DNA from: an uncultured Eubacteriales bacterium
GTDB taxonomy: Bacteria > Bacillota > Clostridia > Christensenellales > Aristaeellaceae
Direction of reading: 5' to 3'
DNA: 50,248 nucleotides
Assembly: GCA_902790525.1 (NCBI GenBank)
Contig: CADASI010000042.1
Location: 1 to 50,248, forward strand
Shown here piece after piece: positions 1-50,248 of the stretch. The notes under the pieces are model-generated. The model did no database searches and was not told the DNA's origin. It saw only the letters and a program-made list of their open reading frames with translations. Numbering within the stretch: position 1 is the first letter of the stretch; the number at the start of each line of letters is the position of its first letter. The translations under genes and the position numbers were made by a program.

Positions 1-50
1 TATTCTTCTTCGCTGATCTGGAATCTGCTCATTTTCTTCACCCATTCCAT
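1..50 (-). CDS. 5' end of an unknown gene running off the left edge
   Basis: An open frame leaves the window on the minus strand. In-frame ATGs lie at 50 and 32. The peptide from the second begins MSRFQISEEE. A possible promoter reads TATACA (77-72), 17 bases, TATAAT (54-49), which would favour the ATG at 32 with a very short leader. Only about 16 codons are visible, so no function can be given and the frame could be chance. Confidence 0.3.
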   Translation of the reverse strand, partial: MEWVKKMSRFQISEEE

Positions 51-102
51 TATATCACACTTTATCGTTTTTGTATAGATTTTAGAATGGGTTTAGTATG
101 AC

Positions 103-207
103 ATGACCAATGTGCGCTACAACGGGAAACTGAAGAACGTCGTTGTATTTAACGACAAAAAGAATGACATCCGCAATTGGCTTACAGAGATTATTACAGC
201 GGTCTAA
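103..207 (+). CDS. 34-codon ORF, possibly a gene fragment
   Basis: An ATG-initiated frame of 34 codons ends at TAA 205-207. The peptide (MTNVRYNGKLKNVVVF...) is basic and looks like the end of a larger protein rather than random sequence, but I do not recognise a family. There is no good ribosome binding site upstream. The surrounding 450 bases are AT-richer than the rest of the window and lie beside recombinase remnants, so a leftover fragment of mobile DNA is likely. Confidence 0.2.
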   Translation: MTNVRYNGKLKNVVVFNDKKNDIRNWLTEIITAV

Positions 208-226
208 CGACATAGCATTGAACAAC

Positions 227-283
227 GAACCCCTTTGGACTCTCCTAAACAATCACACGTTGGGGGAGGGTTCAAAGGGGTTC
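227..283. repeat. 11-bp perfect inverted repeat
   Basis: GAACCCCTTTG at 227-237 is matched by CAAAGGGGTTC at 273-283, with further complementarity inside (CTCTCC against GGGGGAG). The stretch 208-451 otherwise holds no gene I can support. The hairpin lies beside the recombinase remnant and could be a terminator, an end of an old mobile element, or a recombination site. Confidence 0.5.
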
Positions 284-365
284 ATCGTTTTATTGTATCA
301 AATCTGCAAGAGAGATAGACCTGCTCTCCATCAAGTCAATCAGCCGATTTATGACAAAAAAAGAA

Positions 366-414
366 ACCCCGCCATCGCCGCGACCACAAATGCTGATCGC
401 CACAACAGCGGGGT
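366..414 (-). terminator. Probable terminator of the recombinase remnant
   Basis: On the minus strand ACCCCGC pairs with GCGGGGT (414-408 with 372-366) and is followed by a T-rich run (TTTCTTTTTTT). It lies 38 bases past the recombinase stop codon at 452, in the right orientation to end that transcript. Confidence 0.55.
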
Positions 415-451
415 AAAAAACGAAGGCTCCGCAGTCAGTTCTGCAAAGCCC

Positions 452-690
452 TCATTCCGTGATATTCCCTATGAAATTGTAGATGATTTTGATTTCCTGC
501 TTCTTCACGCCATCGACCATCTTTGCCTGTCCGATCTCGATGCGATCAATCAGGGTGGCGACGATTTCCGGCGTCAGTTCCTGCATTCCCGTGTATTTCC
601 GGACCACCCGGATGAACTGTTTCGCATTGTCCGATGTGGCTCTGGCTGCAGTGATCTGCACCTGGAGGGTTTCACATTTCGCTCTATGGG
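452..690 (-). pseudogene. C-terminal remnant of a large serine recombinase
   Basis: The last ~75 codons match the C-terminal DUF4368-type region of large serine recombinases of Clostridial conjugative transposons. They show the typical run TSDNAKQFIRVVRKYT, the LTPEIVATLIDRIEI segment and the IIYNFIGNI ending. The resolvase catalytic domain, zinc-ribbon and coiled-coil parts are absent. Upstream of about 690 the sequence changes abruptly into an unrelated acyltransferase-like fragment on the same strand, in another frame. No start codon or ribosome binding site belongs to this piece. It is the end of a mobile element's integrase left after recombination or deletion. The boundary is estimated from where family similarity stops. 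Confidence 0.75.
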
Positions 691-1362
691 ATTGGAAAAC
701 GTCTGTAGAAAATCGAGGGTGAAGCGCCCGTTCACTGCGGATATTTCAACGGTCATGCCATCTGCTGCCGAGGACGTCCACAGCCGGAAATCACGGATAT
801 ACTGCTCGGCTTCCTGATAGTTGGCCTTGCCGACATAGCTCACGGTGGCCGTGACGACCCTGCACATTTTCCTCCTGGGTCTGGGCAAACACCATGCCTC
901 GGTAGGCAGTGGCCTGCAGTGGCCAGTCGCGCATCTTGTCCTTATACTCCAGGAATGCGCCGCCGACCAGACTTTGGTGCGCCAGTGGCGCGTGCAGCGC
1001 TTTCCTCTGATTTACGCACAGTGTGATGCGAATGATGTCCTTCGCCTCCGGGAATAACTTCGCAATGGCCCGGCTGAGCAGCAGCGAGACCATGGTGCCA
1101 GGGCTGCCGTCGTTGTCCAGATTGAATTTCATAAATTCGGACTCGGATATAGCAATGCTATACACGGTATGCCGGTGGTCGCTCTCAAAGCCTGCCAGAG
1201 AGAAGAGATTCAGAGCGTCAGGCATCTGTTCATGTTGCGTAGGGCTCGGCAAATCGGCCTTGTTCGCCATGGGGTCGATCCACTCCTCCTCCGGTATTTC
1301 ATCCCCAGCCAGGCGGATGCCCTCTTCCTTCAGTCTGACGTCATACCGCTCAGAGCAATAGT
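691..1362 (-). pseudogene. Truncated, frameshifted condensation/acyltransferase-like gene
   Basis: Two overlapping minus frames join into one protein-like sequence. The upstream part (1362 to about 868) runs YYCSERYDVRL... through VNQRKALHAPLAHQSL. The downstream part continues from about 868 with TATVSYVGKANY... to DFLQTFSNP. A single frameshift near 868 is needed to join them. The composition and the VNGRF/DFLQTFS-like end resemble the condensation/alcohol-acetyltransferase-like superfamily of CoA-dependent acyltransferases, but the assignment is from memory of the family and is weak. Both ends are missing: the 5' side stops where a Fic gene begins on the opposite strand (about 1363) and the 3' side stops at the recombinase fragment (about 690). 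It cannot make a functional enzyme. Confidence 0.5.
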
Positions 1363-1933
1363 AATGGACGCGATCATCCGCCACCTCGCGGTGTTCATTT
1401 CGAGGCAGTGGCAGATCCACGCATTCGGAGAGGGCAACACCAGGACGACGGCCGTGTTCTTTATCAAGTATCTGCGGACGCTGGGCTTTGATGTGACCAA
1501 CGACATCTTCGCCGAGAACGCATGGTACTTTCGCAACGCCCTCGTGCGGGCCAACTACAACGACCTGAAAAACGGCATCCATGAGACGACGGAATACCTT
1601 GAGCTGTTCCTCCGGAATCTGCTGTTGAACGAGGATCATCCGCTTCAAAACCGGACATTGCACATCAGCGCGGCGTTCAATGCGGCAGAAAAACCGGACA
1701 TTGAAGAATCAAAATCGGACATTGAGAAGCCATTCCGACCCAAGACCGCGCGCCATATCCTGAAACTGCGCGAGGCGTTCCCCGGTCAGACGGTCTTTGG
1801 CCGGTCGGATGTGATGGGCGTAATCGACATAAAGCCGTCAAGGGCCTCGGAGCTGTTGGCGGATATGGTCAGACACGATGTGATCGAACCGGTATCCGGG
1901 CACGGAAAGGGAAAATACCGGTTCAAGCTGTGA
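1363..1933 (+). pseudogene. 3' half of a Fic-family gene
   Basis: The frame contains the Fic core motif in the form HAFGEGNTRT (family consensus HPFxxGNGRT), followed by the usual FFIKYLRTLG, YFRNALVRANY and C-terminal segments, then a linker and a winged-helix-like tail (about 60 residues) ending at TGA 1931-1933. Fic proteins transfer AMP or related groups from nucleotides to target proteins, with the motif His as base. The N-terminal Fic helices that should precede the core are missing; upstream of about 1363 the frame only reads the antisense of the acyltransferase-like fragment. No ribosome binding site supports a start. I call it a 5'-truncated gene. An internal start is possible, but would give a protein lacking part of the fold. 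Confidence 0.7.
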
Positions 1934-1954
1934 TCGCAAAAGGAGGGATAACGC

Positions 1955-2443
1955 ATGTTCCGCGAATACATCGCCCCGGACTTCGACGGCCAGTACCGCT
2001 GGTCCTACGACATGAAGGCGAACAACAACGACGACATGCTCACTTATTCACTGAAATGGCTGTTGTGCTTCACCGTGCCCTTTACCGTGGCGATCCTGGT
2101 GACGTGTTTCAGCACGCGACCACTTCTGTCGGTGGTGTGCTGCGTCGTGTTCAACGCGGTGCTGCTGTCGATCCCGGCGCTGAGCTACAAGGTCCTGCAC
2201 ACCAGCCTCAGCTTCCGGCTCTCGGAGGAGGAGATCGAAACCTGGCCCAAGCGCCGCCGCGACAGCGGGATAACCCCGCTTTGTATCGTCAAGCAGATCC
2301 ACCTCTTCCCGGAGAGGGACCTGATACTGCTGCGCTGCGGCCTGCTCGGCAGCGTGCGCGTGTATGCCCCCAAGGCCGATTTTGAGAAAGTAGTGGAGCT
2401 CATACGCGAGCGCGCGCCGGAGGGCACGCAGTTTTTCAAATAA
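1955..2443 (+). CDS. YcxB-like two-helix membrane protein
   Basis: A 162-residue protein starts at ATG 1955 behind a strong AAAGGAGGG site at 1939-1947. Residues ~30-80 hold two hydrophobic segments separated by a short turn. The rest is cytoplasmic and resembles the PH-like C-terminal domain of YcxB-family proteins: a strand-rich stretch after LSFRLSEEEIE, with positions suggestive of YcxB-type folds. The function of this family is not established. It follows the broken Fic gene by 21 bases and precedes a separate promoter for the next gene, so it may be expressed from a promoter inside the scar region or be newly juxtaposed. Confidence 0.55.
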   Translation: MFREYIAPDFDGQYRWSYDMKANNNDDMLTYSLKWLLCFTVPFTVAILVTCFSTRPLLSVVCCVVFNAVLLSIPALSYKVLHTSLSFRLSEEEIETWPKRRRDSGITPLCIVKQIHLFPERDLILLRCGLLGSVRVYAPKADFEKVVELIRERAPEGTQFFK

Positions 2444-2454
2444 TGGCAAAATCC

Positions 2455-2483
2455 TTGCAATATTTATCATAATGTGGTAAAAT
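2455..2483 (+). promoter_or_regulatory. Sigma-A type promoter for the secreted hydrolase
   Basis: TTGCAA at 2455-2460, a 17-base spacer, and TAAAAT at 2478-2483. It lies about 80 bases before the ATG at 2561. Confidence 0.6.
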
Positions 2484-2560
2484 GAAGTGAATAATTATAT
2501 CTGCCTGAATGTTCGGTCGATAGATCAAACCCGATGTTCACACAAAAGGAGAACACCGCG

Positions 2561-4066
2561 ATGAAAAAAACAAGTATACTGCGCGCATTATCTATGACGG
2601 CGGCGCTAGCGCTGGCGCTCTCATTTGCCGGAGTGGCGGAAACGGAATTTGAGGAGGATGAGATCGAAATCATCATCACCGCGGAAGAAGTGGACGCGCC
2701 CGTCGAATCCGGCGAGATGGACCTCTGCGACGATTCTGAACTGTCCGTCGCCGAGCCCGAAGACCCGCCCGCCCTCGTCACGGACGATATGGAGTCGGCC
2801 CCCGACCCCCTGCCGGACGATGTGGACATGACGCTCGACGATGCCGTGCCGTCGGAGGATGCCGTTCCCGACGAGGATGATGTGCCTCCGGAGGATGACG
2901 TGCCCGCCGAGGATGCCCCCGAGGCGGATGATGAGGATGTCCCCGAGGCGGTGGAGGATGCCGATGCTCCGCAGGAAACGCCCGGGAGCGCGCCTGAGAC
3001 CGCGGAGGTTCCCGCGGACGATCCCGCGCCCGCGGCGGTAAAGGACGCCGCCCCGGCGGACCTGCCCGGCGACGCCGAAGCCCCCGCCCCGGAAGCCAAC
3101 ACGCCCGCCCCGGAAGAACCGGAAGCCCCGGCTCCCGACGCCGACGCCGACGCGAAGACCACGCCGCCCGCGCTGTCCAACGCGGAGATGGCGGACAACA
3201 TACGCGCCGCGTCGCTGGGCGCGAAGACTTCCGCGCTGGCCAACATCGCCGAGCTGCTGATGAACCACGGCTTTGAGCCCGCCTTTGCCGCGGGCGTCTG
3301 CGCGAACGTCTATTCCGAGGGCAGCTACGGACTGTTCGAGCGAAGCGGCTACATGGGCAGCTCGGAGCACCCCGATCTTCAGTACATACGCCCCAAATAC
3401 TTCTGCTACCTCGACGGCGGCAGCTACTACACCCGCGGCGAGAGCGGCTACGTGGTCACCGACGTGTACCTGTCCCCGGACGACATGGACGCCTACACCG
3501 GCGCCGCGCGGGTGCACATGCGCTACGGCGACGAAAACTACTACCTCGACAACTGGTCAGGCAGGCGCGTCTGGGAGATTAACCTGGACGATCTTGAGGA
3601 ATTCATGGTCCAGCTGGCCGGGCTCAAGCTGCAATTCGGCACGCCGGACGCCTGGGTCTACGACAAAGCCACGGACACCTGGGAGTACAACGAGGCCCAG
3701 GAGGGCGCGGAGTCCTGGCGTGGCAAGTTCGGGCTGGGCTGCGTCCAGTGGACCGGCGAGGAGGCCCTGAACCTGCTGGCGGTCTATCGCAAACACGCCG
3801 GGGCGGGCAGCGCGACCATCACCCGCAAGCAGGCCATCGCCGCCGAGCATGAGATGATACTGAAGGACCTCCGGGGCCGCTACAAAAAGGTCTACGACGG
3901 CTGGAAGCGGGAGAACGGGGACGCGCTCGACTGCCCGGAGGCCGCCCGCAGCGCCGGCTCCTGGGTATGCCTGAAGTATGAGATCCCCGCCAATCGCGAG
4001 GCAAAGGCCATAAGCCGCGGCAAAAAGGCCGCGGAGATCTACAAAATCATGGTCGGGGAAGGCTGA
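2561..4066 (+). CDS. Secreted phage tail-lysozyme-type cell wall hydrolase with acidic stalk
   Basis: The start is ATG 2561, chosen because AAAGGAG sits 10 bases upstream; an in-frame ATG at 2534 lies before that site. Residues 1-27 form a signal peptide (KK, long Ala/Leu core, AGVAE). Residues ~28-215 are a low-complexity stalk rich in Asp, Glu, Pro and Ala, with almost no Lys or Arg. The C-terminal ~280 residues look like the phage tail tip lysozyme family: NIAELLMNHGFEPAFAAGV, then NVYSEGSYGLFE with the likely catalytic Glu, and FGLGCVQWTG near the cleft. Such domains cut peptidoglycan. Export plus a long charged stalk suggests action in or on the wall. No LPXTG or SLH anchor is visible. 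Confidence 0.75.
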   Translation: MKKTSILRALSMTAALALALSFAGVAETEFEEDEIEIIITAEEVDAPVESGEMDLCDDSELSVAEPEDPPALVTDDMESAPDPLPDDVDMTLDDAVPSEDAVPDEDDVPPEDDVPAEDAPEADDEDVPEAVEDADAPQETPGSAPETAEVPADDPAPAAVKDAAPADLPGDAEAPAPEANTPAPEEPEAPAPDADADAKTTPPALSNAEMADNIRAASLGAKTSALANIAELLMNHGFEPAFAAGVCANVYSEGSYGLFERSGYMGSSEHPDLQYIRPKYFCYLDGGSYYTRGESGYVVTDVYLSPDDMDAYTGAARVHMRYGDENYYLDNWSGRRVWEINLDDLEEFMVQLAGLKLQFGTPDAWVYDKATDTWEYNEAQEGAESWRGKFGLGCVQWTGEEALNLLAVYRKHAGAGSATITRKQAIAAEHEMILKDLRGRYKKVYDGWKRENGDALDCPEAARSAGSWVCLKYEIPANREAKAISRGKKAAEIYKIMVGEG

Positions 4067-4124
4067 CCGGCGTGAATCCCGCGCCGCCCGACAAAGTGTA
4101 TTGTCATGAAAGGATGTGCCGTCA

Positions 4125-4892
4125 ATGCCCTCTTCCTATCCGATCATAGAATACGATTACGCCTCCAAAGCGGTGTTCCAGCCGGATCAGCATGATCTCG
4201 GCATACACTTCCCGCCCTGCGTGGCGTTCCCGTTCGTGGGCGACGCGGTGGACGCCTATGCCGCCGAGCACGATCTCCCAGTGATCGCCACCTACGAGAC
4301 CGTCACCTGCAACTATCCCGTCTACCGCGTCTCCGACGCGCTGTGCCTGTGCCAGGCGCCCATCGGCGCGCCCGTCGCCGTACAGCTCATGGACTGGATG
4401 ATCTGCTACGGGGTCGAGCGGGTGATCTCCGTCGCCTCCTGCGGCGCGCTGGTCGACCTGCCCGAGAACGCCCTCGTGATTCCCCGCCGGGCGCTGAGGG
4501 ACGAGGGCACGTCCTATCACTACATGCCGCCGGCCCGGTGGAGCTATCCCGACGACGGCGTGCAGCAGATGATCAAGGACCTGTTCGACGCCGAGGGCAT
4601 CGCGTACACCGACACCGACACCTGGACGACGGACGCCATCTACCGCGAGACCGTCGACAAGGTGCGCCGCGCGCGCTCCGAGGGCTGCGGCGTGGTGGAC
4701 ATGCAGTGCTCCGCGCTGTGCGCGTGCGCCGAGTTCCGGCGCGTGCAGTTCGGGCAGTTCCTCTACGTCACGGACAGCTTGGCCGACCCCGAGGCGTATG
4801 ACCGCCGCAACTGGGGCAAGGAGGCGCTGTTGCCGATGCTGGAGCTGTGCATAAAGGCGTCCGGGCAGCCATACGTCTCCCCGTGGGGATAA
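4125..4892 (+). CDS. Nucleoside phosphorylase, PNP/UDP family
   Basis: A 255-residue cytoplasmic protein of the trimeric/hexameric nucleoside phosphorylase superfamily, which splits nucleosides with phosphate to base and ribose-1-phosphate. Seen: ISVASCGAL, the RDEGTSYHY segment, and VVDMQCSALCA near the ribose site. In relatives this last motif is normally (V/D)MECSAL, with Glu contacting ribose; here codon 194 is CAG (Gln), one base from GAG. The start is ATG 4125 with AAAGGA about 11 bases upstream; a GTG at 4116 is in frame but overlaps that site. It stands alone, convergent with the DUF3795 gene. The base specificity cannot be told from sequence, and activity is uncertain given the Gln. 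Confidence 0.75.
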   Translation: MPSSYPIIEYDYASKAVFQPDQHDLGIHFPPCVAFPFVGDAVDAYAAEHDLPVIATYETVTCNYPVYRVSDALCLCQAPIGAPVAVQLMDWMICYGVERVISVASCGALVDLPENALVIPRRALRDEGTSYHYMPPARWSYPDDGVQQMIKDLFDAEGIAYTDTDTWTTDAIYRETVDKVRRARSEGCGVVDMQCSALCACAEFRRVQFGQFLYVTDSLADPEAYDRRNWGKEALLPMLELCIKASGQPYVSPWG

Positions 4893-4942
4893 ATTATGCC
4901 GTGATCTCGATCTGGTTGCCCTCTATGGCCACGATACAGCTC

Positions 4943-5347
4943 TCATAGTACCCGTCTGCCCGTACGGATAAAGTCGATCAGCGCCTCGAGGTCGTCGAAA
5001 TCGTCGTAGTCCCCCATGATCCCCTCGCGGTGGTACACGATGCCGCTTTGCTCGTTGCGCTCCAGGCAGTCGAGCAGCGCGTCCATGCCGTAGCGACGGG
5101 CAAATTCGGCAAACGCCCGCGCCTTGATCTTGTCGGCGTAGAGCCCCTTGCGGCATTCGGCGGGTTCGCATTCGTAGCAGCCTTTCAGCTTCCTGTCGAT
5201 CACGCACCTGCGGTTTTCGCACCATTCCGCGTCCTTGCACCAGGACAGCTCCAGAAACCCGTCCCGCTTGCAGCCCTTGCAGGCGACGTTCTCCGAGCAG
5301 AGGCAGCAGGCCAGGCCGCAACGGGCGATGCCAAGTTCTCTCTTCAC
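4943..5347 (-). CDS. DUF3795 cysteine-rich protein, probably frameshifted at the C-terminus
   Basis: A 134-residue protein with clustered cysteines (CGLACCLCSENVACKGC, then WCKDAEWCENRRC and CYECEPAEC), the pattern of the DUF3795 family of presumed metal-binding proteins of unknown role. The start is GTG 5347, overlapping the TGA of the upstream MBL gene (5346-5344) with GGGGGG about 10 bases before it, which indicates translational coupling. The C-terminus ends abruptly as RTGRRVL. Dropping one G near 4953 would instead continue RRYYESCIVAIEGNQIEITA to a TAA at 4896-4894, a more family-like ending. So a one-base insertion probably truncated it, or it is a sequencing error in a GGG run. Confidence 0.75.
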   Translation of the reverse strand: MKRELGIARCGLACCLCSENVACKGCKRDGFLELSWCKDAEWCENRRCVIDRKLKGCYECEPAECRKGLYADKIKARAFAEFARRYGMDALLDCLERNEQSGIVYHREGIMGDYDDFDDLEALIDFIRTGRRVL

Positions 5348-6229
5348 AGATTCATACCCCCCAGTTCAATACTCGTCAGCGGAGGCTGTATGAGGCAGTT
5401 CACGCCGTGCGCCGCGCAGTATCGCGCCAGTCTGTGAAAGACCACATCGGTCCGCTCGATCAGCCGCGGCATGCCCCTGATGGCAACTTCGAAAAACCCT
5501 GTTTTCGCAAGCATTGCCTCGGAAAGAAACCTTGTTTTACAGGGTTTTCCGAAGTAATGTATGCGGCAAAGTGAGGTTCGTCTCGGCGAAGAAGCGCGCC
5601 TGCGTGGCGGCGTCGGCCTTCGCCAGCCCCGCCACGCCCAGGAACAGCGCGTCCGCCGACAGGCCGTCGAGCTGTCCCTCGATGTAGTTGAAGCTGGGGC
5701 GGATCAGTATCCTCTCTCCCCCGTTTTCCACGTAAAAGTCATAGGAGCCGCCCTCGCTGTAATCCCGAAACCTCGCGGGCTGTTTTAGGGGCGCATTGAT
5801 CGGCACGCCCAGGTCGTTGTTGAGCAGTGTCGGCTTTGAATGCAGCGATTTGATCACGCGGATGTCGTACCCGCCGACGGCGAACCGGCTGCCGTGTTCA
5901 AACACGACGATCCTCTCCTCCGGCACGCCGCCGCCCAGGGCGACGTTCTTCGCGGACGCGCTGCCGTACACGGTCGCGCCGCACTTTGTGGCGATGTACG
6001 GCATGTCCATGACGTGGTCGTGGTGTGTGTGGGAGATGAATATGGCCCGAAGCCCGTCTATCCCGTGGGCACTGATCAGCCTGTCGCAGAGCGCGGCGTC
6101 CGTGGCGACCCTCGCGTTCAGCACGTACTTTGCCAGCGAGGGCCGCGTGACGTGCGCGTCAAACAGCACCTGATCGGTGCCGTCGTCAAACAGCAGGGTC
6201 GTCGTTCCGAAATAGGTGACCTTGAGCAT
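5344..6229 (-). pseudogene. MBL-fold metallo-hydrolase interrupted by a palindromic insertion
   Basis: The N-terminal part (6229 to about 5575) is a metallo-beta-lactamase-fold hydrolase with the zinc motif HTHHDH at residues ~67-72 and further family-like segments up to FLGVAGLAKADAAT. The frame then runs into a foreign palindrome (5487-5554) and stops at 5537. Beyond the palindrome the correct C-terminal end resumes: codons from 5487 read VAIRGMPRLIERTDVVFHRL and end SIELGGMNL at TGA 5346-5344. That stop overlaps the GTG of the next gene. Roughly 15-20 residues around the conserved HW-containing loop expected in this family appear lost. The start ATG 6229 has GAGGGG 8 bases upstream. Its substrate is unknown. 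Confidence 0.8.
5487..5554. repeat. Palindromic insertion inside the MBL gene
   Basis: Imperfect inverted arms CTTCGAAAAACCCTGTTTT (from 5487) and the complement of CTTCGGAAAACCCTGTAAA (ending 5554) enclose about 26 bases. Coding similarity to the MBL protein stops at one edge and resumes at the other. It is too short to encode anything and looks like a small non-autonomous repeat. The true outer edge on the right may lie some 20 bases further, to about 5573. Confidence 0.6.
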
Positions 6230-6249
6230 ACATTATCCCCTCATCAGAG

Positions 6250-6289
6250 CGCCGGCCGGGGCGACGATAATGCCCCGGCCGGCGTTTTT
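6250..6289. terminator. Strong GC hairpin between ahcY and the MBL gene
   Basis: A 13-bp perfect stem, CGCCGGCCGGGGC (250-262) with its complement (272-284), loop of 9. The T-run (285-289) follows it on the plus strand, so as a classical terminator it points against the minus-strand genes. On the minus strand it lies directly after the ahcY stop and could act as a weaker, U-poor terminator or a 3'-end protector. Confidence 0.55.
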
Positions 6290-6292
6290 CCG

Positions 6293-7537
6293 TCAGATCG
6301 CAGAGTTGTTCAGATAGGCCTCCTGCTCGGGCGTCAGGCAGTCGATGCTGATCCCGAGGAACCTGAGCTTGCGCCGGGCGACCTCCATGTCCACCTCGAC
6401 GGGCACGTCGATCAGCATCTCGCTGAGCGCGCCGGCGTGCTCCACCAGGTACTTCGCGGACAGCGCCTGTATGGCAAACGACATGTCCATGATCTCCGCC
6501 GGGTGCCCGTCGCCCGCGGCGAGGTTCACCAGCCGTCCCTCCGCCAGCACGTACACGTGGCGGCCGTTGGGCAGCGTGTAGCCCATGATGTTGTGGCGCA
6601 TCTCCCGGATGTCGGTTGAGATCTCCCTGAGGCGCTTCATGTCCACCTCCACGTCGAAGTGCCCGGCGTTGCACAGCACCGCGCCCTCCTTCATCTCCAT
6701 GAAGTCCGGCTCCGTGATGACGCCCGCGCAGCCGGTGACCGTCACGAACAGGTCGCCCAGCTTCGCGGCCTCGCGCATCGGCATGACCTCGAAGCCGTCC
6801 ATGTACGCCTCGATAGCCCTGATGGGGTTCACCTCGGTCACCACGACCTTCGCGCCCAGGCCCTTCGCGCGCATGGCGACGCCCTTGCCGCACCAGCCGT
6901 AGCCCGCGACGACCACGGTCTTGCCGGCCACGATCAGGTTGGTGGTGCGGTTGATGCCGTCCCACACGGACTGGCCGGTGCCGTAGCGGTTGTCGAACAG
7001 GTGTTTGCAGTCGGCGTTGTTGACCTTCACCATCGGGAAGCGCAGCTTGCCGGCTTTGTTCATGGCGATCAGCCGCACGATGCCGGTGGTGGTCTCCTCG
7101 CAGCCGCCGATCACGTAGGGAAGCTCGTCCGTCATCTCGGTGTGCAGCATGTGCACCAGATCGCCGCCGTCGTCGATGATGATGTTCGCGTGGTGGGAAA
7201 GGGTCTCGCGGATGTGCGAGAAGTACTCTTCCTCCGTCGCGCCGTGCCAGGCGAACACGTTGAGGCCCGCCTTGACCAGCGCCGCGGCCACGTCGTCCTG
7301 GGTGGACAGCGGGTTGGAGCCGGTCACAAACATCTCCGCGCCGCCCGCGGCCAGCACCTTGCACAGGTAGGCGGTCTTGGCCTCCAGGTGGATGGACAGC
7401 GCGATGCGCTTGCCCGCGAAGGGCTTGTCCCTGGTAAAGTCCGCCTCAAGGCTCCTCAAAAGCGGGCAGTTGCGCCGCACCCACTCGATCTTGTTCTCGC
7501 CGGACGGGGCCAGGTTGATATCTCTGATAATGCTCAT
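6293..7537 (-). CDS. ahcY: S-adenosylhomocysteinase
   Basis: A 414-residue protein, the usual size for bacterial and archaeal SAHH lacking the long insertion. It hydrolyses S-adenosylhomocysteine to adenosine and homocysteine using tightly bound NAD. Seen: SIHLEAKTAYL and GSNPLSTQDDV in the substrate domain, IIDDGGDLV, the RYGTGQSVWDGI segment, the NAD-binding VVAGYGWCGKGVA loop and the C-terminal EIMDMSFA region. The start is ATG 7537 with GGAGGA 8 bases upstream. It follows the second permease gene by 22 bases, so it is the last gene of the nucleoside-importer operon. This couples SAH breakdown, which yields adenosine, to nucleoside handling. Confidence 0.93.
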   Translation of the reverse strand: MSIIRDINLAPSGENKIEWVRRNCPLLRSLEADFTRDKPFAGKRIALSIHLEAKTAYLCKVLAAGGAEMFVTGSNPLSTQDDVAAALVKAGLNVFAWHGATEEEYFSHIRETLSHHANIIIDDGGDLVHMLHTEMTDELPYVIGGCEETTTGIVRLIAMNKAGKLRFPMVKVNNADCKHLFDNRYGTGQSVWDGINRTTNLIVAGKTVVVAGYGWCGKGVAMRAKGLGAKVVVTEVNPIRAIEAYMDGFEVMPMREAAKLGDLFVTVTGCAGVITEPDFMEMKEGAVLCNAGHFDVEVDMKRLREISTDIREMRHNIMGYTLPNGRHVYVLAEGRLVNLAAGDGHPAEIMDMSFAIQALSAKYLVEHAGALSEMLIDVPVEVDMEVARRKLRFLGISIDCLTPEQEAYLNNSAI

Positions 7538-7559
7538 ATCTGTATCCTCCAAATCGTAT

Positions 7560-8462
7560 TTATAGCTTTCTGTTTGACTTCGCCCGGGCGTAGGCGTTGT
7601 AGAACGCCATGGCCGCGATGGTGGCGATATAGGGGATGCACTGGAGAAGCTGCTGCCGTATGGCGGTGCCCTGCAAACTGCGGGCCAGCGCCGTGGTGAA
7701 GCCGAACAGCGCGCTGGAGATCATCGCGCCCAGCGGATGTCCCTTGCACAGGTTGTTGGCCGCCAGCGCCACGTAGCCGCGCGCGCCGGAGATGTCCTGT
7801 ATGAACATGGCGTTGCGGCCCAGGGTCAAGAGGCACCCGGCCAGGCCGATCATGCTGCCGGACAGCGTGGTGGCCAGTATCTGGTAGCGGGGCACGTTGA
7901 TGCCCAGGCTGCTCGCGGCGCTCTTGTTGATGCCCAGCGCCCGAAGCCTGAAGCCGATCACCGTGCGGTACATGATCACGAACATCACCACCGCCAGCGC
8001 GAAGGCCAGGTAGTCGATGACCGTCAGGGACCCGAACACCGTGGAGAGGAACGGTATCCTCCTTATGACGGGCAGGTCGAACTTGGTCAGTCCCTTCAGG
8101 TCGGAGGGGTTGACCGCGCCCTTGGTCTTGAATATGACCGACAGCAAAAACGTGGTGAAGCCCCGGGCGAAGGTGTTTAACGCCATGCCCACGATCATCG
8201 GCTGCCCCTTCAGCCGAACGATGAAGGTGGACATGATCAGCGTCATGCCCATGGCGACGGCCATCGACACCGCCACCGACAGGAAGATGTTGCGCAGGAA
8301 GTAGTGGGTCAAAAAGGCGAAGAACGCGCTCATCAGCAGCGTGCCCTCGAGGGCGATGTTGAACACCTGCACCTTGCTGCACACGCCCGCGCACAGGGCG
8401 ACGAGCAGTATGGGGGTGATTTCGCGTATGGTGGAGTTGATCACCTGCGCCAGATACGTCAT
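7560..8462 (-). CDS. Nucleoside ABC importer permease (second subunit)
   Basis: A 300-residue integral membrane protein of the BPD_transp_2 family, with about eight hydrophobic helices. Conserved stretches include NIALEGTLLMSAF, MALNTFARGFTTF and LGINVPRYQ. It pairs with the permease encoded upstream to form the channel of a BmpA-type nucleoside importer (NupQ-like). The start is ATG 8462, which overlaps the TGA of the upstream permease gene (ATGA at 8462-8459). A much longer open frame upstream in the same phase is only read-through of the antisense phase and is not part of the gene. Confidence 0.88.
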   Translation of the reverse strand: MTYLAQVINSTIREITPILLVALCAGVCSKVQVFNIALEGTLLMSAFFAFLTHYFLRNIFLSVAVSMAVAMGMTLIMSTFIVRLKGQPMIVGMALNTFARGFTTFLLSVIFKTKGAVNPSDLKGLTKFDLPVIRRIPFLSTVFGSLTVIDYLAFALAVVMFVIMYRTVIGFRLRALGINKSAASSLGINVPRYQILATTLSGSMIGLAGCLLTLGRNAMFIQDISGARGYVALAANNLCKGHPLGAMISSALFGFTTALARSLQGTAIRQQLLQCIPYIATIAAMAFYNAYARAKSNRKL

Positions 8463-9559
8463 GCCGCCTCGCCTCCCTTCGCCCGCCTGCGCCTGCGGAT
8501 GTTGCCCTGGGCGATGCGGATCATCCGGGCGCTCATGAACAGCGTGATGATGCCCTCGATGATGTTGCACACCTCCAGCGGGATGTCCATGTTGAGCATC
8601 ATGGTGCTGCCGCCCACGGCCAGGCCCGCCAGCAGTATCGACGCCAGCAGCGTGCCGATGGGGTTCATGTTGGCCAGCAGCGCCGCCACCATGCCGGTCC
8701 AGGCGTAGCCGGTGGAGAAGATCATCTGGTCCACGTACCGGCTCTTGCTGCCCAGCACCTCGAAGGAGCCGCCCAGCCCCGCCATCACGCCGGAGAGCGC
8801 CAGCACCAGGTAGAGCATCTTCCTCGCGTCGATGCCGCCGTACAGCGCGAACCGGGGGTTCAGGCCGCCCATGCGACTCTTGTAGCCGAAGCTGGTCTTC
8901 TTGAACAGGAACCAGGTCACCAGCACCGCGGCCACCGCGATCACAAAGCCCCAGTGCACCCAGCCCTTCATGATCGGCGGCAGCGCGACGTCCGCGGGCA
9001 GCTTGCCGGTCTGGGCGTTCTGCATCTGGTAGACGTTGGCCTCCGGGTCCCTCAGCGGGTAGTTGCACAGGTACGCCGCGAAGTAGTTGGCGATGTAGTT
9101 CAGCATCAGCGTGGAGATCACGAAGGTGACGTCGAACCGGTCGTACAGCCAGCCGGAGAACATCGAGTACAGCGCCCCCGCCGCCGCGGCTGCCAGCATG
9201 GCCGCGAGGATGCGCAACCAGCCCGGCACGGGCAGGTAGTAGCCCACCAGCGCCGCCGCCACCGCGCCGAGGATCATCTGGCCTTCGCCGCCCATGGCCT
9301 CGTAGCCGCTGCGCCAGGCCATACACACCGCCAGGCCGCCCATGATGATGGGCGTGGCGCGCTTTAGGGTGTTCATCAGGTAGACCTGCTTGCCGAACGC
9401 GCCGCGGATCATCTCGCCGTAGGCCAGAAGCGGGTTCTTTCCGATCACGAGTATCACCACCGCGCCCAGCAGGAAGCTGATCAGCACGGCGATCAGCGGC
9501 TGGGTGACGGTATCGACGATCCCCAGCAGCGTCCGCCTCCAGTTGCGCTCATTGTTCAT
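8459..9559 (-). CDS. Nucleoside ABC importer permease (first subunit)
   Basis: A 366-residue permease of the BPD_transp_2 family (NupP-like). It has a first hydrophobic segment at residues ~20-45, the GGEGQMILGAVAAALVG region, and a basic C-terminal tail RRRRRAKGG. A polar loop at ~150-180 probably faces outside. The start is ATG 9559, inside the end of the ATPase gene (stop 9549), giving an 11-base overlap and likely translational coupling. Family members import purine and pyrimidine nucleosides together with an ATPase and a BMP-type binding protein, both present here. Confidence 0.88.
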   Translation of the reverse strand: MNNERNWRRTLLGIVDTVTQPLIAVLISFLLGAVVILVIGKNPLLAYGEMIRGAFGKQVYLMNTLKRATPIIMGGLAVCMAWRSGYEAMGGEGQMILGAVAAALVGYYLPVPGWLRILAAMLAAAAAGALYSMFSGWLYDRFDVTFVISTLMLNYIANYFAAYLCNYPLRDPEANVYQMQNAQTGKLPADVALPPIMKGWVHWGFVIAVAAVLVTWFLFKKTSFGYKSRMGGLNPRFALYGGIDARKMLYLVLALSGVMAGLGGSFEVLGSKSRYVDQMIFSTGYAWTGMVAALLANMNPIGTLLASILLAGLAVGGSTMMLNMDIPLEVCNIIEGIITLFMSARMIRIAQGNIRRRRRAKGGEAA

Positions 9560-11057
9560 GACCGATCGAACCTCCCACCATCAACAGGCCCAGGTGCCTG
9601 TCGTCCATGCTGCCCCGGCTGAACTCCCCGACGATGCGCCCCTCGAAGATCACGTAGATGCGGTCGGACAGGCTCATGATCTCGGTAAGCTCCGAGGACA
9701 CCAGCAGTATGGCCGCGCCGTCGTCCCGGCGCTGGAGCATGCGGTTGTGGATGGCCTCCATGGCGCCGATGTCGATGCCCCGCGTGGGCTCGCAGCAGAT
9801 CAATACCGGCGTGTCCAGGCTCATCTCCCGGGCCACGATCAGCTTCTGGGCGTTGCCGCCGGACAGCTCGCGCATCTTTTGCGTCGGGGAGGACGCCTTC
9901 ACGTTGAAGTCCTGAATCAGCCTGACGGCGAGCTCCCGGATCGCCCCGGGGCGTATGATGCCGCCCGCGCTGAACGGCTTTTCGTCCTGCCGGGCCATCA
10001 GCGCGTTCTCCTCCAGCGTGCCCTCGGGGGCGCTGCCCCAGACGTAGCGGTCCTCGCTGATGTGGGCAAGCCCCGCGTCCCGTATCTCGCGCACGGAGCG
10101 GTTGGTCACGTCCCTGCCGCACACCAATACCCGGCCGCCCGTGGACTTCTCAAGGCCGGTAATGCAGCGGATCAGCTCGCTCTGGCCGTTGCCGGACACC
10201 CCCGCGATGCCCACGATCTCCCCCGCGTTCACATGCAGGCTGATATCGCTGAGCACCTCGCGGCCGTTCTCCGTGAGTCGAAGGCCCTGCGTCTCCAGCA
10301 GCGTTTCTCCCGGCTTCGGCGGGTCGATCTCGTAGCTGGCCAGCGGGTGGCCCACCATCAGCATCGCAAGCTCGCGGATGTCGGTTTCGGCAGCCATGCG
10401 CTCGGCCACCACCCGGCCCTGGCGCATCACGTACACACGGTCGGAGACGGCCATGACCTCCTGTAATTTGTGGGTGATCAGCACGATGCTCTTGCCCGCA
10501 CGGGCCAGGCCGCGGATGGTCTCCAGCAGCGCCTCCACCTCCAGCGGCGTCAGCACCGCGCTGGGCTCGTCGAATATGATGATCTCGGCGTTCTGGTAGA
10601 GTATCTTGAGGATCTCCACCCGCTGCCGAAGCCCCACGGGGCAGTCGCTGATGCGCGCCAAAGGGTCGATCTTCAATTCGTAGCGCTCGGAGATCTGCCG
10701 CACGGTCTCCACCGTCCGGTTCATGTCCATGAACGGGCCGTTTTTCAGCTCGTTCTTGAACACGATGTTCTCCGCCACGGTCATCTGCTCGAACAGCATA
10801 AAGTGCTGCTGCACCATGCCGATGCCCACGGCCATGGCGTCGGAGGGGTTGTTGAAGCGCTGCGTCTTGCCGCCCACGATGATCTCCCCGGAGTCCGGCT
10901 TCTCCAGCCCGTAGAGTATCTTCATGATCGTGGACTTGCCCGCGCCGTTCTCCCCCACGATGGAGAGTATCTCCCCCCGGTTAAGATGCAGGCTGACATC
11001 ATCGTTCGCCACGACGGTGTCGTAGGTCTTGGTGATGTGCTTCATTTCAAAAACCAT
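9549..11057 (-). CDS. Nucleoside ABC importer ATPase with two nucleotide-binding domains
   Basis: A 502-residue protein with two tandem ABC domains, as in NupO/BmpB and the RbsA/MglA type. Domain 1 has Walker [10 protein letters not shown] (residues ~34-42), a signature region around [13 protein letters not shown], and Walker [10 protein letters not shown]. Domain 2 has a degenerate Walker [11 protein letters not shown], without Lys, and signature [10 protein letters not shown]; degenerate second sites are normal in this subfamily. The start is ATG 11057 with AAGGAG 8 bases upstream; a GTG at 11066 overlaps that site. The gene lies between the binding protein and two permeases of the same operon. 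Confidence 0.92.
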
Positions 11058-11134
11058 ATCGCACACTCCTTGGGTGAAGTGTCACCGAAAACGGCCCCTT
11101 GGATCATCCAAAGGGCCGTTGGAATCGCCTTCGA

Positions 11135-12160
11135 TCAGAAGATCGGGAAGGTGTAGTCGTCCTCGGAGGCGGGCATCTCGAGCACCAGCTCGCCGGAGGC
11201 GATGGCGTCGGCCACGGCCTTGCAGTTCTCAATGACCTCGTCGGTCATGATGTCGCTGTTCAGGTAGTTGCCCTCGGCGGTGATGTGGGTCGCGCCGATG
11301 GCGCCGTCCTTCATCTCCAGCACGTGCAGGCCGTTCTCAAGGGTGCCGGCGAAGAAGGCGTCGATGATGATGCCCGCGGTGACGCCGGTGTTCTTGAGCT
11401 GGGAGGACAGGATGTAGGGGTTCTCCTCGCGGGTCATGTCGGTATCCTGGCCGATGGAGTAGATGTACTTGCCCTCCTCGGCCAGCTCCAGCGCCGCGTT
11501 GAAGATACCCTCGTTGCAGGCCGCCGCGCCGCCGAAGATGTAGGTGCAGCCCTTCGCCTGCTGCTGCTTGGCGAAGTCATAGGCCGGGGCGGGGTCGCTG
11601 TAGGAGTTGGTGTAGTTGAAGGTGATCTGCGCGTCGGGCACCACGGACTTGACGCCCTCCATGAAGCCCCAGCGATATTTGAAGGAGCCGGAGCCCTCGA
11701 AGCAGCCCACGTAGCCGAACTTGGTCTCGTTCGGGAAGGCGTAGCCGGCCATCGCGCCCATCAGGTAGGCGGCCTGCTCCTCGTTGTAGCTGTAGGAGGC
11801 CACGGCGTCGCTGCCGGCGTCGGTGTCGATGACGGCGAAGCGGATGCTGTCGTCCACCTCGGCGGCCTTCGCGGCGGCGTACTCGGCGGACTGCCAGCCC
11901 ACGCCCAGGATCAGGTCGTACTCCTCGGCCACGGCGGCGTCATAGCTGGCCTGCCACTTGTCGGTGTCGGGGCACTCGAGGATGCGGTACTCGTAGCCGT
12001 AGGTCCCGGCCAGCTCCTCGACCTTCTCCACGACCTGGGTCAAAAAGGCGTTCACGCCAACCGGGTCGCAGATGACGGCGATCTTCTCGCCCTCCGCCAT
12101 GGCGGGGATCATCGTCAGAACCAGTATGAACACGATGAGCAGGGATGCGATTTTCTTCAT
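11135..12160 (-). CDS. BMP-family nucleoside-binding protein
   Basis: A 341-residue exported solute-binding protein of the BmpA/Med/TmpC family and first gene of the importer operon. Residues 1-22 are a signal peptide (MKKIASLL..., AMAEG). Family features include ILGVGWQSAEYAA, DTDAG and YIFGGAAACNEG. Oddly, no cysteine lipobox is present; the cleavage region reads IPAMAEG, suiting signal peptidase I, whereas this family is usually lipid-anchored in monoderms. The start is ATG 12160 with AAAGGAG upstream; an earlier in-frame codon at 12202 lies in the promoter region. It probably binds inosine, adenosine or guanosine-like nucleosides and hands them to the permeases downstream. Confidence 0.9.
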   Translation of the reverse strand: MKKIASLLIVFILVLTMIPAMAEGEKIAVICDPVGVNAFLTQVVEKVEELAGTYGYEYRILECPDTDKWQASYDAAVAEEYDLILGVGWQSAEYAAAKAAEVDDSIRFAVIDTDAGSDAVASYSYNEEQAAYLMGAMAGYAFPNETKFGYVGCFEGSGSFKYRWGFMEGVKSVVPDAQITFNYTNSYSDPAPAYDFAKQQQAKGCTYIFGGAAACNEGIFNAALELAEEGKYIYSIGQDTDMTREENPYILSSQLKNTGVTAGIIIDAFFAGTLENGLHVLEMKDGAIGATHITAEGNYLNSDIMTDEVIENCKAVADAIASGELVLEMPASEDDYTFPIF

Positions 12161-12186
12161 GGGGCTCACTCCTTTATAATATTCAT

Positions 12187-12215
12187 ATTTTAATAATATC
12201 ACTTTCCGGTCACAA
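12187..12215 (-). promoter_or_regulatory. Promoter of the nucleoside importer operon
   Basis: On the minus strand: TTGTGA (12215-12210), 17-base spacer, TAAAAT (12192-12187), about 27 bases before the ATG at 12160. Confidence 0.5.
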
Positions 12216-12287
12216 TGTCGAGCCCTATTCGCTCATTATTTCAGTTATATTTTGCGTTTTGCAGCGGCGCGGATGTCCTTCGCGCCG

Positions 12288-12316
12288 TTGACTTGCATGC
12301 CCGGTCATGATAGAAT
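12288..12316 (+). promoter_or_regulatory. Promoter of the punA-mtaD-mtnA operon
   Basis: TTGACT (12288-12293), 17-base spacer, TAGAAT (12311-12316). The leader to ATG 12352 is about 30 bases, with AGGAGG before the start. It is divergent from the importer operon promoter about 75 bases away; the space between is too small for a riboswitch. Confidence 0.65.
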
Positions 12317-12351
12317 TATAACAACAATATCACAACAGGAGGCGGACGCCC

Positions 12352-13188
12352 ATGGACTATACGCTCGAATACTTCCGGGAATCGGTGGATTACATACGCA
12401 AATTCGTCCCCTGGGAACCTGAGATCGCCGTCGTGCTGGGGTCGTTCCTGGGCCCCTTCGCGGATGCCGTCGAGGACCCGATCGTCATTGATTACAGGGA
12501 CATCCCGAACTTCCTCGTCTCCACGGTCAAGGGCCACGCGGGCAAGCTGATCTTCGGCACCGTGGCGGGCCGCCGCGTGGTGTGCATGTCCGGGCGCTTC
12601 CACTACTACGAGGGCTACGACTTTGAGCAGCTCGTGATCCCGATACGCCTTTTCAAGCTGCTGGGCGTCAGTGCCACGATACTGACCAACGCCGCGGGCG
12701 CGGTGAACGCCGCGTACCAACCCGGCGACGTGATGATCGTCACGGACCACATCAAGCTCGCCGGTGCCAGCCCCATGCGCGGCAGGAACGTGGACGCCTT
12801 CGGCCCCCGCTTCTTCGACGTGACCCGCATGTACACCCCGGAGCTTCGCAAACTGGCGCTGGACTGCGCCGCGGGCACCGGCCTCACGGTCCACGAGGGC
12901 GTGTACATGTTCTTCACCGGCCCGCAGTACGAGACCCCGGCGGAGATCCGGGCCGCCCGCATCCTCGGAGCTGACGCCGTGGGCATGTCCACCGTCACCG
13001 AGGCGCTGACGGCCGCCCACTGCGGCATGCCGCTTCTTTGCCTGAGCGTCATGACCAACATGGCCTCGGGCGTGCTGGACACACCGCTGACCACCGGGGA
13101 GGTCCTCGAGACCGCCGAGAGGATCGCTGGCCCGTTCAGCGACTATATCATCAAGATCATCGACCGCATGAGGGAGGTAGCGCTGTGA
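12352..13188 (+). CDS. punA: Purine nucleoside phosphorylase (trimeric type), possibly methylthioinosine-active
   Basis: A 278-residue PNP/MTAP-family enzyme cleaving purine nucleosides to base and (deoxy)ribose-1-phosphate. Seen: phosphate-loop VVLGSFLGPFAD (family usually GSGLG), GRFHYYEGY, LTNAAGAVN, GPQYETPAEIR and MSTVTEALTAAH. The start is ATG 12352 behind AGGAGG. Its TGA overlaps the GTG of mtaD, so the two are translationally coupled, and mtnA follows. That gene order matches a route from methylthioadenosine via methylthioinosine to methylthioribose-1-phosphate, in which this enzyme would do the phosphorolysis. General purine salvage is the conservative reading; the Gly-to-Phe change in the loop is unusual and may mark a subgroup. 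Confidence 0.88.
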   Translation: MDYTLEYFRESVDYIRKFVPWEPEIAVVLGSFLGPFADAVEDPIVIDYRDIPNFLVSTVKGHAGKLIFGTVAGRRVVCMSGRFHYYEGYDFEQLVIPIRLFKLLGVSATILTNAAGAVNAAYQPGDVMIVTDHIKLAGASPMRGRNVDAFGPRFFDVTRMYTPELRKLALDCAAGTGLTVHEGVYMFFTGPQYETPAEIRAARILGADAVGMSTVTEALTAAHCGMPLLCLSVMTNMASGVLDTPLTTGEVLETAERIAGPFSDYIIKIIDRMREVAL

Positions 13189-14495
13189 AACTGCTGTTCA
13201 AGAATGCCGGCATACTGGCCTGGAAGGACGACCGCTTCGATTACATCCCCGAGGGCTTCCTGGGCGTGGACGGCGACACCATCGACTACATCGGCGCGGA
13301 CCGGCCTCAGGCCCCCTACGACCTGGTGAAGGACATGCGGGGCCGGCTGCTGATCCCCGGCATCATCAACTGCCACTGCCACGCGGCCATGACGCTGCTC
13401 AGGGGCGTGGGCAGCGACCTGCCGCTGGACCGCTGGCTGTTCGAGGCCGTGTTCCCCGTGGAGGACCGCATGAAGACGGCGGACTTCATCGCGGGCAACG
13501 AGCTGGCCGTCCTCGAGTTGCTCGCAAGCGGCGTGACCGCGTTCAGCGACATGTACATGGAGCCGAAGACGCTCATCGAGCTCAACGAGCAGGTGGGCAT
13601 GAAGGTGAACCTGACCCGCGTGGTGCAGGCGTTTGACCCCTCGGAGCCGCCGAAGAAGAACGTCCGCGTCCCCGAGTCGCTTCAGCTGTTCGATGAATAC
13701 CACGGTTGCCAAAACGGGCGCTTGCGCGTGGATTTCGCCGTGCACGCCGAGTACACCACCAACGACGCCGTGACCCGCTACTACGCCGATAAGATCCGCC
13801 CCTATCGTGAGAAGGGCGCGCGGGTGCAGGTCCACCTCTCGGAGACCCGCAAGGAGCACGAGGCGTGCATACAGCGCCACGGCATGACGCCCGCCGCGTG
13901 GTTCGAGGCCATGGGCATATTCGACCTGCCCACCGCCGCCGCCCACTGCGTGTGGTGCACCCCGGAGGACCTGAACATCTTCAAGGCCCACGGCGTGTAC
14001 CCGATCCACAACCCCACCAGCAACCTGAAGCTGGGCAGCGGCTTCGCGCCGGTGCCGGAGATGCTGGAGATGGGGCTCACAGTGGCGCTGGGCACCGACG
14101 GCGCGGCCAGCAACAACAACCTCAACATGTTCGAAGAGATGCACCTCGCCGCCATCGCCATGAACGGCTACCGGCTGGACCCGGTGCTGATGCCGCCCCC
14201 GACCGTACTGCGCATGGCGACCGTAAACGGCGCGGCGCTGCAGGGCCGGGACGACACGGGCTGCCTGGCCGTGGGCAAAAAGGCCGACATCGTGGCGGTG
14301 GACATGGACAGGCCGCACCTGTATCCGGCGTTCGAGCCGCTGCCGATGCTGACCTATTCCGCGCAGGCGTCCGACGTCTGCATGACCATGGTCGACGGCA
14401 GGATACTCTACGAAAACGGCGAATACCTGACCATCGACCGGGATAAGGCGCTATACGACGCAAAGCAGGCCGTGAAGCGGCTGTACGGGAGATAG
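13185..14495 (+). CDS. mtaD: 5-methylthioadenosine/S-adenosylhomocysteine deaminase
   Basis: A 436-residue amidohydrolase of the MtaD/TrzA family that deaminates 5'-methylthioadenosine and S-adenosylhomocysteine to the inosine forms. Metal ligands are visible: NCHCHAAM (two His), HLSET, AAHCVW and GTDGAASNN (Asp). The C-terminal GCLAVGKKADIVAVD strand is typical of amidohydrolases. The start is GTG 13185, overlapping the punA stop, with AGGGAGG upstream; a longer frame reaching back to 13038 only shadows punA. It sits between punA and mtnA. Other amidohydrolase substrates such as guanine or hydroxydechloroatrazine relatives cannot be excluded, but the neighbours favour MTA/SAH. Confidence 0.88.
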   Translation: MKLLFKNAGILAWKDDRFDYIPEGFLGVDGDTIDYIGADRPQAPYDLVKDMRGRLLIPGIINCHCHAAMTLLRGVGSDLPLDRWLFEAVFPVEDRMKTADFIAGNELAVLELLASGVTAFSDMYMEPKTLIELNEQVGMKVNLTRVVQAFDPSEPPKKNVRVPESLQLFDEYHGCQNGRLRVDFAVHAEYTTNDAVTRYYADKIRPYREKGARVQVHLSETRKEHEACIQRHGMTPAAWFEAMGIFDLPTAAAHCVWCTPEDLNIFKAHGVYPIHNPTSNLKLGSGFAPVPEMLEMGLTVALGTDGAASNNNLNMFEEMHLAAIAMNGYRLDPVLMPPPTVLRMATVNGAALQGRDDTGCLAVGKKADIVAVDMDRPHLYPAFEPLPMLTYSAQASDVCMTMVDGRILYENGEYLTIDRDKALYDAKQAVKRLYGR

Positions 14496-14499
14496 ATTT

Positions 14500-15570
14500 A
14501 TGGAGAGACAGGACAGAGATCTGGCATTCATGCTGCAATACGAGAACATCGCCTGGTTCGACGGCCGTGAAGTGCGCATACTGGACCGCCGCGTCTACCC
14601 CGTGAAGGTCGAGTTTGTGACCTGCAAGACCCATCAGGAGGTCACCCGGGCCATCGCGGACATGGTCACCCAGAGCGCCGGGCCCTACACCGCCGCGGCC
14701 ATGGGCATGGCCCTCGCCGCCCACGAGTGCCGCGACAGGCGCGCCGCCGACCAGTTCAAGTGGCTCGAGGACGCCGCCGACAACATCAGCCACGCCCGGC
14801 CCACCACCGTGTCCCGTATGAAGATCATCACCGGCGGCTGCCTCGAGGCCGCCCGGCGCGCCATCGAGGCCGGGGGCGACGCGGCGCAGGCCATCATGGA
14901 CCACACAATCGAGGCCAACAACCTGCGCTACAGCAAGGTGCACCGCACCGCGGAGTACCTGGTGGACATGTTCCCCGACGACGGCACGGTCATGACCCAG
15001 TGCTTCGGGGAGACCATCGTCGGCATGATGCTCAAGGTCTGCCGCGACAGGGGCAAGAGCATACGCATCTACTGCCCCGAGACCCGCCCCTACTTCCAGG
15101 GCGCGCGGCTCACCGCCACGGTGTGCCACGACATGGGCTTCGACGTCACCGTGATCACCGACAACATGCCCGCCACGGTCATGCGCAACGAGCATGTGGA
15201 CGTGTTCACCTCCGCCGCCGACGCCATCAGCCTCGACGGGTACGTGGTCAACAAGGTGGGCACCTTCCAGATCGCCATCGTGGCCAAATATATGGGCGTT
15301 CCCTACTTCGTCACCGGCGCGCCGGACCCGGGGCACCCCACCATCGACACCGTGACCATCGAGATGCGCGACCCGGAGTTCGTGCTCCAGGCCATGGGCC
15401 AGCGCACCGCCGCGCAGGGCGTCAAAGGGTATTACCCCAGCTTCGACATCACCCCGCCCTACCTCGTCTCCGGCGTGGTGACCGACAGCGGCATCTACGC
15501 GCCGTATGACCTGCACCGCTACTTCAACAACGGCGACGGCGAATTCGCCCAGCGCGGGCTGAACCTTTGA
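14500..15570 (+). CDS. mtnA: Methylthioribose-1-phosphate isomerase-like protein
   Basis: A 356-residue protein of the eIF-2B alpha/MtnA family that converts 5-methylthioribose-1-phosphate to the ribulose form. Seen: SHARPTTVSRM near the N-terminal domain, VMTQCFGET with the probable catalytic Cys, the ETRPYFQGARLTA substrate loop, and a TSAADAISLDGYVVNK segment carrying the expected Asp. It starts at ATG 14500, four bases after mtaD stops, and ends at a strong terminator. It would take the product made by the phosphorylase and deaminase upstream. No mtnB/mtnC/mtnD or aldolase is in the window. A ribose-1,5-bisphosphate isomerase is the main alternative. Confidence 0.85.
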   Translation: MERQDRDLAFMLQYENIAWFDGREVRILDRRVYPVKVEFVTCKTHQEVTRAIADMVTQSAGPYTAAAMGMALAAHECRDRRAADQFKWLEDAADNISHARPTTVSRMKIITGGCLEAARRAIEAGGDAAQAIMDHTIEANNLRYSKVHRTAEYLVDMFPDDGTVMTQCFGETIVGMMLKVCRDRGKSIRIYCPETRPYFQGARLTATVCHDMGFDVTVITDNMPATVMRNEHVDVFTSAADAISLDGYVVNKVGTFQIAIVAKYMGVPYFVTGAPDPGHPTIDTVTIEMRDPEFVLQAMGQRTAAQGVKGYYPSFDITPPYLVSGVVTDSGIYAPYDLHRYFNNGDGEFAQRGLNL

Positions 15571-15575
15571 CAGAA

Positions 15576-15624
15576 AAAGACCCCTTCCGTTCGGCATTGA
15601 CGGATGCCGGCGGAAGGGGTCTTT
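15576..15624. terminator. Bidirectional terminator between mtnA and lysC
   Basis: A 14-bp stem, AAAGACCCCTTCCG (576-589) with its complement (611-624), with an inner stem CGGCAT/ATGCCG. The A-run on one side and T-run on the other serve both convergent operons. Confidence 0.85.
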
Positions 15625-15634
15625 CGCTTGCTTG

Positions 15635-16957
15635 TCACTCCTTGACAAACGCCCTGTAAATGGCGCGCATGGCGGTCTCGAAGTCGTCGACGTGCACGCC
15701 GACGATGATGTTGAACTCGCTGGAGCCCTGGTCGATCATCTTGACGTTCACCCCGGCCTCATAGAGCGCGTTGAACAGCGTGGCGGCGGAGCCGGGCTGG
15801 CGGACCATGCCGTGGCCCACCGTGGCGATGAGCGCGATGCCGGTGGAGACGCTGATGGTGTCCGGCTGGCACACCTGCTCGATGCGCTGTATGATCTGAT
15901 CCTTGCGCGTCACCAGCTCCTTGTCCGAGACCACCACGGACATGGTGTCGATGCCGGTGGGCATGTGCTCAAAGCTGACGCCGAAGTCCTCCAGCGCCTG
16001 CAACACCCGACGCCCGAAGCCGTACTCGGAGTTCATCATGGCCTTGTCGATGGTGATCAGCGTGAAGTTCTTGTGCCCCGCGATGCCGGTGATGCGCTGG
16101 CCGTCGTTGCGCTTGCCGGTGACGGCGGGCACGATCATGGTGCCGGGGTCGGAAGGATCGTTGGTATTCCGGATGTTGGTGGGGATGTTGGCCTTGTGCA
16201 CCGGGAAGATGGCGTCCTCGTGAAGCACCGTCGCGCCCATGTAGGAGAGCTCCCGCAGCTCCCGGTAGGACAGCTCGCGGATGCACTTGGGGTTGTCGAC
16301 GATGTTCGGGTCGGCCATCAGGAAGCCTGAGACGTCGGTCCAGTTCTCGTACACGTCCGCCTGCGCGGCCCGGGCCACGATGGCGCCGGAGATGTCGCTG
16401 CCGCCGCGGGAGAAGGTGTGCACGTCGCCGTTGGGGTAGGCGCCGTAGAAGCCCGGAATGATGGCACGCTCGTGCTGCTTGAGCGCGTCGCGGAGCACCT
16501 CGTTGGTCCACTCGGAGGCGAACACGCCGGTGCGGTCGAACTTTATGACGTCCTTGGCGTCGATGAAGTCCCAGCCCAGGAACCTGGACAGCAGCACGCC
16601 GTTCAGGTACTCGCCCCGGCTGGCGGCAAAATCGGGGTTCTTCAGCCTGCGGATCTGGTCGCCGGTCTCCAAAAGCAGCCCGTAGAAATCAAAATCCAGG
16701 CCCAGCCTTTCGTAGATCTCCATGTACCGCTCGATGATCCTGTGGTACATTTCCTCGTGGCTCTGGTTGCGCTCGACCATGCGGTGACACTGGTACAGCA
16801 TGTCCGTGACCTTGGTGTCCGCCTTGTTCCGCTTGCCCGGCGCGCTGGGAACCACGTAGCAAATGTCGGGATCAGACAGCACGATGTCCCTGACCTTGAA
16901 AAAATGCTCCGCGTCGGCCAGGGATGAACCGCCGAATTTTGCAACCTTTACGCCCAA
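15635..16957 (-). CDS. lysC: Aspartate kinase
   Basis: A 440-residue monofunctional aspartokinase, the first step from aspartate to lysine, threonine and methionine. Seen: KVAKFGGSSLADA at the N-terminus, SRGGSDISGAIVA at the nucleotide site, a substrate domain with GRRVLQALEDFGVSFEHMPTG, and two ACT regulatory repeats at the C-terminal ~150 residues. The start is TTG 16957 with GAGGAGG 8 bases upstream; another TTG at 16963 is too near the site. It is a single gene between a terminator and engB, about 70 bases after engB ends. Feedback control by lysine or threonine is likely but the effector cannot be read from sequence. Confidence 0.92.
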   Translation of the reverse strand: MGVKVAKFGGSSLADAEHFFKVRDIVLSDPDICYVVPSAPGKRNKADTKVTDMLYQCHRMVERNQSHEEMYHRIIERYMEIYERLGLDFDFYGLLLETGDQIRRLKNPDFAASRGEYLNGVLLSRFLGWDFIDAKDVIKFDRTGVFASEWTNEVLRDALKQHERAIIPGFYGAYPNGDVHTFSRGGSDISGAIVARAAQADVYENWTDVSGFLMADPNIVDNPKCIRELSYRELRELSYMGATVLHEDAIFPVHKANIPTNIRNTNDPSDPGTMIVPAVTGKRNDGQRITGIAGHKNFTLITIDKAMMNSEYGFGRRVLQALEDFGVSFEHMPTGIDTMSVVVSDKELVTRKDQIIQRIEQVCQPDTISVSTGIALIATVGHGMVRQPGSAATLFNALYEAGVNVKMIDQGSSEFNIIVGVHVDDFETAMRAIYRAFVKE

Positions 16958-17029
16958 GTGCAACGCCTCCTCAGTGGGTGAATCAAGACTATTATACGGA
17001 TCGGCCCTACATTTGTAAAGCTCAATTAT

Positions 17030-17632
17030 CTAATTATTTGTATCAGAATCACTGATGTCCCTTTCGATCAGCTCAATAAGCGCGTCGCGCCCCAGGTCCT
17101 CCCTGGAGGAGTGCATCAGCACCTCCCAGGGCTGCACCGCCAGCGTGCGGCAGATCACGGGGATGCTCCTGCCCCGCTGGGCCCTGGACAGCTTGTCTGC
17201 CTTGGTGGCGACCACCGTGAAGGGGATGTCGTAGTGCCGCAGGTACTCCACCATCATCTGGTCGTCCCGGGTCGGGGCGTGGCGGATGTCCACAAGCTGG
17301 AACACCCGCTTAAGATTGCCGGAGTTTTGCAGGTAGCCCTCGATCATGCCGGCCCAGGTGTCCTTCTCCTGCTTGCTGGCCTTCGCGAAGCCGTAGCCGG
17401 GCAGGTCCACCAGGAAGAACGCCTCGTTGATCAAATACAGGTTGACCAGCCGCGTCTTTCCGGGCTCGGAGGACGTGCGGGCCAGATGGCTGTTGCGCGT
17501 CAGGCTGTTGATCAGCGAGGACTTGCCCACGTTGGACTTGCCCACCATGGCGATCTCCGGCAGCCCCTGCCCCGGGAAGGGCTTGAACGCGCTCAGTGAC
17601 TGCACGAACCGCGCGTTTTTTACGATCATCAT
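17030..17632 (-). CDS. engB: Ribosome biogenesis GTPase EngB/YsxC
   Basis: A 200-residue TrmE-Era-EngA-like GTPase required for 50S subunit maturation. Motifs in order: G1 GKSNVGKSS (residues ~32-40), G2/switch around SSEPGKT, G3 DLPGYG, G4 TKADK, and an SSR stretch as G5. The length is typical. The start is ATG 17632, overlapping the lon stop (17629-17631); a second ATG follows at 17629. The lon-engB pair is common in Bacillota, with translation coupled as here. Confidence 0.93.
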   Translation of the reverse strand: MMIVKNARFVQSLSAFKPFPGQGLPEIAMVGKSNVGKSSLINSLTRNSHLARTSSEPGKTRLVNLYLINEAFFLVDLPGYGFAKASKQEKDTWAGMIEGYLQNSGNLKRVFQLVDIRHAPTRDDQMMVEYLRHYDIPFTVVATKADKLSRAQRGRSIPVICRTLAVQPWEVLMHSSREDLGRDALIELIERDISDSDTNN

Positions 17633-19980
17633 GCGGCCTCCGTCGTGTCGCGGATCAGCACCCGGGAGAGGGCGTCCTCCACGCCGTCCATCAGATGGAT
17701 CTCGAACTTCGCGAGGATATCCGCGTCGATCTTCTCCAGGTCCTTTTCATTCTCGCGGGGCAGCAGTATGCGGTCGATGCCCATGCGGTGCGCAGCCAGC
17801 AGCTTCTCCTTGACGCCGCCGATGGGCAGCACCTTCCCGTGCAGCGTGATCTCGCCGGTCATGGCCCATGCGCCGCTGGCCTTCAGGCCGGTCATGGCGG
17901 AGATCAGCGCGCAGGTCAGCGCCACGCCCGCGGAGGGGCCGTCCTTGGGCACCGCGCCCTCGGGCACGTGGATGTGGACGTCGTGCTTGTCGAAGTAGTC
18001 GTCCGGCAGGGCGTAGCGCCTGAGCATGCCCCGGGCGACGCTCACCGCCAGCTCGGCGGACTCCTTCATGACCTCGCCCAGCTTGCCGGTCAGCTTGAGC
18101 TTGCCGGTGCCGGGGAAGGTCACGGCCTCCACGGGCATCACCTCGCCGCCCACGCTGGTCCAGGCGAGGCCGTTGACCATGCCCACCTCCGCCTTTCCGG
18201 CGGCGGGCTGGCGCAGGTAGCGCGGCGCGCCCAGATATGCCTTCAAATCGTTGGGCCGTATGGTGACCGGGCCCGACTGTGGGTCCTCCACGCGCCTGAG
18301 CGTCACGGCGCGGCACAGCTTGCCGATCATGCGCTCCAGCGTGCGCACGCCCGCCTCGCGGGTGTAGCCGTCGATCAGGGCCGTCAGCGTCTTGTCGGGG
18401 ATCTTCAACTGATCCTTTGTCAGGTTGTGCGCCTCCCGCTGCTTTTTGAGCAGGTGGCGCTTTGCGATCTGCAGCTTCTCCTCTGCCGTGTAGCTGGGCA
18501 CCTCGATGATCTCCATGCGGTCCAGCAGCGCCTGGTCGATGGTGTCCGTGGTGTTGGCCGTGGTGATGAACAGCACGTCGGACAGGTCGAAGGGCGCCTC
18601 GATGTAGTGGTCGGTGAAGGTGCTGTTCTGGGCGGGGTCCAGCGCCTCCAGCATGGCGGAGGCCGGGTCGCCGCGCATGTCCCGGGCCAGCTTGTCGATC
18701 TCGTCCAGCAGGAACACCGGGTTCATGGTCTTGCACTGTCGTATGGAGGACACGATCCTGCCGGGCATCGCGCCCACGTAGGTCTTGCGATGGCCGCGGA
18801 TCTCGGCCTCGTCGTGCACGCCGCCCAGAGACATGCGGGTGAACTTGCGGTTCAGCGCGCTGGCGATGGAGCGCGCGATGGAGGTCTTGCCCACACCGGG
18901 CGGGCCCACCAGGCAGATGATGGGGCTCTTCAATTTGTCCGACACCACGGAGCGCACGGCGAGGTACTCGATCAGGCGCTTTTTCACGTCCTCCATGCCG
19001 TAGTGGTCGGCCTCCAGCACCTTGCGGGCCTTTTTGATGTTGATATCGGAGGTGTCGTAGACGCTCCACGGCAGCTCCAGCATGTACTCAATGTAGTTCT
19101 GGCTGACGCTGCTCTCCGGCGCGTGCACGGAGCTGCGCGCCAGGCGCTTCAATTCCTTCTCCACGTGCTCGCGGGCCACCTTGGGCATTTTGGACTTGTC
19201 GATGCGCTGGCGAAGCTCGGCGATCTCCTCGTCCTCGTCGTCGCCCAGCTCCTCCTGGATGGCGCGAATCTGCTCCCTCAGGTAGTATTCATGGTTTTGC
19301 CGGTCCATATACTCCTGCACGCGCGCCTGTATGCGCTCGTCCAGCTCGGCGATCTTGATCTCGTCGGCCAGCTTTTCCAGCAGCAGCTTCATGCGCTGGC
19401 CGATGTCGGTGCACTCCAGTATGGCCTGCTTGTCCTCGACGCGGGTCAGTATGTTCGCCGCGATGACGTCGCACAGCACGGAGGGGTTGCGCTCCCCCAT
19501 GACCTCCTGCATCAGCTCGGGCATGTTCTGCCCGCGGCTGCGGGCCGCCTGGGGCGCAAAGGCGCGTATCGCGCCCATCAGCGCCTTCTCCTCGGCGGTC
19601 AGCGCCAGCGGCGGGACCGGCTGCACCTCGCAGTATTCCACGCTCTGGCTGCCGCCCTCCTCCAGCAGGTTCAGCACCACCGCGCGGGAGCGGCCCTCCA
19701 CCAGCACCCGCAGGGACTGGTCCGGCAGGTTCATCACCTGTTTGACGGTGGCCACCGTGCCGACGGAATAGAGGTCCTCCACCTGGGGGCAGTCCACCAT
19801 GCTGTCGCGCTGGGCCACGATAAACACCCGCTGATCGCCGTTTATCGCGCGCTGCAAGGCGCCGATGGAGCGACCGCGGGCCACGTCGATCGTCAGAACC
19901 GTGTTGGGAAACACCATGAGCCCCCGCAATGGCAACAGCGGCAGCTTCAGTATTTCAGAGGAGCGTTTGGGATTGCTCAA
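17629..19980 (-). CDS. lon: ATP-dependent protease Lon
   Basis: A 783-residue Lon (La) protease. An N-terminal substrate-binding domain (LPLLPLRGLMVFPNT) precedes a coiled helical region. The AAA+ module has Walker A GPPGVGKTS near residue 359 and Walker B VFLLDEIDKL. The C-terminal protease domain has its active Ser in KDGPSAGVAL near residue 680, and the partner Lys about 43 residues later. The start is TTG 19980 with GGGAGGA 8 bases upstream. It degrades damaged and regulatory proteins in the cytoplasm. It is the first gene of the lon-engB operon; no CIRCE element is seen in the short leader. Confidence 0.95.
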   Translation of the reverse strand: MSNPKRSSEILKLPLLPLRGLMVFPNTVLTIDVARGRSIGALQRAINGDQRVFIVAQRDSMVDCPQVEDLYSVGTVATVKQVMNLPDQSLRVLVEGRSRAVVLNLLEEGGSQSVEYCEVQPVPPLALTAEEKALMGAIRAFAPQAARSRGQNMPELMQEVMGERNPSVLCDVIAANILTRVEDKQAILECTDIGQRMKLLLEKLADEIKIAELDERIQARVQEYMDRQNHEYYLREQIRAIQEELGDDEDEEIAELRQRIDKSKMPKVAREHVEKELKRLARSSVHAPESSVSQNYIEYMLELPWSVYDTSDINIKKARKVLEADHYGMEDVKKRLIEYLAVRSVVSDKLKSPIICLVGPPGVGKTSIARSIASALNRKFTRMSLGGVHDEAEIRGHRKTYVGAMPGRIVSSIRQCKTMNPVFLLDEIDKLARDMRGDPASAMLEALDPAQNSTFTDHYIEAPFDLSDVLFITTANTTDTIDQALLDRMEIIEVPSYTAEEKLQIAKRHLLKKQREAHNLTKDQLKIPDKTLTALIDGYTREAGVRTLERMIGKLCRAVTLRRVEDPQSGPVTIRPNDLKAYLGAPRYLRQPAAGKAEVGMVNGLAWTSVGGEVMPVEAVTFPGTGKLKLTGKLGEVMKESAELAVSVARGMLRRYALPDDYFDKHDVHIHVPEGAVPKDGPSAGVALTCALISAMTGLKASGAWAMTGEITLHGKVLPIGGVKEKLLAAHRMGIDRILLPRENEKDLEKIDADILAKFEIHLMDGVEDALSRVLIRDTTEAA

Positions 19981-20013
19981 AGCAATATCCTCCCTGTGCG
20001 TTTATACCTTCAT

Positions 20014-20041
20014 AGTATACCGTAAATGTGTTAAGATACAA
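20014..20041 (-). promoter_or_regulatory. Promoter of lon
   Basis: Minus strand TTGTAT (20041-20036), 16-base spacer, TATACT (20019-20014), about 33 bases before the TTG start. Confidence 0.5.
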
Positions 20042-20073
20042 GGGTTTTCAGTTGGTGTTTTATACTAAACAAA

Positions 20074-20095
20074 GGGCGATGGTTGCCCATCGCCC
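20074..20095 (-). terminator. Terminator after the SH3-domain gene
   Basis: A perfect 9-bp stem, GGGCGATGG (74-82) with CCATCGCCC (87-95), 4-base loop. On the minus strand it is followed by TTTGTTTA. It separates the SH3 gene from lon. Confidence 0.75.
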
Positions 20096-20111
20096 GTTTG
20101 CAAAATATGTA

Positions 20112-20858
20112 TCAATACAATTCCGTATACTTCGACGACACCCAGCCCACGTCGTCATACCAGGAGATCTTGTACCACACCACGCCGCGGCTGTCGGTGG
20201 AGCTCTTGCCGAGGTAATCCGCCTCGTCGCCCTCGTACATGATGTCGAAGCTGCGGTACTTCAGCCCGGGGCCCGTGCGCACGTTGGTGTCGCCGTACTC
20301 CGCGACCACGGTGTCGCCGGTGACCTTGCCGCCGCCGCCCTTCCGGCCCAGCCGGGTGTACCTCGAGGACACCCACGCCTTCTGGCCCTTCCAGGAGATC
20401 TTGTACCACACCACGCCCCGGTTGTCCACGGAGGTCTCCTCCAGATACTTGGCGGAGTCGTCCACCCGCAGAACGCCGATGACCTTGTAGCTCAGGCCCG
20501 GGCCGGTATGTACGTTGCTCTTGCCCGTGTCGCCGATCACGTAGCGCGTGGAGCTGCCGCCGCCACCGCCGCCACCGCCGCTGCCGGTGGTGTAGGCGTA
20601 CTTGGAGGACACCCAGCCCTTTTCGCCGTGGTAGTTGACCTGGTACCACACCACGCCGCGGTCGTCCTTGCTGCTGTTGCCGGTGCCCTTGAGGGTCGTG
20701 CCCTCGGAGGCTGTGCCCATGATGCCGTCGTCCAGCGAGGGGCCGTAGCGCACGTTGCAGTGGCCCGTGATGTGCACGGTCACCGAGGCGGCCGAGGCGT
20801 ACCCGGCCATGGAGACCAACAGCGCCGCCAGAAGCAGCGTCACAATCAGCTTTCTCAT
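20112..20858 (-). CDS. Secreted protein with three bacterial SH3 domains
   Basis: A 248-residue exported protein. Residues 1-25 are a signal peptide (MRKLIVTLLLAALL, ASA). Three SH3_3-type repeats follow, each carrying an N-V-R/H-x-GPxL motif (CNVRYGPS, SNVHTGPGL, TNVRTGPGL) and ending with a W-Y-K/Q-I/V...WVSSKY/RY strand. They are joined by Gly-rich linkers, the first being eight Gly. Such domains bind peptidoglycan stems or other envelope targets; no catalytic domain is attached. The start is ATG 20858 behind a GGAG site; an upstream in-frame codon at 20900 lacks one. It ends just before a terminator and follows the DUF1292 gene. Confidence 0.85.
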   Translation of the reverse strand: MRKLIVTLLLAALLVSMAGYASAASVTVHITGHCNVRYGPSLDDGIMGTASEGTTLKGTGNSSKDDRGVVWYQVNYHGEKGWVSSKYAYTTGSGGGGGGGGSSTRYVIGDTGKSNVHTGPGLSYKVIGVLRVDDSAKYLEETSVDNRGVVWYKISWKGQKAWVSSRYTRLGRKGGGGKVTGDTVVAEYGDTNVRTGPGLKYRSFDIMYEGDEADYLGKSSTDSRGVVWYKISWYDDVGWVSSKYTELY

Positions 20859-20903
20859 ATCCGTCACACTCCTGCCATGGGCGCGGAAACCCCGCGCCAC
20901 GGA

Positions 20904-21209
20904 TTATTCGTCGTCCTCGTCGTCCTCGTACAGCTCCTCCATGTCGTTGCTGTCGAAGATGGCCATGATCCTGTCGGCGAGTTCGTCGTCGATGGGCAGG
21001 AATTCCTCCTGGTCGTCGCCCACCGGCACGACCTCCATGATCATGACCTCGATGGTGTCGTCCTCGTCGGCGTCCTCGTCCGCGTCCTCGACGTACTCGG
21101 TCAGCAGGGCGTACTCCTTGCCCTCGTAGCAGAGGTAATCCAGTACCTCCATGGTGATCTCATTGCCGGCGTCGTCCTCAAATACGACGAGATCCCGCTC
21201 CTCATCCAT
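20904..21209 (-). CDS. DUF1292 acidic protein
   Basis: A 101-residue, strongly acidic protein (pI clearly low) of the DUF1292 family, often annotated YrzB-like. Seen: LVVFEDDAGNEITMEVLDYL, EGKEYALL and ending with a run of Asp and Glu. The start is ATG 21209 with GGAGG 8 bases upstream; an earlier ATG at 21227 overlaps that site. Function unknown. In other Clostridia the gene is near ruvX and mltG-like genes; here it lies between the SIMPL and SH3 genes. Confidence 0.82.
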   Translation of the reverse strand: MDEERDLVVFEDDAGNEITMEVLDYLCYEGKEYALLTEYVEDADEDADEDDTIEVMIMEVVPVGDDQEEFLPIDDELADRIMAIFDSNDMEELYEDDEDDE

Positions 21210-21245
21210 CTTCAAAACCTCCATCAAGTGAAATCAATGCTGTAT

Positions 21246-21959
21246 TTATTCAACCGGCGCCACCATAAAGTCGATGGCCACCGAGGCTGAAACCTGTATC
21301 TGCTCGGAGAAGACCGGCGTGCCGGCCCCGGCGTCGCTCTTCTCCATGGCCGCCTCAAAGCGGTTCCCGGCGTAGTAGTTGTTGTACATGCCGCCGCCCT
21401 GCTCCACGATGGCGGCGATGCCGGTGACCTTCATGCCCGCGGCGGCGGCCAGCACCTCGGCCTTGTCGCGCGCGTTTTCGACGGACAGCTCCAGCGCCCG
21501 CTTCTTGGCGTCGGCGGTGTCCGAGGCGCTGAACGCGATGCCCGAGAAGGTGTTGGCCCCCGCCTCGAACACGGCGTCGATGTACTTCCCGGCGTTCTCG
21601 ATGTCGCCGATGGTCACGGAGATGCTGTTCGCCGCGGCATAGGACTTTTCATCGGAATCGTCGTAGTTGTAGTCCTCGAAGATGTCGATGGAGCTGGTGT
21701 GGATGTCCTCGTCCGTGACCCCCATCGACTTGAGCTTCTCGATCACCTTCGTCAGCTTTTCGTTGACCCGGGCCTGCGCTTCCCCCACGTCCGGGGAGGA
21801 TTCCCGCACGCCCAGCGTGATGGTGGCGGTATCGGGATCGAGGCTCACGATCCCCGTGCCCTGCACGGTGAGGGTCGCGCCCTCGGCCAGGGCGCACGCG
21901 CCCAGCATCAGCGCCAGCATCAGCGCCAGCATCAGCGCCAGCATGATCTTCATCTTCAT
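21246..21959 (-). CDS. SIMPL-domain (DUF541) exported protein
   Basis: A 237-residue protein of the SIMPL/DUF541 family. Residues 1-25 are a signal peptide built from repeated LALM units, ending LGACALAEG. It could be cut by signal peptidase II at LGA-Cys (lipoprotein) or by signal peptidase I at ALA-Glu. The mature part starts with VQGTGIVSLDPDTATITLGV, the family's N-terminal strand, and includes NARDKAEVLAAAAGM. The family forms ring-like assemblies in some bacteria but the role is unclear. It lies downstream of the anti-sigma gene by 19 bases and may belong to the stress operon. Confidence 0.82.
   Translation of the reverse strand: MKMKIMLALMLALMLALMLGACALAEGATLTVQGTGIVSLDPDTATITLGVRESSPDVGEAQARVNEKLTKVIEKLKSMGVTDEDIHTSSIDIFEDYNYDDSDEKSYAAANSISVTIGDIENAGKYIDAVFEAGANTFSGIAFSASDTADAKKRALELSVENARDKAEVLAAAAGMKVTGIAAIVEQGGGMYNNYYAGNRFEAAMEKSDAGAGTPVFSEQIQVSASVAIDFMVAPVE
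21904..21944. repeat. 12-bp tandem repeat in the SIMPL signal peptide
   Basis: The unit AGCATCAGCGCC occurs three times plus five bases and encodes Leu-Ala-Leu-Met repeats. A change of copy number keeps the reading frame and only alters signal peptide length. Confidence 0.85.
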
Positions 21960-21978
21960 CGTTCACGACCTCCTCGTG

Positions 21979-22863
21979 TCACTTTGACCTCAGCACCAGC
22001 AGAAGCGACGTCTCGCCGTCCACATTGAAGGCGTCCTTCGGCGCGCCGGACTGATCAAAATGCCGTATCGCCTCCAGAAACTCCGGGGCGTTGGCGGCGG
22101 GCAGGTCCACGTACAGGTTCGCGCAGGCCACGCCGTCCTCGTCAAAGGGCTGTATGTCGATGTCGCCCTCGTACTCCTGCGCCAGGTCCCGGGCGTAGTC
22201 GCAGACGCGGTTGACATCCTCCACCACCATGCCGATCTCGCGCATCGGCGCGGCGGCGCACCTGAGGGGCTGCTTCGCCGCCTCCGCCGCAAACTCGACC
22301 GCCGCTTCCATGTCCTCCGCGGCCTCGTCGGCCATGGCGTCCGCCTCCGCCGCGCCGTCCGTCTCGATCACCGCCGCGTCGGCGGCTTCAAGTACCGGCG
22401 CCATCGTGGCGCTGAGCATCCGCTTGTCGCTCTCCGCGGCCTCGTATTCCGGCGCCATCGCGGCGTTGAGCATCCCGGCGTCGCCCTTTGTCTCCTGTGT
22501 AAGCTCTCCGGTCTGCACGGCGCTCAGGCTCGCGCGGTTCCCGGCGGGGGTCTTGAGCGCGAAGGTCGCGCCCAGCGCCACCACCAGGGCGGCGGCGATT
22601 CCGCCGATCAGCCGGAAGCTCCGCCGCGCGGGCACCCTGGCCTCGCTTCTCACGGCCTCCCGCCACCTGGCCTGGGCCGTCAGCGGCACATCCATCTCGG
22701 GCGCCATTTCAGCGAACACGCGCATCATCCGGCGGTTGGCCTTCAGCTTTTCCGCGCAGGCGGCGCAGCCCTGACAGTGCGCTTCCACGGACTGCAATTC
22801 GTCCGCCGTCAGCGTGCCGTCCAGCATGGCGTCCAGGTATTGATCCAACTGCGTGCAATTCAT
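21979..22863 (-). CDS. Zinc-finger anti-sigma factor
   Basis: A 294-residue single-pass membrane protein. Residues ~10-45 form a zinc-binding anti-sigma domain with the H-x3-C-x2-C pattern in AHCQGCAAC. A transmembrane helix follows at ~85-105 (IGGIAAALVVALGATFAL). The outer part has an Ala/Glu-rich region with two near-repeats (MLNAAMAPEYEAAESD and MLSATMAPVLEAADAA), then a ~100-residue C-terminal domain I do not recognise. It should hold the adjacent ECF sigma factor at the membrane. The start is ATG 22863 with AAAGGAGGG upstream, 70 bases after the sigma gene. The sigma gene itself looks broken, which would leave this protein without its partner. Confidence 0.8.
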   Translation of the reverse strand: MNCTQLDQYLDAMLDGTLTADELQSVEAHCQGCAACAEKLKANRRMMRVFAEMAPEMDVPLTAQARWREAVRSEARVPARRSFRLIGGIAAALVVALGATFALKTPAGNRASLSAVQTGELTQETKGDAGMLNAAMAPEYEAAESDKRMLSATMAPVLEAADAAVIETDGAAEADAMADEAAEDMEAAVEFAAEAAKQPLRCAAAPMREIGMVVEDVNRVCDYARDLAQEYEGDIDIQPFDEDGVACANLYVDLPAANAPEFLEAIRHFDQSGAPKDAFNVDGETSLLLVLRSK

Positions 22864-22933
22864 AAGCGCCCTCCTTTCCGTAGTATCGCTCAAAGCATTC
22901 GTATTTAAACAGAATATCCGTTTGATCTGACCA

Positions 22934-23466
22934 TTAGACGCCGTATCTGTCAAAAAGTTCCGACTTCGCCATGATTTTTTCCCGCAGCTTTTCGCGGCCC
23001 CGGCTGATGCGGGACTTGACCGTGCCCACGTTGGTGTCCAGTGCCTGGGCGATGTCCTCGTAGGACAGGCCCTGTATGTCCCGAAGCACCACCGCCGCGC
23101 GCATATCCTCCGGCAGCTCCCGTATGAAGCCGTACACGCTGCCTCGCACCTCGGCGCGCAGGGCGTGCTGCTCCGGCGTGTCCTGGGCGTCCGTGGGCAT
23201 CCAGCCGGCGTCCAGCAGGCCGTCCAGCGACGTGTTGGGCCGGTTCTTGCGCCTGCGAAGCTCGTCCAGGCAGGTGTTCATGGTCACCCGGTACACCCAG
23301 GTCGAAAAGCTCGACTGGAACTTGAAGCCCGAGATCGACCGGAAGATGCGCAGCATGGCATGCGCATGGCCACGGCGTACATCCGCTTCTCCTGGGCGGA
23401 CATCAGCTCGTTAAAGGCGCGGGCGTCTCCGCGAATCGCGCGCTCGATCAGCTTTCTCTCATCCAC
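22934..23466 (-). pseudogene. ECF sigma factor with an internal frameshifting deletion
   Basis: Two frames together make one sigma-70 family ECF factor. The first (GTG 23466, behind GGAGGT) reads VDERKLIERAIRGDARAFNELM to YAVAMRM. The second (to 22934) starts at MLRIFRSISGF and contains the rest of region 2 (STWVYRVTMNTCLDELRRR) and region 4 with its helix-turn-helix (LSYEDIAQALDTNVGTVKSRI). Between them, at about 23355-23362, the usual stretch of region 2 ending in an E-D-A-x-D-x-x-Q-E type motif is missing and the frame shifts. About 13-14 codons appear lost. A TATAAT box lies at 23500-23495. Either a decayed sigma gene or an assembly error. Confidence 0.75.
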
Positions 23467-23547
23467 GTGCGCCCACCTCCGATCTTTGTCATCCATTATA
23501 CACCAAACCGGCGCATTTTAAAAGCCCTGTTTGTTGATAAAAAATAC

Positions 23548-23577
23548 TTGACTTTTTTACGGGAAATAAGTTATACT
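23548..23577 (+). promoter_or_regulatory. Promoter of the tRNA-Leu gene
   Basis: TTGACT (23548-23553), 18-base spacer, TATACT (23572-23577), 11 bases before the mature tRNA 5' end. Confidence 0.7.
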
Positions 23578-23588
23578 ATGAAAGGTCA

Positions 23589-23668
23589 GCCGGTGTGGCG
23601 GAATTGGCAGACGCACCGCACTCAAAATGCGGCGGGAAACCATGCCGGTTCGAGTCCGGCCACCGGCA
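23589..23668 (+). tRNA. tRNA-Leu (anticodon CAA)
   Basis: The acceptor stem GCCGGTG pairs with CACCGGC at 23661-23667. The anticodon stem CCGCA/TGCGG encloses the loop CTCAAAA with anticodon CAA at 23623-23625, reading UUG codons. The T arm is GCCGG-TTCGAGT-CCGGC. The long variable region fits class II leucine tRNAs. CCA is not encoded. A terminator hairpin follows. Confidence 0.93.
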
Positions 23669-23673
23669 CGCAA

Positions 23674-23704
23674 TCCGTCCGAGAGCACAGCTTTCGGACG
23701 GATT
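23674..23704 (+). terminator. Terminator after tRNA-Leu
   Basis: ATCCGTCCGA pairs with TCGGACGGAT across a short loop, followed by a T-rich stretch. It also lies at the 3' end of the convergent HAD gene. Confidence 0.75.
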
Positions 23705-23706
23705 AT

Positions 23707-24336
23707 TTATATCCGTTTGATGATCCCGGGCAGCTGACGGATATCGTCGATCATGTATTCCGCGCCGTCCACATGTCCGAAGCCGTAGCGGGCGAACACG
23801 AAGGGCACGCCGGCATCATACGCCGACCGGGCATCGCCCGCGGTATCGCCCACGTAGACCCCGCGCTGTACGCCGTTGCGCGAGAGCACCAGGCGGATGT
23901 TCTCGGCCTTGCCCAGGCCGGAGCGGCCGGACTCCTCGTAATCGGTGAAGTACTTTTCAAAGCCGAAGGCGCGTATGAATCCCCAGGCGTAGTCCCGCTG
24001 GCAGTTGCTGACGATGAACAGCGGATACTCGGCGGACAGCGCCTCGAGGACCTCGGGCACGCCGTCGTACAGCCTGCCGCCGCCCTCGCCCATCCTGAGC
24101 ACCTCCTGTTCGCCCAGCAGCGCCATGATCTCCGCCTGACGCGCCGGGGAGAGGTCCGGGAAGAAGGCCGAGCCGATCTCCGCCATCGTGCGGCCCATCT
24201 GCGCGCGCACGTCAGCCGCCGTGAGCCGAAGCGCCAGCCCTTCATCCTCAAACACACCGTTCCAGATGCGCGCCGCCATGGCCGTGGCATCCCACAGCGT
24301 GCCGTCCAGATCGAATACGATGCCCGTTTTGGTCAT
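23707..24336 (-). CDS. HAD-family phosphatase, phosphoglycolate-phosphatase-like
   Basis: A 209-residue cytoplasmic HAD hydrolase of subfamily IA. Motif 1 is FDLDGTLWDA at the N-terminus, with both catalytic Asp residues. A four-helix cap follows. Motif 2 is LFIVSNCQ, motif 3 a Lys in GLGKAENI, and motif 4 VYVGDTAGDARSA. It dephosphorylates a small sugar phosphate or similar metabolite; specificity is not readable. The start is ATG 24336 with GGGGGA 8 bases upstream; a preceding ATG at 24342 is too close. It is separated from the dehydrogenase upstream by a terminator. Confidence 0.85.
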   Translation of the reverse strand: MTKTGIVFDLDGTLWDATAMAARIWNGVFEDEGLALRLTAADVRAQMGRTMAEIGSAFFPDLSPARQAEIMALLGEQEVLRMGEGGGRLYDGVPEVLEALSAEYPLFIVSNCQRDYAWGFIRAFGFEKYFTDYEESGRSGLGKAENIRLVLSRNGVQRGVYVGDTAGDARSAYDAGVPFVFARYGFGHVDGAEYMIDDIRQLPGIIKRI

Positions 24337-24362
24337 ATCCATCGTCCCCCGCATATCAAAAT

Positions 24363-24396
24363 GCCCTCCCGCGCGTCGGCGCAAGAGGGCGTTTTT
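24363..24396 (-). terminator. Terminator after the dehydrogenase gene
   Basis: GCCCTC and GAGGGC (24363-24368 with 24385-24390) form the stem. T-runs exist on both sides; on the minus strand ATTTTGA follows. It sits 10-15 bases past the dehydrogenase stop. Confidence 0.6.
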
Positions 24397-24405
24397 CATG
24401 TGGAA

Positions 24406-25662
24406 TCAAATCGCCTTGGCGTTGGCCAGCAGGTACTCCTCTGCCTCGCCGTTCCACAGGTTGTTGTGGCGCGCGCAGATCTCGGCCAGCCTGGCAAACA
24501 GCGGGTCGCTCTTGCCCGCCTCGGCGAAGTCGTCGATGGCGGTCAGGGGCAGGTCGATGTTGGTGTAGATCAGCTTCTTGCCGCCGGGGATGCGGGGCAG
24601 GTTGCAGGTGGTGTCCGCCACGGCGTTCAGGCCGCCCACGTGGGTGATCATGCCGGCGGGCTTCAAAGACCCGTCCGCGATCATCCTGAGCGCCTCGCGC
24701 ATGTCCTCGGTGCTTCCGCCGGAGGTGCCTACCAGGTGGTGCGCGGCGTAGTGGACGTTGTAGAAGTTGAAGTTGGCGGAGAGCTGGGTGTTGGTGGGGC
24801 CGGCGAAGAAGTTCAGGCAGCCGTCCTGGCCCAGTATGGCGTCGCCCTGCTCGATCACGGCGGGCACGGGCGCGAACACCATCACGTCGTCATAGCCCTT
24901 GCCGTCAGTCAGCGCCATCAGCTTCTCCACGGCGTTCTCCCGGGTGTTGCAGTAGACCAGCTTCACGCCGTTCTTCGCGGCCTCCTCCACGGTGTAGATG
25001 GAGGCGGCGCGGTCCAGCCGGGCCTGGTCGATGTCGGTGACCACCAGCAGCCCGGGCTTGCGGTCGCAGTGTATGGCGTAGTCGATCGCGCCCAGGCCCA
25101 TCGGGCCCGCCCCGGCCAGTATGGCCAGGTTGCCGCCCTCGACGATGCCCATGTCGTGCACGTACACGTTGGGTTTGGTGTGATACATGGCGTGGAAGGT
25201 GCCGATGATGCAGCTCAGCGGCTCGGACAGGGAGCCGTAGAAGAACTCGCTGGCCTTGTAGTCCAGCACGCAGTCCTGCTCCATCAGCTCCGGCAGCAGC
25301 ACGGCGTACTGGGTGTCGCCGCCGCAGAACTCGAAGGCGTAGCCGGGGGTCATCATGGTGCCCTTGTAGGTGATGTTGGGCTGTATGGTCAGCTTCTCGC
25401 CCACGGAGAATTTGTCCTGCCACTTCGCGCCCACCTGCTCGATCACGCCGCAGAACTCGTGGCCGATGATCACGGGATGCTCGGCGATATCGTCCGGCAC
25501 GCGCTTGTGGTTGGAGCCCTGTATGGCGGCCTTGTAGCTGGACATGCAGATCGAGTCGGAGACCACCCTGACGAGGATTTCATCGTCCTTGATGGCGGGC
25601 AGCTCGAAGGTATCCAGCCGCAGATCGTTCTGTCCGTGCATGCGCACAGCCTTGGTGATCAT
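24406..25662 (-). CDS. Zinc-dependent medium-chain dehydrogenase, sorbose-1-phosphate-reductase-like
   Basis: A 418-residue member of the medium-chain alcohol dehydrogenase superfamily. The catalytic domain has SICMSS and GHEFCGVIEQVG (a zinc ligand His-Glu pair). The Rossmann part has LAILAGAGPMGLGAIDYA and ends a strand at VVTDID, suggesting NAD preference. The length exceeds common sorbitol dehydrogenases (~350) and matches the longer group related to L-sorbose-1-phosphate reductase. Start ATG 25662 after GGAGG. It is monocistronic between terminator and the TPM gene, with no sugar transporter nearby, so the substrate remains open; polyol or polyol phosphate is most likely. Confidence 0.75.
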   Translation of the reverse strand: MITKAVRMHGQNDLRLDTFELPAIKDDEILVRVVSDSICMSSYKAAIQGSNHKRVPDDIAEHPVIIGHEFCGVIEQVGAKWQDKFSVGEKLTIQPNITYKGTMMTPGYAFEFCGGDTQYAVLLPELMEQDCVLDYKASEFFYGSLSEPLSCIIGTFHAMYHTKPNVYVHDMGIVEGGNLAILAGAGPMGLGAIDYAIHCDRKPGLLVVTDIDQARLDRAASIYTVEEAAKNGVKLVYCNTRENAVEKLMALTDGKGYDDVMVFAPVPAVIEQGDAILGQDGCLNFFAGPTNTQLSANFNFYNVHYAAHHLVGTSGGSTEDMREALRMIADGSLKPAGMITHVGGLNAVADTTCNLPRIPGGKKLIYTNIDLPLTAIDDFAEAGKSDPLFARLAEICARHNNLWNGEAEEYLLANAKAI

Positions 25663-25721
25663 GTGTCGTGTCCTCCTTAAACGTTTATATCTTGTGAAGC
25701 CTGCGCTTTACGATGCGATAC

Positions 25722-26777
25722 TCAGTGCCTGCCGCGCCCCGCGCCGCCGCCGGAGGAGTGCCCGCCGCCGAAGGAGCGGAAGCCGCCGCCGGAGGAGCGG
25801 AAACCGCCGCCGCCCGAGGAGCGACGCGAGCTGCCGGAGGAATGGCGGGAGCCGCCCGAGGAGTTGAGCATGCCCCAGAACAAGCCGTTCAGGAACGATG
25901 AGTCGCTCCGCCTGGGCGTCGGCGTCGGGCCTCGGTAGCCGCCCGGGCCGGGCACGTTGTCCACGCCGCGATAGCCGCCCGGGCCGGGCATGTTGTCCAC
26001 GCCGCGGTAGCCGCCCGGTCCCACCGGGGGCGGGGGCGGCGGCGGCGCGACGAATACGGTGCGGCGCGCGCGCCGCCTGCGCATGGCGCCGGTCAGCATG
26101 ATCACCAGCACGATGACGATCAGCACGCCCATTATCATCGCTAAGGAGTCGTCATCTTCTTCGGTCGCGCCCCGGGCCCCGCCGCCGCCGAACTGCGCCG
26201 CGTGCTGCGGCACGCCGCTTTCGGAGGCCCTGTAGGCCGCGATGCCCTGCTCCACGGTCACGTCCGCGTTGTAGGTATCCGCCACGCGGGCAAACGCCGC
26301 CTCGAAGAACTTCTTCACGCCCGCGTCGTAGCGCTTGGCGGCGAAGTCCGCCTCCAGGTATTTGTCAAAGTAATCCTTGAGCGCGCCGGCGGTGAACTTG
26401 GGCTGCAGGCCGACGCCGCACACGGCGTAGTAGTCGTCGTCGTCGATGGCCAGCAGCAGCAGAAAGCCGTTGCCCTTCTTCGCGTCGCCCACGCCCCAGG
26501 TGTTGAACAGCTCCGTGGCGTAGTCGTCGATGGTTTCGTTGCCGGTGGTGCCCACCGTCACGACCGCGATCTGCGCGCCGCACGCCTTGTACAGCAGGTC
26601 GTTTGAGAATACGATCTCGCCCTTCGTGGCGTCGGTCAGCACGTCCGACCTGTCCAGCACGTAGAGCTCCTTGCTGGGCTTGAGCTTCTTCGCGGCCACG
26701 TAGGTGTCGGCAAGCGCCCCCAATGAGAGCAGCAGGACCACCGCGAGGCACGCGCAAATCAGTCTCTTCACTTTCAT
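25722..26777 (-). CDS. TPM-domain membrane protein with Gly/Tyr repeats
   Basis: A 351-residue envelope protein. Residues 1-23 are a signal peptide. A TPM domain follows (~30-170): LYVLDRSDVLTDATKGEI, ALLYKACGAQIAVVTV and GNGFLLLLAID, the fold shared with YgcG and photosystem repair proteins. A transmembrane helix lies at ~212-235 (IMGVLIVIVLVIMLTGA). The cytoplasmic tail has seven prolines, three copies of a 12-residue GGYRGVDNMPGP-like repeat, then a Ser/Gly-rich end with FRSSGGG and FRSFGGG units. TPM proteins are often encoded with LemA, as here (a LemA-like gene ends 28 bases upstream). The start is ATG 26777 behind AGGAGG. Confidence 0.82.
   Translation of the reverse strand: MKVKRLICACLAVVLLLSLGALADTYVAAKKLKPSKELYVLDRSDVLTDATKGEIVFSNDLLYKACGAQIAVVTVGTTGNETIDDYATELFNTWGVGDAKKGNGFLLLLAIDDDDYYAVCGVGLQPKFTAGALKDYFDKYLEADFAAKRYDAGVKKFFEAAFARVADTYNADVTVEQGIAAYRASESGVPQHAAQFGGGGARGATEEDDDSLAMIMGVLIVIVLVIMLTGAMRRRRARRTVFVAPPPPPPPVGPGGYRGVDNMPGPGGYRGVDNVPGPGGYRGPTPTPRRSDSSFLNGLFWGMLNSSGGSRHSSGSSRRSSGGGGFRSSGGGFRSFGGGHSSGGGAGRGRH
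25935..26018. repeat. 36-bp tandem repeat in the TPM gene
   Basis: Just over two tandem units of 36 bases encode Gly-Gly-Tyr-Arg-Gly-Val-Asp-Asn-Met/Val-Pro-Gly-Pro and the start of a third. Units differ by few bases. Confidence 0.8.
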
Positions 26778-26804
26778 GATCAACCTCCTGTCCGTGCTTG
26801 ACGG

Positions 26805-27368
26805 TCATCCTCCGAAGGTGTTCAGGCTCCCCTGGCCCGTCAGCGTGGCCACCACGCCGCCCGGGAAGCTGGAGATCAGGCCGTTGTAGCCCTTGGCCAG
26901 CTTGTGGTACTCATCCCGGCCGATCATGTCGTCATAGCCCCAGAAGTCGTCGTAGGCCAGCTTGAAATCGCGGAAATCCTCGGCGCTGACGGCGGAATAC
27001 ATGTTGTTGTAGAGCTTCTCCACCTGGGCCTTCAGGTCGGTGTAGGCCTTGAAGCGCGCGTCCAGGTCGGCGGAGTCGTCCCCGATCAGCGCGGCGTTTT
27101 CAAGGGCGGCGGCGGTCAGCTCGCTTGCGCCGATGCGGGCCTCATACTCGTTGGCCATGATCCCGGCGGATTCTGCCGCGGCATCCAGATAGGCGTCCAT
27201 GCTGTGCCGCGTGGCGAGGGAGGCATCCGAGCCGTCGTTGAACACCCTCATCACCTTCCTGCGCTCGCGCCCCAGCGCCGCGCCGCCAAAGGCAAACACG
27301 CTCAGCAGCACGCACACGACCAGCACGACGCAGGCGATCTTGCGATTTTCATCAAGACGCATATCCAT
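26805..27368 (-). CDS. LemA-like membrane-anchored protein
   Basis: A 187-residue protein with an N-terminal transmembrane anchor (residues ~10-32, ACVVLVVCVLLSVFAFGGAAL). A helical outer domain follows, with DDSADLDARFKAYTDLKAQVEKLYNNMY and FPGGVVATLTGQ at the end, as in diverged LemA-type proteins that accompany TPM proteins. The start is ATG 27368 or the in-frame ATG six bases later; AAGGAGG lies 4 and 10 bases away respectively. It belongs to the run xpaC-telA-this-TPM. The role of LemA proteins is unknown. The match to the family is by architecture and neighbours more than by residue identity. Confidence 0.6.
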   Translation of the reverse strand: MDMRLDENRKIACVVLVVCVLLSVFAFGGAALGRERRKVMRVFNDGSDASLATRHSMDAYLDAAAESAGIMANEYEARIGASELTAAALENAALIGDDSADLDARFKAYTDLKAQVEKLYNNMYSAVSAEDFRDFKLAYDDFWGYDDMIGRDEYHKLAKGYNGLISSFPGGVVATLTGQGSLNTFGG

Positions 27369-27387
27369 TCGCCCTCCTTGGGTTGAT

Positions 27388-27413
27388 CGCGGCGCGGATG
27401 TCCCCGCGCCGCG
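27388..27413. repeat. Perfect GC hairpin between telA and the LemA-like gene
   Basis: A 10-bp perfect stem CGCGGCGCGG / CCGCGCCGCG around ATGTCC, with no T-run. It could be an mRNA stability element or weak attenuator between the two genes. Confidence 0.6.
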
Positions 27414-27431
27414 CATGTTCGTTCATGGGGT

Positions 27432-28613
27432 TTACTTGCGGATCTCCAATATCTTGTTGCGCAGCTCGCCCTCGATGTTGGCCAGCTCCTGCTCGGCGGC
27501 CAGGCGCTTCTCGTGGCCCTGCTGCTGTATGGTGAGCACCTCGTCCATGGTGTCGATGAGCATCTTGTTGGTCTTGGTCAGCGTCTCGATGTCCACGATG
27601 CCGCGCTCGGCCTCCTTGGCGGATTCCACGGTGGCCATGTGCAGCTTCTCGGCGTTCTTCACCAATAGCTCGTTGGTCAGGTCGGTCACGGCGCGCTGGG
27701 CCTTCATGGCGTCCTCGGTGTGGGCCAGGCCCATCGCCAGCACCATCTGGCTCTTCCACAGCGGGATGGTGTTCACCAGCGAGGTCTGGATCTTCTCGGC
27801 CATCAGCTGGTTGGAGGACTGGATCAGGCGGATCTGGGGCGCCATCTGTATGGAGATGTTGCGGGTCAGCTCGAGGTCGTACAGCTTCTTCTCGAAGCGG
27901 TCCGCCTTGTCGGCCAGGTCCTTGGCGGCCTGGGCGTCCTCGGGCAGCTTGCTGGCCTCGGCCTTGTCGCGGGCCTCCTGCAGCTCGTTGGCGCGGAAGT
28001 CCTCGAGGCGCTTCTTGCCGGCCACGATGTACATGGACAGCTCCTTGAAGTAGCTCAGGTTCTGGTCATAGAGCTTGTCCAGCATGGCGATGTCCTTCAA
28101 AAGCTGAATCTGATGCTGCTCCAGGCCCTCGGTGATCTTGTTGACGTTGATCTCCGTCTTGTCATACTGGGCCTTCATGACCTCGAGGCTGCGGGCCTTC
28201 TTCTTGAACAGGCCGAACAGGCCGCCCTTGTCCTCCTCGTCGGCGTTGAAGCTCTTGAGCTCCACCACCAGGTTGGAGATCATGTCGCCCACCTCGTCCA
28301 GGTCCTTGGTGCGGACGTTCTTGAGCGCCGCGTCGGAGAACTGGGAGATGTTCTGCTGGGCCGCCGCGCCGTAGGAGAACACCAGGTTGGCGTCCTTGAC
28401 GTCGATCTGCTTGGAGAAGTCGTCGATCATCTGCTGCTCGGCCTCGGAGAAGTTCTGCATGTCCAGCGTGTCCTGCTGGACCTTCTTCTCCGCCTCGGCC
28501 TCGGCCTCGGCGAGCGCCTGGGTGGCGGCCTGGGCGGCATCCTCCACGGCCTCGGTGATCTGCTGGTCCTCGCTGCCAAAGGGATTCAGAGTCAATTTGA
28601 TGTCGTCTGCCAT
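27432..28613 (-). CDS. telA: TelA-family toxic anion resistance protein
   Basis: A 393-residue cytoplasmic, almost wholly helical protein of the TelA/KlaA family. The first ~60 residues are Ala/Glu-rich coiled coil. The core includes YGAAAQQNISQFSDAAL, LFKKKARSLEVMKAQYDK, the APQIRLIQSSNQL helix and TLTKTNKMLIDTMDEVL near the end. The family was named for tellurite resistance on plasmids, but chromosomal copies are probably envelope-stress or phosphate-related proteins. The start is ATG 28613 with GGAGG upstream. It follows xpaC by 51 bases, the standard pairing in Bacillota. Confidence 0.9.
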   Translation of the reverse strand: MADDIKLTLNPFGSEDQQITEAVEDAAQAATQALAEAEAEAEKKVQQDTLDMQNFSEAEQQMIDDFSKQIDVKDANLVFSYGAAAQQNISQFSDAALKNVRTKDLDEVGDMISNLVVELKSFNADEEDKGGLFGLFKKKARSLEVMKAQYDKTEINVNKITEGLEQHQIQLLKDIAMLDKLYDQNLSYFKELSMYIVAGKKRLEDFRANELQEARDKAEASKLPEDAQAAKDLADKADRFEKKLYDLELTRNISIQMAPQIRLIQSSNQLMAEKIQTSLVNTIPLWKSQMVLAMGLAHTEDAMKAQRAVTDLTNELLVKNAEKLHMATVESAKEAERGIVDIETLTKTNKMLIDTMDEVLTIQQQGHEKRLAAEQELANIEGELRNKILEIRK

Positions 28614-28664
28614 GTTCGTGACCTCCTATAATGATGTGTTGTGAATGTACACTGTTGCACGTTG

Positions 28665-29399
28665 TCAGTGGCCGCCGAGGGTCAGCTTGATCTCCCGCTC
28701 GCCCTCGTCCTTGTTCTCCTCCGCGGGCGCGCTCTCCTGGTTTTTGGCGACGCTCCGGATGTCGTTGGCGGCGTTTTCGAGCAGGCTGTCGCCGGTCAGC
28801 ATGGTCTTCATGACCTGGATCTCGGCGTCGATGTCCATCTCGTCGTCCTTGAACAGGTTGTCGGCGCACTTGGTGAAGGCGTCGGCGATCATGCCCATGC
28901 TGGACTCGATGCGCTGCATGGCGGACTGTATGTTCTCGCCCTTCACCTCCGCGGCGCTTAAGAGCTTGTACTGCTCCATCAGCTTTTCAGCCGTGGGCAG
29001 GTAGTAGTTCATGAAGCGCCTGACCAGCGTGACCTTCTTCGGGTCGCGCCCCAGTTCGCGGAAGATCTGCTCCCCCGCCTTGGTCATGCGGTCCAGGTCG
29101 CTGGTGATGCCGGGATGCGGTATCTCGGCGTTGGCGGCCTTCAGGCGCTCCAGGCGCGCGCGGCCGTCGGCGATGTCCTTGTCGAGCTGGGCGTCGCCGG
29201 TCTGTATCTTCTCCTCCACCGTGATGTCGCGGCCCGGAAACAGCTTCGACCCCACCGCGTAGCCCGCCACGGACACGACGATCGTGCCGATCAGCCCCGG
29301 CAGCTTCATCAACAGCTTGGGAAACACCAGTCCCGCCAGCAGCCACACGGCCGCGGCGATGTAGATCGGTATCGCGGATTTCAAATGTACCTTTTTCAT
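28665..29399 (-). CDS. xpaC: XpaC-like protein
   Basis: A 244-residue protein of the family named for hydrolysis of 5-bromo-4-chloroindolyl phosphate. Two transmembrane helices lie at residues ~8-30 and ~32-52 (AIPIYIAAAVWLLAGLVF and LPGLIGTIVVSVAGYAVG). A cytoplasmic helical domain follows (LDKDIADGRARLERLKAAN, FMNYYLPTAEKLMEQY). It ends GEREIKLTLGGH. It is probably not itself a phosphatase; the biochemical role is unresolved. Start ATG 29399. It heads the xpaC-telA-LemA-like-TPM operon and has about 90 bases of upstream space shared with the end of exoA. Confidence 0.85.
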   Translation of the reverse strand: MKKVHLKSAIPIYIAAAVWLLAGLVFPKLLMKLPGLIGTIVVSVAGYAVGSKLFPGRDITVEEKIQTGDAQLDKDIADGRARLERLKAANAEIPHPGITSDLDRMTKAGEQIFRELGRDPKKVTLVRRFMNYYLPTAEKLMEQYKLLSAAEVKGENIQSAMQRIESSMGMIADAFTKCADNLFKDDEMDIDAEIQVMKTMLTGDSLLENAANDIRSVAKNQESAPAEENKDEGEREIKLTLGGH

Positions 29400-29490
29400 A
29401 TCATCACCCCGTCACAAGTCTATTGTACGCCATTTCAGGCCCCATGACAAGCGGTTTTGGCCCAACTTGTCCCAAATTTGCGCCGAAATG

Positions 29491-30201
29491 TCAGTTTGCG
29501 TCGATGTCGAGCTCCACCGGGCAGTGGTCGGAGCCCATGATTTCCTGATGGATTTTGGCGTCGATCATGCGCTCCCGGAGCTTTTCGGACACGATGAAGT
29601 AGTCGATGCGCCACCCGGCGTTGCGGGATCGCGCCCCGCCGATGTAGCTCCACCAGCTGTACGCCCCGGTGACCTCCGGGTAGAAGAAGCGGAAGGAATC
29701 GATGAACCCCGCGGACAGAAGCTCGGTCATCTTGCCGCGCTCCTCGTCGGTAAAGCCCGCGTTGTTCAGGTCTCCGGTGAGGATCACGGGCTTTTTCGCG
29801 TCAAGCGCCACCAGATATTCCCTGAAATCATCCTCCCACTTCATCCGGTAGTCCAACCGCTTTAATTCGTTCTGGGAGTTGGGCGTGTAGCAGCACACCA
29901 GGTAGAAGTCCTCAAACTCGCAGGTGATCGCGCGGCCCTCGTGGTCGTGTTCGTCGATGCCGATGCCGAAGCTCACGGACCTGATCGGCACCCGGGAAAA
30001 CACCGCCGTGCCGGAGTAGCCCTTCCTGTCGGCGCAGTAGTAGTGCTGCTCGTAGCCGGGCAGGTCCACGTCGCACTGGCCCTTCTGCATCTTGATCTCC
30101 TGCAGGCAGATCACGTCCGCGTCCAGCGCGGCGAGGCTCTCGTAGAAACCCTTCTTGATCACCGCCCTGAGCCCGTTGACATTCCACGAAATCATTTTCA
30201 T
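29491..30201 (-). CDS. exoA: Exodeoxyribonuclease III with a 16-residue internal deletion
   Basis: A 236-residue member of the ExoIII/AP-endonuclease family, which cuts DNA at abasic sites and trims 3' ends. Seen: ISWNVNGLRA, LQEIKMQ (metal Glu), the YTPNSQ Tyr, GDLN (Asp and Asn), WRIDYF and GSDHCPVE with the catalytic His. Relatives such as Bacillus ExoA have about 252 residues and carry VAHQEIDLKNPK-type sequence after GDLN. Here GDLN is joined directly to NAGFTDEER, an in-frame loss of 48 bases at about 29763. The catalytic residues are intact but the missing loop lies beside the active site, so activity is doubtful. Start ATG 30201 (or 30195). Confidence 0.88.
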   Translation of the reverse strand: MKMISWNVNGLRAVIKKGFYESLAALDADVICLQEIKMQKGQCDVDLPGYEQHYYCADRKGYSGTAVFSRVPIRSVSFGIGIDEHDHEGRAITCEFEDFYLVCCYTPNSQNELKRLDYRMKWEDDFREYLVALDAKKPVILTGDLNNAGFTDEERGKMTELLSAGFIDSFRFFYPEVTGAYSWWSYIGGARSRNAGWRIDYFIVSEKLRERMIDAKIHQEIMGSDHCPVELDIDAN

Positions 30202-30292
30202 GAATGTAACACCATCCGTGACACAAATATGCTATACTAATGACATTATAACATATCATATCGGTTTTGCCAACTATGAATATTCGGAGATG

Positions 30293-31066
30293 ATGACTTT
30301 GACTTTCAGGGAGAAGGCGCTGCTGGCGGAAAAGACCGCCCGGGCCGCCGGGGAGATGCTGGAGCGCCACGGCGCTGTGCACGTGCGCCGCAAGGCGGAA
30401 AACGATTTTGTGACCGAAATGGACATAAAGAGCGAAAACCTGATCCGGGAGATGCTGCTTGCCGCCTGCCCGGAGGACGCCTTCTTCGGCGAGGAGGGCG
30501 GCGGCGAAATCACAGCCCGGGGCCGCTGGGTCGTGGACCCCATCGACGGCACCGCCAACTTCATGCGCGGCCAGCGGCTCTACACCATCTCCATCGCCTA
30601 CGAGCATGAGGGCGAACTGGTGATCGGGTGCGTGTACTGCCCCGGCACGGACGAGATGTTCGTCGGAGTGCGCGGCGAGGGCGCGACCTGCAACGGCAGG
30701 CCGATCCATGTCTCCGACGTCGGGCGCCTGCGGGACGCCGTCGTGCACATCGGCTTCGGCCACCGAAACCCGGAATACCTCGCCGAGACCGAGCCGGTAC
30801 TATTCCCCCTGCTGCGCGCCGTCAGCGACCTGCGCCGCTCCGGCACGGCGGCCTACGACCTGTGCTGTGTCGCCGCGGGCCGGGCGGAAGCGTTCATCGA
30901 GCAGGGGCTCAACCTCTACGACTACGCCGCGGGCTACGTGATCCTCACCGAGGCCGGCGGGCGTCTGGACGCCTGGCGGCGCGGGCTGGACCCCCTCAAG
31001 ACCGGCAGCCTGCTGGCAGGCAACGGCCGGGTCAACGCGGCCATACAGCAGCTGCTCAATCCTTAG
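30293..31066 (+). CDS. Inositol monophosphatase family protein
   Basis: A 257-residue phosphatase of the IMPase/FBPase superfamily. Motifs: the metal-binding Glu pair in FGEEGGGE, DPIDGTANF near residue 82 (two Asp and Thr), GVRGEGA and LYDYAAGYVILTEAGG (family WDxAAG, here Tyr for Trp). It removes phosphate from inositol phosphate, or in many bacteria from other sugar phosphates or PAP. The start is uncertain: ATG 30290 and 30293 sit nearly on a GGAG, while TTG 30299 has ideal spacing. It is divergent from exoA and followed by cysS with its own promoter. Confidence 0.85.
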   Translation: MTLTFREKALLAEKTARAAGEMLERHGAVHVRRKAENDFVTEMDIKSENLIREMLLAACPEDAFFGEEGGGEITARGRWVVDPIDGTANFMRGQRLYTISIAYEHEGELVIGCVYCPGTDEMFVGVRGEGATCNGRPIHVSDVGRLRDAVVHIGFGHRNPEYLAETEPVLFPLLRAVSDLRRSGTAAYDLCCVAAGRAEAFIEQGLNLYDYAAGYVILTEAGGRLDAWRRGLDPLKTGSLLAGNGRVNAAIQQLLNP

Positions 31067-31084
31067 AATTTTACCCGCCCGCGC

Positions 31085-31113
31085 TTGTTGTTTGCCCAGC
31101 GAACCACTATAAT
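31085..31113 (+). promoter_or_regulatory. Promoter of cysS
   Basis: TTGTTG (31085-31090), 17-base spacer, TATAAT (31108-31113). The leader is about 30 bases, too short for a T-box. Confidence 0.65.
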
Positions 31114-31148
31114 GGCATCAACCGCAACGATCAAAAGAGGGATGTCTT

Positions 31149-32567
31149 ATGAAGCAAATGATGATTTACAACACGTTGAGCCGCAAGAAGGAGCCCTTTG
31201 TGCCCGTCAGGGAGGGCAAGGTGGGCATCTACGCCTGCGGCCCCACGGTGTACAACTACTTCCACATCGGCAACGCCCGGCCCTTCATCATCTTTGACAC
31301 CCTGCGCCGCTTCATGCGGCACCTGGGCTATCAGGTGACGTTCGTTCAGAACTTCACCGACATCGACGACAAGATGATCAAGCGCGCCAACGAGGAGGGC
31401 ACCACCGTCGAGGCCATCGCGGAGAAGTACATCGCCGAATACTTCAGGGACGCCGAGGCCATCGGCGTGGAGAAGGCGGACGTGCATCCCCGGGCCACGA
31501 AGCACATCTGGGAAATCATCGGCCTGATCAAAAAGCTCGAGGCCAAGGGGCTTGCGTACCGCGTCGAGAACGGCGACGTGTACTTCGACACCCAGGCGTG
31601 GCGCTCGAACTACGGCAGGCTGATCGGCCAGAACCTGGACGACCTGGAGTCCGGCGCGCGCGTGGAGGTCGGCGACCTCAAGCGCCACCCGATGGACTTC
31701 GCCCTGTGGAAGGCCAAAAAGCCCGGCGAGCCCTTCTGGAAGAGCCCCTGGGGCGAGGGCCGTCCCGGCTGGCACATCGAATGCTCCGCCATGTCCATGA
31801 AGTACCTGGGCGAGACCTTCGACATCCACTGCGGCGGCGTGGACCTGATCTTCCCCCACCACGAGAACGAGATCGCCCAGTCCGAGGGCGCCACCGGCAA
31901 GCCCTTCGCCCGCTACTGGATGCACAACGGCCACATCAACGTGGACAACAGGAAGATGTCCAAGTCCGCCGGCAACTTCTTCACCGTGCGGGACATCTCA
32001 AAGGAGTTCGACCCCGAGGTCGTGCGCATGTTCATGCTGTCGGCACACTACCGCAGCCCGATCAACTTCTCCCGCGACCTGATGGATCAGGCCAAGGCCG
32101 GCCTGGAGCGCCTCTACACCGCCCGGGACAACGCCGAGTTTGCCCTCGACCACGCCCCCGACCGCGACATGAACGACGAGGAAAAGGCGTTCGTCGAGCG
32201 CGCCAACGCCTTCGTGGACCGCTTCGACGACGCCATGTGCGACGATCTGAACACCTCCGAGGCCATGGGCGTGCTGTTCGAGTACGTGCGCGACATGAAC
32301 ACCGCGCTCTCCGACGCCAAGGCTCCGTGCAGGGCCGTCATCGAGGCGGGCTTGAAGGCCCTCAACGTGATGGCCCACGAGGTGCTGGGGCTCCTGATGA
32401 AGGAAGCCGACACCACCCCCGAGGACGTCAAGGCGCTGGTGCAGGCCCGCGTCGAGGCCAAGAAGGCGAAGAACTTTGCTGAAGCCGACCGGCTCCGCGA
32501 CGAGGTGCTCGCAAAGGGGTACGTCATCGAGGACACCCCCAAGGGCCCGAAGGTCAAAAAGGCATAA
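31149..32567 (+). CDS. cysS: Cysteinyl-tRNA synthetase
   Basis: A 472-residue class I aminoacyl-tRNA synthetase charging tRNA-Cys. Seen: [18 protein letters not shown] with a zinc Cys and HIGN signature (residue ~39), the further zinc ligands in IECSAM and HCGG...HHENE, KMSKS in RKMSKSAGN near residue 268, and a C-terminal helical DALR-like domain with [14 protein letters not shown]. Length and motif spacing are normal. The start is ATG 31149 after AGAGGG. It ends at a strong terminator shared with the convergent XRE gene. Confidence 0.96.
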
Positions 32568-32575
32568 AAAAACTA

Positions 32576-32604
32576 CCGCTGACGTGAGATCATCGCGTCA
32601 GCGG
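32576..32604. terminator. Terminator between cysS and the XRE gene
   Basis: A 9-bp stem CCGCTGACG / CGTCAGCGG around an 11-base loop. An A-run precedes and a T-run follows, so it works for both convergent genes. Confidence 0.85.
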
Positions 32605-32609
32605 CTTTT

Positions 32610-33218
32610 TCATTTATCCGACAGCACCTTCTTCTGCCAGCTCCACTTGCCGCACTCCGGGCACTTCATGTACCGCGTGCGGCCCATGTGCATCGACCAC
32701 ATGAACATGTTCATCGAAGGAATGTAGCGGTTCCCGCACTTTTCGCAGGCGTAGTAGCCCACGTTGCGCTCGAGCTTCATGGCGTACCACATGCCCACGC
32801 CGAAGATCACCACGGCCACGGCGATCAGTATCGCCTGCCACACCGTCTCCTTCACCAGGTAGCAGGCCGTGAACAGCAGTATCAGGAAGGATGCCGTGCA
32901 CACGTAGCCGATCACCCATTCCAGCTGCAACAGCAGCTTGGCCTGCTCCTCGTACTTTTTCAGCTCTATGAGGTTTTCCTCCGCCTTTTTGCTGTAATCC
33001 TCCATCTGAATCCTCTCTCCCGTCAACAGCTCGTTGACCGTGATGTCCAGAAGGCCGCACAGCGCCAGCATGATGGACGAATCCGGCATGGACTTGCCCG
33101 TCTCCCACTTGGAGACCGCCCGGTCCGTGACGCCCAGTTTTTCGCCCAGCCGGGCCTGCGTCAGCCCCTTTTCCTTGCGACAGGCAGAAATGAATTTGCC
33201 GATACTGACCTGATCCAC
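32610..33218 (-). CDS. XRE-family regulator with membrane helices and zinc ribbon
   Basis: A 202-residue protein. Residues ~5-62 are an XRE helix-turn-helix (FISACRKEKGLTQARLGEKL, VTDRAVSKWETGKSMPD). After a helical linker come two hydrophobic segments (~100-145, GYVCTASFLILLFTACYLV and AILIAVAVVIFGVGMWYAM). The C-terminus is a zinc ribbon with two CxxC knuckles (YACEKCGN and MKCPECGK). So this is a membrane-tied DNA-binding protein, a layout seen in many Clostridial XRE proteins. The start is GTG 33218 with GGGAGG upstream; the longer frame to 33296 lacks one. The signal and targets are unknown. Confidence 0.82.
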   Translation of the reverse strand: MDQVSIGKFISACRKEKGLTQARLGEKLGVTDRAVSKWETGKSMPDSSIMLALCGLLDITVNELLTGERIQMEDYSKKAEENLIELKKYEEQAKLLLQLEWVIGYVCTASFLILLFTACYLVKETVWQAILIAVAVVIFGVGMWYAMKLERNVGYYACEKCGNRYIPSMNMFMWSMHMGRTRYMKCPECGKWSWQKKVLSDK

Positions 33219-33308
33219 TCTCGTGCCTCCCTTCTGTGCGTATTGTATCCCCCTTGGATTCAGATGACCACACACCGGCGGTTGAAATCGACCCAACCGG
33301 CGGTTGAG

Positions 33309-33791
33309 TCAGCCATTTAAGTACCTTTCCGCGTCCGCTCTGGACCTGAATTGATGGATCTCCACGCCCCCGGCGCGCTCGAGGCACCGCACGATCCGCG
33401 GCCTGACCTCTTTATGAAAATCCCTGACGAACGCCGTGAACGCCGGGTCCTCCGCCGTCTCCACCCAGGGCATGTCCTCCCGGGCGACGCCGCGCCTGTC
33501 CGCGATGCCAGAAAGGCACACCGCCGCGGGGTAGTCGAGGAAGAACACCGTGTCGCACCGTTTAAGCCGCGCCTCCAGCGTCCGAGCGTAGTTGCCGTCG
33601 ATGATCCATTCATCCCGTCGGAGCACCGCCTCAAGCCGCCGGTCAAACTCGTCCTGTGAAACCGCCGTCCGGTCCGCGTTCCAGTACAGCCGGTCCAGAT
33701 AGACAAGCGGCAGGCCGGTCACATCCTCGAGCCGCCGCGCGAACGTGCTCTTGCCGCCGCCAGGGCAGCCGATCACCAGGGCGCGCCTCAC
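33309..33791 (-). CDS. Adenylate-kinase-like P-loop protein at the end of the cbi operon
   Basis: A 160-residue P-loop nucleotide kinase-like protein resembling FlaR/topology-modulation and small AAA proteins. Walker A is GCPGGGKSTF at residues ~8-17. YLDRLYWN and WIIDGNY form the usual second and third motifs, and VFFLDYP is the Walker B-like strand. The start is GTG 33791, overlapping the cbiD stop (33790-33788), so it is translationally tied to cobalamin synthesis genes. The family phosphorylates or adenylylates unknown small substrates. Its operon position invites, but does not prove, a role in corrin or nucleotide-loop metabolism; it is not CobU (no related motifs). Confidence 0.75.
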   Translation of the reverse strand: MRRALVIGCPGGGKSTFARRLEDVTGLPLVYLDRLYWNADRTAVSQDEFDRRLEAVLRRDEWIIDGNYARTLEARLKRCDTVFFLDYPAAVCLSGIADRRGVAREDMPWVETAEDPAFTAFVRDFHKEVRPRIVRCLERAGGVEIHQFRSRADAERYLNG

Positions 33792-34924
33792 GTCCGCCAC
33801 TCCGCCGCGAGCCTGTCGGCGTTGTCGCTCTGCACCAGCACGCCCTTCCAGGGCTCGGCGTTGGTGAAGCATATGAAGCCGATCTCCACGCCCACGGGCA
33901 CCCAGCGCTCCAGCGTCGCCTGTATGCGCGCGCCCAGTGCCGCCGTGACGGGCTGAAGCAGTCCCCGGCTGTCGATGGCCTCCAGCGCGGCGTCGGTGGT
34001 CACGCAGTTCTGTATGTCCTTCAAAAGCCCGACGTCCCCGCCGCATTGGAGCGCGCAGGCGATCAGCGTCTCCATGCGCCCGTCCCCGTAGGCGGAGTGG
34101 GTGTTGTGCAGCCCGATGCCCAGCTTCACCAGCTTGCCGATGTGCCCCACCAGCAGTATGCGCTCGAAGCCGTGGCTCACCGCCGCCTCGACGCCGTCGC
34201 CGATGAAGTTGCTCACGGACACCTGCCGCCGCATGTCGAGCCCCAGCGTCTCGCGGGCGAACACCTCCCCGTAGTTGCCGGGGCACAGCAGCACGCCCTT
34301 TGCGCCGGCGGCGGACAGCACGCTCAGCTCGAGCCGGATGGTATCCACCAGCGCCGCGTTGCTCATGGGCTCCACGATGCCGGTGGTGCCGATCACCGAG
34401 ATGCCGCCCACGATGCCGATGCGCGGGTTGAACGTCTTTTTCGCCAGCGCCGCGCCGTCCGGGATGGAGACGGTGATCTTCACGCCCCCATTATAGCCCT
34501 GCGCGGCGCACACCGCCTCCACGGCCTCGCCGATCATGCGCCGCGGGGTGGAATTGATGGCCGCCGCGCCCACGGGCTGGTCCAGCCCTTCCTTCGTGAC
34601 GCGCCCGACGCCCTCTCCCCCGTCGATAAAAATACCGACGTCGGTTTTTTCTGCCGTGGCATACACCAGTATGCCGTTGGTAATGTCCGGATCGTCGCCG
34701 CTGTCCTTCTGCACCGCGCACCGTGCAAAGCCCGCGCCAAACTGTATATCCAGTATCTCAAGCGTCAGCCGGATGCCCTTGGGGGTGTCCAGGTGCACGC
34801 TCTCCACCGGTTTTCCCGTCAGCAGCATTTCCGCCGCGGCCTTCGCCGCCCCCGCCGCGCAGGAGCCGGTGGTGTAGCCGCAGCGCATGGTCTTTCCGCC
34901 CTTGGTGATGTAATGACGCAGCAT
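33788..34924 (-). CDS. cbiD: Cobalt-precorrin-5B C1-methyltransferase
   Basis: A 378-residue CbiD, which methylates C1 of cobalt-precorrin-5B in the anaerobic cobalamin route. Seen: MRCGYTTGSCAAGAAKAA at the N-terminus, GEGVGRVTKEGLDQPVG, AINSTPRRMI, GGISVIGTTGIVEPMS and a central glycine-rich stretch, all hallmark CbiD segments. Its start ATG 34924 lies two bases before the cbiC stop codon region, and its stop overlaps the kinase-like gene. Presence of cbiD and cbiG rather than cobF/cobG marks the oxygen-independent route. Confidence 0.95.
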   Translation of the reverse strand: MLRHYITKGGKTMRCGYTTGSCAAGAAKAAAEMLLTGKPVESVHLDTPKGIRLTLEILDIQFGAGFARCAVQKDSGDDPDITNGILVYATAEKTDVGIFIDGGEGVGRVTKEGLDQPVGAAAINSTPRRMIGEAVEAVCAAQGYNGGVKITVSIPDGAALAKKTFNPRIGIVGGISVIGTTGIVEPMSNAALVDTIRLELSVLSAAGAKGVLLCPGNYGEVFARETLGLDMRRQVSVSNFIGDGVEAAVSHGFERILLVGHIGKLVKLGIGLHNTHSAYGDGRMETLIACALQCGGDVGLLKDIQNCVTTDAALEAIDSRGLLQPVTAALGARIQATLERWVPVGVEIGFICFTNAEPWKGVLVQSDNADRLAAEWRT

Positions 34925-34926
34925 GG

Positions 34927-35556
34927 CTATCTCCCCAGCATGTACAGAAGCGCGTTGCAGATGGCCGCGGCCACGTTGCTGCCGCCCTTGCGGCCCCGGG
35001 CGACGATGTAGGGCACGTCGGCGGTCATGATGAGCTCCTTGGACTGCACGACGTTCACAAACCCCACCGGCACGCCGATGACGAGCTTCGGGTCGAGCCG
35101 GCCCTCCGAAATCATCTCGTAGATGTGTATGAGCGCCGTGGGGGCGTTTCCGATGGCGAAGATCAGCGGCCTTTTCAGCCCCGCGGCCTTCTCCATGGCC
35201 TGCACCGCGCGGGTGGTGCCGCTCTGCTTCGCGGCCTCCGCCACGTCGGGGTCGCCGATGAAGCAGAGCGCCTCGCCGCCGTGCTTCGCCAGCGCCTTCT
35301 TGTTGATGCCGGACATGGCCATGGTGGTGTCCGTCACGATGGCCGCGCCGCCGCGGATGGCTTCAAGCGCCTTCTCCACGACCCCCTCCGAGAAGCACAG
35401 CGTGTCGGCGTAGTCGAAGTCCGCCGTGGTGTGGATCACCCGCTTGACGATCGGCTCAAGCGTGGGATCGACGGGGTGCTTTAGCTCCTGCCCGATGATC
35501 TCAAAGCTCCGGGCCTCGATCTCCATGGGCGCGACCCGTTCCAATTCAATCTTCAT
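34927..35556 (-). CDS. cbiC: Precorrin-8X methylmutase
   Basis: A 209-residue CbiC/CobH that moves the C11 methyl to C12, producing cobyrinate. Seen: IEARSFEIIG, RVIHTTADFDYADTL with the catalytic His, TDTTMAMSGINK, and a C-terminal GVPVGFVNVVQSKE with RGRKGGSNVAAAI. The start is ATG 35556 with GGGAGG upstream, inside the last 11 bases of the preceding cbiJET gene; a longer frame to 35586 lacks a site. It is the fifth gene of the operon. Confidence 0.95.
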   Translation of the reverse strand: MKIELERVAPMEIEARSFEIIGQELKHPVDPTLEPIVKRVIHTTADFDYADTLCFSEGVVEKALEAIRGGAAIVTDTTMAMSGINKKALAKHGGEALCFIGDPDVAEAAKQSGTTRAVQAMEKAAGLKRPLIFAIGNAPTALIHIYEMISEGRLDPKLVIGVPVGFVNVVQSKELIMTADVPYIVARGRKGGSNVAAAICNALLYMLGR

Positions 35557-37477
35557 GTTCGTCCTCCCGCCGCTGCATGGCGGCAATGGTGATGGGGTTG
35601 AGCGCCGTCATCAGGTGATAGCGCCCGGCCTTCCGGCTTCGGGAGAGGTTCATCTGGACGACCTCCGAATCGTCAAACCCGAATTTTGAGATGATTTGCG
35701 CGATCTCGCCCGTGGATTCCAGCGCAATGGCGTTGATCACGATGCGCACGCGCGGGTTTTTTTCAATCAGACGCGCCACGATGGCCTCCATATTGCCGCT
35801 GGAGCCGCCGATGAAGGCGTGGGTGGGCGCGGGCAGGTCCGCCATGGCCTCGGGGGCCAGGCCCCGAACCACCTCCAGATTCGAAAGAACAAACCGACGT
35901 CGGTTTGTTTCGATCAGTGCCGCCGCGTCCTCCCGGCATTCTATGGCGTACACCCGCCCTACCGGGCAGTTCAGCGCCAGCTCCACCGACACAGAGCCCG
36001 TGCCCGCGCCGATGTCGTAGACCACGGCGTCCTCCGTCAGCTTGAGCTTCGAGATCGACACCGCCCGCACCAGGCCAACGGGCAGCGTCCCCTTGGAAAC
36101 CGGACGCTCCACCAGCATGGCGCTCAGCGGCGCGCAGGCGTATTCCTTCAATTCAAGCGCCGTGCCGCGGGTCAGCTTCTCGTCCGGGTAGGACAGCCGC
36201 TCGCCCACGCTCACCACGGCGTCGCCCAGGCCCGCGTCGATCAGGTCGGCGCAGACCCGCTTCACGGCGTCCGAGCCGTCCGTCAGCGCGAACACCTTGC
36301 CCCAGCGCCGGATCTCCGGCACGATGGAGCCCTCCCGCCCGTGCAGCGATATCGCCCGGGCATCGTCCCAGCTGGTTTTAAGCCGCGCGCACAATACCTG
36401 CATGGAGCTTAACCCCGGGATCACCCGAACCCGGTCGGTTTTAAGCATCGGCAGCAGCTTCTTCGTGCCGCTGTAAAACCCGGAATCCCCGGACATCACC
36501 ACCGCGAAGCGTCGGTACTCCGGGTGGGCGTCCATGCACTCGGCAATCTTCTGCGGCGCGATCTCCGCAAAGCCGGGCCTTCCGTAGTCCGCCGTCGCCT
36601 CCAGCATGCGCCGCGCGCCGATCATGCAGTCGCAGTTGCGAAGCGCCTCGTCCGCCTCAAAGGTCATCGTGCCCCGGGAGCCCATGCCGATGCCGACCAC
36701 CGCGACCTCCCGGGCGGGCGTCAGGCCGTACTTATCCACCAGCCAGCGCACGGTCTGCGCGTAGTCTATGCCCGCCTGCTGGGCGGGCTGGCCGATCACC
36801 ACGCACTTCGCCCCGGCCAACCGCGCGGCCTCCAGCTTCTCCTCGAAGCCGCCGCTTTTGCCGGATTCCTTGGTGACCAGGTACTTCGCGCCGATGGCCT
36901 TCAGCGTAGCCACGTTCATCTCCACCGAAAACGGCCCCTGCATGGCGATGATGTGCGCCGGGGCAAACCCCGCCGCCGCGCAGGCCGCCAGCGACGACGC
37001 CATCGGCAGCACCCGCGGGTAGAACCGGTCCTGATAATCCGGCACATGGGTGTAGGGCGCGAGCTCCTTGCTGCCGGTGGCCAGCAGCGCGGCGCCCTCA
37101 TGCTTTGCCAGATAGTCCGCCGCGCCCTGTATGGAATCCACGACCACGGCGTCCGCGTCGGCCGTCTCCCCGCCCCGGTTGAGCCGCATATAACCGACCC
37201 CGGTCGCTTCGCACGCCTCCCGGATGGTCTCGGAAGCCAGCGTGGCGAAGGGATGGGTGGCGTCGATCACGGCGTCAATGCGCCTATCGTCAAACAGCCG
37301 CCGCATGCCCGCGCCGTCCAGCCGCCCGGCCAGCACCTCGACGTTCTCTCCCCGGGGGATCAGCGCCTCGCCGTAGTCCGTCGCCACGCAGGCGCACACC
37401 TTCACCGGCTGTCCCACGAGGCATTCCACCAGCCGACGGCCCTCCGTCGTGCCCGCGAAGATGCAGATCTCAGACAT
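35546..37477 (-). CDS. cbiJET: Trifunctional CbiJ-CbiE-CbiT fusion
   Basis: A 643-residue protein with three cobalamin enzymes in line. Residues ~1-250 are precorrin-6A reductase CbiJ/CobK (IFAGTTEGRRLVE, DATHPFA, TGSKEL, KESGKSGG). Residues ~257-450 are the tetrapyrrole methylase CbiE (VVGIGMGSRGTMTFEA, VMSGDSGFYSG, PGLSSMQ). Residues ~455-643 are CbiT (SKGTLPVGLVRAVSISKL, VYDIGAGTGSVSVE, FIGGSSGN). Together they reduce cobalt-precorrin-6A, methylate C5 and C15 and decarboxylate. CbiE-CbiT fusion is CobL-like and common; adding CbiJ in front is rarer. The start ATG 37477 overlaps the cbiH stop by four bases plus. Confidence 0.93.
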   Translation of the reverse strand: MSEICIFAGTTEGRRLVECLVGQPVKVCACVATDYGEALIPRGENVEVLAGRLDGAGMRRLFDDRRIDAVIDATHPFATLASETIREACEATGVGYMRLNRGGETADADAVVVDSIQGAADYLAKHEGAALLATGSKELAPYTHVPDYQDRFYPRVLPMASSLAACAAAGFAPAHIIAMQGPFSVEMNVATLKAIGAKYLVTKESGKSGGFEEKLEAARLAGAKCVVIGQPAQQAGIDYAQTVRWLVDKYGLTPAREVAVVGIGMGSRGTMTFEADEALRNCDCMIGARRMLEATADYGRPGFAEIAPQKIAECMDAHPEYRRFAVVMSGDSGFYSGTKKLLPMLKTDRVRVIPGLSSMQVLCARLKTSWDDARAISLHGREGSIVPEIRRWGKVFALTDGSDAVKRVCADLIDAGLGDAVVSVGERLSYPDEKLTRGTALELKEYACAPLSAMLVERPVSKGTLPVGLVRAVSISKLKLTEDAVVYDIGAGTGSVSVELALNCPVGRVYAIECREDAAALIETNRRRFVLSNLEVVRGLAPEAMADLPAPTHAFIGGSSGNMEAIVARLIEKNPRVRIVINAIALESTGEIAQIISKFGFDDSEVVQMNLSRSRKAGRYHLMTALNPITIAAMQRREDEHED

Positions 37478-38201
37478 CCTTATACCCCCTGGGCGTCACC
37501 ATCCGGCCGCCGATGACCCGCGTGAAGGCGTTGCCGATGAACACGGTAGTGAACATGTCGGCGTCGTAGTCGCGCAGTTCGGAGAGCGTCATGACCTCCG
37601 CGGCCTCGCCCTCGCGGCCAATGTTGCGCACGATGCCGCACACGGTTTCCGGGCGCTGGTGTCTGAGCACGATGTTGCAGGCCCTTTGCAGGTAGTCCCG
37701 GCGCTTCAAACTGCGCGGATTGTAGAGCACGATGCCGAAGTTGCCCGCCGCCGCGCAGTCCAGCCGCTTTTCGATCAGCTCCCAGGGCGTCAGCAGGTCG
37801 GACAGGCTGATGACGGCAAAATCGTGGGTCAGCGGCGCGCCGAGCCGGCACCCGCCGGAGGTGGCCGCGGTCAGCCCGCCGATCACCTCGACCGCTACGG
37901 AATCGTCCTCGCCCAGCAGCTCGTAGATGAGCCCCGCCATGCCGTAGATGCCCGCGTCGCCGGAGCAGATCATCGCCACGTCCCGGCCCTCCCGGGCCAT
38001 GTCCAGCGCCATTTTGCAGCGGTCCACCTCGCGGCGCATGGGGGTCGTGAAGAACTCCTTGTCCGGGAAGTGCGCCTTCACCAGGTCGACGTAGACGTGA
38101 TAGCCCACGATCACGTCGCAGGCGTTCAGCGCGTTGACGGCCTTCACCGTCATCTCCTCATAGTCGCCGGGGCCGATGCCCACCACGCGAATCTTAGCCA
38201 A
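37470..38201 (-). CDS. cbiH: Precorrin-3B C17-methyltransferase, ring contraction
   Basis: A 243-residue tetrapyrrole methylase of the CbiH/CobJ type that methylates C17 with ring contraction. Seen: RVVGIGPGDYEEMT, GYHVYVDLV, ICSGDAGIYGMAG, GGLTAATSGG(C) and LGAPLTHDFAVISLSD, then LYNPRS. The start is TTG 38201, seven bases after GGGGG; TTG 38207 almost touches that site. It overlaps the cbiG stop (38196-38194) and the cbiJET start. Confidence 0.94.
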   Translation of the reverse strand: MAKIRVVGIGPGDYEEMTVKAVNALNACDVIVGYHVYVDLVKAHFPDKEFFTTPMRREVDRCKMALDMAREGRDVAMICSGDAGIYGMAGLIYELLGEDDSVAVEVIGGLTAATSGGCRLGAPLTHDFAVISLSDLLTPWELIEKRLDCAAAGNFGIVLYNPRSLKRRDYLQRACNIVLRHQRPETVCGIVRNIGREGEAAEVMTLSELRDYDADMFTTVFIGNAFTRVIGGRMVTPRGYKDV

Positions 38202-39210
38202 ACTCAATCCCCCATTTCATCTCCGCCACGGCGACGGTCACGCCGTTTAACGCGGTCTTCGGTACGATGATGCGGCCGCCGGAGGCCGCCGCGGCCCGCT
38301 CGCAGACGTTGTCCACGCCCACGGTGCTCTGAACGAACGCGGAGGGCGTGAAGTCCCCCGCCACGGCGTTGAGCGCCTCCGCCGTGTGGAATGTGACCGG
38401 CCAGCCGAGGTCCCGGCAGCATTCAAGCAGCCCGGGCTCGTCGGCCTTTATGTCGATGGACGCCGCCTCGGCCACCGCCTCGAGGCGCAGGCCATGGTCG
38501 GACAGCACCCTGTAAACGGCCTCCCGGATGGCCTCGGCGGGCGTCCCGCGCCGGCAGCCGATACCGACGCGCAGCGCCCGGGGCACCAGCAAAAGCGTCT
38601 CGTCAAAGGGCTTTAGATTCCTGACGGACACGCACACCCCCAGGTCGCCCGCATTCGCCCAGAAAAGCCCCTCGGCCAGCCGTTCGGGCCGCTCGCCGTC
38701 CGACCAGAAGGGAATGTCCCGCTTCAGTATCTCCGCCGACACCTTCTTCGCCAGCGCCATGGAGGTAATCGCCATGCCGCGCTCCGCGGCCCAAGCGTCC
38801 ACCGAAAAGCGCCCGTTGACGTCGGTGGCGGTGGTAATCACCGGGGTCGCGCCCAGCGCGAGGGCCAGCGTCCGCGCCAGCCGGTTCGCGCCGCCGATGT
38901 GGCCGGAGAGTATCGGTATGACGAACCGCCCGGCCTCGTCCAGGCACAGCACCGCGGGGTCGGAGCGCTTGCTGGCGACGTGCGGCGCGACGGCGCGCAC
39001 CGCAATGCCCGCCGCGCCGACGAAGATCAGCGCGTCCCGGTCGAACACGCTGCCTACAAAGTCGCTCAGCGCGCCGGCGTAGGCGTCAAAGTCGGCGTCC
39101 GCGAGCTTTTCCGGCGTCCGGAGCAGCGCCTCCGCATCATTCAGCGCGTCCCGGACCCTGAGCGCCGTCCGCTTGCCCCGGGCGGTGAAGGCGAACAGTG
39201 CCGCCCTCAT
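38194..39210 (-). CDS. cbiG: Cobalt-precorrin-5A hydrolase
   Basis: A 338-residue CbiG that opens the delta-lactone of cobalt-precorrin-5A and releases acetaldehyde. The N-terminal domain has LIFVGAAGIAVRAVAPH and DEAGRFVIPILSGHIGGAN, both family marks; ITTATDVNG and FSVDAWA follow; the C-terminal CbiG domain has VGIGCRRGTPAEAI and FHTAEALNAVAG, and ends SGGRIIVPKTALNGVTVAV. Start ATG 39210 overlaps the cbiF stop (ATGA). Confidence 0.95.
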   Translation of the reverse strand: MRAALFAFTARGKRTALRVRDALNDAEALLRTPEKLADADFDAYAGALSDFVGSVFDRDALIFVGAAGIAVRAVAPHVASKRSDPAVLCLDEAGRFVIPILSGHIGGANRLARTLALALGATPVITTATDVNGRFSVDAWAAERGMAITSMALAKKVSAEILKRDIPFWSDGERPERLAEGLFWANAGDLGVCVSVRNLKPFDETLLLVPRALRVGIGCRRGTPAEAIREAVYRVLSDHGLRLEAVAEAASIDIKADEPGLLECCRDLGWPVTFHTAEALNAVAGDFTPSAFVQSTVGVDNVCERAAAASGGRIIVPKTALNGVTVAVAEMKWGIEFG

Positions 39211-39962
39211 CGCTCCGCCTGCCTGAATTCGGTGGTGAAGCCCGGGTCGTACAGCTTCGAGCGGTCGTAGTTGTCGCCCAGGAAGCCGCCCACCACGATC
39301 AGCGAGGTTTTAGTCAGCTTGTTTGAGCGCACCGTCTCGCCCAGCGTGCCCACGGTGCAGCGGAATATCCGCTCATCGGGCCAAGTGGCCTTGTACACGA
39401 TGGCCGCCGGGGTGTCCTCGGGATAGCCACCCTCGATGAGCTGCCGCTGGGCGTCGTCGGCCAGCGAGGTGGTCAGAAACAGCACCATCGTGGCCCTGTG
39501 CTGCGCGAAGGATCTGATGCTCTCCCGCTCCGGCACCGGCGTGCGGCCCGCCGCGCGGGTGATGATGACCGACTGCGACACGTCCGGCAGCGTGTACTCC
39601 GCCTTAAGCGCCGCCGCCGCGCCGCAGAAGGCGCTGACGCCGGGGCAGACGTCGTATGCAATGCCCAGCCGATCCAACTCGTCGAACTGTTCGCGCACCG
39701 CGCCGTAGATGCTTGAATCGCCGGTGTGCAGGCGCACGGTGGTCTTCCCCGCCGCCTCCGCGGCCCGGATCACGTCGATCACCTGCTCCAGCGTCATCTT
39801 CGCGCTGTCGTGGATCTCACACCCCTCCCGGGCGTAGTCCAGCAGCGCCGGGTTCACCAGCGAGCCCGCGTAGATGATCACGTCCGCCTCTTTCAGAAGC
39901 CGCGCGCCGCGCACCGTGATCAGGTCCACCGCGCCGCTGCCCGCGCCGACAAAATGTACCAT
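39207..39962 (-). CDS. cbiF: Cobalt-precorrin-4 C11-methyltransferase
   Basis: A 251-residue tetrapyrrole methylase CbiF/CobM, methylating C11. Seen: VHFVGAGSGAVDLITVRG, YAGSLVNPALL, RLHTGDSSIYGAVREQ, PGVSAFCGAAAAL, SQSVIITRAAGRTPVPE. The start is ATG 39962, with GGGAGG seven bases upstream; the ATG at 39968 is adjacent to that site. It is the first gene of cbiF-G-H-JET-C-D-kinase. From cobalt-precorrin-3 to cobyrinate every step is encoded here. CbiL, the cobalt chelatase, the amidases and the later genes are outside the window. The leader is about 20 bases, leaving no room for a B12 riboswitch. Confidence 0.94.
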   Translation of the reverse strand: MVHFVGAGSGAVDLITVRGARLLKEADVIIYAGSLVNPALLDYAREGCEIHDSAKMTLEQVIDVIRAAEAAGKTTVRLHTGDSSIYGAVREQFDELDRLGIAYDVCPGVSAFCGAAAALKAEYTLPDVSQSVIITRAAGRTPVPERESIRSFAQHRATMVLFLTTSLADDAQRQLIEGGYPEDTPAAIVYKATWPDERIFRCTVGTLGETVRSNKLTKTSLIVVGGFLGDNYDRSKLYDPGFTTEFRQAER

Positions 39963-39988
39963 ACCCATACCTCCCTTTGTTCGATATG

Positions 39989-40049
39989 ATTCTAACACAT
40001 CTCCGAATACCCTGTCAATGTTGACAAAACCGATCAACCCATCTATAAT
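39989..40049. promoter_or_regulatory. Divergent promoters with palindromic -35 boxes
   Basis: Plus strand: TTGACA (40021-40026), 17 bases, TATAAT (40044-40049), a perfect consensus, driving the NUDIX gene. Minus strand: TTGACA (40018-40013), 18 bases, TAGAAT (39994-39989), driving cbiF. The two -35 boxes form the palindrome TGTCAA-TG-TTGACA (40013-40026), so RNA polymerases would compete and a regulator could bind the palindrome. Confidence 0.7.
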
Positions 40050-40072
40050 CACCGTTGGGAGTTGATCTGCAA

Positions 40073-40862
40073 ATGGACAAAAACAGATGGCTGGACTGGG
40101 CGAAGGAATTACAGGACCTCTCGCAAAACGCCCTGGCCTACTGCAAGGATGTCTACGATATCGAGCGCTTTGGGCGCATCCGGGAGATTTCCGCCGAAAT
40201 GATGCGCGAAATCACCGACCTGCCGATCAAACAGGTGAAGGACTATTTCTGCGCCGGGGACGGCTACCAGACGCCCAAGATCGAGACCCGCGCGGCGGTG
40301 TTCCGCGACGGCGGCATACTGCTGGTGCAGGAGCGCACCGGGCGTTGGTCGATGCCCGGCGGCTGGGTGGATTAGAGTGTGTTTCTAAAATGCCTGAAGC
40401 GCATTTTCGGCGTCTTTGACTGCATTTCTGCGTTGCTTTCCCTTGACTTAGTCCCACTAAGCCTGCGGGGATGGTTGATTTTTAGACTGAAATTAGTATC
40501 AAATCCACTCGAAACTGCATCTCCCGGCATTTAGAAACACACTCTACAACCTGAGCGTGCGCAAAAACACCGTCAAGGAGGTGTTCGAGGAGGCCGGAAT
40601 GACCGTCAAGGCCGAGCGCCTGATCGCGCTGGAGGACCGCAACCGGCACCACGAAAGGCGCCACGCCCACGAGATCCTGTCGGTGCTGGTATTGTGCAGA
40701 TACGTCTCCGGGGCCTTTATGCCGAACGCGGAGACTCAGGACTGCGGCTTCTTCACCCCGGACAACCTGCCGCCTCTGGAAACCGCAAAGACGACCCGGG
40801 CGCATATCGAGATGAGCTTCCGAGCCCTCGCCGACCCGCACTGGCCGGTATTCTTCGATTAG
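40073..40862 (+). pseudogene. NUDIX hydrolase split by a MITE
   Basis: The N-terminal part (40073-40372) has WLDWAKELQDLSQNALAYCK, the helical cap typical of Nudix proteins similar to ADP-ribose pyrophosphatases, then IETRAAVFRDGGILLVQE and PGGWVD, the start of the Nudix box. A 170-bp element follows with a stop codon at its edge. After it the box resumes in frame as NLSVRKNTVKEVFEEAGM and the protein ends at TAG 40860. Removing the element with one TA copy restores GGWVD-Y-NLSVR exactly. The start is ATG 40073 with GGGAG upstream. As is, only a truncated 100-residue peptide is made. Confidence 0.9.
40375..40544. mobile_element. 170-bp MITE with TA target duplication
   Basis: Terminal inverted repeats are GAGTGTGTTTCTAAAATGCC on the left and, read inverted, GAGTGTGTTTCTAAATGCC on the right, differing by one A. 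TA lies immediately outside both ends (40373-40374 and 40545-40546). The inside carries a small hairpin CTTAGT-CCC-ACTAAG (40447-40461) and no ORF. TA duplication fits mobilisation by a transposase of the IS630/Tc1-mariner type encoded elsewhere. No second copy is in the window. Confidence 0.88.
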
Positions 40863-41731
40863 TCCCCCTCCCGCCACGATTTGACGTACTCGATGAACCG
40901 CGTGGTGGACACCGACAGCGTCCGCCCCTCGGGATAGGCCAGGGCGATTTCGCGCTTCAGCGGCGGGTCGAGGGGGCGGCGCACGACGCGGAAGCTGGTG
41001 CGTTTAAGCACCAGGTCCGACAGCACGCTGACCCCCAGCCCGCCCTCCACCATGGCGATGATGGCGTGGTCGTCCTCCACCACGAACTGTGTGTTGGGCT
41101 TCACCGATCGGTTGTTCAGCATCACGCGGATGCCGCCGGGGGTATTCTCCGCGTACATGATGAAGGGCTCCGTCAGCAGCTCGTCCAGCGGGATCGCGGC
41201 CTTTTCAGACAGCGGATGCCCCTCCGGCAGCACCGCCAGCAGGTCGTCCGACTTGAGGTGCAGGCTCGAAAGCCCGTCCCTGAGCGGCAGCTGCGTAAAG
41301 CCAAGGTCCACCCGACCGCGCAGCAGCCACTCCTGGATCTGGGCGTAGTCGCCGTGCAGGAGCTCGAAGGTGATGTTCGGGTAGCTCTGCCTGAAGGCGT
41401 GTATGATGCCCGGCAGCCAGTGGGTGGACACGCTGGTGAACGTGCCGATGCGCAGATGGCCCGACTCCATGCCCTTGAGTTCGTCGCGCTTTTCACTGAC
41501 CAGCCGCCAGCTCTCGTACAGCGCCTCGATGTAGGGCAGTATCTCCTGGCCGTCGCTGGTCAGCTGGACGCCCGTGCGGTCGCGCCGCAGAAGCTTGAGC
41601 CCGCATTCGTCCTCCAGCGAATTGAGGATGTAGGTCATGCCGGACTGGGTGTACCCCAGCGCGTCCGCGGCCCGGGTCAGGCTGCCCAGCTCCACGGTCT
41701 TTAAAAACGCCTCGTACTTCGATATGCTCAC
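40859..41731 (-). CDS. LysR-family transcriptional regulator
   Basis: A 290-residue LysR regulator. Residues ~1-60 form the winged helix (LKTVELGSLTRAADALGYTQ, SGMTYILNSLEDECGLKLL). The rest is the two-lobed effector domain (LRIGTFTSVSTHWLPGII, VDLGFTQLP, MVEGGLGVSVLSDLVLKR). The start is GTG 41731 with GAGGAGG eight bases upstream; the TTG at 41755 overlaps this site. It points away from the oxidoreductase operon upstream and converges on the NUDIX gene with the stop codons overlapping. Effector and targets unknown. Confidence 0.9.
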   Translation of the reverse strand: MSISKYEAFLKTVELGSLTRAADALGYTQSGMTYILNSLEDECGLKLLRRDRTGVQLTSDGQEILPYIEALYESWRLVSEKRDELKGMESGHLRIGTFTSVSTHWLPGIIHAFRQSYPNITFELLHGDYAQIQEWLLRGRVDLGFTQLPLRDGLSSLHLKSDDLLAVLPEGHPLSEKAAIPLDELLTEPFIMYAENTPGGIRVMLNNRSVKPNTQFVVEDDHAIIAMVEGGLGVSVLSDLVLKRTSFRVVRRPLDPPLKREIALAYPEGRTLSVSTTRFIEYVKSWREGD

Positions 41732-41779
41732 CGGCGACACCTCCTCGCCCTTCAATTATACCCCAATATCAACGCAAAA

Positions 41780-41805
41780 GCAATCCAGACCTCGATCCGG
41801 ATTGC
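41780..41805. repeat. Small inverted repeat upstream of the LysR gene
   Basis: GCAATCC (780-786) pairs with GGATTGC (799-805). It lies in the ~340 bases upstream of the LysR start that contain no gene; it may be an operator for autoregulation. Confidence 0.45.
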
Positions 41806-41918
41806 TAAGATCATTTCTATCCCTTTTGCTCTACCCGCACACTTGCAGGGAGGTGTCGGAGGGGCGCAGCACCCTCCGACGTTCAATCGTGCCTGGCGGC
41901 ATGTACGTCAAGCACGCG

Positions 41919-41963
41919 GGCATTTTTCTGGCGGAAAATCTCATTTTCCAGAAGAAAAATGCC
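41919..41963. repeat. 45-base hairpin in the LysR/oxidoreductase gap
   Basis: Arms of 21 bases (919-939 and 943-963) around a 3-base loop, with only two mismatched positions. A smaller fold (GCGG ... CCGC, about 41970-41996) follows. This 41,732-42,069 interval holds no supported gene; short frames across it have no ribosome binding sites. Confidence 0.55.
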
Positions 41964-42069
41964 TTCCTTGCGGATTTTGCGGCCGGAGTTTTCCGCATGT
42001 TTGTTCCATTGTCCTTTCATTACCCACAAACAGGCGGAAAAATCAAGTAAAATCTGTCAAAGGGGTGGT

Positions 42070-42099
42070 ATTGGCGGGGGAAGCAGTTCCCCCGCCAAT
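42070..42099 (-). terminator. Terminator of the oxidoreductase operon
   Basis: A perfect 13-bp stem, ATTGGCGGGGGAA with its complement, loop GCAG, four bases after the last stop codon. The T-run is weak on the minus strand. Confidence 0.7.
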
Positions 42100-42103
42100 A
42101 TGT

Positions 42104-42640
42104 TTATTCCGGCTTCCACGCATGGAACGCCTGCTTGTTGATGTCCAGAAGCGCCGCCTTGCGCCCGGAGAAGGTCTTCTCCATGATCTTGTAGATCATC
42201 TCCACGGGCACGACCTTCGAGACCTCGACCACCGCGCCCAGCATGACCACGTTGGCGGTGCGGGCGTTGCCCAGGGACTGGGCGATGCCGCCGGCGTCGA
42301 CGTAGTAGACGTTGATGTCGTCGCGGGTGGCCTTCTGCTCGATCAGCGTCGAGTTGATAAACAGGTTGCCGCCGGGCTTCACCAGCGATTCAAACTTCAA
42401 AAGCGACGGCAGGTTCATGACCACCACGTTGTCCGCCTCGTAGATCAGCGGGCAGGAGACGGGCTTGTCGGTGGAGATGACCACGGTGCAGTTGGCCGTG
42501 CCGCCGCGCATCTCGGGGCCGTAGGACGGAAGCCACGTGGCGTTCATGTCGGCATACATGGCGGCGTAGGTCACCATCTGGCCCATGGTCAGCACGCCCT
42601 GTCCGCCGGAGCCCGCGAAAAACAGTTTATTCGTCGCCAT
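42104..42640 (-). CDS. 2-oxoacid:ferredoxin oxidoreductase gamma subunit
   Basis: A 178-residue gamma-domain protein (VorA/KorC/PorG type) that helps bind CoA. Seen: LFFAGSGGQGVLTMGQM, SYGPEMRGGTANCTVVIS, NLPSLLKFESLVKPGG and NARTANVVMLGAV. ATG 42640 follows the beta gene by one base. Together with delta, alpha and beta genes upstream it forms a four-gene 2-oxoacid oxidoreductase. The substrate could be branched 2-oxoacids (VOR), 2-oxoglutarate (KOR) or pyruvate; the gene order delta-alpha-beta-gamma and the sequence style fit VOR/KOR. Confidence 0.92.
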   Translation of the reverse strand: MATNKLFFAGSGGQGVLTMGQMVTYAAMYADMNATWLPSYGPEMRGGTANCTVVISTDKPVSCPLIYEADNVVVMNLPSLLKFESLVKPGGNLFINSTLIEQKATRDDINVYYVDAGGIAQSLGNARTANVVMLGAVVEVSKVVPVEMIYKIMEKTFSGRKAALLDINKQAFHAWKPE

Positions 42641-42641
42641 A

Positions 42642-43385
42642 TCACTGCACCTCCGGTTCCCTGTACACGCCCAGCGGGTAGTACGGCATCATGTTCTCTT
42701 TAAGCCACTCCATGGCCTTGGGCGGGGTCAGGCCCCAGTTGGTGGGGCAGATGGACAGAAACTCCACAAAGGTGAAGCCCTTGCCCGAAAGCTGCGTCTC
42801 AAAGGCCCTGCGCACGGCCTTCTTGGCCTTGCGGATATTGGCCGGATCGCACAGCGCCACGCGCTCGATGTAGGCGGGGCCGTCCAGCGTGGACAGTATC
42901 TCGCACATCTTCAGCGGCATGCCCGCCTGCTCGCGGGTGCGGCCGTCCACGCAGGTGGTGGAGCGCTGGCCGATCAGCGTGGTGGGGGCCATCTGGCCGC
43001 CGGTCATGCCGTAGATGCAGTTGTTGATGAAGAAGGTGGAGAACTTCTCGCCGCGAGCCGCCGCGTGCATGATCTCGCCCATGCCGATGGAGGCCAGGTC
43101 GCCGTCGCCCTGATAGGTGAACACCACCTTGTCGGGATGCACACGCCGTATGCCGGAGGCCACCGCCGGCGCGCGGCCGTGGGCGGATTCGCACATATCG
43201 ACGTTCATGAACTGGTGGGCCACCACGCTGCAGCCGATGGGGGCCACGCCGATGGTCTTGCCCAGCAGGCCCATCTCGTCCAGCGTCTCCATGATGAGGC
43301 GGTGCGCGACGCCGTGGGTGCAGCCGGGGCAATAGCTGGTGCTGACTTCCGTCATGCCCTTCGTATACTGAAATACAGGTTTCAT
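42642..43385 (-). CDS. 2-oxoacid:ferredoxin oxidoreductase beta (TPP) subunit
   Basis: A 247-residue subunit holding thiamine diphosphate. Seen: STSYCPGCTHGVAHRLI with a CxxC, GHGRAPAVASG-like segment (AHGRAPAVASGI), and the TPP motif YQGDGDLASIGMGEIMHAAARG ... NNCIYGMTGGQ. It carries out decarboxylation of the 2-oxoacid and links to the alpha subunit. The ATG at 43385 overlaps the alpha stop (ATGA, 43382-43385). Confidence 0.92.
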   Translation of the reverse strand: MKPVFQYTKGMTEVSTSYCPGCTHGVAHRLIMETLDEMGLLGKTIGVAPIGCSVVAHQFMNVDMCESAHGRAPAVASGIRRVHPDKVVFTYQGDGDLASIGMGEIMHAAARGEKFSTFFINNCIYGMTGGQMAPTTLIGQRSTTCVDGRTREQAGMPLKMCEILSTLDGPAYIERVALCDPANIRKAKKAVRRAFETQLSGKGFTFVEFLSICPTNWGLTPPKAMEWLKENMMPYYPLGVYREPEVQ

Positions 43386-44458
43386 CGCACTTCCTCCAAT
43401 ATCTTCTTGGTCTTGTCCACGATCTCCAGGGACGTGGGCAGCATGCCGCCGGTGCGGTGGATGAGCTTCACCGGGAAGCGTCCGCGCACGCCCAGCTTCA
43501 CGTCCTCGATCAGCTGGCCCATGCTCAGCTCCGTGGAGATGACCACCTTCGTATTGTCCGTCAGGGCGTCAAAGGCGCCGTAAGGGAAGGGCCAGAGGGT
43601 GATCGGGCGGATCAGGCCGGCCCTGATGCCCTGACTCTGCAGAAGCTCCATGGCCTCGGTGGCCAGGCGGGCCATCGTGCCGAAGGCCACGAAGACCACC
43701 TCGGCGTCCTCGATATCGGTGCACTCGACCCTCTGAAGCTCCCGCTCCATGCGGTCGTACTTCTCAAACAGCTTTTCGACGTGCTGCTCCAGCACCTCGG
43801 GCTGCAGGCGCAGCGACTTCACCACGCTGCGTTCGCCCTTCTCGCTGCCGGAGATGGCCCAGGGCTTGGCCTTCGGGATGTCGGAGGACTTCAGCGGCTC
43901 CTTGGGCTCGGGCAACAGCACGGGCTCCATCATCTGGCCCATCAGGCCGTCCACCAGCACCATCACCGGGTTGCGCCACTCGTTGGCCAGCGCGGGGGCG
44001 TCGTAGAGGATATTGATGGCCTCCTGTATGGACGCCGGGGCGAACACCGGGATGCGGTAGTCGCCGTTGCCGCCGCCGCGGGTGACCTGGAAGTAGTCCG
44101 CCTGCCCGGGCTGTATGGACCCGATGCCGGGGCCGCCGCGGGAGGCGTTGAGCATTGTCAGGGGCACCTCGGCGGAGCACAGGAAGCTCATGCCCTCCTG
44201 CATCAGCGCGATGCCCGGGGAGGACGAGGAGATAAAGCCGTCGCCGCCCGCCGCGCCGCAGCCGTAGGCCATGTTCACCGCGCCCAGCTCGCTCTCGGCC
44301 TGGAGGAATTTGCCGCCCCACTTGGGCAGCTCGCGGCTCATGAACTCGGGGATCTCACTTTGAGGGGTGATCGGATAGCCGAAGTAGTACCGCGCGCCGC
44401 CGCGAATGACGGCCTCGGCAAAGGCCTCGTTGCCCTTCATCAATACCTTTTCAGCCAT
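43382..44458 (-). CDS. 2-oxoacid:ferredoxin oxidoreductase alpha subunit
   Basis: A 358-residue alpha subunit (VorB/KorA style). Seen: KGNEAFAEAVIRGGARYYFGYPITPQSE at the N-terminus, QAESELGAVNMAYGCGAAG, SSSSPGIALMQEG, ASRGGPGIGSIQPGQADYFQ, and the C-terminal domain with VVFVAFGTMARLA and RPITLWPFP. The start ATG 44458 is three bases after the delta gene's stop. The same gene set in other anaerobes oxidises branched 2-oxoacids to acyl-CoA, or works in reverse as a reductive carboxylase. Confidence 0.92.
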   Translation of the reverse strand: MAEKVLMKGNEAFAEAVIRGGARYYFGYPITPQSEIPEFMSRELPKWGGKFLQAESELGAVNMAYGCGAAGGDGFISSSSPGIALMQEGMSFLCSAEVPLTMLNASRGGPGIGSIQPGQADYFQVTRGGGNGDYRIPVFAPASIQEAINILYDAPALANEWRNPVMVLVDGLMGQMMEPVLLPEPKEPLKSSDIPKAKPWAISGSEKGERSVVKSLRLQPEVLEQHVEKLFEKYDRMERELQRVECTDIEDAEVVFVAFGTMARLATEAMELLQSQGIRAGLIRPITLWPFPYGAFDALTDNTKVVISTELSMGQLIEDVKLGVRGRFPVKLIHRTGGMLPTSLEIVDKTKKILEEVR

Positions 44459-44461
44459 CGC

Positions 44462-44683
44462 TCATTCCTCCTCGTAGATCTCGATCGCGCCGTCGGGACA
44501 GACCAGCGCGCAGCTCTGGCAGCCGATGCACTGGCTCTGATCGGTCATGCGCGCCGGGCAGTAGCCCTTGGCGTTCACCTGCGTGTCCATCTCAATCAGC
44601 TTCTTGGGGCAGAAGGCTTTGCACAGCTCGCAGCCCTTGCACCGCTCGCGCTTGAAGACAACCCTGAATTGCTTTTTTGGCAT
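44462..44683 (-). CDS. 2-oxoacid:ferredoxin oxidoreductase delta (ferredoxin) subunit
   Basis: A 73-residue two-[4Fe-4S] protein. Two clusters are visible: CKGCELCKAFCP and CIGCQSCALVCP. It takes electrons from the catalytic subunits and passes them to free ferredoxin. ATG 44683. It follows the MinD-like ATPase gene by 11 bases and leads the catalytic genes. Confidence 0.93.
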   Translation of the reverse strand: MPKKQFRVVFKRERCKGCELCKAFCPKKLIEMDTQVNAKGYCPARMTDQSQCIGCQSCALVCPDGAIEIYEEE

Positions 44684-44694
44684 TTGTTACCCTC

Positions 44695-45411
44695 CTATCT
44701 GTCAAGCCAGCCGGGGCGCATGTAGAGCCCCATAGGCATCAGATGCTCATAGCGTCCCGCGATTTCCGACTCCGGCACGATGCCCGCGGGATAGCAGTCA
44801 CACCATATAAACCGGCCGGTCTCGGCGCACAGGCGCTCGCACAGCCTGTGGCCCTTTTCGATGCATCCCGCGTCGGTCTCCCGAAGCAGATGGGTGTTGT
44901 TGATAAGCCCGTCCACATGAAGGCCCGTGGCGCGCTCGATGGCCTGAAGGTGCGCCATCGCGCCGTCGAGGTCCCGGGTCTCCGGGCGGTTGGCGTTGAT
45001 GACGATCAGCGTCAGCGTCTCCTCTTTGGAGAAGTTGTTGCTGAACTGGTTTAAAACGATGGCCCCGGAATCGTTGCCGCCCAGATCGACGATGGTGCGG
45101 CAGCCCTTGTCCTCCAGGGGCGCGCGCACGTCCGCCGAGAGCTCCGGCAGCTCCGCCGTCACGTCGTGCTGGTAGGCGCTGCCGTAGACGGGTATGCCCG
45201 CCGCCGCGAGCATCGCTTTACGCTCGCGGGACCGGAAATAGGGATTGATGATGTCCAGGTCGCAAAGCCCCATGCGCTCATAGGGCCCGAAGCCGTGCTT
45301 CGCCAGCAGCATCGCGAGGCTCACGCTGAATTCCGTCTTGCCGCTTCCGTAGTGGCCCGTGACCACCGTGACGCGCCGGTCGGGCTCCCGGATGCCGCGA
45401 AAAACCGACAA
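44695..45411 (-). CDS. MinD/ParA-like P-loop ATPase of the oxidoreductase operon
   Basis: A 238-residue SIMIBI-class ATPase. P-loop: VTGHYGSGKTEFSVSLAMLL near residue 15, deviating from the deviant-Walker KGGxGKT by GHYGSGKT. Other marks are LCDLDIINPYFRSRE (switch I region), VDLGGNDSGAIVL and LTLIVINANRPETRD. The start is TTG 45411 with GGGGGAGG upstream; ATG 45435 is upstream of that site and lacks one of its own. It is the first gene of the operon. Its role may be assembly or maturation of the iron-sulfur enzyme or electron-supply control; this is inferred from position. Confidence 0.82.
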   Translation of the reverse strand: MSVFRGIREPDRRVTVVTGHYGSGKTEFSVSLAMLLAKHGFGPYERMGLCDLDIINPYFRSRERKAMLAAAGIPVYGSAYQHDVTAELPELSADVRAPLEDKGCRTIVDLGGNDSGAIVLNQFSNNFSKEETLTLIVINANRPETRDLDGAMAHLQAIERATGLHVDGLINNTHLLRETDAGCIEKGHRLCERLCAETGRFIWCDCYPAGIVPESEIAGRYEHLMPMGLYMRPGWLDR

Positions 45412-45442
45412 ACGGTTCACCTCCCCCGATTTCATATAGGTT

Positions 45443-45471
45443 ACATTAACAGTTTAACACGGTTTTGTCAA
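45443..45471 (-). promoter_or_regulatory. Promoter of the oxidoreductase operon
   Basis: Minus strand TTGACA (45471-45466), 17 bases, TAATGT (45448-45443). Confidence 0.5.
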
Positions 45472-45519
45472 GCGTGATATACCGTCAAAGGTTTATTTCT
45501 GTTAATTATTATCACCCTT

Positions 45520-45565
45520 CAGACCGTTTTGTGCGGTTGATATTTTCGGTCTGTTATGGTATGAT
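45520..45565 (+). promoter_or_regulatory. Promoter of the Rpn-family gene with a possible operator
   Basis: TTGATA (45537-45542), 17 bases, TATGAT (45560-45565). An inverted repeat CAGACCG ... CGGTCTG (45520-45526 and 45547-45553) flanks the -35 box, a likely binding site for a repressor. Confidence 0.55.
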
Positions 45566-45586
45566 GAATGTGGGAGGTGGTCGACC

Positions 45587-46492
45587 GTGGCGGAGCAGGC
45601 GCGGGAATACCGGGATCGGTTGTTTTGCTTCATATTTGGCAGCGAGGCCCACAAGGAGTGGACGCTGAGCCTGTACAACGCGGTCAACGGCTCCAGCTAC
45701 ACCGATCCCGAGGGGATCACCATCGCCACGCTGTCGCAGGTGGTCTACATGGGCATGCACAACGACGTGGCGTTCCTCATCGCGGATGAGATTAACCTCT
45801 ACGAGCAGCAGTCCACGTTCAACCCCAACATGCCGCTGAGGCTGTTGCAGTACACGGGCAACATCTACGAGAAGCTGATCGTGCTGAACCGCAAGAACAA
45901 GTACGGTCGGACGCTCATCCCCCTGCCCGTGCCCAAGCTGGTGGTGTTCTACAACGGCGCCGCGGAGCAGCCCGACGAGACGACGCTCCACCTCTCCGAC
46001 GCCTTCCCCGCCCACCGGCGCGACGACGCCGACATCGCCGTGCGGGTGCGCATGATCAACATCAACAAGGGCCGCAATCCCGGCATCGCCGAGAGCTGCC
46101 AGCCCCTGGCCGAGTACGCCTGGCTGGTGGACGCCATCCGCCAGAACGAGCGCCACGACGCGCCGGAATCCGCCATTGACGAGGCCCTGGAGCGCATGCC
46201 CGACGATTTCCACATCAAACGTTATCTCGAAGCCCACAAAGCGGAGGTGAAGAAGATGCTGCTGACGGAGTACAACGAGGCTGAGACTCTGGCCATGTTC
46301 AAGGAGGAAGGTCGCGCGGAAGGCCGCGCGGAAGGTCGCGTCGAGGGACGCGCGGAAGGCCGCGCGGAAGCGGAGCAGAAGATGAGCCTGCTGATCTCAA
46401 AGCTGGTGGCCGCCGGGCGCACATCGGAGATCGCGTCCGTCGCCAACGCCGCGCGGCGCGAGCAGCTCTACCGGGAGTTCGGTATGGCGTGA
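45587..46492 (+). CDS. Rpn/PD-(D/E)XK nuclease family protein
   Basis: A 301-residue protein of the Rpn/PDDEXK-type family (often called putative transposase; members promote recA-independent recombination). The core includes KEWTLSLYNAVNGSSY at the N-terminus, MHNDVAFLIADEINLYEQQ with the nuclease-like acidic residues, PLRLLQYTGNIYEKL and LPVPKLVVFYNG. Residues ~238-262 are a charged run of AEGR repeats encoded by a 12-bp repeat, probably helical. The start is GTG 45587 after GGGAGG. It has its own promoter. Multicopy families of this kind are common in gut Clostridia and are thought to spread by DNA exchange. Confidence 0.82.
   Translation: MAEQAREYRDRLFCFIFGSEAHKEWTLSLYNAVNGSSYTDPEGITIATLSQVVYMGMHNDVAFLIADEINLYEQQSTFNPNMPLRLLQYTGNIYEKLIVLNRKNKYGRTLIPLPVPKLVVFYNGAAEQPDETTLHLSDAFPAHRRDDADIAVRVRMININKGRNPGIAESCQPLAEYAWLVDAIRQNERHDAPESAIDEALERMPDDFHIKRYLEAHKAEVKKMLLTEYNEAETLAMFKEEGRAEGRAEGRVEGRAEGRAEAEQKMSLLISKLVAAGRTSEIASVANAARREQLYREFGMA
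46305..46370. repeat. 12-bp tandem repeat in the Rpn gene
   Basis: About five diverged copies of a GAAGGYCGCGCG unit encode Glu-Gly-Arg-Ala/Val repeats. Length change would stay in frame. Confidence 0.75.
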
Positions 46493-46539
46493 TACCAGCT
46501 GTATACCTTTAACGCGCCATGATTTAACAGAATCATCAT

Positions 46540-46568
46540 TTGACAAGGTTACATCCCGGTGATAAAAT
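46540..46568 (+). promoter_or_regulatory. Promoter of the T-box transcript
   Basis: TTGACA (46540-46545), 17-base spacer, TAAAAT (46563-46568). Transcription would start near 46575, just upstream of the T-box fold. Confidence 0.7.
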
Positions 46569-46589
46569 TCTGTCAACTGAATAAGTTCT

Positions 46590-46880
46590 TCAAAGGCAAT
46601 GACGAAGACGGCTGAGCCAAGCCGCTGTACAGAGAGTCGACCGCCTGCTGAAAGGTCGATCACGGATTGCTCACAAGCCCATCCCTTCCGAGCCGGAAGT
46701 CCCAAAGCATCAGGCCGCCAGTCTGGCGCGAGTAGGCGTTTCCCGTGATTGCTGCGTAAAGGCACAGGGCTTGATGGAGCCCGACGAGGGGCACAGCGAT
46801 GTGCAATTTGAGTGGTACCGCGGGTTGTTTCAACCCGTCTCAAGAAAGCGCGACAGGCGTATTTTTGAGGCGGGTTTTTT
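46590..46880 (+). ncRNA. T-box riboswitch
   Basis: A T-box leader. Stem I has the GACGAAGAC stretch (46601-46609) and the AGAGAGTCG (46631-46639) AG-bulge motif, with GTCGACC pairing GGTCGAT. The T-box sequence GAGTGGTACCGCGG is at 46810-46823. The terminator is ACCCGTCTC (46833-46841) paired with GAGGCGGGT (46867-46875) and followed by TTTTTT; the antiterminator uses the same ACCCGTCTC with the T-box strand. The specifier is best read as CUC at 46670-46672 (Leu), followed by AC as in other leucine leaders, but AUU (Ile) at 46666-46668 is possible. It opens transcription into the downstream acyl-CoA synthetase fusion when the cognate tRNA is uncharged. Confidence 0.9.
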
Positions 46881-46941
46881 CGTGCAGGCCATCACCTGGC
46901 GGAGAGCCCCGCAGATCAGATCGAGGGAGGAATGATCACCA

Positions 46942-49212
46942 ATGAACACTTCAGAGATGACCGGCGTCCTGTTTGAGGTCGGCACCCGCATACGCGCCCT
47001 GCGCGAAATCGCGGGCTATTCCGTGGTCTACATGGCCGAGCAGACCGGCCTGGACGTGGAGACGTACATCAAGTACGAGTCCGGCACGGTCGATTTGCCG
47101 TTCACCTTTATCCACAACTGCGCGAAGATCTTCAACGTGGACATCACGGACATCATGGAGGGCCGCAGCGCCAACCTGCGCTCCTACACCGTCACCCGCA
47201 AGGGCAAGGCCATGACCACCGCCCACGAGGAGGGCATCGAGATACGCAACCTGGCCCCCGAGTTCAGCCGCAAGATCGCGGAGCCCTTCTGGGTCACCTA
47301 CAGCTATTCCCGGGAGCTTCAGGACAAGCCCATCCACACCACCACCCACTCCGGCCAGGAGTTTGACCTGATACTCTCCGGCGAGCTGCTGGTGCGCGTG
47401 GGCGACCACGTGGAGCACCTGTACGAGGGCGACAGCATCTACTACAACTCCTCTACTCCCCACGGCATGATCGCCACCGGCGGCAGGGACTGCACCTTCG
47501 TGGCCGTGGTGCTGCCCGGCGCGGACACCGAATCCGAGCAGGTCACCCAGACCGTGATGGCCGTGCGCCCGGTGAAGGAAAAGCTGATCTACGACGAATT
47601 CGTGACGCTGGACGAGGACGACAACGGCCAGCTCAGGCACATCAGCTTCCCCAACTCCGAAAACTTCAACTTCGCCTTCGACATCGTGGACGCCCTGGCG
47701 GAGAAGAAGCCGGACAAGCTGGCCATGCTCTACCTTGACCGCTATCAGAACGAGAAGCGCTTCACCTTCGAGGACATCAGCCGAAAGTCCAGCCGCGCCG
47801 CCAACTACTTCAAGGCCCTGGGCATCAAGAAGGGCGACCGGGTGATGCTGGTGCTTCGGCGCAACTGGCAGTTCTGGGTGGTGATGATGGCGCTTCACAA
47901 GCTGGGCGCCGTCGCCATCCCCGCCACGGACCAGCTGTTGAAGAAGGATTACGAGTACCGCTTCGAGACCGCGGGCGTCAGCGCCATCTGCATCACCGCC
48001 GAGGGCGACGCCGCGTCCCACGCGGAAGAAGCGTTCGAGACCTGCCCCTATGTGACCAAGCGCATCATGTGCGGCGGCGAGCGCGAGGGCTGGCGCAACT
48101 TCGACGAGGAATACCTGCGCTACCGCTCCTCCTTCCCCCGCACCGGGGATTCCGCGAAGGGCAACGACCCCATGGTCATGTTCTTCTCCTCCGGCACCAC
48201 CGGCTATCCCAAGCTGGCCATGCACACCCACCGCTACCCGCTGGGCCACTTCATCACGGCCCACTACTGGCACTGCGTGGAGCCCGACGGCCTGCACCTG
48301 ACCATCTCCGACACCGGCTGGGGCAAGGCGCTGTGGGGCAAGCTGTACGGGCAATGGATGAACGAGGGCGCGGTGTTCACCTACGATTTCGACCGCTTCA
48401 ACGCCCACGACATCCTTCCGATGTTCAAGAAGTACAACATCTCCACCTTCTGCGCGCCGCCCACCATGTACCGCTTCCTGATCCGCGAGGACATCTCGAA
48501 GTACGACCTGTCGAGCATCCACAACGCCTGCACGGCCGGCGAGGCCTTGAACCCCGAGGTGTTCAACATCTTCAAGAAGAACACCGGCCTGTCCATCATG
48601 GAGGCCTTCGGCCAGACCGAGACCACGCTGGTGCTGGGCAACTTCTACGGCATGGTGCCGAAGGTGGGCTCCATGGGCAAGCCCAGCCCGCTGTTCGACG
48701 TGGTGCTGCTGGATGCCGACGGCAACGAGGTCAAGGCCGGCGAGCCCGGCGAGATCTGCATCCGCACCGACCGCGAGGTGCCCTGCGGCCTGTTCGCCGG
48801 CTACTACGGCAACGAGGAGGCCACCCGCGCGGTGTGGCACGACGGCGTGTATCACACCCGCGACATGGCGTGGCGCGACGAGGACGGCTACTTCTGGTAC
48901 GTGAGCCGCACCGACGACGTCATCAAGTCCTCCGGCTACCGCATCGGGCCGTTTGAGATCGAATCGGTCATCATGGAGCTGCCCTACGTGCTGGAGTGCG
49001 GCGTGTCCGCCGCGCCGGACGAGATCCGCGGCCAGGTGGTCAAGGCCTCCGTGGTGCTCACCAAGGGCACCGTGGGCACCGACGCGCTGGCCAAGGAGAT
49101 CCAGAACTACGTCAAGAAGCGCACCGCGCCCTACAAGTACCCCCGCATCGTGGTCTTCCGCGACGAGCTGCCCAAGACCATCAGCGGCAAGATACAGCGA
49201 AACAAGCTGTGA
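46942..49212 (+). CDS. XRE helix-turn-helix + cupin + acyl-CoA synthetase fusion
   Basis: A 756-residue protein with three parts. Residues ~10-65 are an XRE helix-turn-helix (ALREIAGYSVVYMAEQTGLD, TYIKYESGTVDL). Residues ~115-195 are a cupin (HTTTHSGQEFDLILSGELLV, YEGDSIYYNSSTPHGM), as in PuuR-like regulators. Residues ~215-756 are an adenylate-forming acyl-CoA synthetase: MVMFFSSGTTGYPKLAMH (ATP loop), LTISDTGWGKALWGKLYGQW, AFGQTETT, and SRTDDVIKSSGYRIGPFE with KTISGKIQR (catalytic Lys near the end). The middle closely resembles the MACS group, which includes a Methanosarcina enzyme using branched short acids. Start ATG 46942, GGGAGG 12 bases upstream. Controlled by the T-box. Confidence 0.88.
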   Translation: MNTSEMTGVLFEVGTRIRALREIAGYSVVYMAEQTGLDVETYIKYESGTVDLPFTFIHNCAKIFNVDITDIMEGRSANLRSYTVTRKGKAMTTAHEEGIEIRNLAPEFSRKIAEPFWVTYSYSRELQDKPIHTTTHSGQEFDLILSGELLVRVGDHVEHLYEGDSIYYNSSTPHGMIATGGRDCTFVAVVLPGADTESEQVTQTVMAVRPVKEKLIYDEFVTLDEDDNGQLRHISFPNSENFNFAFDIVDALAEKKPDKLAMLYLDRYQNEKRFTFEDISRKSSRAANYFKALGIKKGDRVMLVLRRNWQFWVVMMALHKLGAVAIPATDQLLKKDYEYRFETAGVSAICITAEGDAASHAEEAFETCPYVTKRIMCGGEREGWRNFDEEYLRYRSSFPRTGDSAKGNDPMVMFFSSGTTGYPKLAMHTHRYPLGHFITAHYWHCVEPDGLHLTISDTGWGKALWGKLYGQWMNEGAVFTYDFDRFNAHDILPMFKKYNISTFCAPPTMYRFLIREDISKYDLSSIHNACTAGEALNPEVFNIFKKNTGLSIMEAFGQTETTLVLGNFYGMVPKVGSMGKPSPLFDVVLLDADGNEVKAGEPGEICIRTDREVPCGLFAGYYGNEEATRAVWHDGVYHTRDMAWRDEDGYFWYVSRTDDVIKSSGYRIGPFEIESVIMELPYVLECGVSAAPDEIRGQVVKASVVLTKGTVGTDALAKEIQNYVKKRTAPYKYPRIVVFRDELPKTISGKIQRNKL

Positions 49213-49224
49213 TCCCAAAAAAGC

Positions 49225-49259
49225 GCCCCGGACGAAGCGCATCGCGCCTCGTCCGGGGC
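49225..49259. terminator. Terminator between the fusion gene and the topoisomerase gene
   Basis: An 11-bp stem GCCCCGGACGA / TCGTCCGGGGC, with an A-run before and T-run after, serving both convergent genes. Confidence 0.85.
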
Positions 49260-49264
49260 TTTGT

Positions 49265-50248
49265 TTATACCCTCACAATCTCCGTCACCACGTCGTCCAT
49301 GACCACCACCACGTAGGGCTGTCCCCTGCCGGAGCGGGGCTCTATGGCCACGTCCTCGGTGTTGCAGGCGGTAACGGTCCCGCCCTTCTGGATGATGCGG
49401 AAGTCGAAGGCTTCCTTCACCGTCAGCGCGCCGGCGACCGTCCTGCCGTTCTGGCCGTTCTTTAGGAAGTTGAACGCCTTCAAGCCCTTGCCTCCGCGGG
49501 CCTGCCGGTCGAAGTCGATCAGCAGGCAGCGCTTCATGTAGCCGAGGTCGGAGATCATCACGACCTCCCCCTCGCTGTTGTGCAGGAAGGCGAAGGCCAC
49601 GGCGTCGTCCGGGGAGAGCGTGATGGCCTTCACGCCCGCGGCGGTCCGGCCGATCAGCGAGACCTCCTCCACCGCGAAGTGTATCGCCATGCCCTGCCGG
49701 GTCAAAAGCAGCGCGCTCTCGAAGCCCTCGGGCCGCTGCACGCTCATGAGCCTGTCGCCGTTTTTGAGGTTGATGGCGGCGAAGCGCGACTTTCTAACGT
49801 TGTAGTCCGCAAGACCTGTGCGCTTCGCGAGGCCCTTTTCGGTCACGAACAGCAATTCGCCCTGCCAGTCGCCGGAGTCCAGCATCGCCACGAGGTGTTC
49901 GTCGTTCTCAAGCCCCGCCAGCACGCCGCCCAGCGGCAGGCCGCGGTCCTTGGGCTTTGTAGTCTCGGTGACCTGCGCGGCGGGTAATAGGTAACAGTTG
50001 CCCACGTCGGTGAAGAACATCAGCTTGCGGTCCGTCATGGTGTTGACGGCGATTCTCGGCGGGTCGGTGAACTCCGCCTTCTCATAGGCCTTGGGCGGCA
50101 TGCGCTTGACAAAGCCCGCCTGGGTGTAGATCACCACGGTCTCGTCCGCCGGGGCCTTCTCCTCCTCGACGGCGATCTCCTCGAAGGAGTCCACCAGCTC
50201 CGTGCGCCGGGGGTCGGCGTACTTGTCGCGGATCTCCTGTATCTCCTT
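49265..50248 (-). CDS. DNA topoisomerase (ATP-hydrolysing) subunit A, C-terminal part
   Basis: The 3' ~327 codons of a GyrA/ParC-type gene, continuing past the right edge. The visible part starts in the coiled region (KEIQEIRDKYADPRRTELVDSF is the conserved stretch after the breakage-reunion domain) and contains most of a C-terminal beta-pinwheel: repeats such as VVIYTQAGFVKRM, ELLFVTEKGLAKRT, ALLLTRQGMAIHF, VVMISDLGYMKRCLLIDF and a KGLKAFNF segment. The canonical GyrA box QRRGGKG is replaced by QARGGKGLK, which is nearer to a GyrA-like box than to ParC; I cannot decide between gyrA and parC without the N-terminus. Confidence 0.88.
   Translation of the reverse strand, partial: KEIQEIRDKYADPRRTELVDSFEEIAVEEEKAPADETVVIYTQAGFVKRMPPKAYEKAEFTDPPRIAVNTMTDRKLMFFTDVGNCYLLPAAQVTETTKPKDRGLPLGGVLAGLENDEHLVAMLDSGDWQGELLFVTEKGLAKRTGLADYNVRKSRFAAINLKNGDRLMSVQRPEGFESALLLTRQGMAIHFAVEEVSLIGRTAAGVKAITLSPDDAVAFAFLHNSEGEVVMISDLGYMKRCLLIDFDRQARGGKGLKAFNFLKNGQNGRTVAGALTVKEAFDFRIIQKGGTVTACNTEDVAIEPRSGRGQPYVVVVMDDVVTEIVRV

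Follow-up and report, generated by a model that had tools for sequence, protein, structure and literature searches.

A probable isoleucine-specific T-box unit for 2-methylbutyrate salvage, controlling an XRE-cupin-acyl-CoA synthetase fusion in an uncultured Eubacteriales bacterium

In T-box leaders an uncharged tRNA stabilises an antiterminator, which leads to read-through, and a UGGN-type bulge pairs with the NCCA end of the tRNA. The leader described here lies in a window of 50,248 nucleotides (contig CADASI010000042.1) and shares with isoleucine-class T-boxes (RF00230) the full model length, the AUC codon, the UGGN bulge, the antiterminator/terminator pair and a sigma-70-type promoter, but it lacks the AGUA/GAA motif, scores below the gathering threshold and has as its target an enzyme in which a DNA-binding/cupin module is joined to an acyl-CoA synthetase. 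The synthetase MacsMa shares six acyl-pocket residues and a Gly at the position equivalent to 461 with the window enzyme, although it is archaeal and its solved chain (3etc) has no XRE-cupin part. MbcS (NF047394) is a homologous synthetase with the same predicted substrates; however, it serves lipid synthesis in Staphylococcus aureus, and the window enzyme matches its model with the synthetase part only, at 421.3 bits, half of the cut-off of 850. The Pseudomonas regulators ErfA, PsdR and PauR and 1y9q of Vibrio cholerae likewise consist of an HTH followed by a cupin and may resemble the window module in predicted fold, but are stand-alone regulators, whereas the module in the window is fused to an enzyme. 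With regard to metabolism, the closest parallel lies in rumen microbes, which carboxylate branched volatile acids reductively and likewise lead from acid to amino acid by carboxylation and amination. 2-Methylbutyrate is converted to isoleucine and isobutyrate to valine in the rumen (PMC7356843), and a route from branched acid to amino acid has also been described for a methanogen (PMC2812497); the accessible parts of these two accounts name neither an activating gene nor RNA control. Among the titles and abstracts listed in a literature search, none reports T-box control of such synthetases, although an earlier mention is possible, and the main texts of two T-box surveys (PMC2494555, PMC3766115) contain the terms “acyl-CoA” and “CoA” 0 times.

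All features of the unit lie on the forward strand. A motif scan revealed an extended sigma-70-type promoter, TTGACA-17-TAAAAT, at 46540–46568, with 11 of 12 hexamer matches and a TG preceding the second hexamer; the scan gave 3 promoter-like sites in 1.6 kb, where 0.5 are expected. By eye, the leaders of relatives are preceded by a similar promoter. The T-box that the initial annotation had placed in front of the fusion gene is recovered by the covariance model at 46590–46845, and its coordinates were correct. Searched with cmscan in E-value mode, the region 46480–46960 matches positions 1–219 of the 219 of RF00230 with 63.8 bits (E 1.2e-13), which is below the gathering score of 93 bits, so that the leader is unreported at that threshold. 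It ranks 10th among the 12 T-box matches in the whole assembly (E up to 10), while two fusion T-boxes of relatives and one further T-box reach 104.6, 96.9 and 95.7 bits, the remainder of that scan scoring 72–92. In the model alignment the AGAGA distal-loop motif is present, whereas the AGUA/GAA motif that the Rfam consensus has in the specifier loop is lost, the AGUA being deleted and the GAA replaced. Below this loop lies a helix whose 5' strand, GAAG at 46604–46607, has its partner CUUC at 46685–46688. The T-box, i.e., the antiterminator 5' strand GAGUGGUACCGCGGGUU, occupies 46810–46826 and contains the bulge UGGU (46813–46816), and it is followed by an intrinsic terminator at 46832–46880 with arms at 46832–46843 and 46865–46876 and a T-run to 46880. 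This terminator was missed by a simple terminator scan, but its arms and the antiterminator strand, read from the sequence, fit the predicted minimum free energy fold of 46575–46880 (z -2.52; 2 of 100 shuffles fold equally well).

Comparison with 40 related leaders bears out this anatomy: 95.0% of the cells in the T-box helices are paired and compensatory changes occur at 23 of 32 pairs, values that none of 500 shuffles attains for either measure, although the tested structure was named by us partly from the consensus of the same sequences, which biases it in its own favour. Sliding the helix partners reduces pairing to 33–51%. In the GAAG/CUUC helix 100% of the cells are paired, and two of its four pairs show compensatory changes. 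The core AGTGGTACCGCG is exact in 98 of 109 loci and present with at most one mismatch in 102, including the window, in a set that contains at least four genomes twice; mononucleotide-shuffled upstream regions come within two mismatches in 50 of 2180 cases. The model match, the conserved core and the covariation set aside a chance resemblance, and we conclude that the leader is a T-box. A hitchhiking T-box can be set aside as well, since the leader is conserved and its codon tracks the type of enzyme.

The specifier column of the Rfam model reads AUC (isoleucine) at 46681–46683, a codon conserved in relatives, and the same column reads UUC ahead of a gene of the host genome that we read as pheS. 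The switch by amino-acid starvation that had been suggested from the sequence, with the codon left unnamed, thus becomes a T-box with an isoleucine specifier. When the same domain order was sought in other genomes, as the initial annotation had advised, the fusions found mostly carried a T-box and often had common neighbours. Neither outcome that the annotation had named as refuting its reading, a lack of any covariance-model match or homologous fusions devoid of T-boxes among unrelated genes, was observed. After removal of loci fetched twice, and with 16 codons assigned by eye, the 155 fusion copies in 109 loci comprise 91 with AUC, 44 with GUA, 6 with GUC, 9 without the core, 4 that could not be parsed and one further copy read by eye as GUC. 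The gene is doubled in many gut and rumen Clostridia, the first copy usually having an isoleucine (AUC) and the second a valine (GUA/GUC) T-box. For the short leaders of loci L118 and L120, a reading as leader peptides is weakened, the frame being open towards the gene.

The fusion gene (46942–49212) encodes 756 residues in a single frame in which, as proposed at the outset, HTH_3, Cupin_2, AMP-binding (252–622) and AMP-binding_C (672–750) domains follow each other. The best sequence match of the enzyme in the PDB is 3etc (E 3.4e-185), which we take to be MacsMa, the medium-chain acyl-CoA synthetase of Methanosarcina acetivorans. W237, W254, K256, C298 and position 351 of MacsMa are presumably pocket positions; together with W259, they are represented by the pocket residues W237, W254, K256, W259, C298 and G351, none of which varies among the 137 aligned copies. 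Numbering was anchored on YHTGD 431–435 (PMC10455477) in the alignment with 3etc. MacsMa is described as preferring 2-methylbutyrate, and W259 and a replacement of Trp by Gly are discussed in the part of that account available to us (PMC10455477). From the identity of the pockets we infer that the window enzyme activates 2-methylbutyrate, which makes the branched-acid activating enzyme of the initial annotation probable.

Residue 461, inside the acyl pocket, is Gly in the window enzyme and in all 107 copies with an isoleucine T-box, and Ala in all 59 copies with a valine T-box, an agreement with the specifier in 166 of 166 copies, 24 of which were gathered after the rule had been noticed. A FastTree tree of 150 rows, two of them outgroup, had many open forks; with 58 of these rows and a better model, three independent pairs on well-supported branches all agree, although three pairs cannot attain p 0.05. 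The N-terminal positions 96 and 187 split the isoleucine and valine groups as completely as 461 does, a pattern that would arise if two old clades account for most of the signal. Ala at 461 also occurs in the absence of a T-box core, i.e., in five of six pairs of separate genes (the sixth has Met) and in the host's own C65 synthetase.

Upstream of the fusion, on the reverse strand and thus divergent to it, lie genes for a 2-oxoisovalerate:ferredoxin oxidoreductase (VOR): a gamma-type subunit with a POR domain (42104–42640; TIGR02175, 90.9 bits, cut-off 81.1), a beta-type subunit (42642–43385; TPP_enzyme_C in Pfam, with NCBIfam 2-oxoacid beta-subunit matches below cut-off) and a VorB-type subunit, 3-methyl-2-oxobutanoate dehydrogenase (43382–44458; NF005507, 457.8 bits, above the cut-off of 399). 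A P-loop-type protein (44695–45435, reverse strand), often adjoining VOR genes, has no Pfam or NCBIfam match in the window, while its relative in locus L063 matches CbiA/ParA. No T-box was detected for the window VOR genes in the whole-assembly scan (E up to 10). In relatives the fusions often sit with VOR genes, a branched-chain aminotransferase and a leuA-like gene with a leucine T-box. Among 79 loci, many on short contigs and some with partial frames, VOR genes are in view in 52, the P-loop gene in 53, an aminotransferase in 36 and two or more fusion frames in 47; VOR genes are out of view in 27, and among the 21 loci in which 5 kb or more follow the last fusion, 10 were without them. Both aminotransferases tested exceed the branched-chain cut-off (NF009897). 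Against the leuA families, the leuA-like genes stay under the cut-offs; a T-box core precedes 14 of the 19 testable cases, 11 of these 14 with CUC.

The host assembly, 94.66% complete, contains one ilvD over cut-off, a fragment of a single class IV aminotransferase and no match for ilvC, which is present in 5 of 28 genomes of the same genus. Outside the genus, ilvC occurs in 1 of 9 genomes with the fusion and in 10 of 23 without (p 0.11, not significant; likewise ilvD, p 0.10). With every synthetase at 45% identity or more included, ilvC occurs in 1 of 18 genomes with and 10 of 14 without (p 1.4e-4), but this grouping, the only one under which both ilvC and ilvD are significant, was picked after the data had been seen.

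It seems, therefore, most likely that the enzyme is a step in amino-acid biosynthesis, given the VOR neighbours, the aminotransferase of relatives, the isoleucine, valine and leucine specifiers and the undetected ilvC. We consider it probable that the locus is an isoleucine-specific T-box unit for the salvage of 2-methylbutyrate. Judging from the anatomy of the leader, uncharged tRNA-Ile would pair with the AUC specifier while its CCA end would pair with the bulge UGGU, and the antiterminator so stabilised would let RNA polymerase read into the fusion gene. The enzyme, if its pocket functions as that of MacsMa, would take up 2-methylbutyrate of exogenous origin, one of the volatile acids of the rumen, as substrate and form 2-methylbutyryl-CoA; gene content suggests that the adjoining VOR would then form 2-oxo-3-methylvalerate by reductive carboxylation with ferredoxin and that an aminotransferase would yield isoleucine. 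The tandem copy of relatives, with Ala461 and a valine T-box, may lead from isobutyrate to valine by a like route. Control of an acyl-CoA synthetase by a T-box had been called unusual; in a pathway from 2-methylbutyrate to isoleucine, however, control by tRNA-Ile would follow ordinary amino-acid logic, and the target is likely in keeping with that of T-boxes in general.

A supply of branched acyl-CoA to fatty-acid synthesis for membrane branched-chain lipids, as for MbcS, the best NCBIfam match, which activates 2-methylbutyrate and isobutyrate for lipids according to the accessible part of PMC10026030, appears improbable, given that in many relatives the neighbours include VOR, aminotransferase and leuA-like genes, and given the isoleucine, valine and leucine T-boxes; moreover, a Pfam search with 17 proteins of the window and of neighbouring genes showed no fatty-acid synthesis enzyme. 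VOR-type enzymes are reversible and can run oxidatively, and the cluster might then degrade branched-chain amino acids while the synthetase recycles the acids. T-boxes, however, raise expression when charged tRNA is scarce, the wrong moment for breakdown. Rumen cultures do also deaminate branched-chain amino acids (PMC7356843, as far as its accessible part goes), but with ilvC in just one of the 18 synthetase-bearing genomes outside the genus, we regard degradation as highly improbable.

Salvage of 2-methylbutyrate would provide candidate genes for the activating step of isoleucine and valine formation from 2-methylbutyrate and isobutyrate in the rumen. An RNA codon together with a single pocket residue predicts the substrate of each paralogue, which allows gene-by-gene testing and mapping of distribution. 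If true, T-box control reaches acyl-CoA synthetases, and the family is a clean case in which RNA specificity and enzyme specificity shift together.

The head of the fusion contains HTH_3 (17–70; 26.1 bits, above the cut-off of 23) and Cupin_2 (134–189; 42.7 bits, cut-off 27.2), while HTH_19 (14–74; 29.7 bits, cut-off 30.2) and HTH_31 remain below their cut-offs. Domain and fold resemblance suggest that the cupin may sense the substrate and the HTH may bind DNA. Most likely the XRE-cupin part is a local regulator that became part of the enzyme, where it would respond to the acid or the acyl-CoA and control its own promoter or that of the vor genes, this being the weakest step of the proposed mechanism. 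More speculatively, and less likely than not, gut and rumen Clostridia may carry an island that turns volatile acids into branched-chain amino acids and is wired by leucine, isoleucine and valine T-boxes, with each fusion a trigger enzyme that gauges acid supply and contacts DNA through its own head, amino-acid demand being read by the T-box, and with specifier and Gly/Ala switch co-evolving so that the RNA sequence predicts the substrate. It is also quite possible that the T-box is real but the head has become a scaffold or allosteric domain that no longer binds DNA: in the host genome and elsewhere, an XRE-cupin gene is found next to a separate synthetase gene, so that fusion could have altered the role, and inspection by eye of 14 intergenic regions of the same genus and the window gave no firm operator candidate. 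A retained regulatory function, on the other hand, may be favoured by the HTH-cupin regulator 1y9q, which is the top hit of a fold search with the module (E 8e-14, but TM 0.35 and rmsd 15.8), a sequence-only search of the structure database giving 3h8u alone (E 0.057). HTH positions such as R16, R21 and E46 and the cupin residues H136, E140 and H174 are invariant across 31 aligned rows, while isoleucine and valine copies differ at HTH/cupin positions such as 45, 53, 59, 116 and 120, both of which argue against a mere scaffold.

The T-box proposed in the initial annotation ahead of the fusion gene was borne out by the covariance search: behind a promoter at 46540-46568, the leader at 46590-46845 matched Rfam model RF00230 from end to end (63.8 bits, E 1.2e-13), though under the gathering score of 93, and it ranked tenth among 12 T-box matches in the whole assembly. 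In an alignment of 40 of the 41 parsed leaders (one was omitted) the T-box structure pairs in 95.0% of cells, with compensatory changes at 23 of 32 pairs, and none of 500 shuffles reached this level of pairing or covariation; an automatic consensus structure showed such changes at 20 of 30 pairs. A match that spans the entire model, its E-value and the covarying relatives all argue against a chance resemblance. Its specifier, AUC, occupies the model column that reads UUC upstream of pheS (a gene named by eye) in the same genome, and the register-setting helix that underlies the specifier loop has every cell paired among the relatives, with covariation at two of four pairs. Judged by this codon, the predicted specificity is for isoleucine. 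The UGGU bulge, which by rule goes with discriminator A, is compatible with a discriminator-A tRNA.

The single 756-residue frame (46942-49212) indeed joins the three parts read in it initially, with Pfam matches to HTH_19/HTH_3 (residues 14-74), Cupin_2 (134-189), AMP-binding (252-622) and AMP-binding_C (672-750). Its motif III reads YHTRD in place of YHTGD (residue 640); Arg occurs here in 21 of 91 Ile-type copies, and Gly in the remaining 70 and in all 46 Val-type copies.

At E 1e-3, 55 of 60 genomes, counting the own one, yielded a protein relative, a figure that takes in distant synthetases as well. Phylum-wide, 10 of 199 genomes matched at E 1e-200, again own included, and among these a stop-free frame across the whole query occurs only in the own genome, G251 and G164. 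In a GTDB genome scan, the best 80 named loci of 587 relatives were taken. The closest of the named matches listed, 99% identical, belongs to a MAG titled uncultured Clostridiales bacterium RUG11088, RUG denoting rumen genomes; the titles of other records name sheep, goat, deer and further animals as hosts, with rumen or gut as the site, and the window most likely comes from a rumen member of the Clostridiales. The combination of T-box and fusion recurs in other genomes: of 109 loci, a set that contains the window and holds at least four genomes twice, 98 carry the exact core AGTGGTACCGCG within 700 nt upstream, and 102 carry it with at most one mismatch. It was not found within this distance at L038 and L082; leaders are short at the core-less loci L061, L118 and L120, just 276 nt of upstream sequence is present at L053, and at L105 the fusion begins 23 nt past another synthetase gene. 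The L061 fusion (from 6859, 0-based; Gly461) lacks a T-box Stem I and has a frame of 14 codons, MDRIILESFKADTL, that includes two for Ile and lies close to a terminator-like hairpin. The fusions at L118 (from 4919) and L120 (from 195; both 0-based), with Ala461, also lack Stem I, and a Val-rich frame begins in a T-box remnant; since no stop was seen in this frame ahead of the gene, a leader peptide is doubtful.

At many loci two fusion genes stand in tandem. After removal of doubly fetched loci, 155 copies from 109 loci carried the specifiers AUC (91), GUA (44) and GUC (6), 16 codons being assigned by eye, while nine had no core and four were unparsed; the one left, the second copy at L116, reads GUC by eye. 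The usual order in relatives is a leuA-like gene with an AP_endonuc_2-synthetase gene, the Ile-T-box fusion, the Val-T-box fusion, a P-loop gene, vorB, vorA and vorC (2-oxoisovalerate:ferredoxin oxidoreductase, VOR) and an aminotransferase, which in some loci precedes the P-loop gene. Among 79 loci of the GTDB scan, VOR genes occur in 52, the P-loop gene in 53, the aminotransferase in 36 and at least two fusion frames in 47, a count that includes partial frames (the second copy at L073 is broken). Both aminotransferases scored exceed the branched-chain cut-off; both leuA-like proteins scored fall under the leuA cut-offs. Of 19 testable leuA-like genes, 14 follow a T-box core, and the codon is CUC in 11 of the 14; among these T-boxes the covariance model found two whole (L127 and L131) and one truncated by the locus end (L124). 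Leu, Ile and Val codons thus stand over parts of one island. Of the other island genes, one aminotransferase only (L061, near 9829) has a core ahead of it, with GUA as candidate codon, in a locus where a single fusion gene was found. The leuA-like gene followed by an AP_endonuc_2 (TIM-barrel)-AMP-binding fusion is seen at L131 (8101-12032), L093 (2664-6568) and others, often under a Leu T-box. In the window, a frame with an EGRAEGR repeat tail (45587-46492) sits in the interval that separates the VOR genes from the T-box; it had no Pfam or NCBIfam match and resembles frames in five of the scanned loci.

The top sequence match among solved structures was 3etc (E 3.4e-185), which we take to be MacsMa, the acyl-CoA synthetase of Methanosarcina acetivorans. 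An excerpt of PMC10455477 gives 2-methylbutyrate as its preferred substrate. Six MacsMa pocket residues are unchanged in all 137 aligned copies, which supports the earlier reading of a branched-acid activating enzyme, with 2-methylbutyrate as predicted substrate. Compared column by column, Ile- and Val-T-box copies separate fully at positions 96, 187 and 461; the first two lie within the HTH-cupin part, and 461, between MacsMa W254 and K256, is the sole separating position in the synthetase domain. In the first set it is Gly in 91/91 Ile and Ala in 46/46 Val copies. Ala also occurs in four Val copies lost to a frame artefact and in the second L116 copy. Later-fetched copies added 14 AUC/Gly and six GUA/Ala (codons chosen among regex candidates by the CUUC-type stem; three duplicates removed), and further copies two AUC/Gly and two GUC/Ala; in one of the two GUC/Ala cases the genes are separate and not fused. 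Overall, Gly accompanies 107/107 Ile and Ala 59/59 Val specifiers, and the later copies have no tested 100-residue stretch in common with the first set. Where no T-box could be read, the copies show a mixture at this position. Three later-fetched core-less copies have Gly, Gly and Ala, and six core-less separate-gene pairs Ala (5) and Met (1). L161 and L167-L170 gave no N-terminal match. MacsMa has Gly at this position, and that the larger acid should go with the smaller side chain would make steric sense. On a 58-row tree built with column 461 left out, the specifier changes five times and the residue six times; there are five independent pairs on all branches and three on well-supported ones, all three agreeing, and because these are only three a sign test is unable to reach 0.05.

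The pathway genes were surveyed in the same 60 genomes. ilvC (KARI) was absent from the own assembly by search and found in 16 genomes of the set; ilvD was found in 25 (20 over the cut-off), and VorB exceeded its cut-off in 47, own among them. For 32 genomes outside the genus, in tests that ignore relatedness and use a grouping picked after the data were seen, ilvC occurs in 1/9 fusion-bearing genomes vs 10/23 others (p 0.11) and VorB in 9/9 vs 11/23 (p 0.012); when the genomes are divided by the presence of any synthetase at 45% identity or more, the figures are 1/18 vs 10/14 for ilvC (p 1.4e-4) and 17/18 vs 3/14 for VorB (p 2.9e-5). Within the genus, 5/28 genomes have ilvC. Precursor acids of isoleucine and valine in the rumen are stated in an excerpt of PMC7356843, and one of PMC2812497 states the precursor acid of isoleucine in a methanogen. 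The comparative evidence argues strongly for the predicted substrate and pathway. The arrangement is ordinary T-box logic applied to an acyl-CoA synthetase fusion; no report of T-box control of this target class was found in the literature searched.

The HTH-cupin part was modelled with AlphaFold (residues 1-235, 31 rows; mean pLDDT 86.9, pTM 0.56). The top PDB match of the model was the HTH-cupin regulator 1y9q (E 8e-14), yet with a TM of 0.35 and an rmsd of 15.8, so its domains either have another arrangement or are not well fixed in position; a sequence search gave 3h8u only (E 0.057). According to an excerpt of PMC7901475, XRE-cupin regulators act on adjacent metabolic genes, with precursors of the pathway as their presumed signals, and by analogy this part might sense a precursor too. 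A search by eye of the window and 14 intergenic regions from the same genus gave no firm operator; the head may bind DNA.

Separate XRE-cupin and synthetase genes adjoin in the own genome (G000:C65, L123, 9247-11512), with Ala at the 461 position and no T-box seen directly upstream; this synthetase is possibly an isobutyrate enzyme. A similar pair at L181 (G164:C19), also with Ala, has a GUC T-box candidate upstream, and T-box control may thus extend to unfused genes. At L012 (G000:C81), a T-box-like element (43.9 bits) precedes a gene read by eye as ileS, its very short leader leaving scant room for Stem I. At G000:C64 (L137, 6478-11363), a second AUC T-box (L001, 118.6 bits) is followed by DctP and DctM TRAP-transporter genes and then by the own ilvD, a unit through which isoleucine possibly controls the uptake of one of its own precursors.
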